Source: Aotearoamyces nothofagi
Lineage: Eukaryota; Ascomycota; Leotiomycetes; Leotiales; Tympanidaceae
NCBI GenBank assembly: GCA_015345905.1
Contig: JADDTR010000031.1
Span: 62,001-126,000, forward strand
Direction of reading: 5' to 3'
DNA length: 64,000 nt
Part shown: piece by piece, positions 1 to 64,000 of the stretch
Numbering within the stretch: the first letter of the stretch is position 1
Layout: each line of letters opens with the position of its first letter
Position numbers and translations under genes: made by a program
Notes under the pieces: model-generated
Databases searched by the model: none
Told to the model about the DNA's origin: nothing
Seen by the model: the letters and a program-made list of their open reading frames with translations, nothing else

Positions 1-163
1 TCCAGTACACCTTGTCCATTCCGTTGGGGCTTTGCGTAGAAGCCGAATGGGTGATCACGACGCCATTGCTTCCTGGATTAAAACATGTTAGTATATATTG
101 ATAGAGACGTGAAGAGAGGGCGACCAACCTTTCCTCTTGCAAACGGTTCTGACAGAGCGCCAT
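1..163 (-). CDS. UBC9: SUMO-conjugating enzyme E2, 5' part (runs off left edge)
   Basis: This is the start of the E2 that accepts SUMO from the E1 (Aos1-Uba2) and passes it to substrate lysines, mainly in the nucleus. Two exons are visible: 163..129 and 72..1, with a GT-AG intron at 128..73 that contains TACTAAC. The product begins MALCQNRLQEERKQWRRDHP and continues with FGFYAKP and QRNGQGVL, which is the classic Ubc9 N-terminal helix that contacts SUMO and E1. Only about 36 residues are present; the catalytic cysteine lies outside the window. It is divergent from PEX19, so 164..687 should hold both promoters. The identification rests on direct recall of yeast and Aspergillus Ubc9 and is firm despite the short length. 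Confidence 0.93.
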   Translation of the reverse strand, partial: MALCQNRLQEERLVALSSRLYQYILTCFNPGSNGVVITHSASTQSPNGMDKVYW

Positions 164-687
164 CCTGAATGCTACCTTGACTCTTGTGATATGTCTGAGG
201 TGTGGATGAAAATCGGGCGAGGCTGAGAAAGGCGACAGTCGATCGCAGTGGCGTGAGAGAGCGATTTGTAAGGCGAATCAGCGATTAATGAGGCTACGGA
301 AGAGCGCAAGTAATAAGGTAATCGCTCTGCTTATTCAAAGTTGGGTAGAGTGTTAGCAGTCACTAACAGGTGTTTGCGACGCAAGGGCAGATTATTTCTG
401 GAAGACAAAGTTCAGAGCGGAAAGACTCCACCACCTCAGGAAGCGAGCCGGGGAAAGACGATTTCAGCCTCGGTGACATATGTGCTTGTTTCATTTGTAC
501 CGTCTACGCATGCAGAATTTCGAGATACAAACGCAAGATATCCTCCCGAGAAGCATTAATGTTCATATAGAATATTGCAGATGCTGTCCAACCACTTGGA
601 CCAATAATAACCGGGATCTTTCTAGTTACCAACCCCGCGCCTAAACATATTAATCTCGCAGCAGTAAGCCGACGAGCGAGGGCAAAC
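164..687. other. Divergent promoter region UBC9/PEX19
   Basis: These 524 bases separate two divergent start codons. Short open frames occur here but lack coding character. I see no recognisable regulatory motif that I would defend. Confidence 0.5.
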
Positions 688-1858
688 ATGACCACGGAGA
701 CAAAGGCCGGAAACGTAGACGATCCCGCCCAAGCCTCTACGAAGGCAGCAGATATAGAAGTCAAAATAGTCCATACTCCAAAGATAAATAGTCCTGCTCC
801 TGTCGAGGATGCGCCAGACCCAGATGAAGATGATCTAGATGACTTGGATGGCAAGTGTTGCTGATATCCTCTTATTTAACCACTTCTGACATTTATCTAT
901 AGATATGCTAGATGAGTTCTCGGTGACCAATATTAATAAAAAGGAGGAAGCTCCAGCAAGCTCCGGACCTGGCAGACCTGCTGCCGCAGCTACAGACGAT
1001 GTGCTAGGCGATGGAATCGTAGACGATGACTTTGCAAAACAGCTACAAGCAGGAATGGCTGATCTTTTAGGGGAGCTCAATACATCTGTATGAACTTGTC
1101 TAGAACTCTATGAATTCTACTAATATTTTCTAGCCAGAGATGCAGGCACAGTTCGAGAATATGATGAAAGAGCTCGGTGGTTCCAATGTGCTAGGAAATA
1201 CGCCAGCATTGGCATCAGGGTCTACAGATGAAAATTCACAGCCAGCAACAACATCTAGTACAGCCGCCCCCCCTGCTGTAGGTGAGGAGTCATTTCAAGA
1301 GACCATTAAGAAGGCTATGGACCGAATGCAAGCCTCGGGACAGCAAGCTACAGCAGCTGCAGCTGCAGATGCAGATGACACAGATGATATCATCGCGGAG
1401 TTAATGAAACAGATGCAATCTGGTGCCATGGATGGAGAAGGGAGCGAAGAAGATTTCTCAAAAATGCTTCTAGGTATGATGGAGCAATTGACAAACAAGG
1501 AGATATTATATGAGCCAATGAAAGAGCTAGACGACAAGTTTCCGGAATGGATGACAAAGAACAAGGACATAGTGGCCAAAGATGACTGGAAGAGATATGA
1601 AGAGCAACAGGCAATCGTGTCGGAAATAGTTGCAAAGTTTGAGCAGAAGACATATACCGACTCGAATGTTGCAGATAGAGAGTACATTGTGGAAAGAATG
1701 CAAAAGGTAAGTGCCCCGTCGCTGAGCAAAAAAAAAAAAAACATGCTGACAGAGTGTAGATGCAAGCAGCGGGCTCACCCCCACCAGATCTTGTTGGTGA
1801 TATGGCAGCAGCACAGGAAGCCTTTGGCGCCCCAGACGAAGGTTGCCCACAGCAGTAA
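688..1858 (+). CDS. PEX19: Peroxin-19, peroxisomal membrane protein chaperone and import receptor
   Basis: Pex19 binds newly made peroxisomal membrane proteins in the cytosol and delivers them to Pex3. I read four exons, 688..850, 903..1087, 1134..1706 and 1760..1858, giving 339 residues. The acidic N-terminus (DPDEDDLDDLDDMLDEF) is the Pex3-binding and family signature region. The C-terminal part (MEQLTNKEILYEPMKEL, then FPEWM) is the folded cargo-binding domain. The protein ends CPQQ, a plausible CaaX farnesylation box, as expected for Pex19. Intron 1 has donor GCAAGT rather than GT: only a cut after position 850 restores the DDLDDMLDEF frame. Intron 3 holds a 14-base A run. Neighbours are functionally unrelated. 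Confidence 0.95.
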
Positions 1859-2647
1859 TCTATCATATGAATATCTAATTATATTTAGATGCCGAAAATT
1901 TGCGATTGCCTTGTAAAAATTAAAGCTCAAGTCTTGACAGCCCAATTAACCATTTATCACCACCATCAAGTTACGAGCAGAATTCCTCTCAAGGTCTTAA
2001 CTTCTTAAGTTTATTGGCTTGGATAGTGCCATGGAAAGTCTAATACACTATTAGTCTTTCTCTAACACTAAACACACGTAGATCTACTATGACTACGTTT
2101 AGAACATACGTAAACTAACCACTAAGCTATGCTTAGACTTATCAAGTTAAGCACTACAGAGGACGCAGTAGCCAATCCCATCACCTCTCGATTTCATTAG
2201 CTTATATGCTTTTATACTATGTGCCAAATTTATCTAGATGACAACACGAGTGCCGGCGGCGGATTAGTCAATTACAGCACAGCTGTGTTGTGATAGCGTA
2301 CAATGAAATAGCTGGTTTATACCTTGGATATAGATTTAAAGAGACTATACTGCGGACTTCACGAGGTTTAATACGCAGTGTGCTATCTCAGTCATCTAGT
2401 CGAGGCGCTGTGGTAATTTGAATATATAATCTGACTTGAACTGCAAGATAGTAGGAGGGATTCGCCTTGTAGATGTATTTGTTTCATATAATATAATCCA
2501 GCACATCTATCATTAATCATGTCCCACCCTAAACTCCATCCCGTACCCATACCAACACCAGACCGTACTGTACCGTACATTAGTCCTGAAGTGCCCCGTA
2601 CATACACCAGTGACGCCTATTCATGTATCCAGAAGAATTTCCCAGTC
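1859..2647. other. Intergenic, convergent 3' ends, TpA-rich
   Basis: This lies between the 3' end of PEX19 and the 3' end of the next minus-strand gene. The stretch 2000-2420 is rich in TA steps and short direct A/T blocks, resembling RIP-eroded sequence, but no element ends are recognisable. A 10-base palindrome CACAGCTGTG occurs near 2280. No gene is supported. Confidence 0.4.
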
Positions 2648-3489
2648 TTAGCTAATATCCATCATCTCTACGTATGCCTTCTCTGGTTGGCCTGGCGGAT
2701 GAGACTTTAGGTCAGACATACTTTCGTCTTCAATTACGTCCATGAATAGGTGATCGTACTCCTCATCGTCGCTTCCGTAGAGCGTTTCTATTTCTTGACG
2801 GTAATCTGGAAGATCTGCATTACCATCTCTTTCCATCATTAACAGTAATGCTTCTATCTCTGCATCTTCTTGTTGAGCGACCTCATCTGCCATTTCCTCG
2901 TCTAGATACGATTTAGTAAGTTATAAAGCATCAGTCCCAGAATACTGCTGACCCTGAGTATTGCTACTACTTGACGGTACCCATTCCTCCTCAAATTCCT
3001 CAATATATTCCTCTTCTTGCGTCTCTGGCACATGTGAAGCATCCCGCGCCTGTCGTTCCGCACGCCGCTTTTGTTCCGCGATCCATATAGTTCTCATCAT
3101 CTGCATATTCAAGATCAGCTTGAATTTAGCATTAGTATACGCTGACGGCATACCTCATCATCTCCACCTCTTGCCTCCCACCGTCGGTCCTCCGAACCCT
3201 CTCTAACCTTTCTTAAGAATAGCTTCCTCCTCGTTTCAATCCCATTATCACTTTTGTGAATCAATGGATTCTTTTTTATCGTCCTTTTCGAATGATGTTC
3301 CTCTTTCCGCTTACTAGTAGGCGTCGGAGACGACATGGGGACGGGGTGAGGCTTCAAAATGTTCCCATCGCGGGGTGAGAGAGGCGACGTACGGAGGGGT
3401 GAAGAAGACAGTGGCGAAGATACGGACGGGACGTAATTAAAAGGCTGATGCGATGAAGGTGCCAGAGGAGGGAGTGTATTAAACATCAT
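2648..3489 (-). CDS. Conserved fungal protein of unknown function
   Basis: I do not recognise a named function. Three exons fit: 3489..3154, 3100..2953 and 2901..2648, giving 245 residues. The introns (53 and 51 nt) have TACTAA-like branch sites and acceptors TGCAG and TCTAG. The N-terminal 60 residues are Ser/Pro-rich. A basic segment then reads KKNPLIH and ETRRKLFLRKVREGSEDRRWEARG, followed by a helix MMRTIWIAEQKRRAERQARD. The C-terminal half is very acidic (EEEYIEEFEEEW, SDDEEYDHLFMDVIEDE). From memory, similar short proteins with 'RRxLFLxxVR..ED..WE' and a terminal 'DDEYDxIFM' are common, uncharacterised, in other Pezizomycotina. The acidic tail could be an interaction motif; that is inference. 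The second splice is chosen because it alone joins the frames. Confidence 0.7.
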
Positions 3490-4486
3490 TGCTGGCCGTT
3501 AGAGTGTTACGGCTTTCAGCAGTTGTTTTCATCGGACATGGTAAACGCGATGTCAAGGCGACAGGCGCGTATAGTGCATGCGCCACGCTAGGCTGAATAG
3601 CAGGGATAATCATAATCTTCACATATTGCTCAGAATCGAGGGGTTATGTTTGACTTTCAGCGACTGTTTCTGATATATCAATTTTGGCAGATTTACGTAT
3701 AGGAGCACTGCATTCATTCAAAATAAAGATCAAGCCACTCTGCTTGACAAAGAATGGGAATAGGGTTATGGTCTACGGATTTTTTGGTAGTCGGTAATTG
3801 AAGAAGCATTTAGCTTGGGTACTGCTAAAGAACATGTTGAAGTAATGTTGACAGGCCTTGGGTAGGCGTGATAAAACTGTTTTTGACAGATATTCTGTTC
3901 ATATCGGGCTGTCATAGTCATGGGTGGAGTTGTGGGAACTGTAGACTTTACGTAAAGCTGTAAGCGGTGCCGGTGCACAAGTCTCTGATCACCCAAGTTC
4001 AGATCGGGCGCTTTATATAGAAGACAGAGCTGTGATATTTCCTCACCATATCAGCAGAATTGGCATCCCTTGAAATTTGTACCGAGAGGAAATATCTGGT
4101 TCAACTGCGCCCTAGGCCTCATGTTCTGACATAAATCAATCCTCTCCAAAATCTGAACGCCTCGAGTATCCTGATAGTCACAGTCTCCAAAGTGCTGTTC
4201 GGAATCTGCTGCATCGAAAAAAAAACTCATCCACATTGTGCACCGCAGAGTGACTTCTTGAAACAATCTTGGTAAATCCAAAGCGAAACGCGCTGATCAA
4301 CATATAGTAAACCTATATTAGTATTCAGAGACACCATAGCACAATATGAAGCATCATTTGGACATGCAATCATCAGATTTCATGAAAGCCTCTTCATTCT
4401 ATTGAAGTAGCTCGTCCAGCCAGAGTGCACCGAGATGAAAGACCTAGGCCATGTAATTGAAGTACAGAGAAATATTCGGAAATCGC
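3490..4486. other. Intergenic region, no gene supported
   Basis: This separates the unknown acidic protein (its promoter side) from the 3' end of the P1 gene. Two unspliced minus-strand open frames of 76 codons (3766..3996 and 4051..4281) are present, but they show no family signature and no convincing splice connections, so I do not call them. Confidence 0.4.
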
Positions 4487-5002
4487 TTAGTCGAAAAGAC
4501 CGAAGCCCATATCCTCGTCCGACTCTTCCTTCTCTGCAAATAGTGTCAGCATGAGTTGATCCTTGGGAAATCAGAGGTTCCTTACCCTCCTCAGCCTTCT
4601 CCTCGGCCTTCTCCTCAGCAGCAGCTGCTGCACCACCTGAAACAGCTGCACCGCCTGGTGCGGCGGCAGCAGCACCGCCTGAACCAACGTTCAATAACAG
4701 GTTCTTGACATCCTTGCCCTCGAGAGCCTGCAACCAATATCAGTCAATGTTCAATTCCTGTAGCTTCTTCCCTGTTGTGCGCACCTTTGCGAAAAGGGAT
4801 GTCCAGATGGGCTCGACTTCATGAACCTTGGCGGCTGAAATTAGGGCCTGTAGCTTCTCGGCCTTTTCAATTTATTAGCATTTGCAACTTATAAACGCAC
4901 TTCCTGAATGCTCAGGGAGGGTATAATCCATACAGTGATATCAACACCATCATCGGCGAGGATAAGCGCCGCGTAAGAGGTAGCAAGCTCGGCGTTCGAC
5001 AT
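4487..5002 (-). CDS. RPP1: 60S acidic ribosomal stalk protein P1
   Basis: P1 pairs with P2 on the ribosomal stalk (P0 base), recruits elongation factors and stimulates their GTPase activity. Four exons, 5002..4934, 4862..4785, 4727..4586 and 4533..4487, encode 111 residues, the usual size. The N-terminus [19 protein letters not shown], then [17 protein letters not shown], is the P1 dimerisation helix bundle. An Ala/Gly/Pro hinge and a Glu/Lys-rich linker follow. The last residues, [13 protein letters not shown], are the invariant stalk tail that binds factors and ribotoxins. Three short introns interrupt the gene. It is divergent from the DUF2408 gene, with a palindromic TCACGTGA between them. 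Confidence 0.96.
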
Positions 5003-5473
5003 TTTGAGGATCTTATTGAGTGTTGTTAGATATTGTCAGGTTGAAATGGTTTATGGGCGATGCATGGTACTCACTGACAGAAGATTATCGTGTCGTGTTG
5101 TTGATCTTGCGTATGTCTAGAATTCTCGCGCGACTTGGAAACGTTGAAACTGTGTGAGCCCTACTTCATTAGCGTCTAACGACGTAAAAATTCGGCTAAA
5201 GTTGAGAACCGCTTTGGTGCCTGAGGTCTACGTCGTTCATATTTCAGGCATCAAGACCTTAAGCTCACGTGATCATCTTATCGAGTTCGCCTATGACGAT
5301 CCCGCTTACCCTGGCGGAGATACCTGGACCCCGCTCGCTCATGAGATATTGTAGCAGCGCATAATTCGGGCACTCTTTGACCACAACAACTCAAAGCTTT
5401 AGGTCTTTCTTACGCTACTTACATACTTGCTATATACACCTCTGCCTGCTGCTCTCCTGCGAACCCGATAAAG
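5003..5473. other. Divergent promoter region RPP1/DUF2408 gene
   Basis: These 471 bases hold the promoters of two divergent genes and the TCACGTGA site. A pyrimidine-rich stretch (5400-5460) precedes the DUF2408 start codon, as is common before fungal transcription starts. No further gene is supported. Confidence 0.5.
5265..5272. promoter_or_regulatory. Palindromic E-box TCACGTGA in the P1/DUF2408 divergent promoter
   Basis: The perfect 8-base palindrome TCACGTGA sits 263 nt upstream of the P1 start and about 200 nt upstream of the DUF2408 start. This is the Cbf1-type bHLH site in fungi. A second copy occurs at 59197..59204. Function is inferred only. Confidence 0.4.
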
Positions 5474-7065
5474 ATGGCAGATACTCCTAAATCGCAAGTC
5501 CCACTGGATCCGCGGGAACAGCCGATCCTGGATCAGTTGATGTCGATTCAAACTGATTTGACTCTACTCAAGCAAGACCGGTCTACATACGTCAAGTCAT
5601 CTGTTGTGATGCCATTATACGAAAAGGTGATTGAGCAGGTCAAGAGACTAAACGAAATTCGTAGTAATCATCCACTAGAGAACAGAGGTAGGTTATTAAA
5701 CCTGTGCGCCGAGTGTTGAGAAAAGCTAATACAAGATTTCATTAGTCGATCGAGTGCTAGACTGTTGTTTTCAACTCCTATCTCTATTTTTTATGACCAT
5801 TGGAAGGAACAACGAAGCCCCCGCTGCATACGCTCTGACTTCGACAATACAGAGACTTTTGGACCATCTTACAGAGTCAAACCTTTACTCCGCGAAGGAC
5901 CTTAACCATATCGCCCATACTATAGAAAACCTGGGTGATATAGTCCATTCTGCCGAAGGCTCATACTCTTCAAAACTTGTCAATCTACTAGCGAATCGCC
6001 TGACTGCTTGCCGAGAATCGTGCCAGAACCTGCAGCAACAGCTGGAACGGCTAGATCCGGGACTGGCAGAAACACACGAGAAGCTTATCTCAATCTTACG
6101 GAATATATCTTTAGCCAATACGAAATCCAAGGTGAGCGAGGTCAACAGTGCTAAGCACATCTTGGGCATTGCCTTGTTGTACGTTGCTGACAGCTCAATT
6201 CCAGTTCCCAACTACAGAGGTTAAGAAGTACCAACAGCAACTAAAGGAGATAGACACTAGACGAGCAAATGGCCATTGGGTCAATGAAAAGGGGGAGTTT
6301 CTGGCCGGAAATCAAGAGTTGTCTGAACTTCTCAAACGAATTATAGAATGGTCGGAAGTTGTCCTAGAACGGTTAGTTGAACATATGAATCATATACTGC
6401 CACATGCTAATATTAAATAGAAAGGGTGTGATGCCAAAGGCTTTTACACCGACATATGATGTCTTAGTCGATATTCGAAATCAGCTCGAAAAGCTCTCTT
6501 TAACTCAGGCTTGGTCGTTACGAGAGACTGATCTGTATGATTTCCAACGACAATTGGATCGTATAGATGAGTCTCGGGTCGCAGGTAATTTCCATGACAA
6601 GGATGGAAATCCAGCCGAAATCTATGTCCAACGGGTAAGGCTGACACCGCTCATGCTTAAATTATGCTGACTCGATAGACCCTACTATATCTCATTCGCC
6701 GGAGCTATGGTTATATCTACTATCTGATGGTTTCATCTGAGCCAGTGTCCGAAGCCCTACAACCAGTTTATAATCAATTACAGACACTGAGGCGATGCTT
6801 GATTGAAGTTAAGAACTCTGGCGGAGTAAGCTCACCACGGGAGCTTTATCCTTACAGCATGAAAGTAAGATATCTATTTCAGCTTGTTTCCAACAGTTCT
6901 AACCCCTTCCAGCTCAATTCAATAGACAATATGCGAGTTGATGGAAAGTTTATGGTTGGCGGGGAAATTCCTGAAGGCCAAGGAAGTGTTAACGACCTGC
7001 TGGCAGAGTGTTTCGAACTCAACTATGAGCTTCGTGTGGCTGCTGAAACTGAGGGTGATGAGTGA
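5474..7065 (+). CDS. UPF0662 / DUF2408 family protein
   Basis: Six exons, 5474..5687, 5746..6131, 6205..6371, 6421..6634, 6679..6864 and 6913..7065, join in frame to 439 residues. The order of blocks matches the fungal DUF2408 (UPF0662) family, whose S. pombe member is SPAC30C2.08 as I recall: an N-terminal helical repeat (LDPREQPILDQLMSIQTDLT, then LLKQDRSTYVKSSVVMPLYE) and a second related repeat later (VMPKAFTPTYDVLVDIRNQL, then LTQAWSLRETDLYDFQRQLD). Two such repeats are the family pattern. The chain is predicted to be almost all helix, without a signal peptide or membrane span. Molecular function is not known to me. All five introns are 45-75 nt with normal borders. Confidence 0.9.
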
Positions 7066-7687
7066 ATATATTTTCAGCAGGCTTACAACGGGCGTTTGGG
7101 CGGAACAGGCTATAAAGGAGTTGGAGAATATGCTCTCTGGGCGGCCATGTGCTATAAATTTATGTCGGCGAGGCTGCTACCTGGAATGTGTGACAGAAGT
7201 CCTAAAATGTACGATTTAATAGCTTTTGCAAATTTATACTCTTCCGTCCGATTATTAGGATGTGCATTGGCCAATTGAATCTTATGACCGATGGTAAGCA
7301 GGGCTGCCAAAGTGACTATAATGAATGGTGTCCTTGTCCGGCATTAGTACTTTGAGAAGTCCACGAGAAATCTGATGATAGCAAGAAAGACACCGATAAG
7401 CACTATAATTACGGGGCAGACCAGTAGACACATAAGGGATCTACACTTGAATGATTTGCATGATTGCTCTCAAAACAGCCTCTACTGCACGTGTCTCATT
7501 CTCTCTACCGGTTGAACAAAACTCTCCTATAGAAACAATCTACAGAGCTTGGGTGCTTGGACTTTGTCATTGAAGGTGGTCAGAGATATCTGACGGTTGA
7601 TTCCAATCTAAAATCCGATAACCGACCCCGCGCGGACCAACCGCACTCCTATATTTCCTTAATCCATCATCCTCTCGATCTCTCCTA
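7066..7687. other. Intergenic, tandem spacing DUF2408 gene to YCII gene
   Basis: This holds the 3' region of the DUF2408 gene and the promoter of the YCII gene. An open frame at 7096..7278 looks like 3' UTR or chance. A C/T-rich tract (7640-7690) directly precedes the next start codon. Confidence 0.4.
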
Positions 7688-8402
7688 ATGACCACAACAA
7701 CACTCCTAAGATTGTCTTGCAAGCCTCTTTGCCAAAGTCTCAAGTCATTATCTCAGTCCTCTGTCAGGAAAATGTCCTCTGCAGACCCTCAAAAACTCGA
7801 CTGGCTCGTCATCCTTCCTGACAATGCTGGCGTGCTAGATAAGCGGATGACGGTGAGGCCGTATGTTCCCTGTGTGCCATGCCAAATCTTATCGAACATA
7901 TGATTTTACCAAGCTTGAAGCTCAAGAATTCACAGTGATCATCTCAAGAACCTGACGCCGAAAGTAGAGTCTGGATTCTGGAAATTTGGTGGCAAGTCTA
8001 TTCACGTGTTTTGCTCCCACTTCCCTCTCGCTATGCTCAGCTAGTCGATGCAAAATAAACCCCCTGACAAAACATCAGGCGCAATGCTCTCTGTGCCTCC
8101 AGTTGAAGGATCCTCCTTGAAGATCATAGGCAGCGCCATGATGGCGCATGCGGCGACGAGAGAGGAGGTGATGGAGCAGTTGAAAAAGGATGTTTATGCC
8201 AGGGACGTTTGGGATCTTGAGAAGGTGTGTCTCGGTTCAATAGCTTTATATTTCTTATATATATCCTGTGCTGCAAAGCATTGGATGATAACTGACCACG
8301 ACGTATTTATAGATTCAGATAATCCCGGTATAACTTACTATAGAGGAGTCGAAAGTTGATACTAATTTCTAACAGTTCAAGACTGCATTCCGGAATCCTT
8401 AG
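7688..8402 (+). CDS. YCII-related domain protein, probably mitochondrial
   Basis: Five exons, 7688..7860, 7936..7991, 8079..8224, 8313..8327 and 8376..8402, give 138 residues. The YCII domain (a small ferredoxin-like fold related to dimeric alpha-beta barrels) runs from LDWLVILPDNAGVLDKRMTV through ESGFWKFGGAMLS to WDLEKIQIIPFKTAFRNP, all family landmarks. The first 30 residues are Ser/Arg/Leu-rich without acidic residues, suggesting a mitochondrial presequence; an internal Met (MSSADPQK) could start a cytosolic form. Intron 2 appears to be GC-AG (donor GCAAGT), because it restores FGGAMLS; a GT alternative one codon earlier would give FGAMLS. Exon 4 is only 15 nt and encodes IQIIP. The enzyme activity, if any, is unknown. 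Confidence 0.88.
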
Positions 8403-8901
8403 AGAGCAAAGAACATGTCTTCAGGCCAGGCCCATTTATAATAGGCATTGGTCAACTTGGGTTAGTCAATATGGTAGAGCTGTTGTAAAAGATGGGCAGA
8501 TTAATCTTCGATTAAGTCTTATAAAACGTATCACACTTAAAACCTGGTCTCATAATATATTTGCTGGAAAAGGCCGCCTGCTATGACGTCTTGGTATTGA
8601 ACCACTCTAAAATCAGGCAGGATACAACCCATCCTTGAAGAACTGATGCTATCCATAGACGTATCTATGTGCCAAAGAAACCCCGCTCGTGATCCTGTTC
8701 GACGCCAGATACCTTATCAACGATTGTGAAGGGTTTTATTCGTAAACTTCGTAAATGCAGTGCCTTAAGCAAAATGCAACCAACACCGGATGCGGACCAG
8801 GCACTTCATGTCCGTATACCAAATCAATCAGAGTAGTGTAAAATAACACTCCATACGTACTCCATCTCAATAGTTCCTGTTCGTGAGCTTCCTCGATATG
8901 T
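8403..8901. other. Convergent 3' region YCII gene / STS1
   Basis: This 499-base gap lies between two converging genes. Open frames here overlap the 3' part of STS1 or are chance. No gene or repeat is supported. Confidence 0.4.
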
Positions 8902-9753
8902 CTACCAAGGACCAACTCGAACGGGCAAGTTCGTACCGTAGGTGCCGGAGAAGAGTTGATTTCTGATAGAGTTCGGATCGCCTGTTTCCATGCTTGGGCC
9001 TCCACCAATCCATCCTAAGTTTGAGCCCAGAGCGTTGACCGCCACCTGCATCCTACCACCAGATTCCTCATGGTGCTTCGTAAGCTTTTGGTCCCATTCA
9101 CCGTTATGCAGTTGAAAACCCCCGCCTTTCTTCGATGCTTCACTGATCACTACAGCCCAAGCTCGCGAGATCTCATCGTATGAGTTGTCTTTGTGGTGTC
9201 GATGTGACGAGCTCTCCCAATCTGGTAACTGATGAATGACTTTCGTGACTCCATCAAGGAACGCAAGTGATGTTGTAACTTGAGTTTCGTTGGGTGGTAG
9301 GTAGTGAGGAACAAAGTCGGTAATGGAGTCGATTAAAGCTGTTAATGCACTCCTTACTCTATTGTATGCGTAGTCCGATCCGTTATTGCCCCCAAAAGGG
9401 AATGCAGATCTTAACTTATCTTGATATTGGTCAAGGACATCAAGAGCTGATGCAACAGAGGGTCGTGGCGCTGATGTGACGACTTCGGATCCAATTTCTG
9501 GGTGTCGTTCACAGATGGATTGAAGTACTGAACGTAGTGACTGGGCATCGAGGGTTTCGAGTAGTCGTGGAAGGGCGAGAGGACGGCCAGTAACTTCGTT
9601 GCCTCTCACCTTTTTTGTTGGACGCGCGAGCATTCGAGCAGCTATGGCAGGGGAGGCAAGAGGGGAGACAGACATGCTATCGTCACCAGCATCTTGGGAA
9701 CCCGACCGACCCAGGTCGGTGTCGTCGTCTGCCTTACGTTTCCGACCGCTCAT
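8902..9753 (-). CDS. STS1: Nuclear proteasome tethering factor Sts1/Cut8
   Basis: Sts1/Cut8 holds proteasomes in the nucleus or at its envelope and is needed for turnover of nuclear proteins and for chromosome segregation. It is a single exon of 283 residues. The N-terminus has a basic nuclear-localisation-like stretch (SGRKRKADDD) and the family block MLARPTKKVRGNEVTGRPLA followed by LPRLLETLDAQSLRSVLQSI and CERHPEIGSEVV, the dimerisation and Cut8 signature. The helical bundle follows (YAYNRVRSALTALIDSITDF, then FLDGVTKVIHQLPDW). It ends with LGWIGGG, then SIRNQLFSGTYG. The ATG at 9753 is the first in frame. Length is normal for filamentous fungi. Confidence 0.93.
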   Translation of the reverse strand: MSGRKRKADDDTDLGRSGSQDAGDDSMSVSPLASPAIAARMLARPTKKVRGNEVTGRPLALPRLLETLDAQSLRSVLQSICERHPEIGSEVVTSAPRPSVASALDVLDQYQDKLRSAFPFGGNNGSDYAYNRVRSALTALIDSITDFVPHYLPPNETQVTTSLAFLDGVTKVIHQLPDWESSSHRHHKDNSYDEISRAWAVVISEASKKGGGFQLHNGEWDQKLTKHHEESGGRMQVAVNALGSNLGWIGGGPSMETGDPNSIRNQLFSGTYGTNLPVRVGPW

Positions 9754-10525
9754 CGTGGGAGAAAAGGGGCTAGCTATTCCATGGCAGTGAGTATCAGTAT
9801 GCGGCGAGGAAAATTAACCTTCAAGATATCACCTACTTGGCGTGGTGGGAGAGTGTCGGGCGGCGTTATGGTGATGAGGGTAGAAGGTGGGATGTTGTGA
9901 CAGCAAAGTGTTCATGATCGCTGGAAGTGTCACCAGGCTCAATGACTGAGGCCTCTGCCTATGATCCTGGTGCTTTGGAAAGGCCGAGAATGTTTGAGGT
10001 GGAAAGAGTTGGTATGAAAGAGATTAATCGGTGAGGAATTATCGAGTTCGACAGAGGGTCCTCGACAGAGGGTCCTCAACAGCAGTCGGCAAGGAACCGA
10101 GACAACGCTATCCGTACGAGGCACAAAGGCGATACATACTGAATCATAGTACCTACAGCAGGGACGGACCAACGAGAAAAAAAAAATTCAAAACTGGAAT
10201 TTCAGAAACAGCGAACGTGTCACTTATTATAAGACATGCTTTTGATTTAATGTAGCTTCAATAAGTCTATGGATGCATTCTATTGGGAAAACAATTAAGT
10301 TTAAGGCTTAATTATTCTACCGCCATGTTAGACTGTATCGCTAGAATCTCGAATTTACCCGAATGAGACAGCCATCCATGAACTTCTTCCCTCGCAGGCG
10401 AAGAAAATGAAAGTAGGTGCTCGAATCGTCGAAAAGTGTATCCTCTTTTTGTACCCATCACGCTCATAGCCTCGCTGCTCCTTCAATAGGAGAGCCATCT
10501 GCATGCGGAGATTGATCAACTATCA
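9754..10525. other. STS1 upstream region with a 14-bp tandem duplication
   Basis: This holds the STS1 promoter and the 3' flank of the next minus-strand gene. A perfect head-to-tail duplication of CGACAGAGGGTCCT lies at 10049..10076. Open frames here show no family resemblance. Confidence 0.4.
10049..10076. repeat. Tandem duplication, 14 bp x 2
   Basis: Two adjacent identical copies of CGACAGAGGGTCCT occur about 300 nt upstream of the STS1 start codon. It is probably a replication-slippage duplication. Confidence 0.7.
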
Positions 10526-13500
10526 TTAAAAGGGGTTTCTACCATGCGGCTTTCCTTTCAACGGGGTTCGCACTTTTGCTAGGCTTTCTTGCAAACGACG
10601 GCTAACATCGTCCTGAATATCGGTAACGGTGTTTTTTTTGACAAATGATAGCGGCGGTCTTCCAGTGCTTGGATGTGGTGCAGGATTGTATCCCATCGGC
10701 TTGAAAGGGCTGTTCTTGGACGTGCAATTCGATGGAACTGAAGATGATTCGCTCGTGCTGCTCGCAAATCTTGAAGACATTAGACCCTTTCCCTTAGGAA
10801 TATGCTGGCGGGTGGGAGATGCAACCCCAGCCTCAGGATGAGTGGCAGGAACACTGTACTTGGCATCAAAGATGCTTGGACCTGGTTCACTAATTGATGC
10901 TCCAAACGGGGATGGCTTTGCCATATCAACATCATTGATTGAAAGCCCTGGTGACTTGGCTAACGGCATCTCAATTCGCATACTCTGCTCATCTGAGTTA
11001 TCCCCTTCACGGGCAGTCGTAAAAGAATCCGACGTTGAGCTCGAATCTGTACTAAGTCTCGGACAATGTCCTGAGGACATTACTCGTCGCTCGAAACTGG
11101 TAGGATACTGACCAGGCATAGTTCTTACCGTAGAACTTGGATACGATGGCTTTAGAGTCTCCATTGAAGCCTTAGAGTTTTGGCTGCCGAAGCTGTCGCT
11201 TCTTCCCAGAGTTTTGCAATTACGATCGGTAGGACCGAATCCTTTGATCTCCTGAACAGCTGGAAATAGTCGGCGGGCGATAGTCTCGACTTCCTCACCA
11301 TCGGTGCTACTTGAGTGATGGAGAATGTTAGATTTCCTCACACGCACATCATCTGAAGGTGGCGGCATGCTTCCAGCTCCGAAGACAGCCTCAGGACCTT
11401 CAGCTGTACTGTTGACCAGCTTTTGCTTGTCTACCACATTCCCTAAAGGACCGACATTCGCATCTTGCACACCTGCTAATTCGGCAGAAACATGTCCACT
11501 TCTCTCGATAGCTGTAGACAAGACAACCTCCTCCCGAAAAGTTAGCTGTTTTGAGACGCCCAATCGCAAGTTATCAACATTGGGACCAGCTTTCGTCTTC
11601 GGGCTAGGACTCGAGGTTGGCTGAGGTTTGGTGTTGTCTGCGAATCTTGAGCCTGAAAGACCCACTATCGTGGGAAGCGATTTTGGAATATCCTTCTTAA
11701 CGACAGGCTGAACATCTGGCCTTGAAGATAGAGTAGGGTTTGACAACTCACACTGCTTGGGTTTTGATGATAGCCCATCCGCGTACTTTGAGCCTGCTAG
11801 CCCTTTGCTAATTGGGACCTGATTGGGCTTTTTAGAAAGTAGCGGTGCTATCTGACCAGTCTGGCTTCCAGGATCACTGCTGATTACAGTTTCATACGCC
11901 GTTGGATCGGCCATTCTGTTGTTATGCTCACATTTCTTTGGAGGAGCAACAACTGCAGAAGTTTCCCAAATATTGATGCGATCATTGCTTGGTATATGGT
12001 CTTGGTTGACAGTAGGAGGCCCTGATTTACCAGACTTGATAGCCTTTTCTGGTTTTGATCTCTTCTCAATACCTGCGACAATTGGGAGTCCAAGACGTGT
12101 GGTATTCATGATTCTTCCAGATGTTGGGGTCTGCACAGCCTTATCATTCAGCGGTGTCATTACTAGAGTTGTAAGGTGACTACTGTTAAGAGTCGAGCTC
12201 GTATGCTTCCCAGCAGCAGGCAGCCATTCGTCAAGCAACAGTTGCTTTGTCACAGTTCGAGCTTCGCTCTTCAATTGCATTAGCTCATCGATTGTATACA
12301 TGATGCGACTATCATTTGGCGTTTTCGAGTGTGTATTGACTGACGGAGTGGATATGGGCGCCGGTTTGCTCGAATTTGTCGTGATACCAGCCTGAGAGTC
12401 AATAATTTTTGGCGTGGGGCTATCCTGGATTTGAGCCCTGTCTAGCATCTTCATACTGAGGCCTTTAACAAATGAACCTGCCATCTCTTTAGGGAATGCT
12501 TGGAAGGTCTCGGACTTCTTGTTCAGAAAATTTCCCACCACGTCCTTGGCTGCGTCTGCATAACGGGATGTTGCCAGACCACGACCAAAGGCATGTTGGT
12601 TCTGTGTCAAGATTGGGGCAGTCAGCTTTTGTGCATCTTTTGGATAATCTGGAGTTTTGGAGAAATCGAGTACGGCAAGCTGATCGTCGACTCCAGACAC
12701 AAGTGGGTTCAATAGCTCCCCTTCAGCAGATGGGCTAGATTTTGCTATCCATGTGGATAGTTGGCCCTCGAAAGGTCCGTATGCGTTGATAGCCTCAAGC
12801 GTAGCGTCTACTGCTCCGTCGTCCATCAAGCTTAGTAGATCTTGGGCGAATCTGGACAACGACTTCGCAGGAATGTGATCAGGTTCGTCAAAGCAGATGA
12901 GCTTTTCATTCTCTTCGAGAGATGCTAGATCAGCCATGTACTTGTTGCCAATGTAATTACTAGTTGCTGGGCGATTCGACTGGTCATGGACAGGTGCTCC
13001 AGACAGTGCCCAGAGCAAGTTTCCTTCTGTGGGCATGGTGGAGCTTTTCGTTGAAGTGCCCAACAATGCGATATTTGGGAATTCAAATGACGGTGTTGCC
13101 TTGTAACGGTCGATAATGTCAGCAAAACTCTTTGCGTAATACGGTAACCGTGGTGTCAGTGTCCATCTCATAATTTGTCCTGCCATATTTGGAGCATCAA
13201 ATCCAACAAACTTCGATGCAGAAGTATATCGGAAATTGTGCGAAAGGGGATGTTGCAGGAAGATCTCATCGGCAATTTGAATCACCACGATTATGGATGT
13301 CTTTCCGTTGGGGACTGTACTCACAACGCTGGCTGTTCCTTGGCCGAGGTACTCATTGTTATGATCCGTCGTATCTCTCACCTCTACCTTGGCGTCCATG
13401 TGGTAAAGATCATCGCATGCAGGAATGGTAAGTATGGCCTGCTTAGGAGCCGGTTGAGATGACTGAAAAGTATGAGTACTTGAGATACGAGTTGAGGTTT

Positions 13501-14707
13501 CATAGGGTTGTCCTACCTTAGATGGTTTGTTGACGGATGGTGACTTGGCATGCATGATGATGTTCCTGTCTAGACCACTTGGCCCCGTTCCTACTATATC
13601 GCTCGAGACTGTCTTGAGGATAGCATTGTTGACTTGGACGCTCGAACCCCCGGACTCCTTCCCAGTAGCTTCACTGGAATCGTTCTTATGGACAACCTTG
13701 TTGTCCCAACTATTCTCAAGGAAAGTTTCCGGACTTGACAGTTGAAACTTTTTACTAGACTGCCTATACCGATTCGGTGAACGTTGATTAGGGAGACCAC
13801 TTCCTTGGTTGCTTGCTATTGGGAGATCAGTAACTGATCGAGTGTCTTCGAACGAGAGGGTTGGCTTTGGTGCCGGAACAATGACAGGATGCCTCGCAAA
13901 ATCAGTGGGTGCACTACGAGCAGCACTTCTGACATGACCTTGAGGTGATCCAGCTCCTCGTCTTCGCAAGCGTTTGAGGACATCCTCAACTTGGGAAACA
14001 CCACCTCGTACCGCACGAGATGTCCGGCGTCCTTGGTGAACGGGAGTATCATTACCGCTTGATCTATAATAGAACCCACGTTAGAAGGAAGCTCGATAAA
14101 AGAAAAGTATAGAAGCAATACCTCAAAGTCATATGACTATTTCCTCTCGATTGTGCGCCACCACGACCACCTTGATAGGAGTAGCCACCGTTTCCTACAG
14201 CATTTGCGAGTCTAGCTCTGAGTCCAGCACGATGAGACTGACCCGAGTCCAGGCTGTCGAGTGCAAGCTCTGCTTCGGGAACATCATCAAATTTGACACC
14301 TGGACACGAAATATATTAGCCCACGGTCACCCTCCCTAAATGGAAGATATTATACCTCTCCAAAGTTCAATTAGATTTGAACGCTGCTGGACAATCTTGA
14401 ACTCTTCACTATGAGGATCATTTGCCTTCCTATTTCTATTGAGCATATCAAGATCAGGTTGGTCACTAGGGCGCGGCCCTATAGGTAGGGCATCGATTCT
14501 AGCATTGCCAAGTTCCTCCTGTATGTCAGAGTGTTAGCAGTCCATTGTTGGGCTTGATCGTGTTTTCACAACAACATGCTAGCCGATGAAAGAGCAATAT
14601 AAGAGTCTTCATACCATCATAGCAGCTCGAATATTAGCCACTTGTTCGGCCGACCAGTTCATGTCAGTTGGGGCAGTGCCCTGGTCCCCATCACTTAGAG
14701 TCCCCAT
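10526..14707 (-). CDS. Large disordered protein with a Caf20-type eIF4E-binding motif
   Basis: Four exons, 14707..14615, 14518..14356, 14299..14122 and 14063..10526, encode about 1323 residues. The start MGTLSDGDQGTAPTDMNWSA follows the first in-frame ATG. A conserved-looking N-terminal block reads ALPIGPRPSDQPDLDMLNRN, then EEFKIVQQRSNLIELWRGVK. It is followed by an Arg/Gly segment and VSQVEDVLKRLRRRG. The rest is mainly Ser/Thr/Pro/Lys-rich and probably disordered. At roughly residue 720 (coding bases 12268..12308) it has MYTIDELMQLKSEA. This matches the YxxxxL-phi eIF4E-binding consensus and is nearly identical to yeast Caf20 YTIDELFQLK. Four GLxxS[RK][FY]A motifs are spread through the chain. 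I infer an eIF4E-binding translational regulator (Eap1/4E-T-like in size). The gene model is solid; the function is inference. Confidence 0.8.
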
Positions 14708-16618
14708 GGCAAGCAAGATCTTTTCAAGTTACTTGATAAGGGTACTTTGAGGTGATATCAGCGCGATGTATCGAGGCGCTGGTGATGGGAATCTATATCA
14801 GACCTTGTCAGCTATCTCATCTCATATTTCTGAAAAGAACAGAGCTCTAATTCAGGGAATAGACTAGTACTCGCTGTTTGGATGATAATATCTCGTAGTG
14901 ATATAATCCTTAGAGGACAGGACATATAAGCAAGATCTTGATACGATATCATATTGACAGAATATATTGTCAAGGGGGTTAATGCTGACAGTGATATTGA
15001 GGAAGTGAATATCGAGTAGGATAATGATGAAGGAAATAGTAGTGATATTGAGTCTGACAGTACAGTTGAAGTTGACAGTGCTGTTAAGGAAGTTGACGGT
15101 GGTATGATAGTATTGATAGGAGAAGATACTGAAAGGAGTAGATATTCAATGTACATACTGTAGAGTATTCCTTTTTAACTGAAAGGATTTCGAAAGCTGG
15201 AAGGTTGGAATAAACGCAGAAGCTGAGCAACTTGAGGTAAAAAGATCGGAAAGAGAAACTAAGAGGAAGGGGAAGGAGAGGTTAGGTAGAGAACGAACGC
15301 AGGCTGGAGTTGCCTAAAGAGGCATCAGGCCAAAATATACATAGCCGTGTAACAACGAACTACGTAAGCATTAAAGAGACTGTTCGCTGAAGTTTTAAGC
15401 AAGCTGTAGTTATCCTTATGAATGCCACAATTATTATCTCCTCTAGAGCTTTTACTTCCATCGACAGACTCCTTTGGGTATGTAGGAGAGACCTTATAGC
15501 AACAGAATGTTAGAAAAGCTTGTACAATATAAGTAGCCAGGCACTGGGTCTCCTTGATACCTATTATATTACCCCTTAAATTCAATAGGAAGCTGGATCG
15601 AACAAGGAAATTTCAAAGTGTTCTCTATAATTGCGTAATAGACAGTATAACAGCATTCTAGAAAGGTTGTTGAAGCGGAAACCTTAGCCCGAAGTAATAT
15701 CCTATCGATTGCGAAGGGCAAAACAGTTCTTAAACAAAGGCATAATTATTATCGCCATACAGCATTTACTTATACATTAGAAAATAATGAACTGATATAT
15801 GCCTTGTTCCGACATCCATACTTGTGGGGTTGTATTTCTGAAGACAAAGGTACAACGCAGATAGACCTCGGAGGGCAGAGAAAAATCGATTCTCATGTAA
15901 CAGTAGTTTGCACAGAGAGACAAGAACAAAGGCTGTTTTGATAGATACACTTACAAATACGCCAATTGCCATTTCGGAGCAGAAGCGTTCTTTGTTTCCC
16001 TTCTGTCCAAAGACCAGAGGCGTCCGTGTTGTCTTGATGCAGTATGACGTACTGCATTCGAGGTTACTAATTTCATAGCGTTATCTGATATGATGCTACA
16101 GATCCATCGTTGTGCTTTTCTTTTACCTACGACAACTTAAGGCGTACCTGGAGGTATACTGCGTATACCAGCTGGCGGCCGTCTTTTATCTGGAGGTTGG
16201 CTGCAGTCCTTTGCATCGTCTTCAAATAGACCAGATGTCTACGCTTTGCTTCACCTGTGCATGCCACTGCAGGCCTCCGACTGTTGTCCGATGTGGCATT
16301 ATTACCGCCGATACTCATTTTAATACTCATCATGCCTTTAGGCGTGCCGAATTAGATATGCCAAAGCCATTCTGCTTTCTCTCATTACGGTCATCCAATT
16401 CAGCATTGGCGTGACGTGATACTAGGCACGTGATGGGGGGATTAACATTGACCCGTCAAAATAGTGACATGCTGCTTGGGCCAATCGGGTGGAGCCGAAA
16501 GTAATTGACCAAAAATATTCCAAAGCCTAATCGTGACTGACCGTCTTATGGCCGAGATCGCTGTCGCAAGCTACAACTTTTTGCAATTGTAAACACACAG
16601 TTGTAGCAAGCCCTCAAC
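14708..16618. other. Long intergenic region, partly TpA-rich
   Basis: This 1.9-kb gap separates two divergent genes. The stretch 14820-15700 is A/T- and TA-rich. It contains a low-complexity GATATTGA/TGACAGT-like series near 14985-15090 that would read as acidic Asp/Ser/Glu residues on the plus strand, interrupted by stops, which may be a worn repeat or gene relic. The aconitase-proximal part holds CACGTG at 16427..16432 and CCAAT at 16481..16485. No gene is supported. Confidence 0.4.
16427..16485 (+). promoter_or_regulatory. CACGTG and CCAAT elements upstream of the aconitase paralogue
   Basis: CACGTG occurs at 16427..16432 and CCAAT at 16481..16485, about 190 and 135 nt before the start codon. 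Such positions suit bHLH and Hap/CBC binding, which in fungi commonly act on respiratory genes. Only the sequence matches are seen; binding is inferred. Confidence 0.35.
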
Positions 16619-19101
16619 ATGGTGGCGGGCGCACTTCTACGATGTCGCGGATCTGCGGCGAGGGTATGTGCTTGTGGAAATGCGATAGGTTATTCCTTAC
16701 TGACTCATCAATCTAGAAGAGTTTACATCCCGCGGATCTCCTCAGAACTCGATTCACGCGCGCCCTTGCCACAGTCAACCCCAATATCTCTTCCTATAAG
16801 CCAGACATCGAGTCGCGGACGCCTCCCTATCCAAAACTCCTAAAAAGGCTTGCAGATGTACGGAGGGTACTCGGCGCAGATCGATCCCTAACACTTGCCG
16901 AAAAAATCCTGTATTCCCACCTCGACAACCCCGAAGAAGCATTGCTATCAGGCACAGACAGTGGCCTCAACATCCGTGGCAATGCGACTCTCAAACTTAA
17001 GCCAGACCGGGTGGCAATGCAAGATGCATCTGCTCAAATGGCACTCCTACAATTTATGACCTGCAACCTTCCTTCGACTTCAGTTCCAGCCAGCATCCAC
17101 TGCGATCATATGATTGTTGGCCAACGTGGAGCTGACGTTGATTTACCAGAGTCGATCAAAGGCAATAAGGAAGTTTTTGACTTTTTAGAATCGGCTGCGA
17201 AGAAATATGGTATTGAATTCTGGCCTCCCGGAGCTGGTATTATTCACCAGACCGTGTTAGAGAATTATTCTGCACCGGGATTAATGATGCTCGGAACGGA
17301 CAGCCACACGCCTAATGCAGGGGGCTTGGGAGCTATTGCTATCGGGGTAGGTGGTGCAGATGCTGTTGATGCCTTAGTCGATTTCCCTTGGGAATTAAAA
17401 GCACCTCGAGTTCTAGGTGTGCGACTTGAAGGCGAATTGAGCGGCTGGGCCTCTCCAAAAGATGTTATCATGCATCTTGCTGGGAGACTTAGTGTCAGAG
17501 GTGGAACTGGGTTTATTATTGAATACCACGGACCTGGTGTCGACTCGCTGAGCGCTACTGGTATGGCGACAATTTGCAACATGGGAGCAGAGGTCGGCGC
17601 AACGACTTCGCTGTTCCCATTCTCGCCAAGCATGGTTCCATACCTTCAGTCAACACATCGTGGATCTATTGCCCAGGAAGCCGCGGCCATTGCTTCATCA
17701 CCTTCGCTACACAACCTCCTACGGGCAGATCAAGGGGCGAAGTATGATGAGCTTATTACCATCGATCTCTCTACCATCGAGCCACATGTTAACGGTCCAT
17801 TTACCCCTGACCTATCGACTCCTCTATCAGCCTTTGCTAAGGCTGTGAAGACAAACAAATGGCCCGAGACGGTCTCAGCTGGTCTTATCGGCAGTTGCAC
17901 AAATAGTTCATATGAAGATATGACCCGTGCTGAAGATCTTGTCAAGCAAGCTTCCGCCGCTGGCCTTAAGCCTGCGATTAACTTCTTTATTACTCCTGGA
18001 AGTGAGCAAATCCGAGCAACTCTCGACAGGGACGAAACTCTAGCAACATTTTCAGAAGCCGGTGGAATTGTCCTCGCCAACGCATGTGGGCCTTGCATCG
18101 GGCAATGGAAGCGTACAGATGGTGTCTCCAAAGGCGAAGCCAACGCAATATTCACATCCTACAACCGTAACTTCCGCGGCCGCAATGATGGCAACCCGGA
18201 TACTATGAACTTCCTCGCCTCCCCTGAAATCGTCACCGCGATGTCCTATGCTGGAAGCACAACCTTCAACCCTCTCACCGACAGCATCCCTACCCCCTCC
18301 GGCGAACCCTTCCGCTTCTCTCCTCCCCAAGGTTCATCCCTCCCTATCCGTGGCTTCGAAGGAGGAAACCCCGACTTCTTCCCCTCTTCCGCCGCTCCCA
18401 ACCCTGATACCCCTGTTGTCGTCTCCCCCACTTCTGACCGTCTCGCGCTCCTTGAACCCTTTGCGCCCTTCCCATCCAGCGATCTCAAATTCCTCCGCGT
18501 CCTCTATAAAGTCACCGGGAAATGCACAACCGACACCATCTCCGCCGCCGGCCCGTGGCTGAAATACAAGGGTCATCTTCCTAACATCAGCGCCAACACT
18601 CTCATTGGCGCCATCAACGCCGCAACCGGCGAGACAAACGTCGCTTACGATGTCGATGGCTCGACATCTGGTATCCCGGAACTTGCTGGGAAGTGGAAAG
18701 ATCAAGGTCTCGAATGGCTTGTTGTCGCTGAGCACAATTACGGCGAAGGCTCAGCACGAGAGCACGCCGCATTACAGCCCCGCTATCTTGGCGGACGTGT
18801 CATCCTTGCAAAGAGTTTCGCGCGAATCCACGAGACGAATCTGAAGAAACAGGGAGTGGTACCGTTAACTTTTGTCGACGAGGCAGACTATGACAGAATC
18901 GATGCGTGTGATGAAGTCAGCACGCTAGGGCTGTATGATATGTTGAAGAATGGTGGAAAGGGGCAAGTGGAATTGTTCGTTAAAAAGAGGAACGGAGAAG
19001 AGTTCGTTGTCAAGACAAAACATACACTGAGTGAGGACCAGTGCGGATTCGTTTTAGCAGGTAGTGCATTAAATTTGCTGGCTAAGATGAAGAAGCCATA
19101 A
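16619..19101 (+). CDS. Mitochondrial aconitate hydratase paralogue (Aco2-type, putative homocitrate dehydratase)
   Basis: Two exons, 16619..16663 and 16717..19101, give 809 residues. The first exon and early second exon (MVAGALLRCRGSAARKSLHP, then LLRTRFTRAL) form an Arg-rich mitochondrial presequence. Aconitase landmarks are in order: HCDHMI, LGTDSHTPNAGGLG, IGSCTNSS (first 4Fe-4S cysteine), NACGPCIGQW (the other two cysteines), EGSAREHAA and KSFARIHETNLKKQG in the swivel domain. A Pro/Ser-rich linker (SLPIRGFEGG, then DFFPSSAAP) joins the domains. It resembles the second fungal aconitase (yeast Aco2, Aspergillus AcoB), which acts in the lysine pathway; the choice between the two aconitase types is by memory of the linker and less certain. 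A perfect TGACTCA lies in intron 1. Confidence 0.9.
16701..16707. promoter_or_regulatory. Gcn4/CpcA-type site TGACTCA in intron 1 of the aconitase paralogue
   Basis: A perfect TGACTCA lies inside the first intron, 82 nt after the start codon. It overlaps the CTGAC that looks like the splicing branch site. Gcn4/CpcA controls lysine-pathway genes in fungi. Whether an intronic copy works is unknown. Confidence 0.35.
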
Positions 19102-19391
19102 GGGCGTTTTGTCGGAAAATCAAATGGGATATGCATAGATCATCAAATCTTGCATTGTACATAGGCGTTTCACAAAAAGAAATAAAAATAAGGAGTAAGT
19201 TTTAGGTATATAATATTTGTATTCGTTAATCGTGAGTCGTGATTTAGTATCACTGCGCCTATCATATGCTCTGTAGCAAGTGCTCCTACAAATCGAAGTT
19301 CCCTGTTCATGAATCATGGCCTACCCATTCTCTAGCTTGAACCCTAAAGCTTATCGTACTCATAATTCATATCCATACGGTATATCACTCC

Positions 19392-21998
19392 TTAATCATT
19401 AACCTTCAGAGCAATTCTCGCCTTGGTTCGTTTCTCATGCCTAAATCCATTCAACGAAACATCAGTCATTACCAACTCTCCATTAACAACCATTGGTTCC
19501 ATCGCCTCCTTTGACAGGTTGAACAGCTGGGTACATGGATCACCAAATCCATCCTCATCATCAGATTGATTTTTCTTCTCTCTGTTCTGGTTCGGATGCC
19601 AGCCCTTAGCTTTTCTTTCGCGAATCATTTCCTTTGATAGAAGTACTCCCATTTGGCCTTTCTTGCCACCCCGGGCTTGGATTTCTTCCTGTTTTTTCTT
19701 GGCCCATGCTTCATCGTTCTCTTTCGGCCAAGCTTTGTGAGGATCAATATGGCCCCACGCCATGTTCTCTGCTTCTGCATAAGATATGACGTGCTCTGGT
19801 GGTGGGGCCGAGGTTGTGAAGAGAAATGCATTGAGTGTAGTCTCATCATATGCCTCTGCTTGTTGGAGACGTCTTGCCTCGAAGGCATTGGACGATGGAG
19901 TGGAGACGCGAGCTGAGGATGAAGATCTCTCTGATTCACTGTCCGCATCATCTCCACTGGAGGCTGATGGAGGAATAACTTTGGAATGTGCGCGAAGCCT
20001 TCTTGGTAGAGAACGGTGCTTAGAAAGACTTCCAATGTTGACATCCTCTGAATGGACTGAGGCCATCGGAGAACCGGAGATTACTGGGGAATAATAACCA
20101 TGTCTTCGGGTTTCGTATCGAGGCGATTCTTCCTCGCTGTCACTGATCGATACCAATTTAGTACACCGCCGTTGAGAAGGCTTTGGATCCTTGCCACTGG
20201 TGATATTCACGCCATCGTCCTCAAATTCGGAATCTTGAGTGCCGAAGATGCCATCTAGGTCCGGCCTTGGTTATCTGTCAGTGTCCTGCCACTAGTAGGC
20301 AGTGGAAGTAATGAACTGGTGAGAAACTTACATATCATCGTCATCAGAGTCGGCGGTCTGTACCACAGGCCTAATAGTTGCAATGCTTGCAGCCCGAAAT
20401 GTTCGAGACATACGATCCATGTCTTTTTCGCTTGGGGTATTTCTTTTCTCGTCTCTTGGATTGTCTATATAGAGTTGCACAGGGGATTGTGCTTGGGAGC
20501 CCATTTGAGGATACTTACTCCCATTTGACGTAATTTTCGATCTTTCTGGATTCAAAACCGAGACATTTTGGAGAGAATTAAGATGTGACTGGATAGGTAA
20601 ACTTTGATCCACCGAGCAATTTAGGTTGTGACTTATGGTCTTGGGGGATGTCTCCATGTTATTGGCCCTATCAAGAAGATTAATATACTGAGCAAGTACA
20701 GTTCGCCGCCGAAGTTAGCAGGAGATACGCACATTATTGTGTCATCCTCAAGCCCCTCAAAATCCGGCAACGAAATGCTAACCTCACGTGGCTGCTGCAC
20801 TGGGAGGGTTTCAGAAGCATCATGATTAAATGCACTGGACTCGATCGCACTACCGACAGCATCGCTGATTCTCCCGAAAAAGGGCCTAGAAATATGCCCC
20901 GTCCAGCTGCCATGCATGTCTTTTGAGGCTACCTCAAAGTAACTGGGTTTTGATGTTGCCTCCCTCTGTCCGATAGTTGAATCCGCCGATGAGCTGCGTT
21001 TTCGTTTCCTTGTAGGGGATATGTCAAGTGATCTCTGTGTAGCTCTCTGCGTATACTTGGAGTCCTTGGGACTTATCAGGGATTCCTGATCCTCCGATAA
21101 GCTATCATGACATCTGACAGCATTACTAATAGAGACTGGAGAGCGTCCAGTGACATATACCTCACTGCCATTGCGTGATAAAGTTGAAATCCTCTCGGTG
21201 CGAACTTGAGGATTGGTTATGCTTTTCCACATTTGCTTCGCTATAAACTTCTTGGGCCGGGCTTTTAAAGCATTAAACTCTGCAGATTTAGCGGTTGCAT
21301 CGGCAAATCTTGCCGCCCTCACGCAGGTCGGGCAAAGAGGTTTCGATCCGGACATTCGGCCAATAAACGACTTCTTGCACTGTGTACATTTGTTCGATAG
21401 CGTGATCGATCGGGCCGGCTTGGCGGGATCTTTGCTGGGAAGTCCATTGATAGGAGATGGCATTATAGTATTTGTTGAGGTTACTGACTGCTCTCTTGTA
21501 GAGACAGGGGTTGCCATCTTTCCTCTCTTAATGCATCTAGCACACCACCGGTTACTAGACCTTGTCAGCGTCACCGAAGGCAATCTGGCAAAATGGACGG
21601 TCTAGTTAGGAGTGACAGGATAACTTGACAGGCGGTCTTTGTTACATTGTTTTATTGGTTGTAGATATTGAAGATACAGTATAATTAGTAACACGAAACT
21701 TGAAGCATGCGTAACTTGAGATTTTGACAAAACACGAAGAGATGCTCGGTTCAAGAATGAGAACCGAGGACGCCAATGAATAGCTCGCCCAAAGGACTCA
21801 CCTAAGATTTGTGTCCTTATCTTCAATGATTGGAGTGACACAGTCGATATGATATTGCCTCCAACAGCCCATACATTGCACTAATGGCATTATCATAGGC
21901 TCTTCGCCAGTGCAGCAAACAAAGCATCGAGGATTTTTTGTACTGAAGGTAAAGCTGTACTTTCCAAAAGCATATATTGTACGGGGTCTGTCCTGCAT
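19392..21998 (-). CDS. PHD-finger protein with a second CxxC zinc module
   Basis: Four exons, 21998..21802, 21554..20733, 20667..20332 and 20265..19392, join in frame to 742 residues. A PHD-like finger spans residues 24-74: CFVCC, CMGCWRQYHIDC and, across the first intron, NRWCARC. A second zinc pair set follows near residue 115 (KCTQCKKSF, PLCPTC). The remainder is Ser/Lys-rich with acidic patches (SDDDDMPDLDGIFGTQDSEF) and ends in a conserved-looking tail (WGHIDPHKAWPKENDEAWAK, KEMIRERKAKGWHPNQ). PHD fingers usually read histone H3 tails, so a chromatin role is likely but inferred. The start codon sits inside a sequence that looks like a 3' splice site (GCTAAC then ATGCAG), so an upstream exon may exist. 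The third intron ends in AAG. Confidence 0.75.
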
Positions 21999-22057
21999 TT
22001 TGTCGGTTAGCGTAGAAATGAGAGGAACTGAAGTAGATGAGTTTTAAAGGTGATGTC

Positions 22058-22554
22058 TCAAGATCTTTTCAGTTTCAGATGGTCGACAGTTGCAACTTCA
22101 GCGGCTTCACATCTAATTTCCAGGCTCGAATAGTTACTTCCGCTTTCGCACTTTAGGGCTGCAGCGTCTGATGGCAACGTAAATATCGGTCTCCCACTAT
22201 CCACCACAGCCTTTGGCACCAGGTCGTTGGGCAACGAAGACAAGGAGCTCCGGAAAGCGGTGCTGTCCAAAGACATACATGTATCCCATGACTTCACTAT
22301 AAATCCTCACCAACTTTTGCGAGAATAGTCTTGCCTGAAACAAGGGACGTGCCAGACGCCTACAGTTCCCGGAATGCAAAGCATCTTCAGTGCTGCTACC
22401 GAGATGCTGCGTTCAGAGGAAACCAGAAGAAGTTTGAGTGCATTCTGACCTTTTACCAGATATTTCATCATAGACAATGACAATAAGAAAGCTCTTAGAT
22501 ACATACTTTAGGCGGGTCAAGGCTATTGTCTATGAAGACGACACTGCCCGGCAT
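22058..22554 (-). CDS. Small uncertain gene, or 5' exons of the PHD-finger gene
   Basis: I do not recognise this product. Three exons, 22554..22507, 22444..22311 and 22262..22058, with introns of 62 and 48 nt, join in frame to 128 residues beginning MPGSVVFIDNSLDPPK. Without the second splice, the frame is broken by one TGA. The middle reads LKLLLVSSERSISVAALKML and then TVGVWHVPCF, with no domain I can name. It lies on the same strand just upstream of the PHD-finger gene, whose first exon begins at a splice-acceptor-like sequence. These may therefore be the missing N-terminal exons, but no good donor joins them: only the weak GTTGCA and GTCGAC fit the frame. Treat it as provisional. Confidence 0.35.
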
Positions 22555-22988
22555 GGATCATGCTTCTAGGATAGGGTCAAATCGACGGGGGTTGATCGTG
22601 CTTCATTAGAAGCGGCTGAGGAAGTTCTGCTTCTGTTTGCTGGGCAAGTTGTGAAGGTAACCTTGCACATGCTGTGCTATTAGGCGCCCATTGTCATCAG
22701 GAAACGGCCCTCGAACAAATATGAAGCCTGAGTTGTATTATGACTGTAAAATCGCAGATTAATGGGAACAGGATATTGCAACTTAGCCGCCTCAAAGCCT
22801 TTTGACGTTCATCCTACGAGAAGTTTGATCACTGCCCGGACCGTGCGAGGCACATAGGTACCGGAGCTAACCATAAATAATGTAATGTCATTCTTGACCG
22901 CCTTCTCCGCCCAAGGACACAGAGATATACTGCAGTACTTCAGCATTTTGCTTGAGTACGGCTATTGGCTTTGCGCTGTAGAATTGCA
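22555..22988. other. Divergent spacer before the SCY1-like gene
   Basis: These 434 bases hold the promoter of the SCY1-like gene and possibly the start region of the minus-strand small gene. No motif or further gene is supported. Confidence 0.4.
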
Positions 22989-25710
22989 ATGGATTTTTTG
23001 AAGTCTGCAGTCGCATCTGCCATCTCTAAAGGTCCTCCATTTCCTTACAACTTTGGCGATAGGGTTGATGTAGATCAATCAATCTGGGCACTGTTTAATG
23101 GCACAACACGGGTATGCCATGCACCCGCCTACGCGCATTTACCATGCTGACGCAGAATGTAGAATGACGGTTCAAATTGCAGCATTTTTTCCTTCGATGT
23201 AAATGCTGGCAAGTCGGGCCTCCCTTTAGCCAGAAATGCTGTTAAGAAACTACGAACATTACGACACCCTGGCGTAATCAAAGTGTTGGACACGGTCGAG
23301 GTACGCATCAAGGGTCTAATATGTGAAGAACGATGACTGATTATTTGGCCCAGACGGAATCTTATATCTATATCGCAACGGAGCGCGTTGTTCCGTTAAG
23401 ATGGCATATCAGGAGGAAGAGTTTGAGCCCAGAAACGCTGAAGTGGGGTCTTTTTAGTATCGCAGTATGTTGGCTAACAGTTACCATTAATATTATGCTA
23501 AGGCCTTTGTAGCAAACGGTGAAATTTATCAACGACGAAGCCTCATCAGTTCATGGTAGTCTAAAGGCTGGGACAATCTATACCAGCGAGAGTGGCGAAT
23601 GGAAGCTTGGGGGGTTCGAAGTTCTTAGCAGCATAAAGGATGATGAAGCTATCATATACGTATGCGAATCTTTTCACGATAAGGTGGAATAGGCTGGGGA
23701 ACTGATGAATTCTTTAGAACTTTGGAAGCCTTGTTCCAGATTCCGGTCGATATACCCCCCCTGAATTAGCACATTCCGGTTGGGACGCAATCAAACGCAA
23801 TCCGCTATCTGCGACCGATGCCTACAATTTTGGCATATTGATATTTGAAGTATTTAATGGTGATTTCATGGGATCAGATCAAGCCGGGCAAACGAAGGGC
23901 ATACCTCCAAGTATGCACGCCAGTTATAAACGATTGGTAAATGCAAATCCTAAAGCTCGGATCAGTGTTGGTAGCTTCTTGGAGCAGGGCCGACGAAGTG
24001 GTGGCTTTTTCGAGACTCCTCTCATTAAACTTACGGAAGGTGTGGATAATCTAGGGGTGAAGTCGCCAGAAGAACGAGAGGAATTATTGATGTACGCACT
24101 TTCGCAACCCCTACCCAGAGTTAATACTGACCTCTCAAAACAGTGGGCTTGAGCAGCTTTCAGATGATTTCCCAGAAGACTATTTCAAAATGAAGATTCT
24201 CCCTGAGTTATTGAAGTCCGTTGAGTTTGGCGGAGGAGGGCCTCAGGTATTTACGGTTGTTATGAAGATTGCAACCAAACTTAACGATGAGGACTTTGAA
24301 GCAAAAATCGTCCCTGTTGTAGTCCGACTTTTTAGCTGCCCGGATAGAGCCATTCGGGTATGCTTGCTAGATCATTTAGCTCTAATGATAGATCGTCTAT
24401 CACAGAAAGTGGTCAACGACAAGATCTTCCCTCAAATGGTAAGCAGGTTTCTGACTCTAGCATCCTTATGAGTATTGACCTGGAATTAGGTGACTGGCTT
24501 TACAGATATTGCCCCAGTGGTACGAGAACAGACAGTTAAGGCTGTACTGACTATCATCAACAAGCTGTCTGACCGAAATATCAATGGGGAACTCTTGAAA
24601 TATCTTGCCAAAACGTCCAATGACGAGCAGCCAGGGATTCGGACAAATACAACGATATGTCTTGGAAAAATATCTAGAAACCTCGGCGTAGGCTCAAGAT
24701 CAAAAGTATTGGTTGCGGCCTTTTCCCGTTCTCTGCGAGACCCTTTCGTTCATGCCCGAAATGCAGCATTAATGGCATTTGCAGCAACAGCAGATTGCTT
24801 CAGTGAAGATGATTGCGCCAATCGGATTTTACCAGCCGTATGCCCCATACTTATTGATAAAGAGAAGATAGTTCGAGATCAAGCCAACAAGACTCTCGAT
24901 GTTTATTTACAACGAGTTCGAAAATCCGCTGCATCCATGGCAGAGACTGCCCTCCCTCCTCCGACCACAGCCACCACATCAACAGCGAATACGCCACGCA
25001 TGAGCACTCCACAACCAAGTGAAGCATCTTCTTGGACTGGATGGGCAATCTCATCATTCACCAATAAAGTCTCTGCAGCAGTGGGGGAAATCGAATCAAA
25101 TGCAAATACATCCAATGGCCATCCTCCATCTCTCGACACTCGCTCCGCTTCCACACCAGGACTCGGAATTGCACTAAATACCACCCACCGTGGCACCACT
25201 ACCGCGTCTGCATCAGCTCTCCATCGCCAGGCCATCTCCTCACCGTCTATTCCCTCAGCCCGCACTTCCACTTCGTCAAATGCACCCGACTATTTCCAAA
25301 GCGCACCAGTCCTAGCAGATGACGACCTAGACGCCTGGGGCGACATGGAAGATGACGCTTTTGTTGACGCCCCATCAGATCAATTCATCACCACCAAGGC
25401 ATCCAAACCAAAACAGAACGCCGCAAACCCCTTTGATGACAATGGTGAGCCTGACTTTGCCGGCTGGCTCGCTGCACAAGCAAAAAAGAAGCCGGCAGGA
25501 AAAGCGTTACCCAAGGGTCTTGCTAAGCATACTGGTGCAGCAGCGAATGGGCGACCTAGTGCAGCGGGCAGGACGGCTACAACTGGTAGTATTGGTGGAA
25601 CAGGGGCTAATAAGGCAGCTGCCACTGCTACGAAACCAGTTATTGCTAAGAAGATTGATACAAGGCCAAAGCCTACTGGCGATGATGATGGGTGGGGTGA
25701 TGGATGGTAA
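22989..25710 (+). CDS. CEX1: SCY1-like pseudokinase, Cex1/SCYL1 family
   Basis: Seven exons, 22989..23111, 23163..23300, 23354..23464, 23513..23659, 23718..24091, 24144..24438 and 24490..25710, give 802 residues. The N-terminal 300 residues are a kinase-like domain (VKKLRTLRHPGVIKVLDTVE). The catalytic HRD and DFG motifs are replaced by VHGSLKAG and KLGGFEV, so it is a pseudokinase. The block LEQLSDDFPEDYFKMKILPE, then LLKSVEFGGGGP, starts the HEAT repeats, which are typical of SCYL1/Cex1. The tail is disordered and ends DDGWGDGW, as in many family members. Cex1 collects aminoacyl-tRNAs at the nuclear pore, and SCYL1 works in COPI traffic; which role holds here is not visible. Confidence 0.92.
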
Positions 25711-26096
25711 TATGGGCCTTGTAGGATTAATTTACCAGTCGTCAAGGGCATGGCATGGCGTTTAGGATACCACCAGAGCTAGATTAGAATATTGAAGACT
25801 TCATGAGAAAATGGTTGGTTTCTTAGCTAATGTGCATGGCCTTGCATATCCTTGTGCTATGCACTGAACTCCTACATATTCCGCCGTTTCTTATCTCAAT
25901 TACCATATATTATAAAATAAGAAGTTGAAACCGGTCCTTGACTTCGGGCATGATCCCGCAACGCCCTGTTGGGCTGGAAGACGGTGTGTTTCCATCTGAA
26001 CGAAACCCGCCGTTACACCAAGCTATAGCCGTGCTGAAACGCCAGTACGTACAATGTGAGAGTAACCGTAAATGAAGGCAAGACCCTAGAATTTCA
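25711..26096. other. Convergent 3' region SCY1-like gene / LST8
   Basis: These 386 bases between converging genes contain only 3' flanks. Nothing further is recognised. Confidence 0.4.
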
Positions 26097-27215
26097 CTAC
26101 CGTGCCTCAGAGTAATCATTGAGAGCTACACAAACAGCACCACGATGATGGCCATTGTATTGTCGAATAACCTGTTCACTGTGCAATTCCCACAGCCTTG
26201 CGTAATGATCAGAGCAAGCCGTAACAAGGTATGCAGAGTCCGCACTAAAGGCACAATCCCAAACCCAGCGCTGATGGCCGGTCAATGTGCTCTCAAGTTT
26301 GAATGGGACAGTCTTTGCAGCCTCATCTTCGCCAGCGGGGACCAACTTGTCGAGATCTTTGACTTCCCATATCTTGGCTGTGTGGTCAGCGCTGCAAGTT
26401 GCGAGATGCTTGACGTCAGGCGAGAGTAGAACCCGGGTAATACATTGGGGGTGAGCTTTGAAGTGGGTGATTGGTACTAGAGTGGTCTTCTCGCGATATT
26501 GAACTAAGTGCCAGACAAATACATTGCCCTGAATATATTGTCAGCGTCTGCTGTTATGCTAATTGCACACAGCATTGAGAGACTACTTACTACTATGTTA
26601 CCGGCACAGAGAGTTGATCCATCACTGGCGACTGTGACGCTCGAGACCGATACGTCCTCTTCCGGAATCAACTGGTGTGAGCAGTTATTCTCGGCCAAGT
26701 CCCAGATCCTGACACTTCCACCTCGGTCACAACTGATGATCTCGCCTTGGTTGGGGTGAATAACCACATCATTGACTGGGCAACCATGGCTATAACTACG
26801 CTGGATCGTTCCGCTCCGAGTCTCCCAGATCTTTACAGTACCGTCCTCGGAACTAGTAACCATCCATTTTCCTTCGCAATGGAAGGCAACACCGGTGATG
26901 TTGTTCGTGTGACCTTCGAAAGTCAAGAGAGGGTTGGGGTTGGTAGACTTGATATCATAAAGCTTAACGCTATGATGGCCAGCTGCCGCAAGGAAGCGCT
27001 TGTCAGGGGAGATGCAAAGTCGGTTGACTTGTGAGTCGGGGTGCTGAATGGTTCGAGAGCATATGCCGGAGAGAGCCTCCCAAAATCTGCCGGTGCACTG
27101 TCAGAAAAGACGAGGCAACAGCGTGCTGTGGCAAAGGCAGAGTTATCACTGACCTGATAGTATGGTCGTAACCAGCTGTTGCGAGTACAACCACTTTGTC
27201 AGCATAGCTCGCCAT
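26097..27215 (-). CDS. LST8: TOR complex WD40 subunit Lst8
   Basis: Lst8 binds the kinase domain of TOR and is shared by TORC1 and TORC2. Three exons, 27215..27154, 27086..26591 and 26528..26097, encode 329 residues, the family length. The chain is a seven-blade WD40 propeller. Signatures include VLATAGYDHTIRFWEALSG at the start, GHTNNITGVAFHCEGKWMVT, SEDGTVKIWETRSG, CDRGGSVRIWDLAENNC, SADHTAKIWEVKDLDKL and GHQRWVWDCAFSADSAYLVT, then ACSDHYARLWEL at the end. The short N-terminus and this order of blades are specific to Lst8 (S. pombe Wat1/Pop3) among WD40 proteins. It is divergent from a large unknown gene across a spacer holding a 27-bp palindrome. Confidence 0.95.
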
Positions 27216-27843
27216 GGTTACAGCGCTGGGGAGCAGGCAGGAGATGTGAACACAGAGCGCAAGGTTTGAATACTAACCGGTACATAATATCACAGACATC
27301 GTATCCCCACCTCTGTCGACTCCGTTACTACAATAACAATTCTTGAGCGAAGTCCATTGTCCAAATCAAAAACACTCGGGGCAATACGATGTAAAGCTAG
27401 AAGTTGCGCAAGGCGGTGCCCCTCCGCATGTTGTCCGAGCTTGTTGCCGGGATATAACCACCGCTCTCCAAGCGAGCCAATGCTGTTCTCATCGTCGGAA
27501 GTGTCCGTTGTCCCGTAGTGCCCGAGCCACACACAGGAAATAAACTTCGACCGACGCTTGTCCCAAACAATCCTAGAGCTGTACTTCACTCTTCAGCTGA
27601 AGGTCGGCAGAAAGAGCCTCAACTTTCCCAACTCCATCAATTTCTACAGAAGTCCTGGCCCAGGACTTCTGTGTCAGGAGTAGGTGTCTTTTAATTATCG
27701 TTAAGATTGGCCAAAAGGCGATAGCAGTGTGCTCGGTCAGACACTTTTATGTCCTGATCAGCGCCTTCACACAACTGCTATTCTTCTGCGGTGCGCCCTG
27801 TTGCGTGCAACTTGAGCCCAAGATCGGGGTGTAGAAAAGGAAG
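27216..27843. other. Divergent promoter region LST8 / unknown gene, with palindrome
   Basis: The spacer contains a strong inverted repeat at 27646..27672, described separately. Short open frames lack coding features. Confidence 0.5.
27646..27672. repeat. Perfect inverted repeat, 13-bp arms, 1-nt spacer
   Basis: The left arm ACAGAAGTCCTGG (27646..27658) and right arm CCAGGACTTCTGT (27660..27672) are exact reverse complements around a single C. It lies 172 nt before the start of the large plus-strand gene and 431 nt before the LST8 start. It could be a dimer-protein site, a hairpin in a 5' UTR, or the trace of a small foldback element. Confidence 0.85.
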
Positions 27844-30800
27844 ATGGAGCGCGTTACTGGTGTCCCAAACACTGCGTCCACCATCCTACCCTCCAGTAAG
27901 TTGCCAGGCCAAGAAGAAGGTATTTATGCTTCTTCTACCTATGCAGACAGCAGCTGTATCTTCCCAAAGACAGATCAAGGGCTTACACATTCCCCCAAGA
28001 TTCAGTCAGGAGAGACGTGGCAACTTGATCCAAGTTGGTACATGTCTGATGATGATTATACGGATACCCTGAGACAGCTTCCTAGCTCTGAAGGTGAGGC
28101 GAGTGAAACGGAGTCTCCCTCAAGTACTCTCTCCATCTACGAACCCAGTCGTGGAATTAGCGAAAATCCGGCCAAAAGAAGGAGACTCACCTCACCATTG
28201 CTTCAAGAGGGGACAATCGATGAACAACATAGTTTCTCTAACCCATGCCTACCTCATGGCCTTTCCCAAAAGTCAAAGTCTATTCCTAGTATCTCACCAG
28301 TAAGTTATTTCAAATCGAGCTGCTTAGGAAGCTGCTGAGTCTCTTGACAGCTAGTGTTGAGTCGTTCTCAATCAACCGCCGTACATGAAAGATCGTTTGC
28401 TGACCCATTTGGTGCGGCCGTCATTTGTGACCCCAAAACTCCTGTAACGTCATCTCCTAAAGCCAAAGCTAGTTCAAAAAAGGTTGTCTGCTCGGATTGC
28501 AGATTGGCTGGTCCAATCGTCGGTGGCCATTATAATGGCCACATTGACACTGACGATGGGTACAGCGGGGATTGCAGTATAAATGATGGAGACAGTTATC
28601 ATAGTGATGATAATCATTCCGTCCTCAACCCGTCACCCCTTCCATACTCTAACCTAGATCCGGATATTCCAATAGCATCTATTGAAAGATATGATGAAGA
28701 ACTTGGAGTATTAAGGCCTGTGCAGCGTGCTGGAATCGGATTTCGAGGGACGGGGTTTAAACGGATGAATCGTAAAAACACTGCGGCATATGGTGTTGAA
28801 AATGGTCTTTTTATTGGACCCAGCCGCACGGCCAACCCAGCCGCTTCCTCGATCAAAAATGATTCGACGGTAAGTTTTACACCCAAAATTCCCTCCCAAT
28901 AAATTTAGAGCACAATTTCTCACGCCTCACTTTCAGTCCATCAACCCAACTCACCCCGAAGGAAGCTTTCCACGCTCGACACTAATTCAACTCTTCAACG
29001 CTATCAAGTCTGGCTCTGTTAAGCACGAAGTTCCAAAACAGCTTAAGAATTCGTTTGACGCGTTGCTGACCAAGGTCCGAACGGACGATAACTTTCAGAA
29101 GTCCATAGTTGCATACTGTGCAGCAGTCATAGGTAATCCAATCCTTTAATCATATTATTGTCAATCACTTACTTTCGGGCTTTATAGGAGATGAGAAGGA
29201 CCTCTTTGAAGCTGATAGCACCCCTAGTGTGACTTGTTTCAAAGACGTATCTTTGGAACGGCTTGGTCAAGAATACAAAAATCTCAAGTCAAGATACCAG
29301 ATATCCCGGGAAAAGCAGAATCGGTATTTGCGGGAGCGCAATTACTACAAGGGAATCGCAACTTCCGTTCCTTCCTTTAACCTAGCCAGAATAGTTCAAA
29401 TGGACGGCTCTAGCGGGGGTTTGAGCGGGTGGGTTTGCACCTTGGGAGATTGTGGGATTGTAAACATGTTTCAGCACCAGGTTCAACGAGTTGGTGAACT
29501 GCCCCGATGGGCTGATGTCACAGTGTGCAAAGCCTGCGGTACAGCAGCGACGCCATGTTCAACTGAGCGCACATTAGTTGGCTCGTACGAATTAACAAAC
29601 GCCGAGACAAAGACTATCACGTGGATGTATACCAATTCCTCATCGTTCAACTCTAAAGATGTTAGCACTACGTTATCTACTTCGGCGCATCAACAGACTC
29701 CTGCTAAGAGACGAATGGGGTCCTCCCAAGCTTCCGAAAAGGCAGAAAATGCCATTGGAACCCCTCCAAAGCGCCAGCGAAGGGCTGGAGCTCCCCTTCA
29801 GACCACTCCGAGTTCCAGTGGCATTAGGACACCGAATAGTTTAGCCAATGACCTTATGACTCCTAAGCAGCGAGCATCGGCTGACAAAAGGAATGAGAGT
29901 AGACGGAGTAAGCGTGCGAAGCAAAGAGAGACAAGGGAAATTGAACTGGAAAAGGAAGCTTCGGCAGCTATGGCGCGCAATGCCCATCCCAAGGAACCTA
30001 CAACCTCTGGGGCAGAGCAACTTAAATTTATCAACACCACATGCCAGCCTACGAATGGCAATGCCCAGAGTTCTGGGATGCCTAGACAGCCGCAAACTTC
30101 TAAGCCAGCGCCCAAAGAAAGTGGAATTGCCACGGGTACGCAAACAAGTACTACTTATAAATCCCCATATGGTCCACCAATATCACATTCTCACAACCAG
30201 CCACAACTCCTCAGGGGCTCTATGCCCGTATCTCACCAAATACCCATCACCTCTATCCGTTCATCTCCAGTACAGTCTGGATTTGGCTTTAATCAGCCTG
30301 TTGTTTCACAGGAAAACGTCCAGGCCCATCAGTGGCAACAAACACCTATTCCGCAGCAATATCCTTTCAGCCATAATACTAGTCACGGTGCCTTTATAGA
30401 CCCGGACTTTTTGCTCTTCTCTAGCTTCAAGGATTACCTAACAGCCATTCGGGCACAGACTCAAGCTACCTCCAATCCTTATGGCACAAGTCTTCCAACA
30501 CAGCCCCATATACCCAATGTTGATTTCAATCAGCAGCTTCAGGCTTTCCAAATCCAAATGAACGCGCAGCGCCTACCCGCCGTGCAGGTCTTCAATGATC
30601 CTTTTCAGCAACAAGCCATAGCCACATTCAATCCTTCTCAGCCTCGAGAACCACGAGAGTTGTATCCGGAAGAGGATGTGTCTTTTGATCAATTTGATAT
30701 GGTTAGCTACGAGAATAACAACCAGGATCAGCCTAGCTCTGTCCCTCAAGATTTGGCTCATAACATTCAGCAGGATAACTATGTCGAATGTAACTATTCC

Positions 30801-32156
30801 GGTGCTGTACAGTCCAGTCCAGCACACCAGTCGTCTGCCGAGACGTTTCATCGACCAAATGCATCTAAACCTAGTTACCCAGACTTGGTGCAGCCTATCA
30901 TGATGTCTCCAGCAAACACCAGTGTAACTCAACAATCTGCTAAGGCTACGGGTTTCCCTACACAAGATTATCAGTCTCCTCCTTACCTAGACAATTATGA
31001 TACATTTGAGCAAGAATCAGTGAGGGAACCTCGTTATCACACTGAGCAGGCAGATCTTGATTACATCATTCGACGGGCCCATGATGAAGACAGGGACATG
31101 ACCGCCGAATCTCGAGCCCATGGCGATTTTACTTTGGACCCATTCACTTGGGACAATGGACACAATATGAACTCGACCATTTTTAAATCAGAAGAGTCCG
31201 ATCAGATGACTCCATTCAGTGGTCCAGCAGTTCAGACTACACCAGTCACCGCTCTTACTGGCACGTTCGCCGATACATCGATGTCAAGTAACCAATCAGC
31301 CTCTTTCGCAAACTTAGAATCAACACAGCAAACTCACAACGTGAATGTTGCCTCATCTTCTGGCGATGATGATCACGTTGCAACTGTTTTCACTGTCCCA
31401 CACGGTACGCTAGGTGCAAACAATCAAAACAAGAACATTGTATTGAATCGCGGTACTCTGGCCCGATCTATGTACACGACTACAAAAGCCGGATCGTTAA
31501 ATCTTCCATTTCTTTCGGTAGCTAGTTTTACAGCTATACCTGAGGTCGATTCTCAGCCAATTCCTTCAGTAGAATCTGCCCTCATAACTCAATCCGAATT
31601 GGCGATTTCTACCCAACCTATCTTTAAAGGATCACCAACTAAATCAGAGCCTGTACCTGTTTCCCAATGCTCCAGGAAGAAAGCCTCAACAAACGGAAAG
31701 ACTGCGGTGACCTCGGGCAATCGCCTTGCAGGCTCCGCTGCTCAGCGTCAGAAAGCTCTAAATAGAAAGCAGAGTGAAAAGATAGAGGGGCAACGTACTA
31801 TAAACCTACGGAGAACTAATGCTACATTGGCACACCAGATTGGTGGCCCTCGAAAGGCCTGGGAACAAATAGCAGAAGTGCCGCAGCCGCCTGTCAAAGA
31901 GATCTTGCAGATAGAGAGTGATGGGAGTGATGACAGTGATGAGGATGAAGAGGAGGATGAGGAAGGGGGTAGTGAGGGTAACGGTGGGGATAATAGGTTA
32001 TTGGAAGAGATGGTAGCTGCGTTTGAGGAGCCAGAAGAGGGTGGCGATGGTGATGATAGGTTATTGGAAGAGATGATTGCCGCGTTTGAGGAGCCAGAAG
32101 AGATGGCGGAACAAGCAGTGAATGTTCATCTTGTCGGAGCGGCAACCAATGAATGA
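27844..32156 (+). CDS. Large fungal protein of unknown function with a Cys-rich block and C-terminal repeat
   Basis: I do not recognise the family. Four exons, 27844..28299, 28351..28869, 28937..29132 and 29188..32156, give about 1379 residues. Residues 1-325 are Ser-rich and acidic and contain CSDCRLAGPIVGGHYNGH. A folded-looking helical segment follows (PEGSFPRSTLIQLFNAIKSG, SVKHEVPKQLKNSFDALLTK). Next comes a cysteine block: GWVCTLGDC and ADVTVCKACGTAATPC, with CxxC spacing that could bind zinc. The following 600 residues are Gln/Pro/Ser-rich and low in structure. Near the end is a basic patch (SAAQRQKALNRKQSEKIEGQ). The C-terminus has a very acidic run and two 21-residue repeats (RLLEEMVAAFEEPEE and RLLEEMIAAFEEPEE). 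This suggests a nuclear or regulatory protein, but that is inference. Confidence 0.8.
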
Positions 32157-32968
32157 CACCTCTTAAGGATCAGTACGGCATTAATTCTTGTTTTTAATTT
32201 TATGCCTTTATGTCTTTATGCCTCCTCTAGGAATCTTAAAACATAAGCATGTTCCTGTTTTCATTATAGATAGTTAGAGTATATAATAAAGACTAAGCAA
32301 TACGAACCAATCCTTGCAGTTCCGGTGATATGGTCCAGTCAATCTCGTCAGTTCATCCATACAGACTCTCCTACAATTAGTCCACACGAGAAAGTAATAA
32401 TATAATATTATAGATTATTTAATAGGTACCTGTTAAAACCTAACTAGTCAGCGGTGAATAAAAAGTTTTAAATTTTGACTTTAGAATTATTTATAATGAC
32501 TATTTTATCATCTCAGGGTTTGTTTTAGAGATATATCACTATCTTCTAGGCTCCTTATAAGTATAATATACTATTACTATACTATGTACAGCCTATTCTA
32601 CAGTTAAATACTATCTTATCCATGAGCAGTTCTTTTGCACTAATAATATCTTTAAATGCACTGTTAGAAACTCTGGATGTATATTGCGATTTAATGACCT
32701 TGTCAGTGTTTTGTTTATCGTTGAAATCATACAAGCAATCTCATTATTACTTTCTATCAGCACAAAATAGTCTCTTAGGTATTGTTAATATAAACATCCT
32801 AAGGTACCAAGTATACTAAAGCATGTAAAGGAATTATATGTTATGTAAGTAAACATAACTATTATTAACATAACAAGCTACACAATAATATTTTACAAGT
32901 CTAGCTTTGCTTTGAATTAGATAGTATTGATTTTTAAGAACTCTACCTAGCTATACGTTTGTTCAGCG
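32157..32968. other. AT-rich, TpA-rich spacer, RIP-like
   Basis: The segment between two converging genes is strongly A/T-rich, especially 32390-32960, with very many TA dinucleotides and no open frame of note. This is the composition left by repeat-induced point mutation of an old repeat, but no termini or coding remains identify a family. Plain AT-rich spacer is the alternative. Confidence 0.4.
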
Positions 32969-34543
32969 CTACTTCAACGTGACCAACTCCTCGGCACTGG
33001 TAGGATGAATGGCAACACAGCTATCAAAGTCCTTCTTCGTCGCACCCATCTTGATGGCGACGCCAAAACCCTGCAAGATCTCTCCGCTCCCAAGACCCAA
33101 GATGTGGAGACCGACGACCTTCTCTTCCGGACCGGCGGTTATAAGCTTATACTTCGTGGGTCCCTTGTCGCCGGGCTCCATCATGGAGTAGTACATGGCG
33201 ACGAACGACGTCTGGTAGATCTTGATGTTCTCTTTGCCGTATTTCTTGATGGCTTCGGGCTCGGTGAGGCCGATGCTGCCGATCTCGGGATGTGCAAAGA
33301 CGACGGAGGGGATGTCGTTGTAGTCGAGCTTGGATGTCTTGAATTGCTCACCACCGAAAAGACGATCGCCGAGTTTGCGGCCGGCGGCGATGGCGACAGG
33401 AGTGAGTTCTACTTTGCCGACAACATCACCTAGCGAGTAGATGTTCTCTACTGTGGTGTTCTGGTACTCGTCTGCAATGATTTGTCCTTTTCCATCTTGT
33501 TTCACGCCAGCTGCCTCGAGGCCTAGACCCTCAACCTCTGGAGCACGTCCGATAGCCCAAATGAGGGTCTCCACGTCTTCAAGCGCACCTTTTCCAGTTG
33601 AATCTTCGTAGTGTACGGTGAGCTTTCCGGTCGTCGCGTCCTTTTCTACCTTACTCTGGCTTGATCTCTTGTGGATGATGATACCTTGTCGCTCATACTC
33701 GGCTACAATAGTATCTTGTACCATGGGATCGAAGGATCGGAGAAATGTATCATACCGGATGAAAAGATGGGTTTCGCTACCTAAAGCATTGAGCATCCCT
33801 GCGAATTCAACGGCGATATAGCCAGCTCCAACTATGGCAACCTTCTTTGGTTGTTTCTCGAGGTCAAAGAAGCCATCGCTATTGATGCCATGTTCGGAAC
33901 CTGGGATACCTCTAGGAGCGGCAGGATGCCCTCCAACAGCGAGGAGTATTTTCTTCGCGCGAACGGTAGTCTTGGTTCCATCGTCCAACTTTATCTCAGC
34001 CTCATTCTTGCCGGTGAGGGTTGCTCGACCATGGATATACTGGACCTTGTCATTGCTTAAATTATTCTCATATATGCCATTGAGACGCTTCACATAGGCA
34101 TCACGCTTGTGCTTGAAGCTTGCCCAGTCGAATGGTGATTTTTGCTCAACAGAGAAGCCGTATGCTTTTGCTTCGCGTATGCTCTCGGCGAGCGTCGCAG
34201 CGTTCCAGGTGATCTTCTTTGGCACACATCTACAGCACACACGGTTAGCAGAGAAACCTTCCGAAGCCTTGCATGATACTGACCCAACGTTGACACAGGT
34301 TCCTCCTAGGCGCTTGCTCTCAACAGCAATGGTCTTTACGCCATATGCTCCACTTGCTCTGCGTGCACATGCCAGACCACCGCTGCCGCCACCAATGACT
34401 AGGAAGTCAACCTCGTGTGTTACCGGCGCCATGTTGAAGTTTGATGTTGAGAGCTGTCGTGATAGTGAAGCAAGCCTTGAATTCGCCAATTTGGAAGCTG
34501 TGAGCGGAGCTGGGCGGGTGAAGAGGAGACTGAAAGCTTTCAT
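32969..34543 (-). CDS. GLR1: Glutathione reductase (mitochondrial/cytosolic)
   Basis: This NADPH-dependent flavoenzyme reduces oxidised glutathione. Two exons, 34543..34284 and 34229..32969, give 506 residues. FAD-binding [18 protein letters not shown] is followed by the redox-active disulfide [13 protein letters not shown]. The NADPH site [20 protein letters not shown] and, at the end, the [11 protein letters not shown] motif with the catalytic His are present. The first ATG (34543) gives a Ser/Arg/Leu-rich mitochondrial presequence; a second ATG at 34432 ([10 protein letters not shown]) would give a 469-residue cytosolic form. Dual targeting from two starts is known for fungal GLR1. The single intron (34283..34230) lies between the two catalytic cysteines, is 54 nt long and has no in-frame stop. 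Confidence 0.96.
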
Positions 34544-34648
34544 GGGAAAGCGAGAAAGGCTTGGGGGAAAGATTTGGGTGGAATATGGAAAAGAGGTAAC
34601 TTGATGGGGTGACGTGCTTCTGGGGAGATGTTTGCTACTCGACTGCAC

Positions 34649-35123
34649 TGTGACGGCCGTCCTTTGAATCCGACTTGTGCTAGCTCTAGGTCCGGTGAAC
34701 TCTGCTTACCAACGTCATTTTGAAAATGCAGGCACGGCAAGATCCAGACGGCGATCGCCTCTTGTATGTCTCGAGTTATTTTGATTATTTACTATGGTTA
34801 TTGCACGTATTACTATCAAACACGTTACTAGAGGAGGCAAACTGGCAGCACGATGCAGAGTTGCAACATCTACGCATTTCAAATCACCATGTCATCCCAA
34901 TGATGCCGAGGCTCTCGTTGATTAATCAGGGCATGGCGCGAGAAAATGCACTCGGACCGTACAAACGCCATCATTGCAGGGGTCTAGATTAGATTGCTTA
35001 CCTAACTCAGCAACACGCTCGGCTACTTGGCCGTGGACCACCTGGACCGTGATGAGTCCGCGACGCGTCAGGCTCGGCTATTCTGGTCGAGGATAGCTAA
35101 ACGCTGGGCATACAACAACATGC
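34649..35123. other. Divergent promoter region GLR1/CCE1
   Basis: The spacer holds both promoters. Open frames across it carry no family signal. I found no perfect Yap1 site (TTASTAA). Confidence 0.4.
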
Positions 35124-36149
35124 ATGGCACTCAAGATTCACCCTTCGTTGAAACTGACGCAGCTCAAGAAACTGGCTTTTCAATGTGGGATTTCCTCCTC
35201 AGGCACGAAAGCTGTCCTCGCTCGGCGCCTCGCCGAGGAAATCGTCCCTAGAAAGGATCATGGCTCTAAAACTGGCCCGGTCAAAATCCTAAGCATTGAC
35301 ATGGGAATTCGAAATCTAGCATATTGTATCCTGGAGATTCCTTCGAAGCCTGTACCGAAATCGGCTTCGGCCCTTCCCTCAGTGACAGCATGGCGGCGCA
35401 TTGCTGTCTCGTCAGCCCCGAAAGTACTCCCTGTATCAGACCTAGATATCTCCACCCCTCTCTCTAAAGAGGCATTTGACCCTCCCACTCTCTCTACTGC
35501 AGCATACAACCTCCTCCGGCACACTCTGCTTCCGCACAACCCAACGCATGTTCTCATTGAGCGGCAACGCTTCCGCTCCATGGGCAGTCCTCGCATCCTC
35601 GAGTGGACAGTGCGTGTGAACATGTTCGAGAGCATACTCTACGCAATTCTCCATACGCTTAATGCCGAGAAGATATGGACTGGGACGGTGATACCAATCG
35701 CGCCTGGTAAAGTCGGCCCCTTTTGGATACCACCAGTCCCTGAAGTAGAGCCAACTGTGGACATTTCAGATGGAACTAAAGGGACGAACCCAAATGCTGC
35801 GCAGAATCTCCGCAGGAACAAGATTCGGAATACAAAGAACGTAAAGCTGCTCAACAAGGGTGCGAAAATTGATCTGGTTGAGTCTTGGCTGGAGATGAAC
35901 CAAATGTTTACCCTGGGCTCTCCCGAGGTGAAGGCAACGGCCGAAGCATACTCGGAGAGATGGCATCGTTTACCGGGCCACAAGAAGACCAAGCCAGTTA
36001 TAAAACTTCAGAAGGGCGATCAAGCAGAAGAGATGGGAAAACTCGATGATCTTGCCGACAGTTTACTACAAGGCATGGCTTGGATACAATGGGAGCAAAA
36101 CAAGAGAATGATCCTCCAGAAAGGAGTAGATGTACTAGAAGGCAGCTAG
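35124..36149 (+). CDS. CCE1: Mitochondrial Holliday-junction resolvase Cce1/Ydc2
   Basis: Cce1/Ydc2 cuts four-way junctions in mitochondrial DNA and is needed for nucleoid segregation. It is a single exon of 341 residues. A SAP-like DNA-binding motif spans residues 8-42 (LKLTQLKKLAFQCGISSSGT, then KAVLARRLAEEI). The RNase H-like nuclease core follows: ILSIDMGIRNLAYCIL carries the first catalytic Asp, THVLIERQRFRSM the Glu, and GKLDDLADSLLQGMAW the C-terminal acidic pair. The spacing and order match Ydc2. A run of Lys/Arg (LRRNKIRNTKNVKLL) in the middle probably touches DNA. Another ATG four bases upstream is out of frame. Confidence 0.92.
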   Translation: MALKIHPSLKLTQLKKLAFQCGISSSGTKAVLARRLAEEIVPRKDHGSKTGPVKILSIDMGIRNLAYCILEIPSKPVPKSASALPSVTAWRRIAVSSAPKVLPVSDLDISTPLSKEAFDPPTLSTAAYNLLRHTLLPHNPTHVLIERQRFRSMGSPRILEWTVRVNMFESILYAILHTLNAEKIWTGTVIPIAPGKVGPFWIPPVPEVEPTVDISDGTKGTNPNAAQNLRRNKIRNTKNVKLLNKGAKIDLVESWLEMNQMFTLGSPEVKATAEAYSERWHRLPGHKKTKPVIKLQKGDQAEEMGKLDDLADSLLQGMAWIQWEQNKRMILQKGVDVLEGS

Positions 36150-36425
36150 ACAACCAAACGTATAATGCTAAACCCTGTACGTGAAAGTAATGGGTTTTAT
36201 CTATAATTTCCTGACTTTTGACAATCAATATAAGTAGCGTAAGAAAAGCACAAGAGTTCAACCTCTTTTAGTAAAACTGATTCAAGACCCATTTGGCACC
36301 AACATATACCCATCCGACCATGCCAGAAGCAATAGACGATATTTACTGAGAATCTATGTAAGCGCCAAAACCCGCAACCATTTCTGTTGCGAAATCGAGC
36401 CAAACAAGGAACTAAATTCGAGGAT

Positions 36426-37550
36426 CTATAAGAAGGCGACGAGAACTGATCCAAAACCCACCACAGCTGCGAAAGTGCAGCTTGATATCCTAGAGGCCGA
36501 GCCCAGTTGTGAACTTGTTCCTGTGGGTGATGCCGAAGATTGAGTGGCCGATGGGGAGACAATTACGTCAGAGCTACTAGCGCTACTTATCGAAACGGCG
36601 GTACTTCTTGAGATGGCTGCGTCTGTTGCTGATAATTGATGAACTTGTGATCCATGAGCCTGTGATTCGACAAAAAGTCCACTATAGTACGTATTGACTT
36701 GCGAGGCCATAGCTGATGAAGAACGATACTAAGATCTTTGCAGAGTGAGTTGACGTACTGGAACCCGCACTTGAGCTTGTAGAACTAGCTGTGGCTGCGC
36801 TTCCTGTGGCACTGGTAAATATTAGTAATGTTGCTATTGTGTGGTACGGCTTCATGGAGCATGAAAGGATTGCTCCGAGGACGTGGAATCAGTGCAATTG
36901 TGCCATTGAAAGACACGCATGAACTTAAAATTATAGCTAATAGAGCTAGAACCTGTCCATGACCATAGATCGGCTAGAAGAAAGAAGAAAGGACGGAAGG
37001 GCGATATAAGATGAAATGATTGTGAGATGAACTGTTCGCTACTAACGTTGAAGAAGACCCATCAGAGGCTGATCCAGACGAGTCAGATGAACCAGAAGTA
37101 GCCTTTGCAGAAGTCGTGGAATCTGTGGTACTAACAGAGCTAGAGCCAGTCTTCGAGGTAGAGGGAGCAGAAGATGTGAGAGCTGAGTATTCTTGTCAGC
37201 GACAGTGCTGGGTAGAATTGCTACCATCCAGAGTAGAACGTACAGATTGTGACACCCTTTGCTAGACAGGTAGAAGAATAAATATCTATGACGGATGAAG
37301 CAGCAGTATTGCCGCCACACTTTTCTGTAATATTGCCAGCGAGTTGGTTTTGGCCGGTGCCACAGAGCGCTGCCAGGTCAGCTGGGTTTGGCTGCACTCT
37401 TTGAAGTATTAGCATAACTCTAAGGCTACCATAGCTTGCGACATTTTCATACAGAAGAGCGGCTAGCAAGCAGGCTGGAGGAGTAGCAGCAGCCGCAAAC
37501 CGAACCAGCAGTGCGACGGCCGAAAAAATCAAGGTTGAAGAGCAGTACAT
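36426..37550 (-). CDS. GPI-anchored cell-surface protein with four-cysteine CFEM-like domain
   Basis: Five exons fit: 37550..37453, 37398..37256, 37182..37047, 36811..36759 and 36712..36426, giving 238 residues. The N-terminal 22 residues are a signal peptide (STLIFSAVALLVRFAAA). The domain that follows reads PPACLLAALLVQPNPADLAA, LCGTGQNQ, ITEKCGG and SSTCLAKG. It has only four cysteines where canonical CFEM has eight. The rest is a Ser/Thr/Ala-rich stalk, probably O-glycosylated. The C-terminus is a GPI signal: small residues, then SCTFAAVVGFGSVLVAFL. Such proteins sit in the wall or plasma membrane; haem binding or host interaction cannot be claimed here. The 235-nt intron between exons 3 and 4 may hide another exon. 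Confidence 0.78.
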
Positions 37551-38238
37551 GGTGTTGATTGTGAACGTGAGACAGGCGACCGTGGTTTTGGATGTGTATT
37601 CAAAAACTCGTAGTTGTAGAATAAGCGTGTTTGTTTTATCTAAGGAGCGTCGGAGAGAATAATCTCAAAGAAAAATATGTGGGAGAATGATTGACAGTGA
37701 GTGAATTAATGGCGATGTAGAGAGGAGAGTACAAAGAGGCCCCCTTCCCCGGACGCGACTCCATGCAGACCGGGGCTTGGGCACAATCTTAAGTTATGCA
37801 TAACAAACACACTACCCCCTTCTGGAATGTCAACCCCAGGCCTGAGGCAGTCATCCGATGCTCCAAAGCAGTCGTCAACGCGTTAATAGATGGGTTATAG
37901 CTGGCAAAGGGCGGCATATATATAGTTTGATCAAATAACTTGGTTGAATCTTCTTGAAAGTTGACTATAGCCATTCATATCACGCTACAGGAAACCATTT
38001 CCCATGTTCAATATTTTCAATATTGCAACGTAGTACGAGCAAATGCTACGAGGCTATCTTCAAATTAGAATGGCTAATTAAGCAATCAAACACAAGTAGG
38101 GAAAAAATAATAATTTGGAGGCCATTTTGAATGGCCAAGAACCACATCAGCCTGTTTAAGGAAATTCCGAGAATTCGCTTTTACAGATACCATCTCACCG
38201 TCGTAAAAAGAGTCCATTGCTTGCGAAGTCTAAATCTT
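37551..38238. other. Upstream region of the CFEM-like gene and 3' flank of the septin gene
   Basis: This spacer separates two minus-strand genes. A 61-codon open frame at 37789..37974 has no support from family or splicing. Nothing else is recognised. Confidence 0.4.
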
Positions 38239-39396
38239 CTAGTAACCATTCATTGTCATTCTTTGAGAGCTTCTGCTCAATTCTCGGTCAGCTGCTGGGC
38301 TGATTGGTCTGCTACCAGCATGTCCTGCTCCTGCAGCGCTGCTCTCCTTCAATGCCAACAGTTGCTTCGCACGGAAGGTCTCGTAGTGGATTTGGGATGT
38401 CGTCTCAATGAGGTCTTGCAAGTGGGTACGAGTGAGGAAGTTGCGAAGATAAACGAATTCGCAATGGTTCTCGTCTTCGACGTTGATGACCCCCCAGCGG
38501 TTTTGACGACCTCGGACTTGCTTGCCTCCAACAATAATTGACTTTTCTGATCCAACTACAGCGAATGGGATGATGTTCTATATTTGTTAGTAATGATTGT
38601 ACAGGACAGCCGTATATCCACAAACCTTGATCTGAGCATTCAATGCACGCTCCTCCTCGTCAAGCTCATCATTGTCATATGGGTACATCTTCAAGTTGTG
38701 AAAGGCAAACTCCTCCTTTATTCTCTCCTTGAATTCACTTCGTTCCTCTAAAGTCAAAGAGTCGGATTTTGCAATGACTGGAACAACATTAACAACGTCT
38801 GAGAGCTTCTTAAGCACTACAATATCGATTGGCTTCAGTGCGTGACCGGATGGTTGGATGAAGAACAAGCAGCAGTGGATACGCGTATCTTGGATGTATC
38901 GCTCTCTTTGTGCAGTGAGTTCTTTTCGGAGGTATGCGGAGTGTTGGTCCTTGATGTACTTAACGATAGGATCCCAGCACCTGTCGTTGTTGACCTGATC
39001 ACCATATCCAGGGGTATCGACAATGTTCAATCGCAGACGTACACCGTTCTCCTCGATGATGTGTGAAACAGTTTGAATTTCAGTCGTAGAACGTACTGGT
39101 TCATCCGGAGTAAGACGTCCCTTGGAATCAATCAGGTGAGATGCGAAGATAGTGTTTATGAGGGTGGACTTTCCAAGTCCGGTTTGACCTAAAGAATATA
39201 CCGTCATTAGTTTCGCGCCTGTCTAGCATCCCATTTGCATATGATCAGTGACAAACTTACCAACACAGATGACATTGAACTGGAAACCACGCTTCAGGAG
39301 CTTTCGCTCAATTTGCGACGTGATGCTGTCGAAACCAACGTGGCTTCGGGGAAAGACAGATTGTTGAGCATTGTTCCTCTCCTGCATTGTGGCCAT
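38239..39396 (-). CDS. CDC10: Septin Cdc10 (AspD)
   Basis: Septins are GTP-binding proteins that assemble into rods and rings at septa and branch sites. Three exons, 39396..39261, 39188..38626 and 38577..38239, give 345 residues. The N-terminus HVGFDSITSQIERKLLKRGF, then QFNVICVG, is the Cdc10-type polybasic and lead-in sequence. The G1 loop is GQTGLGKST (split by intron 1), G3 is DTPGYGD and G4 is AKSD. The septin unique element follows (VVGSEKSIIVGGKQVRGRQN, RWGVINVEDENHCEF). The short C-terminus lacks a coiled coil, which fits Cdc10/AspD rather than Cdc3, Cdc11 or Cdc12. The frame stays open upstream to an ATG at 39555, but the start at 39396 matches the family. Confidence 0.95.
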
Positions 39397-39733
39397 TTTT
39401 ACGGCAGGTGTCTCAGTAAAGCTGCAGGCGTCTGAATCACTGCTGGCGTTATCAGAAGAGCGAAGTCGTGAAATATATGCAGCAGGTTGTAGACGTGAGA
39501 TCGAAGGGGTTCGTGCCTTCTCCACGTATGTCGCCAAAAAGTCGGTACGCGACAATAGGGGCAGGTTCGGCTATGCCAAATACGGAAAAGCATTATTTCG
39601 GAGAAATCCATACTCCGGCCCGTAGACATCACGAAATCCTCAAGCGTTGTGGTAACGACGTGGTATTTAGAGCTCCATTTCCCTAGTCTTACACTATATC
39701 ATCAATTCAAAGAGCCGTCTCAAGTCCTTTGAA
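39397..39733. other. Divergent promoter region CDC10 / bL32m
   Basis: This short spacer lies between divergent start codons. The minus frame is open through part of it, which would add a Ser/Arg-rich N-terminal extension to the septin if used. Confidence 0.4.
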
Positions 39734-40229
39734 ATGGCTGCCGTACATGCCACTACTTCCTCGATTCTCTCCTCCTTCCTCCCCCGATTCGCTGCCGTAA
39801 CAGCATCCACCACATCCAAGTCAACAACGGTGTTCTCGAGGCAGCTTTCTCACCCACTTCTACCTTCCATATCCTTTGCGATCCCATCAGCAATACACCT
39901 CAATGTACCAGGACTGCTAGGCGATATCTGGGACTCGGTCTTAAGAGCTGTGCCGAAGAAAAAGACCTCATACATGAAGAAGAGAAGTCGGTTTATGGCA
40001 GGAAAGGCACTAAAGGACGTCACGGCCCTCAATCGATGCTCTGCGTGCGGCCATGTTAAAAGGGCACATTTATTATGTCCATACTGTGTTAAGGGTAAGC
40101 TAGCTTGGCCCATTGGCATATGACATGATATGCATTCAGAAGCTGACTACGATATTTTGATCAGAGATTCAAAACATGTTTAAAGGGAAAATCCAGAAAG
40201 CTACTGCAGATACACCTACGGATAATTAG
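39734..40229 (+). CDS. MRPL32: Mitochondrial large-subunit ribosomal protein bL32m
   Basis: Two exons, 39734..40094 and 40165..40229, give 141 residues. A Ser/Thr/Arg-rich presequence of about 70 residues precedes the mature domain, VPKKKTSYMKKRSRFMAGKA, then LKDVTALNRC. The zinc ribbon is RCSACGHVKRAHLLCPYC (two CxxC pairs), followed after the intron by EIQNMFKGKIQKA. In yeast, Mrpl32 is matured by the m-AAA protease, a control point for mitoribosome assembly; the Cys pairs needed for that folding step are all present. The intron (40095..40164) is 70 nt with normal borders. Confidence 0.94.
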
Positions 40230-40566
40230 CAGTTTTGGGAGATGAGTATGGCATGAGATAAGGTCCTAGCGTGGCATCACATCTGGCGTTGGGAAGAACT
40301 GTAGAATCAATTATGGTCTATTAAACAAACATTGTGACAATAGTGTACAAAATATACAAAATATACAAAACAAAACTTACTTTGACTTTAATGACATTCA
40401 ATTATGTGTTTACTAGCATGTCTCAAAATAACGTTAAATACATATTCGCGTTTACCAATTTTCTATCTTTGTCAACCCCACCAAGATATTTAGAAGCGTG
40501 GCGGAACCCTAACCATCTCACTCTGCTCAAGAAGACTTTATAACTCTCATATGTGTTGTCAAAAAA
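40230..40566. other. Spacer bL32m to SKI8
   Basis: This is an A/T-rich spacer with a short ATACAAA/AAATATAC repeat near 40345-40375. An A run of seven immediately precedes the SKI8 ATG. No gene is supported. Confidence 0.4.
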
Positions 40567-41662
40567 ATGGTATGTGCCTGCAATATACTCTACCAGCATA
40601 TGCGCTATGCTGACATGCTCAAAGTCGAAGCAATACCTCACGACACACACAATCGATGATGGTACGTTGCCAGCCTACTCTCTATTGCACACTTTCCTAA
40701 CATGTCCAGCGCATATCACCGATATATTTTCCATCGCCGTAACCCCGACTCAAATCCTTTCTGCATCCGGAGCGTCCTCCATAAAAGTTCACTCGACAAT
40801 AGACCCCTCCATCCCTCTTGTTCAAACCCTGTCGTCGGCGCACACGCTAGGCTGTCACCACATTGTAACCTCTCGAAACGGGCGAAAAGCCGTCACTGCA
40901 GGATTCGGCGGCGAAGTCAAAGTCTGGACCATCTCTGAGTCGTCGGAATGGACCGAAGAGGGCCAAGTCGAAGATGGCAATAAGGCAGGCGAGATCTGGG
41001 CTATTGCGCTCAGCGAAGATGGGCAGTTCCTAGCCAGCACAACTATTGACGGCAGGATAAACGTGTGGGATTTAGTTGCCGGAAGAAAGAAGATTAGAGA
41101 GTATGAGACGAAGGGAAGTTTCGGATTGTGTGTCGATATGAGCCCTGACGGGCGTTTTACGGCAAGTGGCCATGAAAATGGAGGGGTTTACGTGTTCAAC
41201 AATGACACTGGAAGAATGCTATATTCGCTACCTGGTAGGCTTTCCTTCAATGATTCTATGAGTAAATATTCGGCTGATACTGTATGATCAGGTCTTGTGA
41301 AAGCAGTGCGGACAGTGTCCTTCTCTCCAGCCGGAACCCGATTGGCGGCGGCTGGTGAATCAAGAGTGATTGCACTATACGATGTTCAACATGGTGAGCA
41401 GGTTGCAAATCTGACAGGACATTCTGCGTGGATATTTTCAGTAGATTGGAGTGATACTGGCGAGTATCTGCTTAGCGGAGCATTCGATGGGAAAGCTAAG
41501 GTGTGGTCTATAGATCAGAGGACATGTGTAGCGACGCATAGTGAAACGGATAAGACGATATGGTGCGTGAAATGGCTGCCAAAGACTGGGAGGAGTGAAG
41601 GATTTGCTACCGCTGGGGCAAATCGGAGTATTTCATTCTATAGAGAAGCTACCGGAAGCTGA
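40567..41662 (+). CDS. SKI8: Ski complex WD40 protein Ski8/Rec14
   Basis: Ski8 is the WD40 subunit of the Ski complex (with Ski2 and Ski3) that feeds mRNA to the cytoplasmic exosome; in many fungi it also supports Spo11 in meiosis. My model has exons 40567..40569, 40625..40661, 40710..41234 and 41292..41662, total 311 residues. The first exon carries only the ATG; splicing then gives MSKQYLTTHTIDDAHITDIF, the exact expected N-terminus. Propeller blades include IFSIAVTPTQILSASGASSI, GGEVKVWTISESSEWTEEG, IALSEDGQFLASTTIDGRIN, GHSAWIFSVDWSDTGEYLLS, then GAFDGKAKVWSID. An alternative is translation from the ATG at 40605 (MLTCSKSKQY), which needs no first intron. Confidence 0.9.
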
Positions 41663-41850
41663 ACTAGGTGCAAAAATATACCGGAATAGCCCAAAGACCC
41701 TGTGCATATAGACCAGTAAGTGTTTCACACACGCAAAAGGTCATATGGTTATATTTGTATATATAGCTTCGTCAAAATATGCCATACGTCTATTCATAGC
41801 CCCGTGATAGGCGATGTGCACATGCCCATTTTCTTGTACAAGTCCAAGTC

Positions 41851-43626
41851 TTAGGCCTCAATTAATGTCCGAAACATGCCTGTCACAAAGTCCAATTCAT
41901 CTTCACGCCCTTTCCATTTGACTCTGATTTCTTGCCAAATCTCCATTGTCCTGTCTTTGCCTGAGCATTTCATGAACGCCTTTAAAGCCCAAATGATCAT
42001 CCATTTCCCAATATAGAGATTTTGATTATCCCCACTATCAATGGCTTGGATGTAAGCTTGCCAAACACTCTCAAGTCGTGCATCTGTCCAGTGCGAATAG
42101 CGGACGCCTCCATGCACCGAAAAGGCTTTGAAAAGGGCGAGAAAGATCGAACCATGACGAGGTACATTGTACCATCGCATTTCGTCCAGCAGCTTGGCGG
42201 TTTTCTGAAGCTCGCCGGCATGAACTGCAAAATGTTGTATGAGAATCCGATAGGTGTGCACATCTGGGGCAACAATGGAACTTCTCCGAAACTTCTCTAA
42301 TAGGACTGGTTTGTCTCTGGCTACATCGGCCATCTTGATAAGTGCGTTGTTGACCTCTCGCCGTGTGCTATAATCCCTTGACGGTAGAGGGGAATTAATC
42401 TTCTGACTGTGGAGTATTTTCATCCTCTCATACACATGCTCTGCTGCTTGTGGCTCATGAGCTCGAATAAGTGATGATATCATACAGTTCAGTACAACTG
42501 TATCCACAATTTCGCCTGCCTCAACAAGCGTTTTGTAGGCGGATCTCACACCGTCCCCGTCTCCTTTAAGACCGTAATAGTGCATCACGCTAACATGATG
42601 GAATCTATTAAATGCCAAGCCTCGATTTTGCATCTCTTTATATATCATTTCACCGAGGTGGAATTTACCAGCTTTGGTAGCCATGTCGAATAAAATGTTA
42701 AAAGTAGCTGAGTTACCGCGAACGCCAGTCACATGCTCCATTTCTTTAAACATTCTCAGTCCCGCTTCGACCTCGACTTCTGTTGTTTTTGCCACATAGC
42801 GTCCAGCGAAGGACGTTGCCATGTTCCATTCGGCAACGGATAGAGGAGTGGCTGTAACCTTCATATCGTCGATGACTGATAAGTACCTAAGCATTGAATG
42901 CTCATCCTTTCGCTCAACTACACCCAGGTTACGGAGCAGCCTATGGCGGGTCTTAGCTCTTAAGTACGATACACGAGGTGCAGGCAGCGCTCTGTAGAGC
43001 CTATATGAATCTTCAGGATCATGATTCATATCTATCAGAGCCTGCTCAAGCTTCCTAAGAGTTATCCTTGCCTCACCCTCCGTAGACATTGTGTGCTCGA
43101 GAGGTGGCCATTCGGAGTCTTCGGTTTTATCTGAAACCATGAGATGTGGACCAGGAGAATCTTGATAAGGGTCGAGAGGTCCGGTGAGAGAATGGTAAGG
43201 ACTTAACGAAACGTCGTCATATTGATCGACGAGTGCTAGAAGCTCCTTTCGGCGTCGAAGGTCTTCAACACTGGATTCGAGAATTATTGTGTGTTGATAC
43301 CGTCGGGTTGTAGGTACACAAGTTGCATTATGCCCGATTGGTGAGATATGAGGTCTTGCTCGGGGCGAGAAAAGGTATTGAGAGCTCCGAGAGGCATGTT
43401 CTTGACATCGTCCAGCATAGACAAGTGCTCCAATGAACCACGTGTTGAACTCTGTTTCATTGTGATTCGGTTGTCCTGGCTCTGCACGCCACAATGTTTG
43501 TCGTACATGACGACGGCGCTGGTGGTTCTGCTCTAGAGAATTAAAGGAAGCCGATAGCTGACGAGTTGCTATCTTTTGAATAACAGAGCCGGTCGTCGAC
43601 TTGTCAACTCTGCAGAAGAAGGACAT
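41851..43626 (-). CDS. Mitochondrial pentatricopeptide-repeat protein
   Basis: It is a single exon of 591 residues. The N-terminus is rich in Arg/Ser/Gln without acidic residues (VIQKIATRQLSASFNSLEQN), consistent with mitochondrial import. From about residue 290, degenerate PPR helices appear: GVRGNSATFNILFDMATKAG, KFHLGEMIYKEMQNRGLAFN, EIVDTVVLNCMISSLIRAHE, PQAAEHVYERMKIL and VAPDVHTYRILIQHFAVHAG. Such proteins bind organelle RNA and act in processing, stability or translation in mitochondria. I cannot assign a specific target; the family diverges fast. The 3' end faces the SKI8 3' end, 188 nt away. Confidence 0.85.
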   Translation of the reverse strand: MSFFCRVDKSTTGSVIQKIATRQLSASFNSLEQNHQRRRHVRQTLWRAEPGQPNHNETEFNTWFIGALVYAGRCQEHASRSSQYLFSPRARPHISPIGHNATCVPTTRRYQHTIILESSVEDLRRRKELLALVDQYDDVSLSPYHSLTGPLDPYQDSPGPHLMVSDKTEDSEWPPLEHTMSTEGEARITLRKLEQALIDMNHDPEDSYRLYRALPAPRVSYLRAKTRHRLLRNLGVVERKDEHSMLRYLSVIDDMKVTATPLSVAEWNMATSFAGRYVAKTTEVEVEAGLRMFKEMEHVTGVRGNSATFNILFDMATKAGKFHLGEMIYKEMQNRGLAFNRFHHVSVMHYYGLKGDGDGVRSAYKTLVEAGEIVDTVVLNCMISSLIRAHEPQAAEHVYERMKILHSQKINSPLPSRDYSTRREVNNALIKMADVARDKPVLLEKFRRSSIVAPDVHTYRILIQHFAVHAGELQKTAKLLDEMRWYNVPRHGSIFLALFKAFSVHGGVRYSHWTDARLESVWQAYIQAIDSGDNQNLYIGKWMIIWALKAFMKCSGKDRTMEIWQEIRVKWKGREDELDFVTGMFRTLIEA

Positions 43627-43971
43627 GGACCGTCAAACATGATGTCACTCTGGTCACTGATGCTTCAGACTCATTGCTATCCTGATCCAAGTCGAGGTGG
43701 TAAAATCTTGTCAATATGCGCCTCCTAAGACTTGTTCCCCAGCTTAAAGTAATTTAGTGTCAGCCTAGGTTTGATATCCGGGGCGCGGGATTTGCCGTCG
43801 AGAAGCATACCGGCCTACCCTCATCGTAAATTTGGCCGCTCCATCGATGACACTCGTGACTTTCCAATGACCCATCTCCTAACAATCTATCCGTAATTAC
43901 ACCATCCTCAGTGTGTAGTATGACAAGCTGACTGGTATATTAGCAGTCGGTGGCAATATTAGAAAATCGGG
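43627..43971. other. Divergent promoter region PPR protein / mS23
   Basis: A 345-base spacer between two divergent genes for mitochondrial proteins. No motif is claimed. Confidence 0.45.
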
Positions 43972-44774
43972 ATGGGTCGGTACAATTTCAAGCCAGCGCG
44001 AGTCTATCAGACGGCCACGCAAATTCTAGAGACAGCCCAATCTCAAAGAGTACGGGTTCAGCCTCCACCATGGTATACAACTATCGGATCAATACCACCA
44101 GGAGAAATCCTGACAAGGACGCAACCTGTTCAACACCGAGATGTGCCTCAAAAGAGACGAACTAAGAAGCCCAGTAAGATGTTCAAACCACAGCCAATTA
44201 CCTACGAAGAAGACAAGTTACGGAACAACTTCTATGGTGACCACCCTTGGGAGCTCGCGCGGCCTAGGATAATTCTGGAACAAGATGGTAAAGATGGGCA
44301 GAAGTGCGATTGGGGTAGAATTCAACAGCCAGGCAGGCAGTTGAATGGAGAGAGGTATGGAAATGGCATTATGTGATGTGATGATGAGCTGACAACTATG
44401 ACAGTGTCGTTCAACGCCAGCTATGGCTTCTACATAATGTTCCCGGTATGACCTCCGCTAAGGCATATGATCAGGCGCGACAGGAGTTCTACGCCATACG
44501 GCACGAAGAGGAAGTTGAGAGAAGAGTTGCCAAGGAAGAGGCTCTGTCTACAGGCGCATATTTTGGCAAGTCAGTACTAGATATCGGTATGGAACTCGAG
44601 GACAAAGCATACGAGTCATGGAAGGAGTGGGCTACCAGTGAGGTTGCTGTTATTGAGCAACAGAAGAATGCCCTATACACAGGCTTGGACACTGCAAGTG
44701 AAGATGATTCGAGCAGCAGCCTGAGCCTCGACCCAGTTGTGGCTGAGCTTGAGTCAACGATCACACCGCCATGA
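43972..44774 (+). CDS. RSM25: Mitochondrial small-subunit ribosomal protein mS23 (Rsm25)
   Basis: Two exons, 43972..44354 and 44405..44774, give 250 residues. The N-terminus [20 protein letters not shown], then [19 protein letters not shown], is the fungal mS23/Rsm25 signature. [20 protein letters not shown] follows, then after the intron [20 protein letters not shown], then [20 protein letters not shown], a long helix typical of the family. The last 35 residues are acidic and Ser-rich. It is a structural component of the mitochondrial small subunit. There is no classical presequence, as in many mS23 proteins. Confidence 0.93.
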
Positions 44775-45488
44775 AGGGTATGGTGATAAAAGCTGTGTTA
44801 CTAAGGATATGTGACCCGGGCATTGTACATTATGTATGGGATATTAGAACATATATCGGGAAAGCATTTGATGAACTTTTCTGCTCCCATTAAACTTTCT
44901 ATCCATTCATGTCTCTTCATAGCATTGGGAGTTTGTGAAAGCTGACTGACTATAACGTGTTGGGAGAAAATTATTCGCATTACTAAATCAATAAAAATGA
45001 AGGAGCCATTATACACAAAAACTCCTGCTATTACATATAAGGTTTCTTCATATAAGTCCTTTGAACTTTTGTGGGAGATATCTTAATTAACAACATATGA
45101 TGAGGCTGAGAAACTCCAGAATCGCATTTCCCCTTGTGCCTTGCAGGAGGGGTGGTCGCTTAAGCGGCTGAGCCGCTGCTAGGCTAGATGTTCAGGGCAG
45201 CCACCTCATCAGATTCAGGATGCCTGAATGCTATTCAAAGGAATAGACACAGAGAACACGACCTCCACGCATTCCCTACAAATTGGTTTCAAAACGCCAA
45301 TGTGTGCTGATTATATGATTTTTACAACAAAGGACCGCACACGAGGAAAGACGATAGTCGCTTCCGACTCTCGGTCCTTCGCGCGCTTTTGGCCGACCTC
45401 GAACAAGGAGTTTTGAGCTTTGAAACTTGTACGCCAAATCGTATCACCAGTATAGCAGGTGGGCGCAGAAGGGGATACGAATTGCACA
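44775..45488. other. Spacer mS23 to SOG2
   Basis: A 714-base spacer. It includes a small hairpin AGCGGC-TGA-GCCGCT near 45161-45175. Open frames show no coding features. Confidence 0.4.
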
Positions 45489-48439
45489 ATGGAACGACCC
45501 TCAGGACCGCTAGGTACGGCTACTCAGTCTACGGGTAGGCCGATGATTGAAGGGTCCGCTCCTAGTCGAGCAGTACTGTCCAGCGCTGTCCGCAAGATCC
45601 CCAGCGCCTCTTTACCGCAGATACCTCCAAACTTCTCCATATCGAACCAGTTACCTCTTTCAGCCGCTCAGGTTGTTGCCCTCGCCCGAGATGCTATGAA
45701 GAATGCCCTCGAGGAAAACCAGACGAAGGCGGCAGAGGCAAGCGGCGTGAGCAATGAGCTGAAGCCAGGGGTAACGATTGATCTAAGCCACAAGAATATC
45801 CAGCGGTTCCCCGACGAGGTCATAGATATTATCAAGACCGAATTAGAAAGGTGGGCGATACTTGTAAATCAAGCCGGAACTCCCCAACTAACACCGGCTA
45901 CATAGGTTGGCATTGTCCCACAACCAGATCTCGACATTTCCGTTGAGGTTTTCTGAATGTACATCGCTGCGGTATCTTAACGTTCGCAACAATGTTATCC
46001 GCGAATTCCCCCTATGTGTTCGTGTTCGCAACTCCTTGATGGACACCAAGCATACTGATTCGTCTGCAGATATGCCAATTGACGGGACTAGAAATACTAG
46101 ATTTAGGTCGCAATAAGCTTCGGATACTGCCAGCAGAATTGGCCAAGCTCACCTCGTTGAAAGTGTTGTCTGTTCAGAAAAACCGCATTGAAGATTTGCC
46201 GTTATTTATAGCAGAAATGTCTTCGCTCCAGGTTCTGAAGCTTGATGGGAACCCTATACGATTCCCACCGAAAGAAATTTTGCAGCCGCAGGCGGCAAGC
46301 CCCCCTAATGGTGGGTTCCCGAAAGAGAGTGAATCCGACGACCTCACTGTGACTGCACAGATCAAGCGATTCTTGAAACAAAAGGCCATATTGGATCGTT
46401 CAGAGACCGAGTCTGGTGGAGAAGAGTCAAGTGAAGGAACTGAAACGCCGCGTCCACTCAAACGTGTTATGAGTGGAAGGTTTCCTATCAAGGTCAATGG
46501 CACAGACGTACCTGACTTGCGCTCTCCAGCGTTACCACGAGTACCCCCAATCCCATCACGCTCCCATTATCGAGGCTTATCGCAGCAGAATGCCGCGCTA
46601 CGCCGTCCAGGTGTAGCGCCTCTGTCAATAGGCAAAGGTAATGAGAGACTACGTAGTAATAGTGAGAGCTTATTACAAGCCTCGCGACCAGATCGAACAG
46701 ACCGATCACGACGAATGGGCATTGTATCGAAAAAGGCAACTGACCTGGAAACAGTTGCTGAGACAAAATTCAATCGATACAGTCACTTTCGTGGCCTAAG
46801 TCATGGTTCAGCGATGGGAGTAGGAATCAATGGAACCAATGGCACGAATAATACAAGAAGTCCTGCAAGCCCGGCTGATAGCACAGCTTCGAAGGCGACA
46901 TACGTTCGACGACTGTCGAGTCTTCCAGAACGAAAGCGTGAATCATTATCACCAGATCCCGTGATTGAGGGAGCTAAAGGAATACTTTTTTCTCTGTGGC
47001 AAATTCATCCCTTGATTCAAAGTCTAATGGGTCTCGCTCGAGACGGTTCAAACAAACGGACAAGTCTAGAAAGAGTCTTCTATAATGCAACAACACAGGT
47101 TGAGGAATTAGACCGTGATCTCCAGGCATTTGATACCTACTCAGAGGAGGATGAGGAAATGAGCCCTCGTTCGAACGAAAATGTCCACCGAGCTTGTGTT
47201 ACATGCGTCTCAGCATATACTCACGTGTGCGCGCTATTGTCAAGGAACGTCGAGACGTTGCTAAACAATGGTGATCCAAGGTATATCCGTACCCTCCTAC
47301 TCTATGTATACGGTAGCCTTGTCGAGGTTCGGAATGCGGGTGCAAGCCTATTTGCCCCAAAACAGAATGAGAGAGCGAGGCTTCCAAATGTACTGGAAAA
47401 CACCATAAGACCTCGGCCGAGAGATAAATCAATCACGCCTACTCGAGAAAGACCAGGACCTAGCTCGAGGGCTCGAAGTGCTACTGTGGTGCAGCACAGC
47501 ACTTTGCGCGTAACGACAGATAATCGATCGCCTTATATTAACGGCTCAGGCCGATCGGCCACAATGACTAGCGCTACGCCGCGGTCAGGAGAATCATTTG
47601 CGTCATCCAGCACATCTGGCGGCAGAGTAAATGTCGACTTCACCGATGAAGATCGCTTATTTGAACGTATCTTCCTTGGCTTACAGCAGTCGTCTGACAT
47701 GGCTATCAGGACACTGCCAGCTGTAAATGCGCATTTTGTTGCCGCCATGAAAATAAGCATTCAACAAGGCAATCATGATCAGCTCAAACATTACTGGCAA
47801 CTATTGAGCCAGAAGTGTTCTATCGCATTGCAGACCGCAGACTCGCTTAAAGCCCGACTCTCTCTTATTAAGCTCAAGGAGCCAGGAATCAGGGTTCAGA
47901 GTGCCTTCTGGGAGCTCTGCAATACATTTATGAGCGCTTACTATAACTTGGTAGTTAAAGTAAAAGAGGTCAAAACTATGACATGTCTTCTTTCGAATGA
48001 CGTCATCGGAATCCTTCGTCCGCTCCAGAAAGCCATCAGGGAGACTAGCCAGCTGATTCAGGCATCGCCATGGTCATTTTTAGCGGGGCCTGGTCAAGGC
48101 AATGGGAGCTCAAGTGGTGGGCCTTACAATATACAGTCACCAGCTTCGCAAGTACCTTTGCCCATGACCCCTGCCAGTGCGGCCCTTGGCCCGGCAGTTC
48201 AAGCAACTGTACCATCAACCCCCCAAAGTGCCACCTGGGGGCATACTATGTTCTCTGGGAATGTCTTTGAACGTGCTGATGCTCTATTGTCAATGACAAG
48301 TAGCGCTGCTGCGTCGCGAGCAGGCACAATGACTTCCGGGCTGGGTTCATCAGATGGAACAATTACTCCGGCATCAATGCTGAGCCCTGCAAACTCTATG
48401 AATGCACGTTATAACGGTAATGGAAAGGTTGTGTTCTAG
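45489..48439 (+). CDS. SOG2: RAM network leucine-rich-repeat protein Sog2
   Basis: Sog2 belongs to the RAM/MOR kinase network (Cbk1/Cot-1, Mob2, Hym1, Kic1, Tao3) that controls polarity and cell separation. Three exons, 45489..45850, 45906..46017 and 46070..48439, give 947 residues. The LRR block spans about residues 95-240: LAHSL-type repeats LALSHNQISTFPLRFSECTS, LRYLNVRNNVIREFPL, LEILDLGRNKLRILPAELAK, LKVLSVQKNRIEDLPLFIAE and LQVLKLDGNPIRFPPKEIL. After a Ser/Arg-rich stretch comes the SOG2 domain (IEGAKGILFSLWQIHPLIQS, LRPLQKAIRETSQLIQASPW). Intron 2 uses donor GTTCGT, chosen because it preserves the LRR frame. The start at 45489 is the first in-frame ATG. Confidence 0.93.
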
Positions 48440-50451
48440 AGAGGTATATATTGCTTTGTTATTACTCCCTCCTAACCATGTATGTAGGATTGTTTGAGTC
48501 CTAAGTGTGGGAACCGGCTATAGGATGGAGAATATGGCGTCGGAGGCTTGTTGCATTTTCATGGGGCGTTAATTAATGCTCGGGGATTAAATGTAGAATA
48601 GCCTGGTGGTCACTCACATACCAATTATTTCAAGATAGCTGTAGTTGGTAACCTTGAATTGCTCTCTCGTATTTTACTTGCGGCGATATGGCTCCTCTCC
48701 ATTGGATACAATTGAGACCATGCTCAATCCTATTTCTCTACAAAGTCCAAGTTATGCGGCATAGTTGATAGCATGTTTTGAGATTATCTTAGGAGGCTGC
48801 CTCTCAATAAGTTTGGGGTATTGAAGTATTCTTGTAGTTTGTTATAGAAGGAACACCAATTCAATGGTTCTAGGCGCCCTTCTGCATACAGAAGTTTCTA
48901 GTTCGCAGACGCCCGAAGGAAGTCGCCCTCTCATGTATCACTATTACCGTTTTATTATTTAACCGGAAGGCATTTCATCAACCAGGATCATTTGCCCGCT
49001 CCAGAGCCTCAACGCTGGATAGTATTTTAGCACCACCCGATAGCCATGGTACGCCTGAGCCAGAAGGAAACAACTCGGGAGGAATGGAGACCAGTTTAAA
49101 TCATATTCCGGCACAACAACAGAATCTTAACGGCTTACATCCTATTCCTGATTCTAAGGTACAAGCCACCCCCCTTAGTTTTTCCATCAGCCGGTTACCT
49201 AGACCCCCGACCAAGACTTCTCATCGCTCGCTGATCTCGGACACAATAAGATCTAGACAGCCCAGTGCTGTCTCTACGCAGACAGCGGAGAGGCCAGGAC
49301 AGGCTTCGTTTAAAACGAAAACGTAAGTTCGCTCTTTTAAGGGACGGATATAGATTACTAACTTGTCTTGCTAGCTCTACCTCTCGATACTAGAACAAAA
49401 TCTCTCGCCAAATACGGAGGTTCATTAACGAATCTGCAGACTACGACTTTACAGAGCTTAGTTCATTGAGCTCTTGTTCTAGCCCTTGGTCTCTAGAAGA
49501 TCATCTGCAGCAGAAGGTATTCGACGAGCGTTATAGTAGTAGCCCATAGCAGGGTTTGTAGCTGCCGATAGATACCGACCGAAGGAGAGGGAGACGACGG
49601 TGGCTACCCATATCTGGCGTCCGCACGGTGGTTTCGTTTGCTGTATCTGTGGCGTTAATCCTCAGATCAATCCTGATTCGTGCTACAGATACTAGGTGGG
49701 TCCTTTCATGCGATTGCTGCTTTCGGCTGCTGTTGGTTTGTGGAAGTTGCGCTTGTGTGTTGCGGTATATGAGCCTGTCCACTTCTAAGTACATAGCACG
49801 CTCAATTTTGTAAGCCAAGTAAAGAATAGCAAGAATACATGCTTAAAAAGGTAAAATAAGTGAATTGATTTGTCTTGATTCATGTGGCCAGATGTGTGGC
49901 CTTCTGGTATAAAGCTGCTTGTGCTTCTTAACACTTATCCTCAAACACATCACCACACCCACTGAGCAGCCGCGTATTGAATAGTATCTAGTCATATTGC
50001 ATTAGGTAAAGTTATTGCTAGTAAATCCTCTCTTATGCTCTCCTATATATATATAGACTCACTACCATCCGATCTTATATAAACGTCCGTGCGCCACGTC
50101 TCTGAGAGCACTTCCTAATGTACTGTACACCCCCTGGGTATGAATATTTGCCTTGCTTGCTTGCAGGCGCTACGCACAACGGAAAGGAAAATCAAAGTTT
50201 TCGCGCGGGACGCCTTGCTTGCTTGAACGATGTACTTGATTGATACGATTGACTTGGAAACACAAAGGAAAGAAGCGCTCGCTTGGTTGCTCCGAAATCT
50301 TATGTGGAAGCAATTAATGTTTTTGAATTCGATCTAATTCAAAGGTATGCATTATGCACAAGATACGAATGGGGAGAGTTTGGGGGGTTCAATTTAATTT
50401 TGTCCGGTGTTTGGAGAGAAGATATGAGGTAGTTATAGGAGGGTGATCTCT
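48440..50451. other. Long spacer SOG2 / TCP11-like gene containing a decayed locus
   Basis: The 2-kb gap lies between converging genes. It contains the gene relic called separately at 48961..49694. Elsewhere it is A/T-rich with short direct repeats, such as CCTTGCTTGCTTG near 50152 and again near 50211. No intact gene is supported. Confidence 0.4.
48961..49694 (+). pseudogene. Probable decayed fungal gene, Ser/Pro-rich with a Cys motif
   Basis: An open plus-strand frame from about 48900 runs through PGSFARSRASTLDSILAPPD, then HIPAQQQNLNGLHPIPDSK, to a textbook intron at 49322..49374 (donor GTAAGT, branch TACTAAC, acceptor GCTAG). After it the frame meets a TAG within six codons, yet coding-like sequence continues in that frame (FINESADYDFTELSSLSSCS). 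A +2 shift then reveals HIWRPHGGFVCCICGVNPQI, then NPDSCYRY, a Cys pattern I associate with small fungal zinc-binding proteins. No in-frame ATG precedes 49084. A broken gene fits best; a short live gene starting at 49084 is possible. Confidence 0.4.
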
Positions 50452-52702
50452 TCATGTCTGGGTCGGGATACTCTCGGATTGGGAATCTCTCCTTTCTGGC
50501 GTTGGACGACTAGTGCTCTTAGCTTTGAGGTCCATGCCGCCTGAAAACCCTTTAATGGCTTCTGTTTCAGGTTGGCTTGCTATCGCGCCTGATTTCTCAG
50601 TTTGTGGTTTTGCGTCGGGATTTACGAGATATGCTAGCGGTGCCCAAACGCGCCAATGTAGGATGCCAATGTGAGCGATTTGCTTTGCGAGATCTTCAAG
50701 CTGTCCTCTTGAAGAAAATGAGGGTTTAGACGTTTGGGATAACGGTGAGCGGGAGCTCGAGATTGACGTGTTGGTGGCAACTTCGAAAAGTTGTGTAGAA
50801 GTCAGTGATGTGTAGCGTGCTATGAGTCCATCAAGGAGAGGGGAGAAAATGGAGAGGATATGAGCTTCGGCTGCAGAGAAAAGGACGGAGGAAGGATTGC
50901 TGAGGTGTGAATGAAGACTGGCTTCGAAGGACTGGAGGGCGCCGAGTCCGACAGATGTGGAACGAAGAATTTGCAGAGCGATAGCAGACGATGATTTCCA
51001 GCGGCCTTCTGGGGGTGTGTCATCGAGGATGGCGAGGATGGACCGGCGAAGAGTTGATTCTGATGAATTATGATTGTATAGTGGTGGCGGAGAGCCCATA
51101 GATGGAGTTGACGCAGTCGATGACAAAGCTGTTGTCCAGGAGATGAGAGGTGAGTGACTTGTAGATTCAATCTCTCCATCCTCGGCTTCTGGTACCCATA
51201 CTGTTGGGCCAAATGCTGTTCTGACGAACCGACCCGCGTCCTTTGCGAGGTTACTATTCTTAACCCTTCTTTCGAAGTCCGGAAGTGAAGGTATGGTTGG
51301 GGACGATAAAGTTCTGGAAGCTGCTGGAGAGCTGGAACCTTGTGATGGTGTCTCCGAAGAAGATGATGACGGCGTTGAACTAGTCACCGTGTGCGATATA
51401 TACGAGGCGTTGCACTCGACGTGAAGACTCCGAAAGAGGCGAATACAAAGTTCCAAATTTACGGCATCGAGAATATCGGATCGTACTTTGGCCATCCTCT
51501 CGTCATCGAACATGAAGGTGTCGGGAAGCGTGCTGATCACTCTAGATGGTGAAAGCAAATTCACAAAGCCCTTAAAGAATATTGACATATCTCCTGGGTA
51601 ACCAGAGGAATCACCATCGACATGACATCCTGCAGCTTGAAACCAGGCGTGTGCACCGTCGACATTGATTTTCCCAAGTGCTATTTTCTTCAGAAAAAAT
51701 GTTTGTTCAAACTCAACCGTGTCTTGAATGAGCAGTGGCCGGAGACAGCGTATTTGGTGATTAGCTACATCCTGTTAATCCCGTTAGCTTCCAGCTCATT
51801 TCTAAGCCTCAAGAGCGTACCAATTTCATTGCCTCTAGAACACCAAGTAATGTTTGAAGGCCTTGTACCAATAAACAAACATCTCTGTTGCGATTACCTA
51901 GGGTCAACTGGTTGACCATTTCATCCACCCATTCGTCCCGCATTGGTGCACAGTGCGATTTAAGAGTATTTGACAGCCATAGAGCCAGAGCTTCTAGATC
52001 CCCAACACCTTTGCAAAACTGTTGCATCAGCAATGCCACATTCAAGATCTCTTCAACAGCAGAACGGTCTTCAGGAGGAACTAAGGTTGCTAGAATCTCG
52101 CCAATGGCCCTTAGAGCTGCCGGTAAACACCATTCTCTACCTGCTCGCTCAAGATCGAATGCATCCCGGTCCATCATAAAAGCTTCTAGTTGCATTGTTA
52201 GGCAACTCCAGAACTCCGCTGCCCTTTGACTCTTTCGCCGGCCCTTCTCTCCATCAAGATTTGGCCGAAAATGTAAATCGGGATCGAAATTGACATCGTG
52301 TCGTAATTTAGGATTAAAAATAATTCTTGGGACATCGAGTTCACTAAGCGTAGCTTTGGTGACTGGAGGTTCCAGAGAGGAGGTCCCAGAGGTACTGGCA
52401 GTCTTCTTCCCGCCATCTACTGCCCCAGAAGGGCTTGGTCGCTGGGAGCAGAAGGATCGAGTTGATGCGAGAAGTTCATGAGTCGGTTGCATGCCATAAT
52501 GGCTACCTCGCATTGGAAGACTCTGTGTTTCCTTGGCCCGTTGAGGGCTTGCATTGCCATCTGCTTTCTCTAAATGAGACCCTGGTCCTGCATTCTTTGA
52601 ACCAATCTCCCTCTGATCTTGATCTGAGTTGGCGCTGGTGCGTTCTTCAGAAGCAATGCTATTACCTCGAGCCCTACCCCCCGCGCCTGATTGAGGCATC
52701 AT
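50452..52702 (-). CDS. SOK1: TCP11 / SOK1 family protein
   Basis: Two exons, 52702..51821 and 51771..50452, give 733 residues. Yeast Sok1 suppresses loss of cAMP-dependent kinase; mammalian TCP11 is its relative. An N-terminal disordered region (130 residues, Ser/Gly/Gln-rich) precedes the TCP11 domain: LSELDVPRIIFNPKLRHDVN, FWSCLTMQLEAFMMDRDAFD, WVDEMVNQL and, after the intron, DVANHQIRCLRPLLIQDTVE followed by FEQTFFLKKIA. These blocks are diagnostic. A later part is Ser/Pro-rich and ends with a helical C-terminus (LEDLAKQIAHIGILHWRVWA). Its likely role is in cAMP/PKA-linked growth control, by family only. The gene converges on SOG2. Confidence 0.9.
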
Positions 52703-55389
52703 GTACTTCCAGTCTGGAGTGTGTTTCCTTTTGAACCGATAAGATATGGTATGGCGTTAATACCACAAATTTGGGCGGGAAATGGGTGTTGTTCTCGGAT
52801 TGAAGGTCATAGAAACGAAGTTACCTGAAGCCAGCTGAGGTCAGCATGCATTCCTGCAAACAACATGAGATTCATGATGTTAACGACTTAGGATCTCGTA
52901 TGTTCCGCGCGGAACGATGCAGCGGATACTTACACGAGGTGTCGAGACCATTCGAGGAGCAGACTTTGGGAAATGCCCCAAAGTGTGTTTGTGCATATGT
53001 GGGTTCGCGAGGAACTTACCGTCGACCTCAGAGGTTTCAATTCGTATGCATATACACAAAACGTTTTGACAGGGGACATAAAGCCGAGACTTATAATTCC
53101 TGTAAAAGCCAGACTCGGAGGGGTAGAAGACGACCAAATTGCACAATGACGAGAGATATTTTTCAAGAGAAATAAAGAAATGGTCGAATAAGCAGCCTGA
53201 ATAGCCGGCGAGGGAAGCAAGCATGCGAAACCGAGCCTTTCAATCAGTTATGTCTTCTGAAAAGGAACGGCATAAGAGTAGGACGCGAAGATGAATGCCG
53301 GTAGGAATGGAAACACTACAGTATTATTGCAGTACGGATACAGGGAGAGCTGTTGTTAGTGCTCAATCCCATAATAACAAAGTTGCGCCACAGCTTATCT
53401 CATGCAACACAGGCCACCATAGGCCAAGCAAGGCGAAAGTGCCGTAATTATGAAAACGTTTATTTCTTACCAAAATGTTTCCGTGCCTCGATTTCATACG
53501 AGAAAGTTAGCCAGCATATACGGAGTAAAGCCGGCGATCTAAGATGCGCATGCGTGCCGGAATTCACGAATTGGAATCAGTTCCCGTCTCTCCAGCAGAG
53601 GACTAAGTCGCCTTAGAAAGTGAGTGGAAGCGGGTTGATTACGGGCCCGTAGGCTCTTCGTGGCCATTACTACCATACGCTGGAGTGACCCGGGCGGCGG
53701 ACAGGTACTGCGTATTGGAGTGTATGTGGAGATCAGGAATGCCTGTCCTGCTGCACAAACGCAAGCATAGACATACTCGCTACCGAATAAGATGCTAGCG
53801 GTCCCATCGTTGGGGGTGTTGAGGCATGTTTGCTTTTTCTGGGAGGCTCGTTGAGTGTGGCAGTGCGTGATAGCGGAAATAAGGTGAGGCGTGTCCAAAT
53901 GCTATAAAGTCGGAAGGATATCCTAGGACAGACTTCGAGAGACTTCTCTTTCCTCGCGCGCCCTATTGCTACTCAACGTCATCTGGCCACTATTGAGAGC
54001 CTGATTGCCCACTGAAGGTTCTCAAGCATCGCCCTGTTGGGACGGCATACTGCCCATGAACGAGTGATCAACGGCTTCTCCATGCGAGAGGAAGTTTGGT
54101 CTGCAGCGACCCTTTGATGCACTGGGCATGAGACTCGTACGAGTACCCCGAGGCCGGGAACGAGTTGGCTGGCTATGCCTTGAATTGGACGGCCGTGCAA
54201 CGAGCATTGTCGCAGGGCATGGCACGAGCACCGTCGTGAGACAAAATCGTTGACGAGGATTGGGGATTTGCAATGTCCGAGAAGACGTTGCATCGGTCAC
54301 TCACTCATCAGCCATCGCTGCCGCCGGCACAGAAGAGCTGGGGCTTGGAGGCATGTACGAGTACATACATGCGAAGATGTCAAGATGGTGCCACCGCGTG
54401 TATTGTGTATTGTGTATTGTGTATTGTGTATAGCAAACACGCCTGGCAGACACAGCTCGGAACCAGAGACATGCCTATGCTACCTCGAACGGCGAGCCTT
54501 CTGCTGGGTTAGAGAGCAACGGCATCTCAGAATGCTGTCCAGTGCAAGGATTGCTGACTGCCCACGGAGTGCGAATCCAAAGTATTCGTACCACTATCGG
54601 CATTTGATTTTGTGATGAACTTTATTGTGAGACAGGCAATCTCCTCTCTTCCAGGAGTAGAGCGCCAACGCCAAATAGTGAGGCGAACGAGATTGTCTGC
54701 TAAACTCACCCATTTAGCACCGATGGACGCTGATAAAGGAAGGTTTCACGCTAGGCCCGTTAGCTAACATGGGGCCACGTGATTATCATGCACCTGTATC
54801 TCATTATCACCCTGCAGGTTGCGACACCGCATCTGCGGAGCGGCCGGACTTTGCCCAGGTGGACAATCTATGTCAGCCTCACTCTCAGGTGCCTGTACAG
54901 TGGATACGCGGCACATCAAGCAGCAGCCCCCTGTTCACGGCTTCTGCATTATGATAGCCATCTTGATAAAAGTCTAGATCTGAGAAGATCTGATCTGTCC
55001 GCGTAGATTTTTTCAATCTGGAACGTTACTTGCAAAGATAACGTCGGCATATGGTATACAACGTCCAGGCAGCTGGAGTCCCATATAAGACTCTACTGGG
55101 ATAATATTTAGCCCCGTAAGGATATTCTACCCAATCTGGCCTGTCCGGGCGATCACTCGCTATAGATATTTTTGCATCGGAACTGTCTAGATGGTTTGGT
55201 TTATCTGAGCTATTTAAGTAGTATTATTATATCGTCGTTATGAAGCGGAAACGATCAGAGGCGCACGCAGCACACCTCATAAACGATCCACTACGATGGC
55301 TACATGATCGATCGACACAGTTAGCTTTGAGCTAAGCCTCTCATCAGAACTCGGGTTACAATTCCCCTTTTCGCCCTTGAGACAGCTCT
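52703..55389. other. 2.7-kb region without a supported gene
   Basis: This is the largest gap. It contains the TCP11-like gene's upstream region and the S10 peptidase 3' flank. Many open frames of 60-120 codons exist on both strands, but none has a domain, a consistent splice model or normal codon feel. A heptamer microsatellite lies at 54399..54433. An ncRNA or a lineage-specific gene cannot be excluded. Confidence 0.4.
54399..54433. repeat. Heptamer microsatellite (GTATTGT)n
   Basis: Four uninterrupted copies of GTATTGT plus partial copies at both ends. It is a simple-sequence repeat in noncoding DNA and probably length-variable between strains. Confidence 0.85.
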
Positions 55390-57080
55390 TCATTGATGCT
55401 TCACAACCCTCTGCCTTAGGAAGTCCAATGCCGCTCTGGGTTTATCCTGTGGCATACGATGCCCCGCCCCATCAAAAAGATAATAGCTCAATCCTCTTTC
55501 TGTGCCCATGGTGCCCGCCTTGTTTCCCTTTCCATCATACCAGTTCCTTTCTGGCTTGTGCTGGAACCCTTGCTTGCCGCCCCAGGTCATGTTCTGGATT
55601 GCAAGCTCCTGCCCGAGAGGAATGATGATGTAATCGAGAGACCCAGCCCAGATGTTGACTTCGATGCTCGCGCCTAAAAGAGATGGCAGGATGAAGTATG
55701 CGGGTGGAACGGAACGCTTCTCGTGCGAAGAAAGATCGAAGCTTAGATCGCTGTTACACGACTGGAAAAAAATTGAGTTGGGAGCATGGATCGCTGTTTT
55801 GACGGCGGGGAGGTTGAGGTATGCTTGGTAAGCGGCATCTGAGTAGAGGGGGTTATCGCACTTGACATCAATGTTGTATGGATTGAAGCAGCGGTCTGTC
55901 GCACCGGCCAGCCAATTGAAAGCCGAGTCATACGTAGCACAGCTCCCATAGCAGCTATCAGGATCAGTGCCGTTGATGATGTATGATAGTTGAGCGGGCG
56001 TGTGAGTGCCATTCGTGAAATCGCAAATATTCGAATCATACCCAGGAGGTGCTGAACGGGGCCAAAGCCTCTGAATACTAGGTTTCGACACTGAATGTGA
56101 AGGCTCATGACGAAACTTGAGTTTGTAGTTGCTATTCTCCGGGTTACCAGGAATTAGAATCTTGCCTGCAGGTGGATATCTGATTTGGGAGAGGACGGCA
56201 TTGAATCCACAGTCTTGGTCAGCCTTTTCGAGAACGGCTAAAATGTCTACAGGCATGTTTGTACCGTAGTCCTGAGCATGATTCTTAATAAAAGTAGTAG
56301 CAACCACGTCAGTGAGGGCAGCGCCATTACCCCAAGCTGCATCGCCCAGTCCGATGGACGTGATACTGAACCCTAAGGTGTGCTTTTGTTGCTGAATTGC
56401 TTCCGCGATGTATGGAATAAATACGCCAGCGTAGCTCTCACCCATCAAATGAATTTTCTTAGATTTCAGTAGAGGGAATGCTTTGAAAAAGGAGTCTAGC
56501 CACTTGACGAAGGCTGCAGTATTCTGAGTATTGTCAGTCGCCAGTGGATCACCACATGAAAATCCAGTTCCCACAGGTTGGTCGACATAGAGAACATTTG
56601 CCACCTTAGTCCACGAGTATGGATTAGGCTTCGGTTTGCTTGAGTCACCGGGGAAATAAATGGGACCATGCTCCTTAAAAAGACCTTCTGAAGTCAGCTA
56701 TGAAGCGTATAAGCGCTGGAATAGGGCAATCTTAGACCTAGGAGGGAGCTACACGCAGGCCCACCTTGAAACCAAATGATCAAATCATCTTTGCCAGCTC
56801 TATACTCAGCCTCCCAGAGCCAGAAGAAGAGTGTGTCATTGCCATATCCATTACCAATGGGGAGCTCGCCAGCCCATGAGTTGGGAAGGCTAAAATTAAC
56901 CTGAGGCAGATTCGAGACCGCGTATTCTATGACAGTAGTTAGCAATACTCAATGAGTCTTTTAAACCAAAGACTTACGTGAAATATTGGAACCGGAAGAC
57001 GCATAATTAGATAATTGCGGTATCGCATGGATACAACGTAAGAGAAGAGCATTAATTGCTAAGGTGCTTTTCCACTTCAT
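55390..57080 (-). CDS. Secreted serine carboxypeptidase, peptidase family S10
   Basis: Three exons, 57080..56978, 56926..56738 and 56687..55390, give 529 residues. The N-terminus MKWKSTLAINALLLRCIHAI is a signal peptide. The S10 landmarks are LIIWFQGGPACSS, VLYVDQPVGTGFS, LMGESYAGVFIPYIAEAI (catalytic Ser in GESYAG), VNIWAGSLDYIIIPLG (catalytic Asp) and FDGAGHRMPQDKPRAALDFL (catalytic His). Several N-glycosylation sites (NGT, NMT) suit secretion or vacuolar delivery. The usual GGPGCSS near the oxyanion region reads GGPACSS here, a conservative but uncommon change. The enzyme removes C-terminal residues from peptides at acid pH. A propeptide is not obvious. Confidence 0.92.
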
Positions 57081-57905
57081 GATGACCACAAATGCTCCGT
57101 TGATTGTTTCAAATGTTGAGATATGGGAATGTGGTCAATAAAATAATAGAAGTGCCGTAGAGTATTTAGAGACATTCCAAAATTCTTCGATGGAAGGCCA
57201 AAGCATTGATATAGAGGACTGGATTCGAGTCGTGGAATGTGATCATCATCTTAGGCTAAAGAATAATCGTAACTAGTTCATATTGTTCTACCAAGACACT
57301 GAGACAGAGAACAATATGAAGCCAAAGAAACGCCATGATGCCAAGAAACCTTCGTATTATTTCCTATTTCTCAAATGACACTATTACCTGTTCCAGACGG
57401 AGCTAAATAATGTGAAGAAAGAAAAGCTGACACTTACAGATGGTGGGAAATAGAACTCCTGCCGACCGATGTCCTTCTGCCAGTGACTAGCATGTAATGA
57501 ATCCGCCTTTCAACATGTGTCTAATTAGCACAGCCAGTGCTCATGACACTATCTTGCCACTAGACACGTCCATGTAGCATTCATGTAGCATAAGGTTTCG
57601 CAAAATGTTCCAGTATAGCAAAGTTCATTGATTTATATCGCCTTTCCGTCATGTGATAGAACAAAAATTTTATCTTCGAGAAACTTACGAGCAAATGGTA
57701 TATAATTGTGAGCTTTCAGCTAACCTGTTCCGAATAACACCTTTGACCTTTGCCATTTAGCTTTCCGTGAGAATGGCTGCTTTAGTAAAGACTGGCATCC
57801 CTCCTTCACCACTATCTTCGTTGTAGAACACGACTACTAGTCTTCTTCATAATCTCTATAATAGTCTTTATGGTATCCTCTGCGGTTATAACTCTGTCGT
57901 CTGAC
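57081..57905. other. Upstream region of the carboxypeptidase gene and 3' flank of the SWIM-RING gene
   Basis: An 825-base spacer with no supported gene. It includes the near-direct repeat 'CATGTAGCAT' close to 57572-57591. Nothing else is recognised. Confidence 0.4.
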
Positions 57906-58941
57906 CTATAGTTGATGGTATGTGGCCATGTCCCTCTGGCGGCTGATGCCTAGCTCGCCGGCGACATTGACATATCCTCCTTGATTTCTCTGTCCCATCT
58001 TGCTGATCCTCTTTATGCTACCCTCATCGCCGTTCCAAACTTGGCGACAATATACACACTTCACTGTGCCTGGTTTACTTGCAGCCCACTGTTCGAAACA
58101 CTGTCGGTGAACATTGTTACCACAAGCAGCCCTGCACCAAATAATGTTTTCGCCTGCTTCAAACTCCATGATGCAGATAGGGCAGTCACCCTCAACAGGC
58201 TTACGATTATCTGCGTTAGACGTATATGTAGACGACACATCTAAGGACTGTGGTGTAGCTGGAGCTAGAGAAAGCATCGTGGTCAGTTCGGTGGACAAGA
58301 AGGCCAGTTGGTAGGCTAAGTTCTCCGGTACTTTCAGGACATTGACAAGAACCTAATACACCACTTCATGTCAGTACAATCAACATTGCTGGATTAATAA
58401 CGGTGGGAGAACAACTTGCATATATGATATGTTTGCATTGGTTGCCTTTGCCTGCATCTGGACAGGTGCAGCTAGGTTGCTTGCTGATAGTGATTTGGTA
58501 GACGTTGCCGGTTGTTCCAGCGATGTCAAAGACTTCCTCGCAGCAGCGTGCTCTATCGCTGCCCAACTTACGCTCACGGCCTATGAGAAACATACGTTGG
58601 CTCTGCGCTCGCTCTAGACGCTCCAGGTAGGACTGTGGTGCAGTCTGACGAAAGACTCTGAGACGTTTCTCTTCTTGTTGCGTTTTTGGTGCCTTTCTTT
58701 TAGTCTTTTTACCAATATAACCGGAAAGCACAGTATTAGAGGCCGCTGCTGCATGTTCTTCGTTCTCGTCATCTTCATATGCCTCGATCTTTCTTTTGAC
58801 TAGCTTGGGATTATTTGCATTGGTCGTTCCATCAAGGACATTGACTTCAGCAGTGAAAACGGTTGAATTCTCGCTTCCTTTTTGGGCAGATTGTGTTACT
58901 CCTCGAGTCCTAGCTAAGAGCGTCGATGATCTAGAGGCCAT
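57906..58941 (-). CDS. SWIM-type and RING-type zinc finger protein, putative E3 ubiquitin ligase
   Basis: Two exons, 58941..58420 and 58352..57906, join to 322 residues. The SWIM finger is CTCPDAGKGNQCKHIIY (CxC...CxH) at residues 155-171. Splicing continues it directly into VLVNVLKVPENLAYQLAFLS, the usual helix after SWIM. The RING follows near residue 230: CPICIMEFEAGENIIWC, then CGNNVHRQCFEQWAASK and CVYC. This order is seen in ZSWIM2-like proteins and fungal relatives, which act as E3 ligases. A nuclear-type basic patch (KKTKRKAPKTQQEEKRLRVF) lies upstream. The intron is GC-AG (donor GCAAGT); no GT donor keeps the frame. An in-frame GTG at 58965 was not used as the start. Confidence 0.88.
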
Positions 58942-58965
58942 TGTGACCTTGACAATTAAAGCCAC

Positions 58966-59409
58966 TTGATTGTGGACTAAGAGGGAGAGCCACAGTCAGA
59001 GTTTGTCGGCCAGCTACTAGGGAATTGCGTTGAAGAGTCAAGGCTTATATAATAGGCTTATTGAATGGTTGAAAGCGACCCTCAAAATTTGTAGCGAAAG
59101 ACAAGTGCTGACATCTTTTGAACTGGCGTCGGTGCTGGATTCGGCAACTTCGAAACACCGAGAAGTTGACGGGGAAATCACGAGATAGTTGCAGGATCAC
59201 GTGAATTGTATATGAAGTCATTTCTCTTGTTTCAGTTTAATCATTATTGTGAAGCACCTTATAAATCATCACTTAACTCATCTTTGAAATCTAGGCCGTT
59301 AGATTTGAAGATGGGCAGAAAGCGGAGTGTTCAATTATTGAGCTACAGCCAAGAAGGGCAACTATCAAAGACCTCCAAATGTCATGTATTTTAGGCTTCC
59401 CTCATCGCT
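58966..59409. other. SWIM-RING gene promoter and OTC 3' flank
   Basis: A 444-base spacer between two minus-strand genes. It contains a palindromic TCACGTGA at 59197..59204, about 260 nt upstream of the SWIM-RING start. No gene is supported. Confidence 0.45.
59197..59204. promoter_or_regulatory. Palindromic E-box TCACGTGA upstream of the SWIM-RING gene
   Basis: The same 8-base palindrome as at 5265..5272, again in a promoter-proximal spacer. Role inferred only. Confidence 0.35.
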
Positions 59410-60613
59410 TTAACGAATTGTTCCTTTGTTAACAACGAACCCCTCCAATGCAGCTACAATATGTTAGTAAAAACAATTCAGTCTGGCCTTTAATATTGAG
59501 AATACTCACAAATAGCAGCCCACAACCTATTCTCTGCCTCAAGGAACACTAAACTCCGTGGGCTGTAGAAAACTTCATCAGCAACCTCTTCCGGATGCCT
59601 AGGCAAGCAGTGCATGAATTTCCATCCCTCCTTTGCGCCTCCACGCTTGGCAAGCTCGTTGGTGATCTGATAACCAGCAAATGCCTTCAACCTTTTTGCA
59701 GACTCCTCTTCCTGCCCCATTGACACCCATGTATCAGTGACAAGAATGTCGGCATCTCGAATAGCTTCTTCGGGCACATTGGTCTCGGTTAGTTTACCAG
59801 GTGACGAAACGCCAGCTGCTGAAGATGTTATAATATCTCGCATCCATGATGGAATGGTGTAACCTTTCGGTGATGCTACTGAGATATTGACACCGAGCTT
59901 AATAGCACCAATTGCAAGGTCAAATAGAACGTTATTTGAATCACCAATCCAGGCAACTTTCAAGCCTTCAAGACCGAGGCTTCTGATTGAGTTCTGCGAC
60001 GACGAGGCAGGAAAGTTCTCGTGGATTGTGAGAAAGTCGGCAATGGTCTGTAGAGGGTGATAGTCGTTTGAAAGGGCATTTATGACAGGAACGGAGGAGT
60101 GCTTTGCGAGCTCTGCAACTTCTGAATGATCACCGACACGGGCTACCATGCATGAAGTCATGGATGAGATGACTACTGAGCTATCATAAACTGATTCGTT
60201 GACCTGGAGTTGTTAACTTGTATACTACTGTAACTAATAGGAGATGTACTGACTCCTAGCTGTATATCGTTCTTGCTCAAGAACATAGCATGTCCTCCCA
60301 TGGTTGTGACGGCTGCTTCTGTGGAAATTCTTGTCCTCGTACTCCTCTTGTTAAACATCATGGCAACTGTCTTTCCGCTCAGGGCACCGAAGAGGTTCTT
60401 TGGTACAGAACCCGATTTTATAGTTTGCTTATGTGATTGTGCATTGCGAACCAGAGTTACTAGCTCAGCTTGTGAAAGGTCTGCAATAGACAGAAAATGA
60501 CGAGGGCCAGATGGAGAAGTACTGGGAGTCGCAGGGCTCGAATATGCTCTCAATTGGGGTTTTAACAGGGACCTCAGTGCAGTCCTCGCGGGACAAAGCG
60601 TTCTGCCAGACAT
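59410..60613 (-). CDS. Mitochondrial ornithine carbamoyltransferase
   Basis: This enzyme joins ornithine and carbamoyl phosphate to citrulline in arginine synthesis (argB/arg-12 type). Three exons, 60613..60254, 60203..59510 and 59453..59410, give 365 residues. A presequence rich in Arg/Ser (TLCPARTALRSLLKPQLRAY) targets the mitochondrion. The carbamoyl-phosphate site is FNKRSTRTRISTEAAV and the ornithine-site loop is FMHCLPRHPEEV with the catalytic Cys. GLKVAWIGDSNNVLFDLAIG forms the second domain core. The C-terminus LEGFVVNKGTIR is conserved and reached only by splicing the last 56-nt intron. A perfect Gcn4/CpcA site lies 18 nt upstream of the ATG. Confidence 0.95.
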
Positions 60614-61310
60614 CTAGATGGCCAGTCCTGTGACTCAGATCAATTGTATTGTGAGTTGGTTGAAGTGCGCTGGTTAGGTTGTGAGAAAGCTGGGCTTTAA
60701 TCTGAGATATAAAAGAGAATGCAAAGCTTCTTCAAAGCAGCACACTCGTGGTTGAGAAGCACAATAAATGGTTAATCGTCCTCTGAAATTTTTGTTTTTA
60801 AGACTCATGCATGTCACTCGCAGGACTTAACTCGCTAACCCCCAGGTTTCGCGGTGATAGCCTATCTCGCTACGAGTTATCGCGCACTATGCCTACTAAA
60901 GTAATACTCGATTGCACCTTGATGCGGCCATACAGTACAAAAGGGTCGAAGGATGAAGGGTGTGTCATATCATATCACATATTATATATTATATAGCTTA
61001 GATAGGTTGGCAAAGAAGGTATATCATCTAGCAGGTAAGAATATATATTTCTAAATTAAATAGAGTGTATACGTAGTTAATTGATTGGAATTGGTCCAAA
61101 TGTTTTCATCAGGGACAGTGTAGTACGAATGCGCTAAGCCTCGCAGCCCCGTTGTTCCTGCGTGGCGGCCTTGGCTTCTGGATTCAGTCATCCACGTCGT
61201 CGTCTCGTCAGCAGCATCAATTGCCACAAGAAACGATAAGAAGGTCTCTTCGCTGGACGATGAGCATACAGAGTCCTTTACTTTGAATAGTACCACTATA
61301 TAAAGCGGCG
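60614..61310. other. Divergent promoter region OTC / DUF3712 gene
   Basis: A 697-base spacer. It holds the TGACTCA site and an A/T-rich ATATTATATATTATATA tract near 60979-60996. No gene is supported. Confidence 0.45.
60631..60637. promoter_or_regulatory. Gcn4/CpcA site TGACTCA upstream of the OTC gene
   Basis: A perfect palindromic TGACTCA lies 18 nt upstream of the OTC start codon. Arginine genes are classic targets of cross-pathway control in filamentous fungi. The position is closer to the ATG than usual, so it may fall in the 5' UTR. Confidence 0.55.
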
Positions 61311-64000
61311 ATGGCATCCAATCCATCGTCACCTCTGTCGGGAGCCTCGAGCCCCCGCCATGACGGACAACCCAAATCACAACTATCGCATGAGCGTCAT
61401 GAGTCAGAGGAAACAACACCGTTATTATCGCACGTCAGTGATACTCCCGGCTATGGTGGTGAAGAGGTGGAACGGGTACCATCACCAGCAGCGACATCCC
61501 TACGGTTGCTCCAGGGTGGCCGGACAAGCAAGAAGTCATCCCAAGGTCGCCAGAGATGGCCCACGGTCGTAGCCGTGTCAGCACTGGCCGTGCTCACTAT
61601 AGCTATTATCGGGGGTGCCTTCTTTGCGCCTGCCATGGTCGAAGAGTATGCAAAACAGTCAGCAGTGATCGAACCAACAAATCTCTCGATAGATTCTTTC
61701 ACGCCCACTGGCGTTCGAGCGAGAATACAAGCAAATTTCAAGATGGATGCGTCTAGAGTCCAGAATGATGCTGTACGAAATATCGGCAGATTAGGAACTT
61801 GGCTGGCACGGGAGGTTGAAAGCAAAGAGTCTAAGGTACAGGTGTATCTACCGGAATATGATAATCTCCTCCTCGGCAGTGCCCAGATTCCAAGGATCGT
61901 GGTCAACATTCGAAATGGTCTCATTACACCCATCGATTTCTTAACAGATCTAGAAGCTGGCGATATGGATGGTGTCAGACGCATAGCAAATGATTGGCTA
62001 GAGGGAAGATTGGGGAAATTGAGGGTGCAGGGAAAGGCTAACGTGGAGTTGAAGTCGGGCATAATTCCCCTTGGTATTCAGAGCGTGTCTAAGTCGCTCG
62101 TTTTTGAAGGTCAATCTCTATAACACGCCTTTGCTTCATTTTATTTTGGGGATAAGTTTCTTATCTGAGCTAATGGCTGATGAACTCTACCAGGTCATGA
62201 TATTCCTTCAATACCCGAATATAATATAACTCGACTCAACTTCCGAGAAGTTCAGCTTCCATCAAGCCGTCGCGGTATGGCTGCCGACGTTACACTCTCT
62301 GTCGTAAACGGCTACCCAATCAACCTTACAATACCTCCTCTTGATTTTGATATTCTCGTACCCAACTGTGCTTCAGAAGAGCCATATATTCTCCTTGCTG
62401 AGGCAACGACTGATACCATCTTCATTGAACCGAATTCTGATGTTCAGGTTGATGTTGGAGGGGTGGTACGCGAACTACCCAAAACCCTCACCAAAGCCTG
62501 TCCCAATTCGAATTCATCGCCTCTTGATCTGCTCCTAGGCGAATATATCCATGGTGAAGACACAACAATCTTTGTGCGAGGTTCCAGTACGCCGTCCCCT
62601 CGTACTCCAGAGTGGATCTCAAAAATCATCTCTAGTGTTACCGTACCGCTACCATTCCCCGGCCATACTTTTGACAACTTGATCAGAAACTTCTCTCTGA
62701 CAGATGTCAACTTTGAAATGCCAAATCCCTTTGCTGATCCAGGGACTCCAGAATCAAATCCTCGGATATCTGGTAATATTGAGGCTGTGACAGTCCTGCC
62801 TAAGGAGATGAACTTTGACATCGACGTTATCAGGATGAGAGCTGCTGCCGACGTCTTCTACAAAGGGAATAAACTTGGTGTATTAGACATTAAGAAGTGG
62901 CAAAAAGCGAAATCGTCAAAGATAGACCGTACGGATGACGACGAGGCGGCCATTAAGATCGAATCCCGAATCAAAGAGGCACCTCTCAATATTACTGACC
63001 AAGATGTCTTCAGTGACGTTGTGGAAGCTCTTCTATTTGGTGAAGATTCCGTCATCCTAAAGGTAGCTGCGCTTGTTGATGTGGAGGTCTCAACCGTTCT
63101 TGGGTCTTTGATCATAAAGGATGTTCCTGGGTAAGTGATGCGACTGCACACAACTTATCTCCATAGATTTCTAACATCATTTCAGAGAAGGATCTGTACC
63201 TATAAAAGGTGGTGGGCTATTATTTTAGTCAGCACGGTCGCGTCAAAGCTGACGGAAAGCAATGCAGCTCTCTCGAAAGGCAGATTCGGCGCGCTGAAGC
63301 CCAAGGTCTTTGACCTCAAGATCCTTGACACCGGCAAAACATCACTCAACATACAGGCCACAGTCAACTTCACCAACCCATCAGAATATACGGCGCAGGT
63401 ACCATATGTCAATATCCACATACTCAACAACGGCTCCATTATTGGCCATGCTACGGCGCGAGGTGTGAACGTTATTAAAGGTGAAAATACTAATGTTTTG
63501 GTCCATGTTGTGTGGGATCCTTACACATTAGGTGGCAAAAAGGCACAGATCATTGCTCGAGACCTTCTATCGCAGTACATTTCAGGATGGAATACCACCC
63601 TCACCTTCAAAACGCATGAGGGAAGCATCCCAGCCCAGCCTGCCTTAGGAAGAGCATTATCGAAATTCGAGATCGAGATCCCAACACCGCGGCTTTCAGA
63701 TCCGAACGACGACGATGGAGACGATGACGGAGATGGAGATGCTAGGCGCCCAAAATTCATCAAAGAAGCAACGTTCCATCTCCTCTCATCAACTGCCACT
63801 TTCATCATCTTGTCCCCGTTGGAGCAAAGTACAATTTACATAGAAAGGATCAATGCTACTGCGTTCTACAATCACACCGACCCGGTCGGCAATATCATAT
63901 ACGGCCTGCCATTCAGGGTTCCGCCAGGATCTTCCCAAACTCCGAGACTTCCCGTAGAATGGTCCATTGATTCGGTTGGTTATGAAAAGGTGCGAATGGC
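61311..64000 (+). CDS. DUF3712 vacuolar membrane protein, Tag1-like (runs off right edge)
   Basis: Exons 61311..62109, 62194..63130, 63186..63208 and 63268..64000 (cut by the edge) encode the first 830 residues. A Ser-rich cytosolic tail with EETTPLLS (a dileucine-like vacuolar sorting signal) precedes one membrane span, TVVAVSALAVLTIAIIGGAF. The large lumenal part has DUF3712-type beta domains with N-glycosylation sites (for example LNFREVQLPSSRRGMAADVT and VNGYPINLTIPPLDFDILVP). This fits yeast Tag1 (YLR173W), a vacuolar membrane protein needed to end autophagy, as I recall it. Exon 3 is only 23 nt. It is needed because the straight frame hits a stop, and it links EGSVPIK to ALSKGRFGALKPKV. 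Confidence 0.87.

What the first reader, a model, noticed from the sequence alone, without database searches (positions are those of the whole stretch)
12268..12308. Caf20-type eIF4E-binding motif in a 1323-residue unknown protein
The minus-strand product reads MYTIDELMQLKSEA. The consensus for eIF4E binders is YxxxxL-phi, and yeast Caf20 has, from memory, KYTIDELFQLKP. The identity over ten positions is far beyond the loose consensus. The host protein is long and disordered, like metazoan 4E-T or yeast Eap1, and unlike the small Caf20. This suggests a large filamentous-fungal translational repressor that I do not know to be described.
Basis: partly seen in the sequence, partly recalled or inferred. 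Interest (0 to 1): 0.75.

Follow-up and report, generated by a model that had tools for sequence, protein, structure and literature searches.

The report
Candidate eIF4E-binding site, unknown fungal protein
A long, unnamed protein of a mould-type fungus carries a short stretch that is nearly identical to the part of a yeast protein known to grip the cap-binding translation factor eIF4E, so it is probably an undescribed controller of protein synthesis, although its relatives could not be found to confirm this.

Summary
A four-exon minus-strand gene (14707-10526) encodes 1323 aa. MYTIDELMQLKSEA lies at 12301-12260, 7-8 bases from the stated place; Tyr is residue 734. YTIDELMQLK matches yeast p20/Caf20 YTIDELFQLK at 9 of 10 positions and fits YX4L-phi-X2-K/R. 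Composition predicts about 4e-6 such matches per 4-million-residue proteome (assumed size). A single-sequence model puts a helix at 736-758. The fungus has a canonical eIF4E with KHPL, SVEEFW and LWL kept. I read it as a genuine eIF4E-binding site in a large scaffold; binding and repression are inferred.

The protein matches no Pfam family, so neither Caf20, Eap1 nor 4E-T. Another gene of the genome strongly matches Pfam Eap1 (PF20566, E 2e-233), so this is not the only candidate. Orthologue conservation, the key test, could not be done: two word-based protein searches found no relative, though the database holds many filamentous-fungal eIF4Es. Also found: four copies of GLxxS[RK][FY]A in this protein, none elsewhere in the window.

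The parts
14615..14707 (-). exon 1, start codon ATG at 14707
   Evidence: spliced reading; splice signals
14356..14518 (-). exon 2
   Evidence: intron 14614-14519 GT-AG, CTAAC
14122..14299 (-). exon 3
   Evidence: intron 14355-14300 GT-AG, CTAAT
10526..14063 (-). exon 4 with most of the 1323-residue protein and the stop codon
   Evidence: intron 14121-14064 GT-AG, CTAAC
12260..12301 (-). MYTIDELMQLKSEA, residues 733-746; core YTIDELMQLK at 12298-12269
   Evidence: Caf20 peptide
12224..12292 (-). predicted helix, residues 736-758, running through the motif
   Evidence: single-sequence AlphaFold2 model of residues 690-800; ten-residue blocks 82, 78 and 59 pLDDT over the helix, mean 54.8 for the piece
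12317..12322 (-). Thr726-Pro727, eight residues before Tyr734, as a Thr-Pro stands eight residues before the Tyr in human 4E-BP1
   Evidence: regulatory role is inference
12557..12580 (-). repeat motif 1 GLATSRYA (residue 640)
11780..11803 (-). repeat motif 2 GLAGSKYA (residue 899)
11639..11662 (-). repeat motif 3 GLSGSRFA (residue 946)
10763..10786 (-). repeat motif 4 GLMSSRFA (residue 1238)

Best explanation
The gene encodes a large scaffold protein of a filamentous ascomycete with one true eIF4E-binding site. Residues 734-743 form a helix that docks on the dorsal face of canonical eIF4E through Tyr734, Leu739 and Met740, as Caf20 does. Because eIF4G of the same fungus uses the same kind of motif (YDKEFLL), the two would compete, so the protein would hold capped mRNAs out of eIF4F. 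The four GLxxS[RK][FY]A motifs probably recruit a second partner in several copies, and Thr726 or other S/T-P sites may switch binding. Shown: gene model, motif, statistics, intact eIF4E dorsal residues, the eIF4G motif, the repeats. Inferred: binding, competition, repression, partner recruitment, phosphorylation.
For: 9 of 10 identity to the Caf20 eIF4E-binding helix; expected 3.7e-6 per assumed proteome and nothing above 5 of 10 elsewhere in six frames of the window. Fits YX4L-phi-X2-K/R as given in PMC8242001 (passages). Only YxxxxL-phi match in the protein. Predicted helix 736-758. Own canonical eIF4E aligns to 6FBZ/6FC0 (Chaetomium thermophilum) and to the yeast eIF4E of 6FC3 with KHPL, VEEFW and LWL kept (that these are dorsal-face residues is recalled). 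Own eIF4G has KYDKEFLLQFQ. Flank TPNDSRIM parallels 4E-BP1 TPGGTRII, 7 of 18 identical over flank plus motif.
Against: No orthologue was found, so conservation is untested. No complex could be modelled. The helix comes from a single-sequence model. The 4E-BP1 likeness alone is weak: 17 of 1000 shuffles reach 7 identities or more. A loose class motif Y[TS]x[DE][DEQ]L-phi-xx[KR] is expected 0.7 times per assumed proteome. The genome has another, family-supported eIF4E-associated gene.
Confidence: 0.62

Rival explanations
1. Coincidence or convergence without binding: a helical acidic stretch that happens to resemble Caf20 in a protein that never meets eIF4E.
For: No relative of the protein was detected, so nothing shows the motif is kept. 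Loosely similar motifs are expected about 0.7 times per proteome and YX4L-phi-X2-K/R about 330 times.
Confidence: 0.2
2. It binds eIF4E but is not a repressor: it stabilises eIF4E on mRNA, or places or stores eIF4E-bound mRNA, as proposed for yeast p20.
For: [quoted passage not shown] PMC7139794 (passages) says neither p20 nor Eap1 is an inhibitor of cap-dependent translation.
Against: Nothing here separates this from repression.
Confidence: 0.15
3. It is the filamentous-fungal 4E-T: eIF4E site plus a DDX6/Dhh1-binding site.
For: An N-terminal NLIELWRGVKFDD (IEL at residue 81, FD at 89) recalls IELTGFD of the human 4E-T peptide in 5ANR.
Against: No PEW, FDF or FDx4F anywhere in the protein; PMC12249416 (passages) gives PEW as part of the motif in GIGYF and 4E-T. 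IEL is only three residues. Pfam EIF4E-T does not match. The gene on contig C24 has RYTHEELEKLR and DPEW and fits better.
Confidence: 0.03

Closest known systems
Yeast p20/Caf20 (PDB 6FC3)
   Same: Core YTIDEL-phi-QLK, 9 of 10 identical
   Different: Motif is central (734 of 1323), not at the extreme N-terminus; protein far longer; Pfam CAF20 does not match
Eap1 family, Pfam PF20566
   Same: Large eIF4E-associated protein with a YxxxxL motif
   Different: The window protein does not match the model; another gene of this genome does; no significant BLASTP similarity between its exon 4 and that gene's main ORF (best E 2.4)
Metazoan 4E-T/Cup
   Same: Long protein carrying a YxxxxL-phi site (by description, PMC8984151 passages)
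   Different: No PEW-type DDX6 site; called metazoan-specific in PMC8984151; Pfam EIF4E-T not matched
Human 4E-BP1
   Same: Thr-Pro eight residues before Tyr, then RI[IM]Y and L-M in the core
   Different: Small protein, different core residues; Pfam eIF_4EBP not matched

Membership tests
CAF20 (PF17052) | match to the Pfam model | tested here: not met
   0 families at E up to 5 for exon 4 and up to 10 for the whole protein; none in the genome either, but no control rang
CAF20 (PF17052) | eIF4E motif at the extreme N-terminus of a small protein (PMC8242001 passages) | tested here: not met
   Tyr is residue 734 of 1323
CAF20 (PF17052) | YTIDEL-phi-QLK core helix | tested here: met
Eap1 (PF20566) | match to the Pfam model | tested here: not met
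   the family member is on contig C24
4E-T/Cup | PEW plus IEL-type DDX6-binding segment | tested here: not met
   IEL present once, PEW absent (motif)
4E-BP as a functional class (unrelated proteins) | YX4L-phi-X2-K/R in a helix | tested here: met
   (helix from a single-sequence model)
4E-BP as a functional class (unrelated proteins) | partner eIF4E keeps the dorsal residues | tested here: met
   own eIF4E; among the 120 listed homologues KHPL in 118 and [ST]VE[ED]FW in 119; 43 of 120 do not fit the LWLxxxLxxIGE pattern, with M for the second L or another residue for the first L, or no IGE found
4E-BP as a functional class (unrelated proteins) | motif conserved among orthologues | not tested
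4E-BP as a functional class (unrelated proteins) | physical binding to eIF4E and competition with eIF4G | not testable with these tools
   no complex prediction or experiment available

The most novel reading that the evidence does not exclude
A new, fast-evolving class of fungal eIF4E-binding scaffold: a Caf20-grade eIF4E helix with a 4E-BP1-like phosphorylatable flank, in the middle of a long protein that presents four GLxxS[RK][FY]A motifs to an unknown multivalent partner, working beside a separate Eap1-family protein in the same fungus.
Probability: 0.3. Interest if true: 0.6.

Novelty: new member of a known kind. Interest (0 to 1): 0.42.

Why it matters
PMC7139794 (passages) places p20 and Eap1 only in Saccharomycotina and does not analyse Pezizomycotina further. 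If this site binds, filamentous ascomycetes have at least one more eIF4E binder than is written down there, with a core almost identical to Caf20 in an otherwise unlike protein. That would bear on how eIF4E motifs arise repeatedly and on how moulds control translation. The prediction rests on two residues and is easy to test.

Tried and rejected
Membership in CAF20, Eap1, 4E-T or 4E-BP by Pfam: rejected (HMMER filters drop most matches above about E 0.1). A paralogue in the genome: searching with exon 4 returned only the gene itself (only the best candidates are scored). Relatives among prokaryote and viral contigs, with exon 4: none (14 and 4 pattern stretches, none confirmed). PDB sequence relatives of the motif region, the N-terminus or exon 4: only chance hits, ribosomal S16, Pho85 and CENP-S at E 0.038 or worse. 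A fold search was not run because the model of 360-660 has pLDDT 34. A 4E-T-like Dhh1 site at IELWRGVKFDD was considered and rejected for lack of PEW. GLxxSRFA as a common proteome-wide motif: 0 in 58 ORFs (25,900 aa) from the first 200 kb of one contig, a small sample.

Limits on the negatives: the protein search needs shared 5-residue words and similar length. One search took its words (at most 100) from 1323 residues and scored only the 7988 candidates sharing most words; one search took them from residues 379-764 and had 5531 candidates. The control with eIF4E gave 1234 proteins at E <= 0.001, of which 120 were listed and seen; the nearest named ones, at 84-86%, include Cudoniella and Amylocarpus, both Helotiales. 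So the database holds relevant fungi, but quickly changing orthologues could still be missed. The genome searches with CAF20, EIF4E-T and eIF_4EBP rang in no control genome, so their silence is not proof of absence.

Full report
What is there. The minus strand carries an open frame of 1184 codons (10526-14080). MYTIDELMQLKSEA is residues 733-746 at 12301-12260, 7-8 bases from the stated coordinates.

Is it more than chance. Yeast p20/Caf20 begins MIKYTIDELFQLKPSLTL (PMC5928113, passages), confirmed by PDB chain 6FC3_B. The window matches YTIDELxQLK at 9 of 10 positions. In six frames of the window the next best 10-mers match at 5 positions, and of 2000 shuffles of the protein the best was 7. 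With amino-acid frequencies from 58 ORFs over 250 codons in a 200-kb sample, the expected number of YTIDEL-phi-QLK in an assumed 4-million-residue proteome is 3.7e-6. The loose consensus means nothing alone: YX4L-phi-X2-K/R is expected about 330 times; PMC7139794 says about 15% of yeast proteins have YxxxxL-phi (passages); PMC3763552 says a database scan with the consensus gave no significant hits because random matches are too likely (passages). At DNA level the 17-base core of YTIDEL with up to 2 mismatches is expected about once per window (mean 1.06), so the strength lies in the longer match.

Anatomy. The match fits YX4L-phi-X2-K/R as stated in PMC8242001 (passages) and is the only YxxxxL-phi in the protein. 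A single-sequence model of residues 690-800 places one helix at 736-758, with pLDDT 82, 78 and 59 in the ten-residue blocks over it and 44-54 in the other blocks. A FoldIndex-type score counts 728-802 as foldable. Eight residues before Tyr734 is Thr726-Pro; TPNDSRIMYTIDELMQLK shares 7 of 18 residues with human 4E-BP1 TPGGTRIIYDRKFLMECR (the recalled 41-residue 4E-BP1 segment matched PDB 5BXV_B exactly). Taken alone that is modest: 17 of 1000 shuffles reach 7 or more. PMC8242001 says phosphorylation before and after the motif prevents 4E-BP1 and 4E-BP2 from binding eIF4E; a similar switch here is inference.

Second feature. GLxxS[RK][FYW]A occurs four times (residues 640, 899, 946, 1238) and nowhere else in six frames of the window. 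Of 20,000 shuffles 7 had one copy and none had two. The pattern was defined after seeing it. None was in the 58 sampled ORFs. The flanks of the copies differ, so it looks like a repeated short linear motif, probably a docking site. I do not know the partner.

The setting. The genome (25.5 Mb, unnamed) has eIF4E-family matches at three places. The canonical one (L002) is closest in the PDB to the eIF4E of 6FBZ/6FC0 (E 1e-105), from Chaetomium thermophilum (PMC8558276, passages), and keeps KHPL, SVEEFW and LWL, which I recall as dorsal-face residues. Its nearest named database relatives, at 84-86%, include Cudoniella and Amylocarpus (Helotiales), so the host is most likely a leotiomycete; this is inference. 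The second (L001) is closest to 4EHP, eIF4E type 2. The third (L003) is divergent. The genome's eIF4G has KYDKEFLLQFQ.

Pfam finds no family in the protein. The genome holds a different gene with a very strong Pfam Eap1 match (C24:146498-148883, E 2.1e-233; confirmed). Its first ORF reads MGIRYTHEELEKLRQSP, just ahead of the Pfam match, and its main ORF RQERDPEWMDEP; DPEW recalls the EPEW of human 4E-T in 5ANR, though neither piece found a PDB relative by sequence. So this fungus already has an eIF4E-associated protein by family, contrary to the statement that Eap1 is confined to Saccharomycotina (PMC7139794). The window protein's exon 4 has no significant BLASTP similarity to that gene's main ORF and no paralogue was returned.

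What could not be done. The protein therefore diverges fast or is restricted, or the word-based search missed its relatives. No two-chain prediction was available.

In print. Ten literature searches, seen as listings (shown of found: 5 of 5; 2 of 2; 20 of 25; 3 of 3; 20 of 37; 10 of 10; 15 of 17; 2 of 3; 7 of 7; 20 of 29), showed no title or abstract start describing an eIF4E-binding protein of this kind in Pezizomycotina; the search for YTIDEL found three papers, one of them relevant, on yeast p20. PMC8244596 on Magnaporthe eIF4E names mammalian 4E-BP1 and yeast p20 and Eap1 in the passages seen. Subscription papers are mostly not held, and a structural paper on the yeast complexes that I tried by DOI was not.

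Verdict. The motif is real and very unlikely to be chance; binding to eIF4E is probable (0.62 for the scaffold reading), and repression is an inference. By class it is a new candidate member of the functionally defined 4E-BPs, most of which are unrelated to each other (PMC3359775, passages).

Noticed in passing
L027/L028 (G000 C24:146498-148883, +): A gene with a very strong Pfam Eap1 (PF20566) match, RYTHEELEKLR near its start (Glu, not hydrophobic, after the Leu) and DPEW resembling the 4E-T DDX6-binding PEW. It looks like a fungal 4E-T/Eap1, although PMC7139794 confines Eap1 to Saccharomycotina.
   Followed up: partly
L001 (G000 C21:67927-68358, -): A 4EHP-like eIF4E in which the Trp of the dorsal face is Phe (TVEDFFTVY aligned with human SVEQFWRFY), which may change which YxxxxL partners it accepts.
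   Followed up: partly
12557-12580, 11780-11803, 11639-11662, 10763-10786 (-): Four copies of GLxxS[RK][FY]A in the window protein, three with a Pro four residues ahead; partner unknown.
   Followed up: partly
L003/L004 (G000 C44:13515-13977, -): A third, divergent eIF4E-family gene that keeps FW at the dorsal position.
   Followed up: no
8905-9813 (-): Neighbouring gene with a Pfam Cut8 match, nuclear proteasome tether.
   Followed up: no
16717-19098 (+): Neighbouring gene with Pfam aconitase and aconitase C-terminal domains.
   Followed up: no
6679-7062 (+): ORF with a weak but above-cut-off Pfam DUF2408 match (30.9 bits, cut-off 25).
   Followed up: no
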